Of a DNA stretch of 22,294 nucleotides, positions 1 to 22,294 are shown in pieces (the first letter of the stretch is position 1; every line of letters starts with the position of its first letter). Source of the stretch: a virus; IMG/VR virus record IMGVR_UViG_3300025891_000012, positions 1 to 22,294 of that record; one strand, given 5' to 3'. The translations under genes and the position numbers were made by a program. The notes under the pieces were generated by a model. That model was not told the DNA's origin and ran no database searches. It saw only the letters and a list, made by a program, of their open reading frames with translations.

Positions 1-132
1 GATGAGCGGGATGACACTCTTCGACTTCCGCCACGGCCGCTCGACACACCATGCGTCGTAGCCACAATGCGGACAGGGCCAAGCCGGGTGCCCGGTTGCG
101 GTCTCGGCTTCGATGCGGTCCCGGTAGGTCAC
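1..132 (-). CDS. Partial small CxxC zinc-ribbon-like protein, cut by the window edge
   Basis: This frame opens with a GTG at 132 that overlaps the TGA of the preceding gene as GTGA. It stays open for 44 codons to the end of the window, so the C-terminus is missing. Residues 20 to 23 read CPHC, followed by GYDAWC, which looks like one knuckle of a zinc ribbon; the second half may lie outside the window. The tail is basic (WRKSKS). The four-base overlap matches the coupling used by its neighbours and is the main reason to call it real. I do not recognise the family and infer no function beyond likely metal binding. Confidence 0.6.
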   Translation of the reverse strand, partial: MTYRDRIEAETATGHPAWPCPHCGYDAWCVERPWRKSKSVIPLI

Positions 133-419
133 GCGGGCACCTTCCACCATGCGGGGTTCGACACCAGCACCTGATACAGCGCCGTCTCCAGCGTGCAGAT
201 GGCAGAGTGATCGAGGTTCAACTCGTGCTCGGTATTGATAGCCTCGATGACCTCGTGCAGAAGGGTCGCCGCCTGTTGCTCGGGGCAGATATTGCTGCTT
301 ACCCAGATGTGCTGCGTGCCCACGCGGCAAGTGCCGTAGGAGGTAGTCTCACCGTCCCGGTCGTCGCGGAGTTCGACCCGGAAGGTCTTGCCGTCGATAG
401 TGAGGGTGGGTGGAATCAC
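129..419 (-). CDS. Small zincin-like phage protein with an HEVIE motif
   Basis: This 96-residue protein starts at GTG 419, overlapping the TGA of the metallophosphoesterase gene as GTGA. The N-terminal half is predicted beta-rich (LTIDGKTFRVEL, then TQHIWVSS). The second half holds LLHEVIEAI at residues 53 to 61, with H71 downstream in a helical stretch. This resembles the active-site helix of small zincin-like phage proteins, but the second histidine of a canonical HExxH is replaced by glutamate (E59). It could be a metal-dependent peptidase, or an inactive relative with a structural role. What is seen is the motif and the coupling; peptidase activity is inference. Confidence 0.75.
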   Translation of the reverse strand: MIPPTLTIDGKTFRVELRDDRDGETTSYGTCRVGTQHIWVSSNICPEQQAATLLHEVIEAINTEHELNLDHSAICTLETALYQVLVSNPAWWKVPA

Positions 420-1243
420 TCCGTCACCGCCTTGACAGTCGCGCCGTACCTGCTCGGATACACCAGGAACCGCTGCATCCCGATGTCGATCGGGTCGAGG
501 TCGAAGTCCTCGGCGTAGCAGGAGCCGTCCTCTAGATACGTCTTGAGGTAGCCGCCCGTGAGCGCCGCGTAGACCTTCTTGTCACGCAGGTCGCGGAAGT
601 TGCGGTCGAAGCCGACGCGCGCCTCAGACGCAGCTCCCGTGAAGTGGCAGTGGCCGCGCGCGAGAATGTCAACGTCGTTCCAGTGCCGCAGCTTGATGAG
701 TAGGTTGTTGAGCAGGGTGGACTTGTACTTGGCGATGCGCCTTCCGTGGTGCAGGTTGAGCACAACCTGACAGGCATGTTTGTGCGCGTCCGTGAACACG
801 ATCCGTACCAGCGCCGCGCCTCTGGCGGCAGCGTCGGCCCGGTCCATGCGCTCCAGAGCTCGCAGGTTGATATCGGTGTGGTGGTAGCTGGAAAACTTGC
901 CGTCGTGGTTGCCCCACAGCGAGACTAGGCATTTGTCGATAACGGGAGACTCGAAGGCTACGCGGTCGGCGACCACCACGTCAGACAGGCGGCCCATGTC
1001 CTGCGGCTCGATGAACTCCCAATCGACGTGCGCCGGGTCATACCGCTTGTCGTCAAACGCGATGCAGTCGTACAGGTCGCCTAGGGTCGCGTACATGGCG
1101 TTGGGCTCGGCGGCGATCTCGTCACGGTCGCGCGTCAGGATGTGCTTCGCGCAGTTGGCGTTGCCCTTGTGCCAGTCGCTCCAGAGGTACAGAGGGAAGC
1201 AGTCTCCCTCCTCAAACTGGCGGCGCACAGTCACGAGTCGCAC
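416..1243 (-). CDS. Calcineurin-like metallophosphoesterase
   Basis: This 275-residue protein belongs to the binuclear metallophosphoesterase superfamily. The metal-binding motifs appear in the expected order: D23-W-H25 in LWSDWHKGN, GDLYD at 55 to 59, GNHD at 111 to 114, a histidine pair at 165 and 166, and GHCH at 197 to 200. The chosen start is GTG 1243, which shares one base with the TAG of the preceding Cys-rich gene and has AGGAG eight bases upstream. The frame stays open to 1435, but that extension overlaps the preceding gene and looks like a shadow. The substrate cannot be read from sequence: it may be a nucleic acid end, a nucleotide or a phosphoprotein. Its place after the lysis genes suggests an accessory function rather than a virion part. 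Confidence 0.88.
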   Translation of the reverse strand: MRLVTVRRQFEEGDCFPLYLWSDWHKGNANCAKHILTRDRDEIAAEPNAMYATLGDLYDCIAFDDKRYDPAHVDWEFIEPQDMGRLSDVVVADRVAFESPVIDKCLVSLWGNHDGKFSSYHHTDINLRALERMDRADAAARGAALVRIVFTDAHKHACQVVLNLHHGRRIAKYKSTLLNNLLIKLRHWNDVDILARGHCHFTGAASEARVGFDRNFRDLRDKKVYAALTGGYLKTYLEDGSCYAEDFDLDPIDIGMQRFLVYPSRYGATVKAVTE

Positions 1244-1452
1244 TACCCACGCTCCTGTCCGGGTGCTTGACTGAGCGAGGTGGCGATGCCGGGATTGGGC
1301 ATGCCGTTGCGCGCCACCAGCCAGCGAGCGCAGCACTTGCCTGAGCAGAATTGATAGGAGTGCCATGTGCCGGTGTCGGTGCCGAACCGTTCGTAGCGGG
1401 ACTGCACGGGGCCGCGCTTGGAACACGCATCGCATTCGGCGACAGGGTTCAC
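1243..1452 (-). CDS. Small Cys-rich zinc-finger-like protein
   Basis: This 69-residue protein has CDAC at residues 7 to 10 and FCSGKCC about 28 residues later, a spacing typical of a treble-clef or zinc-ribbon fold with two cysteine pairs. Upstream GTG codons at 1491 and 1470 are possible starts. GTG 1452 is preferred because it overlaps the endolysin TGA as GTGA and has AAGG seven bases upstream. The last base of its TAG is the first base of the metallophosphoesterase GTG, so the two are probably co-translated. A role in nucleic acid or protein binding is inference; the family is not recognised. Confidence 0.65.
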   Translation of the reverse strand: MNPVAECDACSKRGPVQSRYERFGTDTGTWHSYQFCSGKCCARWLVARNGMPNPGIATSLSQAPGQERG

Positions 1453-2135
1453 CTGTTCGCCTTCTTCCACAGCATCACCTTGCGCCACCACGCCGGTCGC
1501 GTTTCCGGCACAGGGATGATGAGCGGGTCACGGTTCCCGGCCTGCGCGCGGTCGCCGTCGCCCTGCTTGCGCACCTTGGCGAGGTAGGGCACGAGGCCGA
1601 AGTTCCACCAGCCGGCGCGGCGCGGCTTCTTCTGCCGGGGCACGGTGACGTTTCGGTCGGTCAACTTGGTGCGATCCGGCTTTACCGTGATCTCCGTGAT
1701 CTTGTCGAAGTTGAAGTGACGACCTGGACAGGCCGTCGAGTTTCCACTCATGTTCTTGTGCTGCCAGTCGGGCCGTCCGTACTCAACGTGCAGGTAGTGG
1801 GCGAGTGCCTGCGCGGCCTTGAGCTGCGCGTCGGGCATGTCGTCGTGGGCCTCGTAGTTGCCCTCAAGTGCGACGCCGATGCAGTCGTTGTGACCGAGGC
1901 AGTGAGCGCCCATGGTGTTCTCCGGGCGACCGGCGTAGACCTTGCCGTCGCGACGGATGTAGAAGTGATACGCGATGCCGCGATCCCCGATATTGAGGTG
2001 AATCTTGTGGATGAACTCCGGGGAGCCGAACCCAACAGTGTGATGCCAGACGATGCCCGGAGGACCGCCACGCCGCGCGACCGGGGCACCGTTCCACTTG
2101 TAGTTCGGGTGGAGGATGTGAAGCTTCAATGCCAT
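1449..2135 (-). CDS. Endolysin, N-acetylmuramoyl-L-alanine amidase (Amidase_2/PGRP type)
   Basis: This 228-residue protein is predicted to cut the bond between N-acetylmuramic acid and L-alanine in host peptidoglycan and so release virions. The fold signature is clear. IVWHHT at residues 28 to 33 supplies the first zinc histidine, AYHFYI at 55 to 60 matches the catalytic tyrosine region of T7-type amidases, and H126 with TACPG at 134 to 138 gives the remaining ligands. After the catalytic domain is a basic, tryptophan-rich tail with WW pairs, perhaps for cell wall binding. ATG 2135 is chosen over GTG 2141 because AGGAG lies five bases before the ATG but would abut the GTG. No signal peptide is seen, so export would need a holin. 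Confidence 0.93.
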   Translation of the reverse strand: MALKLHILHPNYKWNGAPVARRGGPPGIVWHHTVGFGSPEFIHKIHLNIGDRGIAYHFYIRRDGKVYAGRPENTMGAHCLGHNDCIGVALEGNYEAHDDMPDAQLKAAQALAHYLHVEYGRPDWQHKNMSGNSTACPGRHFNFDKITEITVKPDRTKLTDRNVTVPRQKKPRRAGWWNFGLVPYLAKVRKQGDGDRAQAGNRDPLIIPVPETRPAWWRKVMLWKKANR

Positions 2136-2298
2136 GCGCACTCCTGTTCGGTTGATACCAGTCTGAGGCGAGGCAAGCGGGTGTACTACAAGCAGTTGTG
2201 GCCAACAGTTGCAGCGGCCGGAGAGGTGTGGTACCCGCGCGCGTCTACTCGCCTACACCGCGCCGAGCTCGGGTCAGACCAGCGCGGCGAGCCCGGCG
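2136..2298 (-). other. Non-coding gap between the membrane protein and the endolysin
   Basis: This is the longest gene-free stretch in the window. It holds the endolysin Shine-Dalgarno sequence (AGGAG at the low-coordinate end). On the minus strand there is a perfect ten-base palindrome, CCGAGCTCGG, near 2262 to 2271, and two direct copies of CAACTG fourteen bases apart near 2195 to 2215. No open frame with a credible start and no T-tract terminator was seen. A promoter or regulator site serving the lysis genes is possible but unproven. Confidence 0.4.
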
Positions 2299-2565
2299 TC
2301 ACTTCCTCTTGACCAAGTACCGATAGAGCATCTGGTAGAGGTAGACGGTGTGCGCGAGAATGAGCGCGTAGAACGGCAGCATGACCCCGTAGCCCGTAAG
2401 ACACGGCCAGATCGGTACGGCTACCCGATACGCCGTGAGGTACAGCATGGCTGCGGCCATGAGCGTGAACGCGGGGGAACGCACGATCCGGTACATCCGC
2501 ACCTGGTACCAGCACGACACGAGGGCGACAATGATGATGATGACGTTCAGGGTTAGTGGTTCCAC
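2299..2565 (-). CDS. Small three-helix membrane protein, holin candidate
   Basis: This 88-residue protein begins at GTG 2565, directly after the TAG of the upstream gene. It has three hydrophobic stretches: about residues 5 to 20 (NVIIIIVALVSCWY), 32 to 52, and 58 to 80 (YGVMLPFYALILAHTVYLY). It ends with the basic tail YLVKRK. Small size, several transmembrane segments, a charged C-terminus and position just before the amidase gene fit a holin. Holins are too diverse to name by eye, so the function rests on topology and context. The alternative is an unrelated small membrane protein such as a superinfection factor. Confidence 0.75.
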   Translation of the reverse strand: MEPLTLNVIIIIVALVSCWYQVRMYRIVRSPAFTLMAAAMLYLTAYRVAVPIWPCLTGYGVMLPFYALILAHTVYLYQMLYRYLVKRK

Positions 2566-3036
2566 CTATGCTCCTTTGCTCTGGAACGGGGCTTTTTCGA
2601 GAGCTTCGATCTGCGCTTCAACCCGGCCCAGGAGCAGCGCGCCCGCTATACGCAGGCCCTTGGCATTGCCCTCGTCCGCCTCGGCTAGCATCTGTTCCAG
2701 TTCCCCGCGCAGCTCACGCAGGTCCGCCTCGGGGACGGCCCCCTTCATGTCCAGCCACTCGTCCATGAGCTGGTCTCTGCGTTTATGTATGGGGCTATGA
2801 ATGATTCCTCCCAGGTGCGGTCCGAGGACTTTCCAGAACACGTCGTCGGCGGCGTTCAGCTTCGCCAAATCGGCATGTATCTGCGGCAGACAGTCGATGG
2901 CCTTCTCGCGGCTGGCGACCGTCGCCTGGAGGGCCGCGATGTCCCCCTTGATCTTGACCACGAAGCCGAAGTACGTGGCGATCAGCCCTAGGACGGCCAC
3001 GAGGATGGATACAAAAGGGAGGTAGGTCTCCGTCAT
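2566..3036 (-). CDS. Single-pass membrane protein with coiled coil, possible second holin or lysis accessory protein
   Basis: This 156-residue protein has one hydrophobic segment near the N-terminus (YLPFVSILVAVLGLIATYFG), followed by a long helical, charged region with coiled-coil character (DIAALQATVASREKAI, then LRELRGELEQMLAEADEG). ATG 3036 is preferred because AAGGG lies six bases upstream. ATG 3063 in the same frame would overlap the minor tail gene and add nine residues. It lies between the tail genes and a three-helix membrane protein, so a lysis role such as holin partner or spanin-like bridge is plausible. No lipobox is seen. The family is not recognised. Confidence 0.75.
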   Translation of the reverse strand: MTETYLPFVSILVAVLGLIATYFGFVVKIKGDIAALQATVASREKAIDCLPQIHADLAKLNAADDVFWKVLGPHLGGIIHSPIHKRRDQLMDEWLDMKGAVPEADLRELRGELEQMLAEADEGNAKGLRIAGALLLGRVEAQIEALEKAPFQSKGA

Positions 3037-3046
3037 CGCTTGCCCT

Positions 3047-4210
3047 TCATCGTTTCCTCGCATGGCCGCCGGCCCCCACCATGGCCAGCCAGCGCGCGAA
3101 CTTCGCCGGCGCCACGTCGAACTGCACGTCGGCCTCGTGCGTCAGCGGATGCAGCGTGACGCCCGTCACCGGCAGGTCGTGGCGCACGCCCCCGGCCCCG
3201 GCGATGGTCACGCGCTCGCCGGGCCGTACCAGCAGCGCGTCGCCGAACGAGGTCGACTCGCCCTCGACGTGCAGGCTGCCCGAGACGGACTTGGGGTTGT
3301 GGTCGCGCAGGTAGCGATTGCCGACCTTGATAGCCGCCTTCTCACTCTTCACCGAGTCGGGCGCGTCGATAGTGTCGGCCTTGACGAGCGTCCCGAGCGA
3401 CCGTGAATCGCGGTGCACAATCACGTCGCGGGCCCGGCCGTACTTGTTCGCGTAGAGAACCCTGACGGCGGAGTAAGTGTCGTCGATGTTCTCGGCGAAC
3501 GAGAATGAGATGCGCGGATCGGTCACGTCGGCAACGCGCTGAGCGCCGGTGTCCGGCAGGTCGAGGTGCAGCTCACCGTCTTCCCAACAGGAGTAGACGT
3601 AGCCCATCATGGCGTTCACGTCGTCGAGCGCCTCGGCCTTGCTTTTCGGGATGTCAGAGAATGCGAGTTGGTCGAGCACCGTGCCTGAGTTCGCGCCGGT
3701 CACGGTGAAGTACGGGCTCACGATGTCTTCAATGACGTGCCGCACGGTCACGTCCCGCACGAGGTCGGAGGCGTAGACGGCGCTTCCACCGTCCTTGATG
3801 CGCACGCCCCACGGCGGCGGGTCAGCGGTCGGAGCCTGGTCGTCATAGGTGTAGGTCGCCGTGGGGTCGGCCGGCGGCGTGAAGTCCGCCAGTATCGCCT
3901 CCAGCTTGAGCACGATGCAGTGGACGGAGGCGTGGTCGATCTGGCGGCGCACGTTCACCGTCACCCACGGGACTCCCGCCGCGCGCTCGACGACCTTGCG
4001 GAAGATGGTGATGAGGTTCGGCGTGTCTATCTGCCGGCGGCCGTAGACGGATACCTGGTAGTTCGTGCTGATGTCGGCCTTCTCGCCGCCAATCTCCAGC
4101 GCCATGTCGAGCGCGCGAATGCGCTGGTTCTGCCCCTCGGGGTCGATGCCATCAAACAGCGGGTAATAGACCCTGGCGGATGCCTTGGGGGTGGCGGTGG
4201 GGACGGTCAT
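3047..4210 (-). CDS. Minor tail protein
   Basis: This 387-residue protein is encoded at the distal end of the tail gene cluster. It resembles minor tail proteins of actinobacterial siphoviruses in size, in mixed beta-rich composition and in mid-protein segments such as YVYSCWEDGELHLDLPD. ATG 4210 overlaps the previous TGA as ATGA and has AGGGG seven bases upstream. GTG 4216 in the same frame is possible but has worse spacing. No enzymatic motif was found. A place at the tail tip or baseplate is inferred from gene order. Confidence 0.75.
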   Translation of the reverse strand: MTVPTATPKASARVYYPLFDGIDPEGQNQRIRALDMALEIGGEKADISTNYQVSVYGRRQIDTPNLITIFRKVVERAAGVPWVTVNVRRQIDHASVHCIVLKLEAILADFTPPADPTATYTYDDQAPTADPPPWGVRIKDGGSAVYASDLVRDVTVRHVIEDIVSPYFTVTGANSGTVLDQLAFSDIPKSKAEALDDVNAMMGYVYSCWEDGELHLDLPDTGAQRVADVTDPRISFSFAENIDDTYSAVRVLYANKYGRARDVIVHRDSRSLGTLVKADTIDAPDSVKSEKAAIKVGNRYLRDHNPKSVSGSLHVEGESTSFGDALLVRPGERVTIAGAGGVRHDLPVTGVTLHPLTHEADVQFDVAPAKFARWLAMVGAGGHARKR

Positions 4211-4929
4211 CGCCACGCCCCTAGGGTAATCCCGTCAGCGTCCCTGCTCACCGCGAACTGCGGCGCAGCGTTGTCGCGCACGGCGAGGAGGATGCCGGCG
4301 CTGTCGCGGGAGACGGAGAATGCCTCCAAGTTGCGGGCTGGCGGGGCGGGGCTGACGCGCTCCAGCTTGGTGGCCGTGTAGTACATGTCGAAAGCGTTCT
4401 GCACCTGATATCTGATAGCCAGCGCGAGAAAGTAGGCGGTGACGGGAATCGTCTGTGTGAGGGAATCCTGCTGCCATGCGTGTACATCAGGACTCTGCGA
4501 CAGCGGTGGGTAGACGTAAGAAATGAAAGTCCCGGCTGCGTCGTACCAAAAGATCATCGGCGAGAAGTCCGTATAAGGAGCCTCAACGCCGCCGACTTGC
4601 AGGCTCCAGTAACTGGCCGTGAAGTCGCAGGGCAGGGATGCCCTCATGTCCTCGGGTATCGCGACCTTATCCTGAAGAATGCGGTCCCAGCCGCCGTTGG
4701 AGGAGATAGCGACCTGGCAGCCCGTCGTGATCGTGGGGTCCGGCGTGAATTCCATCGGCAGCGTGTCAACCGCCGATATCTCCCCAGCGTAGTACGGGTT
4801 ACGGCTCCAGTGGTTCATCTCGTCGACGAAGTTCGGGTTCTCTGCGGCAGCGAGGTTCACGCCCGCGTAGGGATCATCCACTTCCCCCGCCGCACTCATC
4901 CCTGTAATCCCGATGCGAATCTCACTCAC
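4207..4929 (-). CDS. Tail protein with a jelly-roll-like region and a short C-terminal repeat
   Basis: This 240-residue protein starts at GTG 4929, overlapping the upstream gene by eight bases. Residues from about 26 (LAAAENPNFVDEMNHW) to 190 alternate aromatic and small residues as in a carbohydrate-binding beta-sandwich; this is a weak, pattern-level call. The C-terminus carries two copies of a 14-residue unit: FSVSRDSAGILLAV at 204 to 217 and FAVSRDADGITLGA at 225 to 238. Position among minor tail genes suggests a tail-tip or fibre component with possible receptor contact. Confidence 0.7.
   Translation of the reverse strand: MSEIRIGITGMSAAGEVDDPYAGVNLAAAENPNFVDEMNHWSRNPYYAGEISAVDTLPMEFTPDPTITTGCQVAISSNGGWDRILQDKVAIPEDMRASLPCDFTASYWSLQVGGVEAPYTDFSPMIFWYDAAGTFISYVYPPLSQSPDVHAWQQDSLTQTIPVTAYFLALAIRYQVQNAFDMYYTATKLERVSPAPPARNLEAFSVSRDSAGILLAVRDNAAPQFAVSRDADGITLGAWR
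4216..4320 (-). repeat. Two-copy 14-residue repeat at a tail protein C-terminus
   Basis: Copy one is encoded at 4279 to 4320 and copy two at 4216 to 4257. Both fit F-x-V-S-R-D-x-x-G-I-x-L-x-A. Such short beta-hairpin units are common at ends of phage fibre proteins, where they may help oligomerisation; that role is inferred. Confidence 0.6.
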
Positions 4930-5611
4930 TGGCCGTCACCTCAAAGACGTTCGCCGCCGTGTTCGGGCCTTGGTCGCAGCGCCAGTTGTCGAGGTCGGAG
5001 TCGACGAAGACGCGGCGGTAAGCGCGGTGGTCGCCAAGCTGCTTGATCGGCCCGGTGAAGGTGAGCGCGTTCGCCATATCGCTGCCGAGGTCGAGGCCGC
5101 GCGCTTCGAGGCGACCCTTGAAGAGGCGCTGTCCTTTGTAGGTGACCACGAGCTGCGACAGCATCGGCGTGGCGGCGAGGCGCACGTCCCGCGCCAGCGT
5201 CATCGTCGCGCTGATAGGCCCGCCGCAGTCGGAGAGTTCGATGCCGAGGTCTTCGATGAGGGCGCGCTGCACGTTGTGGCCGCCAAGGGTCACCGTGAGG
5301 CCCTGCAGCGCCGGGGCGGTAACGTCGGGGGCCGTCCAGCCGAGGTCGTCGGTGGAGGGCAATGCGGGCGCGCCGACGTAGCAGAGGCGCGGCTTCTTCG
5401 TGGCGACGCGGACCGTGACGTGTGCTTCGAGTGCGGCCGCCGGGACAACGTAGCTGAGTCGCGGCAGCGGGTAGGGGTCGGCGACGCTGACGGTGACGTG
5501 TACTTCGAGCGCGGCGGCAGGAGTGACGGGCGCGCTTTCGCCTTCGCCCAGCCCGCCGAGGACGAGCGTGTCGCTGGTATCGCCGAGCCCTCTGAGGACT
5601 ATCGATCCCAC
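4922..5611 (-). CDS. Minor tail or tail-tip protein with an N-terminal tandem repeat
   Basis: This 229-residue protein begins at GTG 5611, immediately after the TAA of the preceding gene and in the same frame. The N-terminus (GSIVLRGLGDTSDTLVLGGLG) is a style often seen in small tail-cluster proteins of actinobacterial phages. Residues 31 to 55 and 57 to 79 form two diverged copies of one unit, followed by a separate beta-rich domain from about residue 95 to the end. Because the previous frame continues straight into this one through a TAA, rare readthrough would make a fusion, but each part looks complete. No enzymatic motif is seen. Confidence 0.68.
   Translation of the reverse strand: MGSIVLRGLGDTSDTLVLGGLGEGESAPVTPAAALEVHVTVSVADPYPLPRLSYVVPAAALEAHVTVRVATKKPRLCYVGAPALPSTDDLGWTAPDVTAPALQGLTVTLGGHNVQRALIEDLGIELSDCGGPISATMTLARDVRLAATPMLSQLVVTYKGQRLFKGRLEARGLDLGSDMANALTFTGPIKQLGDHRAYRRVFVDSDLDNWRCDQGPNTAANVFEVTASE
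5375..5521 (-). repeat. Tandem 23 to 25-residue repeat inside a tail protein
   Basis: The two copies share PAAALE-x-HVTV-x-VA, then a short variable linker, then PRL-x-YV. They are encoded at about 5447 to 5521 and 5375 to 5443. The nucleotide sequences are similar but diverged, so the duplication is not brand new. Confidence 0.7.
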
Positions 5612-6157
5612 TTACGTCATCCGGTCCCGGCGATTCGCGCCCGTGCCGTCGAAGGGCATGGTTCCGGCGATGTCCTCATAGATGGGGCCGGACTTGAGCG
5701 GGGTCGTGCTGTTGTCGTCGAAGACCGTTTCAGCGCCGGTGATCGGGTTCGTGTCGACCCTGTTGAAGCGTCCTTTGACAAGGAGAACGGAGTCAGTCTT
5801 GACCGCCGCGGCGTCGACGATGAGCAGGGATGCTCCGAAGAAGCTGTCCCACACGTTGGCCGGAACGACCATGAAATCCTGCCACACAGGCAGGTGACCG
5901 GCGACGTGAGTAGCGACCTTGAGCGAGCCCAGCGTGTTCGTATCGGTGGCGTTGAGCTTGATTAGGTAGTAGCCCAGCGCGTCGTGGGCGATGGCCGTGG
6001 TCTCGTTCTTGGCCGTGAGCGCGCCGCCGTTCTTGCTGAGATAGATGAGGGTGTAGGCCGTGGTCAGACCCGTCTCGGCGGTCTTGCCATCGGTGTCGTC
6101 GATGAAGGGGCCAATCTTCCTATCAGTAGCCGTGCTCTGCTTCAGCCATTGCGTCAT
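5612..6157 (-). CDS. Minor tail protein (small beta-rich tail-cluster protein)
   Basis: This 181-residue protein opens with ATG 6157 (TQWLKQSTATDRKIGPF), followed by a repeated theme of DTDGKTAETGL and TDTNTLGSLKVA. This pattern is familiar from small tail or fibre-associated proteins in phages of GC-rich hosts. It ends with NRRDRMT and a TAA. The start lies one base after the TGA of the upstream gene. No catalytic residues were recognised. Its role in the tail tip is inferred from position and family style. Confidence 0.7.
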   Translation of the reverse strand: MTQWLKQSTATDRKIGPFIDDTDGKTAETGLTTAYTLIYLSKNGGALTAKNETTAIAHDALGYYLIKLNATDTNTLGSLKVATHVAGHLPVWQDFMVVPANVWDSFFGASLLIVDAAAVKTDSVLLVKGRFNRVDTNPITGAETVFDDNSTTPLKSGPIYEDIAGTMPFDGTGANRRDRMT

Positions 6158-6158
6158 T

Positions 6159-6827
6159 TCAGCCCCTTCTCATGCGGGAGTAGTGGTCGGTCATAAGCGC
6201 GCGTGCGTGGTACTCGATGACGAGCTTGGGCCGCTGGGCCGCGTCCGTGGTGTAGTCGGACGTACAGAAGGAGTTGTACGCGACCGGGGTGGCGCCAATG
6301 GCGTCCAGGGTCGGTGAATAAAGAAGCCAGCCGTAGTTTGTGGCCATACCGTCGACCCATGCCTGCACGTCGGCCACGAGGCCCGCGCCAGACCAGTCCA
6401 CGAAGGCCCCGGCGGCGGTCCCGTCCATCGTCAGAGACGCGGATACGGCCGCCGCGCGGTCTGCGGCGTTTGTGGCGCCCGCCGTGCTCCAGTTATTGCC
6501 GGTCGAGTAGACGTTCCACGTCGCTTCAGCCTCGACCCAGTCGCGCAGAAGTCTGTGCAGTTCTTGCGCCCACGACGCGGGGGCGCCTCCCGAGCTGGCG
6601 GCGGTCGTCTCCCACAGCGATAGCGTTACCGACGTGACGATGGCTCCAGCGGGTATGCCCGATACGTCGAAGGCGAAGAGTCCATGAGCTAATACAGCGG
6701 CTCCGCTCCCGAAGTCGCCCGAGCCGCAGGCTACGTTCGTCCCGTAGTTGGTAGTCGCCGCGCCGCTGTATATCTGCGCGTCCTTACCCGCCGCCGCGTC
6801 CGGCTGGATGGTGAGCGGAGACGCCAC
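6159..6827 (-). CDS. Tail protein with a DNRLRE-like beta-sandwich domain
   Basis: This 222-residue protein looks like a DNRLRE-type (CBM96-like) domain over nearly its whole length. The hallmarks are LTIQPDAAAGKDAQIYSG at the start, FAFDVSGIPAGAIVTSVTLSL around residues 50 to 72, EAEATWNVYSTGNNW at about 98 to 112, a DVQAWVDG segment and the closing RPKLVIEY. Domains of this kind are found on extracellular and phage tail proteins and are often linked to polysaccharide binding. GTG 6827 follows the upstream TGA by one base, with a G-rich ribosome binding region. The domain call is fairly firm; glycan binding here is inference. Confidence 0.8.
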   Translation of the reverse strand: MASPLTIQPDAAAGKDAQIYSGAATTNYGTNVACGSGDFGSGAAVLAHGLFAFDVSGIPAGAIVTSVTLSLWETTAASSGGAPASWAQELHRLLRDWVEAEATWNVYSTGNNWSTAGATNAADRAAAVSASLTMDGTAAGAFVDWSGAGLVADVQAWVDGMATNYGWLLYSPTLDAIGATPVAYNSFCTSDYTTDAAQRPKLVIEYHARALMTDHYSRMRRG

Positions 6828-6828
6828 G

Positions 6829-7227
6829 TCACACCACCCCGAAGTGCAGCGTCCCCAGCGGGAACTCCACGGCAGGCAGGTCGGCGGTTATGTGGATCGG
6901 CTCGGCCAGCGGCTCATACCAGCGGCGCGTCCCGCCGCTGAGGGCGGTCCAGGCCTCGACGGACCAGGCCCAGTCGTCGCCGCCGGTCGGCGTCGGGAAG
7001 GTCACAACGATGTCGTCATTCACGAGGTTGCCGATGCCGTCGCTGGCCCAGTTCGCCGCCGTCCAGGCGACGGGGGCGTACCCGGTGTAGACGACCGGCG
7101 TCCCGGCGACGGACTTCGTCGGTATGTCAGAGCAGAGTCGCAGATAGATCGTGGCCGGCCCCTGGAACGGCGTGCCGCCCATCTCTGCGACGGCGATCTG
7201 ATTGGCCATGGATTCGGCGCAAGGCAT
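6829..7227 (-). CDS. Small tail-tip protein
   Basis: This 132-residue protein starts at ATG 7227 with AAGGAG five bases upstream. It is rich in beta-prone and aromatic residues (NQIAVAEMGGTPFQGP, then TYIYLRLC-like strands, then GGDDWAWSVEAW). The pattern of a small cargo-less beta protein encoded between distal-tail and fibre-like genes is common in siphoviruses. A later ATG at 7209 is a possible alternative start. Function is unknown beyond a probable structural role in the tail. Confidence 0.7.
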   Translation of the reverse strand: MPCAESMANQIAVAEMGGTPFQGPATIYLRLCSDIPTKSVAGTPVVYTGYAPVAWTAANWASDGIGNLVNDDIVVTFPTPTGGDDWAWSVEAWTALSGGTRRWYEPLAEPIHITADLPAVEFPLGTLHFGVV

Positions 7228-7236
7228 GGGGGCTCC

Positions 7237-7647
7237 TTAGGGCAGGCAGTTGAGAGTGAGGGTGAAGTCGACGCGGTGCGTGTCTTGCGCGTGCATCTGT
7301 GAGTCCATGATGACGAGCGCATAGTCTTCGTTCTTGAAGACCCGATACGTCTCGGGCGTGGATTCGAGGCCGCGCCAGACGATGGTGAGCGTGTTCGAGT
7401 CCTTGCCGACCTCGGTCTTGAGGTTCGCGCGCAGGCGCACGAGGTGTTCGGCCGCCGTCTCGCCTTGCGTGTCGAGGCCGACCATGTAGCCGCTGATGCG
7501 CACGGGCATGTAGCCGGAAACGAAGTCGACGGTCTGCACGGGCTCAGGTGAGAGCGCGTTGCAGGCGACGCCGATGGTGCGTGGACGGGCTCCTATCTCG
7601 ACGCCGGTAGCGTGGAACGGGAAGGCTCCGAGGGTGGCAAAGCTCAT
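7237..7647 (-). CDS. Minor tail protein immediately after the tape measure
   Basis: This 136-residue protein starts at ATG 7647, overlapping the tape measure TGA as ATGA. The gene directly after the tape measure usually encodes the distal tail protein or an equivalent tail-tip adaptor. Length and beta-rich composition (FVSGYMPVRISGYMVG, then DSNTLTIVWRGL) fit a small beta-sandwich adaptor. Family assignment is not certain from sequence alone. Confidence 0.72.
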   Translation of the reverse strand: MSFATLGAFPFHATGVEIGARPRTIGVACNALSPEPVQTVDFVSGYMPVRISGYMVGLDTQGETAAEHLVRLRANLKTEVGKDSNTLTIVWRGLESTPETYRVFKNEDYALVIMDSQMHAQDTHRVDFTLTLNCLP

Positions 7648-9707
7648 GCGAACCTCACTTGCTGCATGAGGATGCCGCCCACCATGTCGGCGAACTTCTC
7701 GGCGGCGCGGCGGTCGGTGCCGTTCACGTTGGCGACGTTGATAACGATGTCGCCGCCGCGCTTTCCCATCTTCGACTCGGGGATGATGTACTCACCCTCG
7801 CCGCCCTCGCCGAGGGTGTAGGCGGTGCCGCCGGGGCGTGCCGGGGCGTATCCGCCGTCCGCTCTGCCGGGGGGGTGCCAATCGGGAACGGGGGCGATGT
7901 TCGCCCTCGTCGAACTCTTGTGCTGGCTCATGCTGCCGGGCGTGATGCCGGCCGAGGCCATGTCGCGGAACTCTAGGAGCCGCTGCATCGCGGCGTTTAT
8001 CGGCCCCATCCAGCCGTTGACGTTGAAGTGGCCGGCGCGCACTGGCCTCCCGGCGTTGGCGCGCAGGTCCGCAAGGCGATTCTCCGCGCGCTTGACTTTC
8101 GCCGCCCACTCGGCGGTATCGGGAGCGCCGAGCTTCTGCTTCTTCTCGAGCTCCTGCCGCAATATGGCAAGCTTCTCGCGCGCCTTCAGGATGGCAGGGT
8201 CGAAGCCCGCCCAGAAGCCGCCGTGCTGACTCATGCTCGCGGGATTGATGCCGGCAGCGAGGCCCGCAGCAAAGGCAGCAGCGGCCTTCTGGCCAGCGTC
8301 CCCGTACTTGGCCATCATCTCGGCTACCATTTCGGGAGGTAGCATCTGCTCCTCGACCCCGGCACCGCCCGCGCTGAAGGCAGCCATGCCGAGAAACTGC
8401 GTCAAGGAGAACCCTCCTAGGAGCTTCGAGAGCCACCCGACCTTGGCTGCGCCACCGGGAGCGCCAAGCGGTGCAGGAACACCTTTTCCGCCGCCGCCCG
8501 GCAGCCCGCCCTTTCCCATCAGCGCCAGCGTGTTCGCCTCAGTGGCCGCCGTATTGAGCCCGACGGCGGTCGTGAGCGGTACCTCTGTGGCTGCGCCGCC
8601 GCCCTTGCCCAGAAGGCCACCGAGCAGGCCCTTGGTGCTACCGAGGAGGCCGAACTTGTTGAGCGCCAGCGCCAGAACGCCCGCCGTAATAGCGAACTTC
8701 TGCAGCGCGCCGGGCAGACTGGTGAACACCTTGGAGATGGTGCCAATCACCTTGACGATGGCTACTGTGGTGTCCTTTATGACGTTGAACGTGTTGATGA
8801 GGGTGTCGCCCACGCCCGCGGGCAGCATCGCCTTGAACATGCCAGTGAATCCGCCCTCCTTGAATCCGGCGGACACCTTCTCGCCCCACCTCTTGAACAT
8901 ATCCCCGTACTTCTGCCCTAGCCCGTCGAGGTAGGTTCCTACCTTGGCGAATGCGACCTTGAAGCTGGGGAAGATGCCCGAAAGGGCGCTGGCGCCGAGG
9001 CGGGACAGCGCGGCTATCATGTTCTTCCACGAGCCGAGAGTGGTGCCGCCGGACGCGAGCGCGGCGCCGCCGAGCCCCTTCTCCATTGCTCTGGCGAACT
9101 CGGGGAAGTGGATCTTCCCCGCCGAGGCCAGCTCTATGACCTGTGCCGATGTCTTCCCCAGCTCTTTCCCAAGGAACTGGACAACGGGGATCCCCGTGTC
9201 GTTGAGTTGGGCGATCACGTCGCCCTGAATCTTGTTGGACGCGGCGACCTTGTTGAAAATCGCGCCCATCTCGGCGAGTGATCCACCACTGATAGTCGCG
9301 GCGTCGGCAACCAGCCGCAGAGTCGCCTCCAGTTGCTGCCCCGGTTTGACACCAGCGGCGACAGTGGTCGCAGCGATGGTCGCAGCTTCGTCGAGGCCGA
9401 ACGCCGTGCCCTTCACTGACGCCAGGGCGTTGTCCATGATGAGCTGGACCTCGGCGGCGCTGTGCCCCAGGCCTTCGAGCTTCGCGGTAGCGTTCTCAAT
9501 CGAACTGAGACGCTGGAAGCCCTTGACGAGGGTCGTGCCGACAAGGCCGGCGACGGCTGCCCCGGCGACAACCGCGCCCCTCTTGAACGCGGTGCCGAGC
9601 ATTTCGCCGGTTTTGCCGAACTTGCTGTGGACCTGGTCCATGCCGCGATTGAACTGCCGGTCGTCGATGCCCAGCGTGGCGACCAAATCGGCAACGGTCA
9701 TGCTCAT
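7644..9707 (-). CDS. Tape measure protein
   Basis: This 687-residue protein is the longest in the window and lies between the tail assembly chaperone and the tail-tip genes, as expected for a tape measure. The N-terminal third has the helical tape-measure domain (LVATLGIDDRQFNRGMDQV, later AATTVAAGVKPGQQLEATLR and IAQLNDTGIPVVQFLGKEL). Two hydrophobic stretches occur, near residues 45 to 65 and 335 to 365. The C-terminus (GEGEYIIPESKMGKRGGDI) is typical of actinophage tape measures. Using the rule of thumb of about 1.5 angstrom per residue, the tail would be roughly 100 nm, a short to medium siphovirus tail. ATG 9707 overlaps the chaperone TGA as ATGA. Confidence 0.93.
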   Translation of the reverse strand: MSMTVADLVATLGIDDRQFNRGMDQVHSKFGKTGEMLGTAFKRGAVVAGAAVAGLVGTTLVKGFQRLSSIENATAKLEGLGHSAAEVQLIMDNALASVKGTAFGLDEAATIAATTVAAGVKPGQQLEATLRLVADAATISGGSLAEMGAIFNKVAASNKIQGDVIAQLNDTGIPVVQFLGKELGKTSAQVIELASAGKIHFPEFARAMEKGLGGAALASGGTTLGSWKNMIAALSRLGASALSGIFPSFKVAFAKVGTYLDGLGQKYGDMFKRWGEKVSAGFKEGGFTGMFKAMLPAGVGDTLINTFNVIKDTTVAIVKVIGTISKVFTSLPGALQKFAITAGVLALALNKFGLLGSTKGLLGGLLGKGGGAATEVPLTTAVGLNTAATEANTLALMGKGGLPGGGGKGVPAPLGAPGGAAKVGWLSKLLGGFSLTQFLGMAAFSAGGAGVEEQMLPPEMVAEMMAKYGDAGQKAAAAFAAGLAAGINPASMSQHGGFWAGFDPAILKAREKLAILRQELEKKQKLGAPDTAEWAAKVKRAENRLADLRANAGRPVRAGHFNVNGWMGPINAAMQRLLEFRDMASAGITPGSMSQHKSSTRANIAPVPDWHPPGRADGGYAPARPGGTAYTLGEGGEGEYIIPESKMGKRGGDIVINVANVNGTDRRAAEKFADMVGGILMQQVRFA
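7919..8252 (-). repeat. Duplicated GIxPxSMSQH segment in the tape measure C-terminal half
   Basis: Two copies, GINPASMSQH (around 8222 to 8252) and GITPGSMSQH (around 7919 to 7950), lie about 300 bases apart. The underlying DNA is also closely similar, which suggests a fairly recent segmental duplication or selection for both sites. Function is unknown. Confidence 0.6.
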
Positions 9708-10305
9708 CGTTTACTCGCTTTCGGGAAGGACGCGAAGAAGCTGGGCGCGTCGGCTGCGGTGAGTAGCTTCGGCCCCGCCGGAGCTCGCATCACGCCGGCG
9801 TATACCGACTCGGAGGAGAGCCCGGCGAGAAGCACCTGGAAGCGTCGCCAAGTCATGCCGGCGTCCAGTTCATGAAGTAGGTCCAATCTGTATTCGCGGG
9901 CGAAGTCCGCTTCTACCGCGACCCAGTTTTCGAGGAAGGCGTAGGCCCCTTCTTCGGGGGCTTGGGGCTCACCACTTCCCCCTCTTCGCTCGCGCTGGCG
10001 CCGTTGTAGGCCGCTGAAATGGCCTGCATGAGGATCGCGACCTGGTCGATTGTCAGGCCACCATCGAGCCAGGCGTCAAACGTCTCGGGCGGTACGATTT
10101 CGCTCATCATCTTGAGCGACTCGGCGCCGGTCATCTCGTCCTGGTCGTGGCCACTTGCCCGACGCTGCAGGAGCATGAAAATAGGCTTCGCGGGCATCGC
10201 TGAGAACAGTTCCCAGTCCTGCCCCTGGAAGTTCTTGAGCACGACCGGGCTCTGGTCAAGTTCGGCCAGCGCCTGCTCGGCGTCGACGTACTTGCCGCTC
10301 GCCAT
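9704..10305 (-). CDS. Tail assembly chaperone, -1 frameshifted long form (gpGT-like)
   Basis: A -1 shift near the end of the short form would give a protein of about 200 residues; the 602-base span plus one re-read base makes exactly 201 codons. The -1 frame reads PEEGAYAFLENWVAVEADF, then REYRLDLLHELDAGMTWRRF, and ends at TGA 9704. EADFAREYRLDL and MTWRRF match the style of T-domains in actinobacterial phages. The T region has no start codon of its own with a ribosome site: its first in-frame TTG is mid-domain. The exact slip site is unclear. Candidates are GGGGG followed by AAG (9978 to 9982 and on) and the C-runs at 9964 to 9967 and 9956 to 9960. None is a textbook X XXY YYZ heptamer. Confidence 0.82.
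9913..10305 (-). CDS. Tail assembly chaperone, short form (gpG-like)
   Basis: This 130-residue protein starts at ATG 10305, overlapping the tail tube TAA by one base. It is mostly helical and lies between the tail tube and tape measure genes, the fixed place of the gpG chaperone that binds the tape measure during tail assembly. The zero frame ends at TAG 9913 after a low-complexity tail (VVSPKPPKKGPTPSSKTG). That tail overlaps a well-formed protein sequence in the -1 frame, which supports the frameshifted long form listed separately. Confidence 0.88.
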   Translation of the reverse strand: MASGKYVDAEQALAELDQSPVVLKNFQGQDWELFSAMPAKPIFMLLQRRASGHDQDEMTGAESLKMMSEIVPPETFDAWLDGGLTIDQVAILMQAISAAYNGASASEEGEVVSPKPPKKGPTPSSKTGSR

Positions 10306-10772
10306 TACGAGCCGTCTTCGGTCCTGGTGACAGCGCCGAAGACCTTCAGCTCAGCCGTCCACGCGGTCTTCTCGCCGCCGGCGAATGCGTTGACGTTTGA
10401 CGTAGCCGAGAAGGTCAGGACCTCGGCAGTCGCGGCGGCCGGGCTGGTGATCTGGTACATCAGCATCCCGGCGAGGCCGGTAATGTCCTGCACGGCCTCC
10501 ACGGCCGCCTGTCCGGCGTCGCGGGTGCCGTCGACGCTGGACTCCATGCGGGCACCCTTGAGCGCGCAGGTGTAGCCGTGGCCGATGACGACCGGCTTGG
10601 CGAGGCCGCCGTCGTCGGCGTCCATGAAGTCGACTTCGCGGCTGGACGTGCTGAACGAGATGCCGTCTTCGTCGAGGCCGCCGATGGGCGTCCAGACGGG
10701 CACGAGCACCGTGCCGGTGTTGACGTCGATGGTGAAATCTCTGCTCAGAACCTTGTCGGGCGTGCCGGGCAT
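10305..10772 (-). CDS. Major tail protein (tail tube)
   Basis: This 155-residue protein sits directly before the tail assembly chaperone. It has the composition of a tail tube beta-sandwich (SRDFTIDVNTGTVLVPVWTP, then GISFSTSSREVDFMDADDGG). The segment about tail-tube insertion loops is followed by VLTFSATSNVNAF and a closing beta strand. ATG 10772 has TAGGAG six bases upstream, one of the better ribosome sites here, as expected for a highly expressed structural protein. Confidence 0.87.
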   Translation of the reverse strand: MPGTPDKVLSRDFTIDVNTGTVLVPVWTPIGGLDEDGISFSTSSREVDFMDADDGGLAKPVVIGHGYTCALKGARMESSVDGTRDAGQAAVEAVQDITGLAGMLMYQITSPAAATAEVLTFSATSNVNAFAGGEKTAWTAELKVFGAVTRTEDGS

Positions 10773-10781
10773 GATGCGCTC

Positions 10782-11216
10782 CTAGTCTCGATGTGTGGTG
10801 AGTGCCCTGACGTGTAGGGCGAAGTTCAGCGTGTAGCGGTAGCGGTTCTTGAGGTCGGTGCCGATGTTCGTGGGAGCCGTCTGGGGCGACTCGCAGACGA
10901 TGACGAAGACCTCGTCGTCGCCGCCGGGGTCGAGCACGATGTAGCGCAGCCCCTGGAGGGCGTCATACAGGGCCACGGCGCGCGTCTGCGGCGTCGTGGC
11001 GTCGTTCGGCGCCCCACGCACCATGAATTGCACGGTGGGCTCGTTGTAGCCCCACGTAGCCGCGGCCGGCGTCGGGTTGCCGCCCGTCGAGAGAATCATC
11101 ACGGCGGCGTCCGGGGTATCCGGCAGGCGCTCGGGGAAGCAGTCGCCACCGACGGACGTGGTGTAGGTGACGAGCCCGGCGGTGGTCAGGTACTTGGCGA
11201 GGGCGCGGCTGGTCAT
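10782..11216 (-). CDS. Tail terminator protein
   Basis: This 144-residue protein lies between the connector genes and the tail tube gene, where siphoviruses encode the tail terminator that caps the tube and joins it to the head. The helix-then-strand pattern (SRALAKYLTTAGLVTY, then DAAVMILSTGGNP, then PTVQFMVRGAP) fits the ferredoxin-like terminator families seen in actinobacterial phages. ATG 11216 overlaps the previous TGA as ATGA. Family name is from pattern recognition, not a search. Confidence 0.78.
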   Translation of the reverse strand: MTSRALAKYLTTAGLVTYTTSVGGDCFPERLPDTPDAAVMILSTGGNPTPAAATWGYNEPTVQFMVRGAPNDATTPQTRAVALYDALQGLRYIVLDPGGDDEVFVIVCESPQTAPTNIGTDLKNRYRYTLNFALHVRALTTHRD

Positions 11217-11593
11217 CGCATCTTCCCCTTGATGCTCATGCCGATTTTGATGCCGAGGCGCTTGGCGGTTTCCTTGGCGGCCATTTCAAGCCACTTGGCG
11301 TGGCCGGTCGTGTGCGGGGCCGTCGTGTCCTCATGCACCCAGACCGGGAGCAACGGCTTGTCAGAAGGGCCGACGTAGGAGACTTGGGCGGACAGTCCAG
11401 ACTCGTCGACTTCGGCCTTGCCGGAGTCGCGAAGGAACCCGCCGTCGGCTCTGGGCGACACGGGCACGTCCGGGGTGGCAACGCGCAGCAGCTCGTCGGC
11501 TGCGTCCTTGAGCGCCGCGGCGGCGGCCTTGTGCATCAGCGCCTTGACCGCGGGGATGTGATTAGCGACGACGACGATGCTAGACGTGCTCAC
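11213..11593 (-). CDS. Minor capsid or neck protein (HK97 gp10-like position)
   Basis: This 126-residue protein has a helical N-terminus (AVKALMHKAAAAALKDAADELL), a central PVSPRADGGFLRDSGKAEV segment and the C-terminal PHTTGHAKWLEMAAKETAK. This arrangement is typical of the small neck proteins encoded just before the tail terminator. GTG 11593 overlaps the preceding TGA as GTGA. It probably takes part in head-tail joining. No enzymatic motif is visible. Confidence 0.75.
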   Translation of the reverse strand: MSTSSIVVVANHIPAVKALMHKAAAAALKDAADELLRVATPDVPVSPRADGGFLRDSGKAEVDESGLSAQVSYVGPSDKPLLPVWVHEDTTAPHTTGHAKWLEMAAKETAKRLGIKIGMSIKGKMR

Positions 11594-11865
11594 GTGGCCT
11601 CAGTCTCTTCCTCGGGCTCGGGCACGTTAGGAGTCACAACCTCGTCGATGACATCCTCCGGGTAACCGATCTTGTGCATGAGCCGCTTGAACACTCCGCC
11701 GGTGGCGGGCGGCGCGGGTTCTTCCTCGGGGACCGGCATGAATCGCGGCTCGTCGGCGTCGGTTGTCACGTCCATCATGCGTACCGGCTCGTCTGCGGGC
11801 TCCAGGTCCATCCCCTGGTCGAAGTGCATCACCATGTCGGCGTGCGGCAGCTTGTACCAAGGCAT
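11590..11865 (-). CDS. Small acidic protein of the head-tail region
   Basis: This 91-residue protein is strongly acidic, with a proline and glutamate-rich middle (PRFMPVPEEEPAPP) and end (EPEEETEAT). A short amphipathic segment (VFKRLMHKIGYPEDVIDEV) lies between. ATG 11865 is preferred over TTG 11871 because AGGAGG lies seven bases before the ATG and only one base before the TTG. Similar short acidic genes occur between connector genes in related phages. Function is unknown. Confidence 0.7.
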   Translation of the reverse strand: MPWYKLPHADMVMHFDQGMDLEPADEPVRMMDVTTDADEPRFMPVPEEEPAPPATGGVFKRLMHKIGYPEDVIDEVVTPNVPEPEEETEAT

Positions 11866-11887
11866 CGTCAATCCTCCTGAGTCGGCG

Positions 11888-12202
11888 TCATTTGCACGTC
11901 ACCTTGACCTGGACGGCCTCGCCGGGTCGTCCCTGTGGGCCAGCCGTGATGACGTAGGTGGCGCTGCCGTCAATCACGACTCGCGCCCCGGTCCCGAACG
12001 GCTCAGCATCGTCGGGGTGGACGTATGCGGTGACTTCGGAGACGGTCAAAGCGCCCGCGGCGTCGCGCACCTGCTGTCGCATGTAGGAGACCTTGCCGAG
12101 CACGGTGACGGGATCGCCATAGAGAGAGCCGTCGCCGCCCTCGCCCGAGTAGGCTTCGACCGTTATCGAGTCTCGGCGCAACCTGCGGGGGATCGTCTTC
12201 AA
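11888..12202 (-). CDS. Head closure (stopper) protein candidate
   Basis: This 104-residue protein starts at TTG 12202, overlapping the preceding TGA. The small beta-barrel composition (RDSITVEAYSGEGGDG, then VTVLGKVSYMRQQV, then TYVITAGPQGRPG) matches head-completion stopper proteins encoded directly after the head-tail adaptor. No alternative ATG gives a better start. The role is inferred from position and fold-like pattern. Confidence 0.75.
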   Translation of the reverse strand: MKTIPRRLRRDSITVEAYSGEGGDGSLYGDPVTVLGKVSYMRQQVRDAAGALTVSEVTAYVHPDDAEPFGTGARVVIDGSATYVITAGPQGRPGEAVQVKVTCK

Positions 12203-12663
12203 AGCAGGTCCTCGTGGGCGAAGTACAGGATCGGCTCGCTGCTCCCGGCGTCGGTGACGAACTGCGCATCGTCGACGGCCGGCAGCATGCCTTGGAGCTC
12301 CAGCGTCCCGACGCTTGACTTGCCGACGGACCGGCGCATGATGCGGGCCTCGGCATCGGTGAAGTAGACCCCCGTGGCCGCGCTGCCCGTGATGCCGGTG
12401 TAGCCGGTGCGCCAGGTGTAGTCGCCGATGGTCTCGCCGGCGAGGCCCAGGGGGTTCTCATAGGCGCGGCGCACGGCGGTGCAGACCGTCGCCAGGACGG
12501 CCCCGGGAACCTCGCTGCCGCTGCCGTCCTCATACGTCGTCCCTGTGATGTCCGCGGCCAGGGCGCTGGCGTCGTCAAGGAGTGCGCCGACCCGCTCTTC
12601 GTCAGCGGCCGGGATGGTGTTCTCGTAGCGGACTTGGAACTCGTCGAAGGACACGAAGGTCAT
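12199..12663 (-). CDS. Head-tail connector (adaptor) protein
   Basis: This 154-residue protein begins with FVSFDEFQVRYENTIPAADEE, followed by a helical region (RVGALLDDASALAADITG, then VLATVCTAVRRAYENP). This is the usual layout of gp6 or gp15-like head-tail adaptors that dock on the portal. ATG 12663 has AGGAG nine bases upstream and follows the glycosyltransferase-like stop by four bases. It resumes the standard structural order after the three-gene sugar cassette. Confidence 0.83.
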   Translation of the reverse strand: MTFVSFDEFQVRYENTIPAADEERVGALLDDASALAADITGTTYEDGSGSEVPGAVLATVCTAVRRAYENPLGLAGETIGDYTWRTGYTGITGSAATGVYFTDAEARIMRRSVGKSSVGTLELQGMLPAVDDAQFVTDAGSSEPILYFAHEDLL

Positions 12664-12667
12664 GGCA

Positions 12668-13471
12668 TCAAGCTCCTATCAATTCCCACGAGGGAAGACC
12701 CTGTAGGCGCCGGACGCGCGGGCTGGTCGGGTTCAGGCGCAGTTCGTGTCCGGTGACGCGGTTGCGGTAGACGAGCACGTCGGCGGCGATCATGGCCTCC
12801 GCGTCGACGGCGTGACCGGACCAGTCGACATCGAGAGCCGACGCATCGGCCCCGATGAACGTGTGCGCGACGCGGCAGTGAATGGCCTTACTGCGGTCGG
12901 TGCCGATGCGTCCCTGCACGAGGGATTCTCCGTCTGCGTGGTCGACGATGGACGGCCACGTGTACCAGATGCGCACCCCCTGCTTGAGCTCAAAGAAGCG
13001 GCTGAGGCGGCGGTCGTAGTTCGGGATGTTCCTCAGCGTGTCGCCGTGTTCGATCATCTCGGGAATCACGCTCGTCGGCACGGCAATCAGCGGTCCCCAG
13101 TTGAGCGTGTGCATGGTGAGCCACGAGGCACCGGTGGCGCGCGCCTTGCGGTCCGCTGCCGTCACCATGGCCGCATAGGGCCTGACGCGCCCCACGTAGC
13201 CGCATACGGGCGCGTCGGCGGGCACGTACTCAAGTGCGGCGGTCAGTCCGGCTAGCAAGTCGCGGCAGGGAATGATGTCGTCTTGAATCACGACGTGGTG
13301 ACTGCAGGACGGATCGTAGGCGAGCATGGCGCGGCGGCCGGTGTCCCAACGGCTGCCGTTCGTGTCCCAGATGACCGGCACGTCGTCGCGGTCGAGTTTG
13401 GCGAGGATGGTATCGACCTGCGCCTTGCGCTTGGGATGCGCCATCATGCAGGCACTCAGCGACACGCTCAC
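12668..13471 (-). CDS. Glycosyltransferase-like protein
   Basis: This 267-residue protein starts at GTG 13471, overlapping the methyltransferase TGA as GTGA. The N-terminal ACMMAHPKRKAQVD, then WDTGRRAMLAYDP and HHVVIQDDIIPCRDLLAGL at about 58 to 76, look like a GT-A fold with the acidic pair D64-D65 in the place of a DxD metal site. LNWGPLIAVPTS follows in the acceptor half. Similar proteins occur in actinobacterial phages and are usually labelled glycosyltransferases. Together with the two preceding genes it forms a sugar cassette. Substrate and acceptor are unknown; virion proteins are an inference. Confidence 0.78.
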   Translation of the reverse strand: MSVSLSACMMAHPKRKAQVDTILAKLDRDDVPVIWDTNGSRWDTGRRAMLAYDPSCSHHVVIQDDIIPCRDLLAGLTAALEYVPADAPVCGYVGRVRPYAAMVTAADRKARATGASWLTMHTLNWGPLIAVPTSVIPEMIEHGDTLRNIPNYDRRLSRFFELKQGVRIWYTWPSIVDHADGESLVQGRIGTDRSKAIHCRVAHTFIGADASALDVDWSGHAVDAEAMIAADVLVYRNRVTGHELRLNPTSPRVRRLQGLPSWELIGA

Positions 13472-14127
13472 GGGTATGCCACCACTGCCAGCGAGCGACC
13501 ACCGGACCCGCCGCCGCGACGCGCGGTCTTCGGCATGTCGACGCGGCTGTAGTCAGAGAACCACGCGGGGTCCGGCAAGCCGGTATGCAGCGCGACCATG
13601 AGCGTTGTCCCGAGCGACGCCAGGTAGGGCGCGACTTCGGGCAGGATGGTCAACTCGTAGCCTTCGATGTCCATGACTGCCATGGCGGGGCGGCGCCCGT
13701 CCAGAATCTCGGGCAGGGCGCTCATCTTCACGGGCAGGCCGTCGTGACCGATTTTGCTCATGGAGTCGCCGTAAGCGGTCGTGACTCCGAGCTTGGCGGT
13801 GCCGTGCTCGACGCCCAGTGCGCCGGCGAATATCTCCACCTCGGGCGGAACACGCCGATGCAGCTCCCTGAGCGCGACGGGGTCGGGCTCGATGGCGATG
13901 ACCTCGGCGCCGCAGTCCAGCGCCCAGAGGGTCACGGGGCCTATCCACGCGCCGATGTCGACGAACAGGTCGCCGGGCTTCAGCACGGAGCGCACGAGTG
14001 CCTGCGTCTCGGGCTCCCATGCGTCGCGCTCGTATAGCTGCCAGAACTTCGCCCAGCGTTGCTCGATGGTCAAATCCTCGGTCCCTTCGTGGGGGTAGTT
14101 CCAGTGTGTCGGAGAGATGAGGGTCAC
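13468..14127 (-). CDS. FkbM-family-like SAM-dependent methyltransferase
   Basis: This 219-residue protein shows a class I methyltransferase fold. Motif I is FVDIGAWIGPVTLWAL at about 55 to 70, E80 of IAIEPDP is the ribose-binding acid, and AVMDIEGYELTIL at about 150 to 162 is the signature strand of FkbM-type O-methyltransferases, which often methylate sugar hydroxyls. GTG 14127 overlaps the family 32 glycosyltransferase stop as GTGA, and its own stop overlaps the next glycosyltransferase start. The sandwich between two glycosyltransferase genes strongly suggests that it methylates a transferred sugar. It could also act on a protein or small molecule. Confidence 0.88.
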   Translation of the reverse strand: MTLISPTHWNYPHEGTEDLTIEQRWAKFWQLYERDAWEPETQALVRSVLKPGDLFVDIGAWIGPVTLWALDCGAEVIAIEPDPVALRELHRRVPPEVEIFAGALGVEHGTAKLGVTTAYGDSMSKIGHDGLPVKMSALPEILDGRRPAMAVMDIEGYELTILPEVAPYLASLGTTLMVALHTGLPDPAWFSDYSRVDMPKTARRGGGSGGRSLAVVAYP

Positions 14128-14750
14128 AGTGGCATCCCTCTCTCGCGTCTACGATTCGCCCAATGATGGACAGCCCGGGCACCCGGGAACCGCTCCTTTC
14201 CGCGGCGCAGTTCCGACCACAGATAGGGGTAGAACAACTCTTTGGCGAAGACGGTCACGCCGTCGCCGTCCTCGCGCCATTTCTTCGTGAGGTACTGCGG
14301 CCCGCTCACCACGCGGGGAGCCCTGCCCCTCTGCGCAGCGATGCTCGCCGGCAGTCCGTCAATGAGCCGGCCGATGAACGGGTGGCCGGGGTCGGCTCCC
14401 ATGATGGCGTTGTTCAACCACGCAGGCGTGACCCAGGCGGCGAAACAGTCGACGCCGCCCAGCAAGTCGTCAATCGGCTTCAGGCACTCGAAGTCGGTGT
14501 CGACCCACACGCCGCCGAACTGGTACAGAAGTTCGTACCTGACGATGTCGGAGCGCAGTTGGCCTTCGTGGCCGGGGGCGAGTTCGTGCGCCCTGTTGTA
14601 AAGGTCCTGGTTGCGGAGCGGCGGCAGGTCGCCGTCGCCCCACAACCGATAGTCCCAGTCCGGGTGAAGCCGCTGCCAGCCTTCAGCGAACGCACGGAAC
14701 GCCTCAGGCATGGGCGGCCCCACCCAGAACTGATGGAAGCACTTGACCAC
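14124..14750 (-). CDS. Glycosyltransferase, family 32-like with DxD motif
   Basis: This 208-residue protein has the family 32 hallmark: HQFWVG near the N-terminus, then LRSDIVRYELLYQFGGVWVD from residue 65 on, with the DTD metal and nucleotide-sugar site at 84 to 86. It resembles enzymes that add single hexoses to protein or glycan acceptors. The chosen start is GTG 14750, eight bases after the capsid TAA with AGGGG upstream. The open frame continues to 15050, but the extra 100 residues lie antiparallel-free over the capsid gene in another frame and are an arginine-rich shadow. Its place directly after the major capsid gene suggests a virion protein as acceptor (inference). Confidence 0.87.
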   Translation of the reverse strand: MVKCFHQFWVGPPMPEAFRAFAEGWQRLHPDWDYRLWGDGDLPPLRNQDLYNRAHELAPGHEGQLRSDIVRYELLYQFGGVWVDTDFECLKPIDDLLGGVDCFAAWVTPAWLNNAIMGADPGHPFIGRLIDGLPASIAAQRGRAPRVVSGPQYLTKKWREDGDGVTVFAKELFYPYLWSELRRGKERFPGARAVHHWANRRRERGMPL

Positions 14751-14758
14751 TCGGCCCC

Positions 14759-15700
14759 TTAGCTGCCGAGCGTGAGCTTCACGGCACGCACGAGGATCGG
14801 GGTTCCGGAACCGGAGCCGTCCTCGGGCACGAACTGGCCGTCGCTGTTGACGTCGCCGTCGTCGAGCACGGTGTTGCAGCCAATCCACGAGCTGCCGATG
14901 CAGCGGTCGCGGATGTACAGCGGGTCGTAGTCCTTGATGACGCGGATCGCGAAGCCGCCATTGGACATCGACGCGCCCCACGGGACACCGGCAGGCACGA
15001 CAGGCGCGCGGCCCGAAAGCACGAACGCCGTCTTGTGGATGGCGAAGCACTCGTCGGGGGCGATGCCGTTGGCCAGCACGACGCGGAACCCGCCGTAGTT
15101 CGTCGAGATCGTCGCGTCGGTGAGCGCGTTCTGCTCGGCCGGAGCGGCGACGGGACGGCTGGCGAGGTCTTCGAGGATGATCTGCTCGATCTCCGAACCG
15201 ACCACGAGGGCGCGGCCCGACGCGGGGACGTAGCAGTCGTTCAGCTTGCGCCGCGCGCTGAGCACGCTGTGAAGCGGAGCCGCCTCACTGAAGGTCTCCG
15301 TAAGAGCGTAGGTCGCGCCGGAGATTTCGTCAGCGAGTGCGTCCTCGATGCCCATGACGATGGAGCGCAGGATCGGCGAGAGAATCTGGGCGCCGAAGTC
15401 GCTGATGTCCAGCGTCAGGTTCTCGTCGGTCACGTTGATGCCCTTGTAGACATCGGTGTCGAGCGTGACGTTGATCGAAGTCTCGGACAGCTCATCCATC
15501 ACGAGCGGGCCTGTACTACGCAGCGCGCGGCTGCGGGCCTGGATGTAGGCCGGCACGCGGATGGTGACGGTGTCGTTGTAGACACCCGCGAAGTCGCCGG
15601 CCGCGTCACGCCACACGAGCTGCGGCAGGATGGTTTCGCGCTCAAGAACGCCGAGCGCGGTTGAGACGACCTTCGTCGCCTTGATGAAAGCGTTAGCCAT
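14759..15700 (-). CDS. Major capsid protein, P22-coat-like family of the HK97 fold
   Basis: This 313-residue protein starts NAFIKATKVVSTALGVLERE, followed by LPQLVWRDAAGDFAG and DTVTIRVPAYIQARSRALRS. These are strong signatures of the P22 coat-like major capsid proteins of actinobacterial siphoviruses. ATG 15700 has AGGAG nine bases upstream, and the gene ends in TAA, as often seen for highly expressed genes. It follows the scaffold gene by twelve bases. It would form the icosahedral shell after scaffold-directed assembly. Confidence 0.95.
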   Translation of the reverse strand: MANAFIKATKVVSTALGVLERETILPQLVWRDAAGDFAGVYNDTVTIRVPAYIQARSRALRSTGPLVMDELSETSINVTLDTDVYKGINVTDENLTLDISDFGAQILSPILRSIVMGIEDALADEISGATYALTETFSEAAPLHSVLSARRKLNDCYVPASGRALVVGSEIEQIILEDLASRPVAAPAEQNALTDATISTNYGGFRVVLANGIAPDECFAIHKTAFVLSGRAPVVPAGVPWGASMSNGGFAIRVIKDYDPLYIRDRCIGSSWIGCNTVLDDGDVNSDGQFVPEDGSGSGTPILVRAVKLTLGS

Positions 15701-15712
15701 GGTTTGTGTCTC

Positions 15713-16237
15713 CTAGAGGCGCGGCACCATTGCCGCAAGTTTGCGCGGGTCTGTCTCGTCGGGCTCCTCATCGGGAGCCGCGCCCGAGCGCAGCCGCTCT
15801 TTCGGCCTTGTCGGCTTGCCGTCCTTGTCGGGCGGCGTGAACTCCGTGAGGAGCGCATCGGCGTCTGCCTCAAGCTCCTCTTCGGTAGTGCCAATGAGCC
15901 GCTTCGCCTGGGCCTCTGTCAGCCCCTTGCGCATGGCGACCCTGAGTCGCGAAAGCTCACCACCGGCCGATGCGGCAGCCTTGTCGGATGCCGTCGCCTT
16001 GTCGGTGAGTTTCTGGACCTCGGACTTGTCGGCGTCTTCCATGTCGGCGAGCTTCTTGGCGGCGTCTTTGTTGGCCTTGGCCTCTGCCTCGTGCTTACGC
16101 GACATGGCCTTCCACTTCGCCTCGCCGGCCTTGTAGTCGTGCTCCCCGTCCGTGTCGGCCGAGGCGTCGCTGTCTGTGCCTTGCGGGGCGTCCTGCTTCG
16201 GGTCGTCCTGCGTCGGCGTCTTCTCGTCTTCTGGCAT
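15713..16237 (-). CDS. Capsid scaffolding protein
   Basis: This 174-residue protein is highly charged and mostly helical. It has an acidic disordered N-terminus (DEKTPTQDDPKQDAPQG), a long coiled-coil stretch (KANKDAAKKLADMEDADK) and a C-terminal KGLTEAQAKRLIG helix pair. Composition and location just before the major capsid gene are diagnostic of scaffolds. ATG 16237 has GGGAG nine bases upstream. It stops in TAG. It should direct procapsid assembly and then leave the shell. Confidence 0.9.
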   Translation of the reverse strand: MPEDEKTPTQDDPKQDAPQGTDSDASADTDGEHDYKAGEAKWKAMSRKHEAEAKANKDAAKKLADMEDADKSEVQKLTDKATASDKAAASAGGELSRLRVAMRKGLTEAQAKRLIGTTEEELEADADALLTEFTPPDKDGKPTRPKERLRSGAAPDEEPDETDPRKLAAMVPRL

Positions 16238-16268
16238 GATGAATGTCTCCCGTGTCGGGTTGTGGCGT

Positions 16269-16294
16269 GAAAAAGGCCACCATGGCGGCGGCCT
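16269..16294 (-). terminator. Intrinsic terminator candidate upstream of the scaffold gene
   Basis: On the minus strand, AGGCCGCC and GGTGGCCT (16274 to 16294) form an eight-pair stem with one G-U pair and a five-base loop, directly followed by TTTTT. This is a textbook shape for a rho-independent terminator. It lies in the 70-base gap after the 55-residue gene and before the scaffold gene, inside what otherwise looks like one operon, so it could separate or attenuate two transcripts. Confidence 0.72.
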
Positions 16295-16307
16295 CGTCGT
16301 GGTCGTG

Positions 16308-16475
16308 TCAGGCTTCCGGTAGACTTTGCTTACGGCACCAGCCGCCGTACTTGCGCTTGAGGAAGTTGCGCCAGCGCGTATTCGGCGGCTGCCATGGACC
16401 CGTGTAGTGTTCGTCCAGAAGGCGATAGCGATGCTTCACCTTGCGCGCTTCGCGTCTTGCGGTGCGTCCATTCAT
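16308..16475 (-). CDS. Small basic protein, 55 residues, between MuF and scaffold
   Basis: The frame starts at ATG 16475, four bases after the TAA of the MuF-like gene, and ends at TGA 16308. The product is very basic with an arginine-rich N-terminus (NGRTARREARKVKHRYR), then YTGPWQPPNTRWRNFLKRKY, with several tryptophans and tyrosines. The clean spacing, the lack of any other gene here and the non-random aromatic-basic composition support a real gene. DNA binding in the capsid is a possible role, but no family is recognised. Confidence 0.62.
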   Translation of the reverse strand: MNGRTARREARKVKHRYRLLDEHYTGPWQPPNTRWRNFLKRKYGGWCRKQSLPEA

Positions 16476-16479
16476 CGTC

Positions 16480-17226
16480 TTAGGCGGGCCTGTCGGGCGT
16501 CTTGTTCAGGTCCCGGCGGAAGCCGTTGAGCGTTCCGTCGCTCTTGTCCCACTGCTCCCTCTGCGCGAGGCTTCTGGCGTTCATCTCGTAGCCTTCGTAT
16601 GCGACCTCAATCGAGCAGTCGCAGTGCGTGTGCCACTGCATCATCTGGCCGTCTTTCTGACCGGCCGATTCCGCGCTGAGGTAGACTGGCCCGCGACTGG
16701 CGAGCATGGCGCAGAATGCGCAGGGAGCCGCGCCAGTAATCCTCGCCACGCCCCTTGCCCTCTGGTCGCGTTGCTGCTCGGCGAATATCGTGTCGCGCCC
16801 GCCGGCCAGTACGTCTCGCGAGACGGCGCCTGATACCTCCACCAGGCTGTTACGCATAACCGTCTCGAATGGCTTCCCTGCCGCCAGCGACTTGTACACT
16901 GCGCCCCTCGTGGTAGCGCCAATCGCCGCCTTGATCTTTTCCTCGTCTCGAACGGCAGCAAGCGACACCGTGCGTACAGCCTGGTGTACGGGGTCTTCGG
17001 CGGAGCGGAACATCTCGGCGTAGCGAGCCGCAAGCGCCGCCGACTGCACGGAGCGCGACTGCACCAGGAGCACCATCGCGCGCTCGAAGGCTTGGTAGGA
17101 ATCCGGCTTACTCGGCTGCCACGCCGGCCAGAGCTTCATCACGTCGCGCACGACGGACGCACGCAGCGCGAGTTGCTGGCGGCGGTGCAGGTCGGTGAGC
17201 AGCTTGCCCTCTGCGGTGCGCGCCAC
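16480..17226 (-). CDS. MuF-like minor capsid protein
   Basis: This 248-residue protein is encoded between the portal and scaffold genes. The helical N-terminal two thirds (VRDVMKLWPAWQ onward) is followed by the MuF-type motif ITGAAPCAFCAMLASRG, then WHTHCDCSIE, a cysteine-histidine cluster that may bind metal. MuF proteins sit in the procapsid near the portal and are thought to help assembly or be ejected with DNA. GTG 17226 shares a base with the TAG of the preceding small gene. No toxin domain is fused at the C-terminus, so this is the short form. Confidence 0.9.
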   Translation of the reverse strand: MARTAEGKLLTDLHRRQQLALRASVVRDVMKLWPAWQPSKPDSYQAFERAMVLLVQSRSVQSAALAARYAEMFRSAEDPVHQAVRTVSLAAVRDEEKIKAAIGATTRGAVYKSLAAGKPFETVMRNSLVEVSGAVSRDVLAGGRDTIFAEQQRDQRARGVARITGAAPCAFCAMLASRGPVYLSAESAGQKDGQMMQWHTHCDCSIEVAYEGYEMNARSLAQREQWDKSDGTLNGFRRDLNKTPDRPA

Positions 17227-17423
17227 TAGTCGCCCATCTCGGTCTTGAGCATGGCGATGACATCCCCGGCATAGTTGGACTCAAGGACGCGACGCTCGGT
17301 GGCGTCCTCAATCACGAGCCGGTATTTGTACTGTCGTGGGCGGCTGAGCTGCGCCGTGTAGTAGTCCGTCATGGGGCGCGGACAGCGCGAGCAGTCGGGG
17401 ATGGGGTAGTCGCCGGCGGCCAT
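17226..17423 (-). CDS. Small protein of 65 residues between portal and MuF
   Basis: ATG 17423 overlaps the portal TGA by one base, and the TAG overlaps the MuF GTG by one base, so it is locked into the same translational chain. The sequence has IPDCSRCPRPM near the N-terminus (a single CxxC) and a short beta-alpha stretch (KYRLVIEDATERRVLE). It has no own Shine-Dalgarno sequence, which fits coupling. It is not recognised; a role in early capsid assembly is suggested only by place. Confidence 0.65.
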   Translation of the reverse strand: MAAGDYPIPDCSRCPRPMTDYYTAQLSRPRQYKYRLVIEDATERRVLESNYAGDVIAMLKTEMGD

Positions 17424-18757
17424 CAGGGAGTGACCGCAGCCGGGGCCGCCGCCGGAACTTCCGCTGCCGCCTGCCTATCGAGCATCGATGTCAGTTGCGC
17501 GAACGAGTCGCCCTGCTGCGCTACGGACTTCCACCGCTCCACGTCGGCCTGCGTCACGCCGGGCACCTTCTCCCACAACTCCTGCACGGGAATCTGGAGC
17601 ATGGTGGCCAGCTTGCCGAGTGCGTCCACGGTCGCGGCGAAGGCCCTCGCCTCGGTATCCTTCCAGCGCACTTGATTGAGGGGGCTCGCTTCCTCGTTCT
17701 CAATCTCCGCCGCCAGGGCGAGCACCTGCTCCCACGACTCGCCGAACATAGTCTCGTACTCTGTGACCTTGCGGCGCTCGGTTTGCTCCGCTGCTGCCAA
17801 TGCTTCGGCCGAGAGGTTGATGAGTTCGCCGCGGAGGGCGTGGGCCGGGGTCTGCGAGATGGCGGCCAGGTTGCGCAGCGAATCGCGTCGCGACTCGATG
17901 TAGCCGGACAGGTCGGCAGCGGCAAACTCGCCGAGCTTGGTGTCGGGGTCCTCGAAGGTGAGCACCTTGTTCGCGGCGACCTGTACCTTTTCGTCCGCCG
18001 TGTCTGCCATCCAGCCGGCGATCCACTTCTGCGGAAACGCGCCGTAGTGCTGGACGACGAGCAGGCCGAAGGTCGTCAGGTTGATTTGATCCTGAATCGG
18101 GATCAGGTCCTCTAGTGCGCTTGTCACCTCGTCGTCCAAGTCATCCTTGGCGAGGAAACGCACCACGGGGACCTTGCCGAGGTCGTGTGCTTCGTCGGAG
18201 ACGTACTCGACGCCGCCGCCGGAGTCGGCCTGCGTGTAGTAGACGTGCGTGTCATCGAAGAGGCGATACAGGGCTTTGCCCTTCACGGCCGACCGCATCT
18301 TCTCAAGCGCCCACATGGGCCAGTCGTCGTCTTCGCCGTAGACCGCAGTCATGTTCCGAGGTGATACGCCGCGGATGACAGCCACGGGATCGCCCGGCAG
18401 CACGGTGACATACGAAACATCGTAGCTGACGCCGGCGCGATGGACGCCCATCTGACGAGCGTCGAGGCGGTTGCGCTGCCAAATGCTCCATGCCGGCGCC
18501 TCTTCCTCGGTCTTCGGGGCGCGATAGCCATCCACGTACATGGACTGCGTAACCGAATCGACGACGAGGCCGAGCACGTTGACGCGCGACATTTCGGCGA
18601 TGCGTCGCACCTCAAGCGGGGCGGCGGCGGGCAACCAGAGGAAGCGCTGCCTGTTGCGGACGTAGCCGTAAAGACGCTCCAGCCGGTCTGCGTCGGCCGC
18701 GCGCCATTCGAGCATGCGCTTCGTTTGCGCAATGGCTGCTGATTGGCTGAGTGCCAT
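17423..18757 (-). CDS. Portal protein, SPP1 gp6-like family
   Basis: This 444-residue protein follows the large terminase gene by seven bases. RIAEMSRVNVLGLVVDSV at about 52 to 69, followed by the SMYVDGYR segment, is typical of the gp6-like portal family of actinobacterial phages. VVRFLAKDDLDDEVTSALED and IPIQDQINLTTFGLLVVQHYG form the stem and crown region, and an alanine-rich C-terminus closes the protein. The portal forms the dodecameric ring through which DNA is pumped and on which the connectors dock. ATG 18757 has TAGGAG four bases upstream. Confidence 0.94.
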   Translation of the reverse strand: MALSQSAAIAQTKRMLEWRAADADRLERLYGYVRNRQRFLWLPAAAPLEVRRIAEMSRVNVLGLVVDSVTQSMYVDGYRAPKTEEEAPAWSIWQRNRLDARQMGVHRAGVSYDVSYVTVLPGDPVAVIRGVSPRNMTAVYGEDDDWPMWALEKMRSAVKGKALYRLFDDTHVYYTQADSGGGVEYVSDEAHDLGKVPVVRFLAKDDLDDEVTSALEDLIPIQDQINLTTFGLLVVQHYGAFPQKWIAGWMADTADEKVQVAANKVLTFEDPDTKLGEFAAADLSGYIESRRDSLRNLAAISQTPAHALRGELINLSAEALAAAEQTERRKVTEYETMFGESWEQVLALAAEIENEEASPLNQVRWKDTEARAFAATVDALGKLATMLQIPVQELWEKVPGVTQADVERWKSVAQQGDSFAQLTSMLDRQAAAEVPAAAPAAVTP

Positions 18758-18764
18758 AGGTCTC

Positions 18765-20405
18765 CTAGAAGAAGGCTGCTTTTTGCCGCTTGCGTCGTTG
18801 CTTGCGATCCGGCAAAGACAGGTACGCGCGCCTAGCCATCCTGGCGAGCATCAGTGCGATGAGGGCGTCTATCTTCCGCTTCGACTCTCTACTCTCTTTC
18901 GCCACGCCCACGCCCCATGCGTTGGGTCGGCGACGAGCATTGTGGGCGTGTTGCCGCAAGCGAGCGTCGCCGTCGTGACGGAATACCTTCTCGGTGATCT
19001 CGTTGTGCGTGAATTCTGAGCCCTCGATGGTGAACAGCTTTTTGGTGGCCCTCATATCGAAGGCGATACGGTGCTTCATGGTCGCCGCGGCGCAAAGGTC
19101 GCGCCCCAGGTCTCTCTCCCATGCGTCTACGTATGACTCGAAAGGGTGCAGGTCGCTGAAGAATGCGACCACGTCGTAGTGGTCGAATGCCTTCCGCACC
19201 GCGCCGTCGATTTCCTCGCGCGGCGCCTCGTTGCCGGTCTTGGCCGGATCCCACACGCCGAGCGTGAAGTTGAACCCATCCGATATCCGGCAGCCAATGA
19301 GCGCCGAGTTGTCGTCAGTTAGCGAGCCGTCGAAGCCGAGGGCGATTAGGTCGCCCTCCTCGACTTGCTGCGTCTTGTCCGCGAGCACGTCGAACTCCTG
19401 CGGCGTGCACCACGAGTCCTCTGTCGCCACGATCTGATTGAGCCAGAAGCGGCGGGACTGCGAGGGCGGATTCCGCTTGTCCATGATCTCTTGAATGATG
19501 CGCGGGATATCGAGCCACGTCGCATCGCCGCGAATCGCGTCTATGGTCGCCGGCAACGTCTCCGGGTCGAGCGTCGCATCCGGCGGGGCCTCCCGCGAGT
19601 CGTAGAGGAAACCAACGTCAACTGACTTGCCGAGCGCGATATTCTCGTAAGCCTCACGCGCGACCTGAGCGACCGATTCCTCGCCGGGCTCATAGGCGTT
19701 CGTGATAGACAGCGCCCGCGCCTGACCGTCATTGGCCTTGCCGAGGTTACGGGCGATGACGCGGTCCATCGCGTGGCCTTCGTTCACCTCGCGCCAGTGG
19801 TGCGTCTCATTCCGCAGCACGAAGGTGGGCCGGTTTCCCTCCATGGCGCGGGCCGAACTCGTCACCGCCTGAATCTGCTGCGCTCCGTGGTGGGCATAGA
19901 TGATTTCCTTGCCCAGGTCGATCTCGTACTCTTTGAGCGCCGCTTTCGTGAAATACATCGAGAAGAGCAGCATCGTGTTCCGGGTCTGCGTCAGCGAGAC
20001 TGCCGCCGTCTGCACCCACGCTTGCGGATGCGCGCGGCCTATCGGCTGGCCGGGCGGGATGCCCAGCGACTCCGCTTCAGCGGGCGTCGCCAGTTGCCCC
20101 GTCGCTCGGCATGGCCCCACAAACTCGGCGGCGCACAGGACTGCGCCTAGCGGGTCCTTGCCTAGTTAGCCCCAACCCTTGAGCCGCTGGAGTACGCCGT
20201 CGCGGTAGAGGAACCGAAAGGCATCGTCCATTGAGTACCAGTGAAGAACAAACCTGAACTGCTCGTCAGTGAAGCGCCACGGGGCGCCGGTTTCGTGCTG
20301 TAGCCACCGCTTCGCCCATGCGGCGAGGTGCCAGCCCAGCGAAAGCGGGGGCGGAGGCAACAGGTTGCCCGCCTCGTCGCGTTTCCACGTGGGGCCGATG
20401 TTCAC
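18765..20405 (-). CDS. terL: Terminase large subunit, interrupted by an in-frame TAA at the Walker A motif
   Basis: The packaging ATPase and nuclease is encoded over 547 codons in one frame, but codon 80 is TAA (20168 to 20166). Before it is an 79-residue segment ending RLKGWG; after it come LGKDPLGAVLCAAEF and the rest. Homologues normally read KGWGKxP without a break. Downstream motifs look intact: TQTRNT around codons 140 to 145, NETHHW with the catalytic-type glutamate at about codon 200, TNAYEPGEES near 235 to 245, and the RNase-H-like nuclease start GFDGSLTDD with its aspartate near codon 359. The true stop is TAG 18765. GTG 20405 is the first start after an upstream in-frame TGA. Restart downstream at GTG 20120 would lack the Walker A lysine. 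It may be a broken gene, a recoded gene or an assembly error. Confidence 0.9.
20157..20171 (-). other. GGC-TAA-CTA-GGC junction inside the large terminase gene
   Basis: Read on the minus strand, the codons are GGC (20171 to 20169), TAA, CTA, GGC (20162 to 20160), AAG (20159 to 20157). Two identical glycine codons flank the stop. Skipping nine bases from one GGC to the other would give KGWGKDP. The six bases CTAGGC in the extra segment recur fifteen bases downstream (20150 to 20145), which is a possible template for a slippage-type insertion. Confidence 0.8.
20166..20405 (-). CDS. N-terminal terminase fragment, 79 residues, as read up to the TAA
   Basis: If the TAA is obeyed, translation gives only this piece: NIGPTWKRDEAGNLLPPPP, then GWHLAAWAKRWLQHE, FTDEQFRFVLHWYSMDD and RLKGWG. 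This is the usual N-terminal and adenine-motif region of the large terminase and would not be active alone. It has no strong ribosome site upstream of GTG 20405. It is listed separately because gene callers will report it as its own gene. Confidence 0.7.
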   Translation of the reverse strand: MNIGPTWKRDEAGNLLPPPPLSLGWHLAAWAKRWLQHETGAPWRFTDEQFRFVLHWYSMDDAFRFLYRDGVLQRLKGWG

Positions 20406-20466
20406 TGGTTTAACAACAAGAGTTGAGATGAGGAATCACCCCCTCTTGCTGCGCACGCAGCGACGC
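20406..20466 (-). other. Short gap between the two terminase genes
   Basis: These 61 bases contain an in-frame TGA that limits the large subunit start, a G-rich tract (GAGGGGGTGA on the minus strand) too far from GTG 20405 to act as its ribosome site, and an A/T-richer end. No gene or hairpin is evident. The cos or pac site of this phage is not identified. Confidence 0.35.
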
Positions 20467-20931
20467 TCAGCCACTGAATGCGTCCCTGTACTCATCCATC
20501 ACGGTGACTGCGGCGAGCGCCGGCTTCTGCGGCTTGCGGTCGATCTCGATTCCCATGCGGCGGCGGTCGCCTTCCGTGACGCCGAGGGCAGCGAAGCCTT
20601 TGAGATAGGCAGCGAGGGACGCGCCTTTGAGCGGGACACAGGCCCGAATGACCTCGCCTTCATCCGTGATCCCGATGGACTGTGGCTTGAGGTCACGACT
20701 CAGCGACTCGGCGAGCAGGTACGCGGTACTCCAATCGGACGGCTCGTAGAATTTGGCCTGACCGGACGTCGGGAGCGAGTCGTAAATGAGGCGGGCGGTC
20801 GGGTGCCACTTCGGATCGGCCGGCGGGATCGGGACGGGGCCGGAGACGGGAACGGACTCGATGGGGGTCTCGGGCTTGTTGTTGCGGCGACGCTCCTCTG
20901 AGCGCTTCGGTACTGGGCCGTGTACGCCCAT
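20467..20931 (-). CDS. terS: Terminase small subunit
   Basis: This 154-residue protein begins GVHGPVPKRSEERRRNNKPE, the familiar start of small terminase subunits in actinobacterial phages. It continues with WHPTARLIYDSLPTSGQAKF, a helical core (YLLAESLSRDL) and a basic tail (RRRMGIEIDRKPQKP). The subunit recognises phage DNA and hands it to the large subunit. ATG 20931 has GGGAGG six bases upstream, the strongest ribosome site in this region. The large subunit start follows 61 bases after its TGA. Confidence 0.9.
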   Translation of the reverse strand: MGVHGPVPKRSEERRRNNKPETPIESVPVSGPVPIPPADPKWHPTARLIYDSLPTSGQAKFYEPSDWSTAYLLAESLSRDLKPQSIGITDEGEVIRACVPLKGASLAAYLKGFAALGVTEGDRRRMGIEIDRKPQKPALAAVTVMDEYRDAFSG

Positions 20932-20948
20932 GTCGGGCCTCCCAATGG

Positions 20949-20970
20949 AAAGGGCGCCATGTCGGCGCCC
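20949..20970 (-). terminator. GC-rich hairpin with short T-run upstream of the small terminase gene
   Basis: On the minus strand GGGCGCC (20970 to 20964) and GGCGCCC (20958 to 20952) form a perfect seven-pair stem with the loop GACAT, followed by TTT and then CC. The T-run is short, so termination may be weak. It lies in the 81-base gap before the small terminase gene and just ahead of its ribosome site, so it might also act as an attenuator or a processing site. Confidence 0.5.
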
Positions 20971-21012
20971 TGTTGATAGTCAGACTTGTGAACCCGTGCC
21001 CGTCTGGAGATG

Positions 21013-21387
21013 CTAACCAGCCCGTGACGCGCTCTGTGCACGCGGGCCTCGCCCCCCACCCGGCCTCACTCGTGCATCATCGGGTCGCAACGTAGGCTCG
21101 TCGGGGTTGAGGATGCGTTGCTGCGCGCTCAGCTGAGACGCTCGCCCGTGCCTCACTCTGTCTCTGTGGCGAACGCCGGCTCGTCGACACGCCTGGCAGT
21201 AGCAATGCCCGTACTCTCTCGGTGCGCCGCATACCTTGCACCCCTTGCTGTGCCGCTGCGCCAGTTCCTCCTGCGTCCGATGAGCGCGCCTGCACTGTGG
21301 TGAGCAATAGGTGGGCGCAGGACCGAGCCTCTTGCGCTCAATCGGAGCGCCACATTGGCGACAGGTCAGTGCGCACATATCGAACAC
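21013..21387 (-). CDS. Cys-rich small protein with two zinc-ribbon-like modules
   Basis: This protein of up to 124 residues overlaps the PAPS-reductase-like gene by about 22 bases. The first module has CRQCG and YCSPQCRRAH, like a treble-clef finger. The second has CKVCG and CYCQACRRAG. A basic, arginine-rich tail follows. GTG 21387 and ATG 21378 are both possible starts, and there is no strong ribosome site to decide. Nucleic acid binding is likely, but the specific role is unknown. Confidence 0.68.
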   Translation of the reverse strand: MFDMCALTCRQCGAPIERKRLGPAPTYCSPQCRRAHRTQEELAQRHSKGCKVCGAPREYGHCYCQACRRAGVRHRDRVRHGRASQLSAQQRILNPDEPTLRPDDARVRPGGGRGPRAQSASRAG

Positions 21388-22079
21388 GGCTCGGCATCGG
21401 GCTCAGGGAACAGTTCACACTCTGCGTTCTTCGCGTGGCGCAAGTCTTCCAATGTCTGCTTGCCTGAGAAGTACCCGGCGTATGGTCCCATCCTCTTGAT
21501 GGCTTGGCGCTCCCATTCCTCTGCCGCCATGTACAGCATGGGATGGTGACTCAGCAGGCCTCGCCAGTCTCCTACTCGTTGGAACGGGCAGCAGAAACAT
21601 GACGTTGCGCTGCGCCAGTCATAGACGGGACTCAGCATGTCGTGCTTGCGACAGAGCTCCAGAACGTCTGCCTTGCCCATGCCGGCTTCGTTGAGCGGAT
21701 AGGCGATGGTCCACGAGTCGCCGGTTCCCAGACGAAGCCTTTGCTGCTCATCGGCCCTGATGCCAATCGCGATAGACTCGGCGTCGACGGCCTTGAAGAA
21801 GCGCGCTTGCGGGATCGTCTTGAGTTGCCCCGTACACCAACGCTTCATCGGCGTGGGCAAGAGGTAATTCATCTGCGTCAGCCAGAACAGGAACGTGTTG
21901 TTAGCAGTCACGTTGAGCGGCTTGCCAACGTAGTCGGCCAAGCGATGCAGCAACCAGTAGACTTCGGGGAGCTCGGCGCCAGAATCGCTGAAGACGATCT
22001 CGAAGTCTTCGCCCCGTTCGTGCGCCAGGAGCGTCATCGCGACAGAATCAGCACCGCCAGACACGCACTGGTATCTCAC
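21366..22079 (-). CDS. PAPS reductase / DndC-like PP-loop family protein
   Basis: This 237-residue protein has the PP-loop SGGADS at residues 7 to 12, where the usual lysine is alanine. The family motif RWCTGQLK is at 80 to 87, IGIRADEQQR at about 105 to 114, and a cysteine cluster CFCCPFQ with DWR is at 161 to 173. The cysteines at 82, 161, 163, 164, 221, 232 and 235 could hold an Fe-S cluster. Relatives activate substrates with ATP in sulfur transfer, including DNA phosphorothioation in the case of DndC. GTG 22079 overlaps the HNH stop as GTGA. Whether it acts on sulfate, tRNA or DNA is unknown. Confidence 0.85.
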   Translation of the reverse strand: MRYQCVSGGADSVAMTLLAHERGEDFEIVFSDSGAELPEVYWLLHRLADYVGKPLNVTANNTFLFWLTQMNYLLPTPMKRWCTGQLKTIPQARFFKAVDAESIAIGIRADEQQRLRLGTGDSWTIAYPLNEAGMGKADVLELCRKHDMLSPVYDWRSATSCFCCPFQRVGDWRGLLSHHPMLYMAAEEWERQAIKRMGPYAGYFSGKQTLEDLRHAKNAECELFPEPDAEPCSICAH

Positions 22080-22294
22080 GTCAAGTCTCCGGGGTGCTTT
22101 TCGGGCTCACGCTTGCGTGACTGTGCGAGCGGGTTCCTCGCGTTGCCGACTCGGGAAGCCTGCCGGAGCTGACAGTGCTTGCATGACAGACGTAGCGGCC
22201 CGCCCTCCTCGCCACCTTCGGCGACGGGGTTGATATGGTCGGCCCACCAATCACTGAGCGGCAGCGTCATGAGCTGCTTGCACACAGTGCAGAC
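22076..22294 (-). CDS. HNH-endonuclease-like protein, 5' end beyond the window
   Basis: The frame is open to the window edge and reads CTVCKQL at the edge, then WWADHINPVAEGG and SCKHCQLRQAS. Two CxxC pairs flank a DHI motif, the frame of an HNH zinc finger nuclease. The central asparagine and the final histidine or asparagine of the strict motif are not obvious (PLRLSC, CKHCQ), so it may be divergent. HNH proteins near terminase genes often help genome packaging. A GTG at 22285 would start inside the first CxxC pair and is unlikely to be the true start. Confidence 0.75.
   Translation of the reverse strand, partial: VCTVCKQLMTLPLSDWWADHINPVAEGGEEGGPLRLSCKHCQLRQASRVGNARNPLAQSRKREPEKHPGDLT

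Follow-up and report, generated by a model that had tools for sequence, protein, structure and literature searches.

How can a large terminase be made from a gene that is interrupted by a stop codon in the middle of its Walker A motif? This question is raised by a viral stretch of 22,294 nucleotides (IMG/VR record IMGVR_UViG_3300025891_000012, positions 1 to 22,294), which was analysed at its full length and is called the window here. The large terminase gene lies on the minus strand and reads KGWG-TAA-CTA-GGC-KDP at 20180-20157; the interrupted frame (...LQRLKGWG, TAA, CTA, GGC, KDPLGAVLC...) is otherwise open on both sides. A first-pass annotation had claimed that these codons share one frame and that both sides form one normal large terminase. 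This part held, both in the sequence read-out and in matches to phrog_9, a large-terminase family profile (E 2e-11 for the 5' part, 9e-52 for the 3' part, and 1.5e-65 when joined). The features of the locus are as follows.

20467..20931, minus strand: upstream gene, Terminase_7 small subunit
20169..20405, minus strand: 5' part of the large terminase gene, ending with the take-off Gly codon (79 sense codons on the assumption that translation starts at GTG 20405)
20169..20180, minus strand: KGWG codons AAG GGT TGG GGC, the beginning of the Walker A P-loop
20169..20171, minus strand: putative take-off codon GGC (Gly), its role inferred from comparison
20166..20168, minus strand: TAA stop, which would be in the A site at take-off
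20160..20168, minus strand: 9-nt insert TAACTAGGC, missing from insert-free relatives
20163..20165, minus strand: CTA, middle codon of the insert
20160..20162, minus strand: putative landing codon GGC (Gly)
20157..20159, minus strand: Walker A Lys codon AAG, the first codon past the proposed hop
18765..20159, minus strand: 3' part with the remaining ATPase, Walker B NETHHW and the nuclease domain, ending at TAG 18765
17423..18757, minus strand: downstream gene, portal protein

The insert can be written equally as TAACTAGGC or GGCTAACTA. The start of the terminase is uncertain: homology to a sister allele (L012) and the open frame run about 10 codons upstream of GTG 20405, and within 20405-20440 (minus strand) the homology reaches a TGA without an in-frame ATG, GTG or TTG. 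The 5' open frame therefore spans 20166-20405 or longer. Elsewhere in the window, an HNH-endonuclease-like ORF at 22076-22294 (minus strand) lies upstream of the terminase genes and runs off the window edge. Overlapping short ORFs occur upstream of the tape measure gene (9704-10305, minus strand), arranged as is common for tail assembly chaperones that are produced by frameshifting.

Relatives show what an uninterrupted version looks like. A protein search returned five close and three distant relatives (L002-L009, 38-85% identical), all eight of which encode KGWGKDP or KGHGKDP without the nine-base insert. A structural model of one of them (L004; mean pLDDT 92.5) has the HK97 large terminase as its closest solved structure (6z6d, E 8e-20). 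In this model, KGWG is predicted to lie in the loop that follows strand 70-74, with the Lys opening helix 81-94, as in a P-loop, which would place the insert point between Gly80 and Lys81 of the ATPase. Lys81 is invariant. The phrog_9 profile, together with the ATPase and nuclease fold of the modelled relative, identifies the window protein as an HK97-type large terminase.

We consider it very likely that the protein is made by a short translational bypass, GGC to GGC over nine bases, as the first-pass annotation had suggested; the comparative evidence is now far stronger than a single sequence could offer, although the hop and the tRNA involved are inferred only, without protein, ribosome-profiling or reporter data. 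In the proposed mechanism, TAA would occupy the A site once the ribosome has reached the Gly codon of KGWG. The GGC would then be released by the peptidyl-tRNA-Gly, which would re-pair with the GGC six bases past the end of the take-off codon, and translation would continue from the Lys codon to give an uninterrupted KGWGKDP P-loop, while ribosomes that do not hop would terminate.

Support for this view comes from homologous inserts. A first scan with a 29-nt pattern, allowing a stop (or TGG) in a 9-nt insert, matched eight other viral contigs, all of them real terminases at the homologous position. All eight carry stop codons (TAA, TAG and TGA are all used) and none has TGG, which rules out a chance occurrence. 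An unbiased scan, permitting any 1-24 nt between GGN and AAG-GAY-CC and requiring no landing codon, gave 46 viral and 13 bacterial stretches before filtering. Matches of the loose patterns whose flanks were not terminase (e.g., L133, L136, L137, L148, and L161) were excluded as noise, and of two matches in the search for KSP terminases one was dropped as chance, leaving one real KSP case (L037). After removal of such matches and addition of annotated isolates and the KSP terminase, the non-redundant set comprised 50 phage or prophage terminase alleles with an insert at exactly the same point, in all three frames and with lengths of 4, 5, 6, 7, 8, 9, 10, 11, or 13 nt.

Nearly all of these alleles follow two rules, one for the codon after take-off and one for the landing triplet. 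The codon following take-off is TTA in 25 alleles and a stop in 19, the others being AGA (2), CCA (2), AGG (1), and GAT (1). The last triplet of the insert is GGC in 30, GGT in 11, GGA in 2, AGC in 5, and GAC in 2, and in 39 of the 50 alleles both take-off and landing are GGC or GGT, for which one tRNA is expected. In the remaining 11, a point against bypass, the landing triplet is an imperfect partner (GGA combined with GGT/GGC in either direction, or one A for G in AGC and GAC). That these lie one G-to-A step or a third-base change from GGC suggests tolerant re-pairing, which is an inference. TTA is also the rarest codon in the window (1/6648), and third-position GC is higher in genes with TTA alleles than in those with stop alleles (0.87 vs. 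0.78; Mann-Whitney p 0.002, uncorrected for relatedness), the pattern expected if a shortage of its tRNA is required for TTA to be slow. An RNA structure acting as stimulator gave no clear signal around the site, and folding energies barely differ between genes with and without the insert. Every Walker A insert that we found follows KGWG, and none was seen after KGHG among terminases searched with the pattern scan. As regards a nascent-peptide stimulator, the protein requires KGWG in any case.

The main alternative raised by the first-pass annotation was stop-codon readthrough, in which TAA would be read as an amino acid and three extra residues retained (KGWG-x-L-G-KDP). In its favor, the window insert is in frame and the product would hold GWGxLGK, incidentally a GxxxxGK motif. 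However, homologous inserts also occur in both other frames, where readthrough is of no help. Each of the 13 in-frame inserts opens with a stop, compared with 6 of 37 out-of-frame inserts (Fisher p 8e-8); the absence of in-frame inserts opening with a sense codon would be unexpected if three extra residues were tolerated. The middle codon of in-frame inserts is likewise unconserved (CTA, TCA, AAA, CCC, CCT, or CTG, differing even between the window and L012), while the surrounding P-loop is invariant, and the use of all three stops means that one suppressor tRNA would not suffice. No tRNA gene was found in the window, and hence no suppressor tRNA there. Reassignment of the stop was rejected, given that TAA ends 5 of 30 window genes checked. 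Readthrough is thus very unlikely. An in-frame insert that always opens with a stop also ensures that a non-hopping ribosome never yields a full-length protein with a lengthened P-loop. As a separate observation, one allele (L080) has an additional in-frame TGA at codon 328 of its 3' part (GAF*DPAHW), a position that is a sense codon in relatives.

A second alternative is that termination and downstream restart produce two polypeptides that assemble into a working terminase. The annotation of BroPlease and Triumph as two genes, the second beginning after the Walker A Lys, could be taken to favor it. Against it, 34 of the 50 alleles, including the window, have no start in the 3' frame between the preceding stop and the Lys codon, in keeping with the earlier claim that restart cannot rescue this gene. 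Without such a start both products would lack the Walker A Lys, yet Lys81 is invariant, and we judge this explanation very unlikely. Bypass is preferred over both alternatives because neither readthrough nor restart can account for inserts of 4-13 nt that share one position, occur in all frames and close with a codon of the take-off family. No other single mechanism accommodates the whole set of features, though protein-level proof is lacking.

It could also be argued that the interrupted gene is a dead allele or an assembly or sequencing error. The window allele is known from a single assembled record, which limits the case for this record, and close relatives without the insert exist. In contrast, when the window gene was compared with L012, which also carries an in-frame TAA insert, dN/dS was 0.12 for the 5' part and 0.17 for the 3' part at a dS of about 0.9-1.0, showing that both halves have been under strong purifying selection since the two diverged. 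The gene therefore stayed functional while carrying the insert, provided that the insert was already present in the ancestor from which this segment descends in both, as the shared TAA and position suggest. The existence of intact relatives accordingly does not make the insert-bearing gene a dead allele. Inserts of the same kind also recur across about 26 separate lineages, come from independent data sets (L016 and L139; L066 and L135; L010 and L013), and are found in plaque-forming isolates. As a general account, error or decay is already refuted, and for the window it is very unlikely.

The isolates in question are the Streptomyces phages phiHau3, BroPlease, GreenWeasel, and Triumph, which have TTACYCCGGT at the Walker A insert point. 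In annotation, their terminase is either a misc_feature or split into two or three genes. In phiHau3 and BroPlease there is a single terminase place per genome, and in BroPlease the TTA of the insert is the sole TTA in forward-strand genes. Streptomyces albospinus contains two prophages with stop versions (TGACCCGGC and TAACCCGGT). Among 393 Streptomyces genomes, the insert pattern was present in 5 and the insert-free pattern in 16, the latter not all confirmed as terminase.

A second insert was found about 330 nt past the Walker A Lys, just before the Walker B segment (STFVVLNETHHW), in phiHau3, GreenWeasel, L104, L146, L153, and L159 (the carriers are also listed as L019, L162, L104, L146, L153, and L159). 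It reads TCY-TTA(A/G)CGG-TCC or TCT-TTAG-TCC, so that Ser codons flank it and TTA follows the take-off codon. Inferred from the sequence alone, it is likely to represent a Ser-to-Ser hop over TTA. This site combines matched codons with TTA despite a different amino acid and context, which speaks for peptidyl-tRNA re-pairing as the underlying principle.

The distribution of the Walker A inserts points to repeated gain or movement. The insert state changes at least 26 times on a gene tree of 158 tips, and one clade of 15 tips keeps the insert throughout while its length varies between 7, 8, and 9 nt and its A-site codon switches among TTA, TGA, and TAA. In a close pair that differs in the insert (L032/L226), identity is 76-87% from -300 to +100, compared with mostly 88-99% further out in the terminase sequence; at 0.8-1.2 kb upstream there is another dip, separate and deeper. 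The window terminase (18765-20405) is itself mosaic: its nearest sequence is L012 near the insert and L002 across the 3' part. The identity dips around the insert in close pairs and this mosaicism suggest that inserts move by local recombination. On the tree this amounts to at least about 26 origins or moves, in part by this route.

Known natural cases of translational bypass are very few. Bypass at this position is not a new proposal: a 2016 review (PMC5009743) describes likely bypass at UUA, preceded by KGWG, in the terminases of phiHau3 and the prophage StrepC.1, citing Smith et al. (2013, J Bacteriol 195:4924). No later paper on terminase bypass was found in the literature searched. The window shares with these cases the gene, an insert right after KGWG, a Gly take-off codon, a slow A-site codon, and a Gly landing before KDP. 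It differs from phiHau3 in having TAA rather than UUA, a 9-nt in-frame insert rather than one of 10 nt, no second (Ser) site, and no tie to bldA. The window thus lacks a slow UUA in the A site, though TTA and stops interchange within one clade. T4 gene 60 is likewise a phage gene that is intact apart from an insert, with a stop directly after a Gly take-off codon and a matched Gly landing, but its gap is 50 nt vs. 9 nt, and it relies on a far-upstream nascent-peptide signal and a take-off stem-loop, neither of which has a clear counterpart in the window. The layout also resembles the synthetic 'stop-hops' of E. coli (Weiss et al., 1987, as described in PMC5009743), in which matched codons surround a stop and nine bases yield one amino acid; those were constructs, and for the window the sequence layout alone has been seen. 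The same review knew of no in-frame stop-hop in nature, and describes bypassing elements at 81 positions in 12 genes of Magnusiomyces capitatus mitochondria. These resemble the present inserts in being many, short, and skipped, with a slow or unused A-site codon and matching that is not always perfect, but they are mitochondrial and spread over many genes, as opposed to one or two sites in one phage gene. Compared with what that review describes, the stop-codon and in-frame versions, the breadth of occurrence, and the evidence from selection are new here.

The purpose of the inserts is less clear. The earlier suggestion that bypass controls the packaging ATPase has not been borne out, in that a regulatory purpose is not shown, though such a role remains possible. 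Another possibility, by analogy, is that the inserts shield the most conserved motifs from homing nucleases, as has been proposed for T4 gene 60. Intein-like insertions are present inside two terminases that also bear the Walker A insert (L029 and L147); together with the local recombination tracts they fit the protection idea, which is unproven. It is also conceivable that the terminase merely tolerates a mobile or protective insert. A bolder reading, slightly less likely than not, is that actinophage-type terminases rely on a general class of programmed hops over short gaps that evolved recurrently, among them the first in-frame stop-hops from nature. Under that reading, with KGWG as the nascent chain, any host-slow codon (stop, UUA, AGA, or AGG) would suffice if it follows a codon with a nearby matching partner, and the slow codon chosen would tune the amount or timing of the packaging ATPase to host physiology.

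If bypass is the correct account, the terminase genes of many phage genomes are wrongly annotated as broken or split. Dozens of natural variants in gap length, frame, A-site codon, and landing codon are available in a single essential gene that is easy to assay, several of them in cultured phages of model Streptomyces. The way in which a ribosome releases and finds codons again, and the possibility of regulatory bypass, both long-standing questions, thereby become directly testable.
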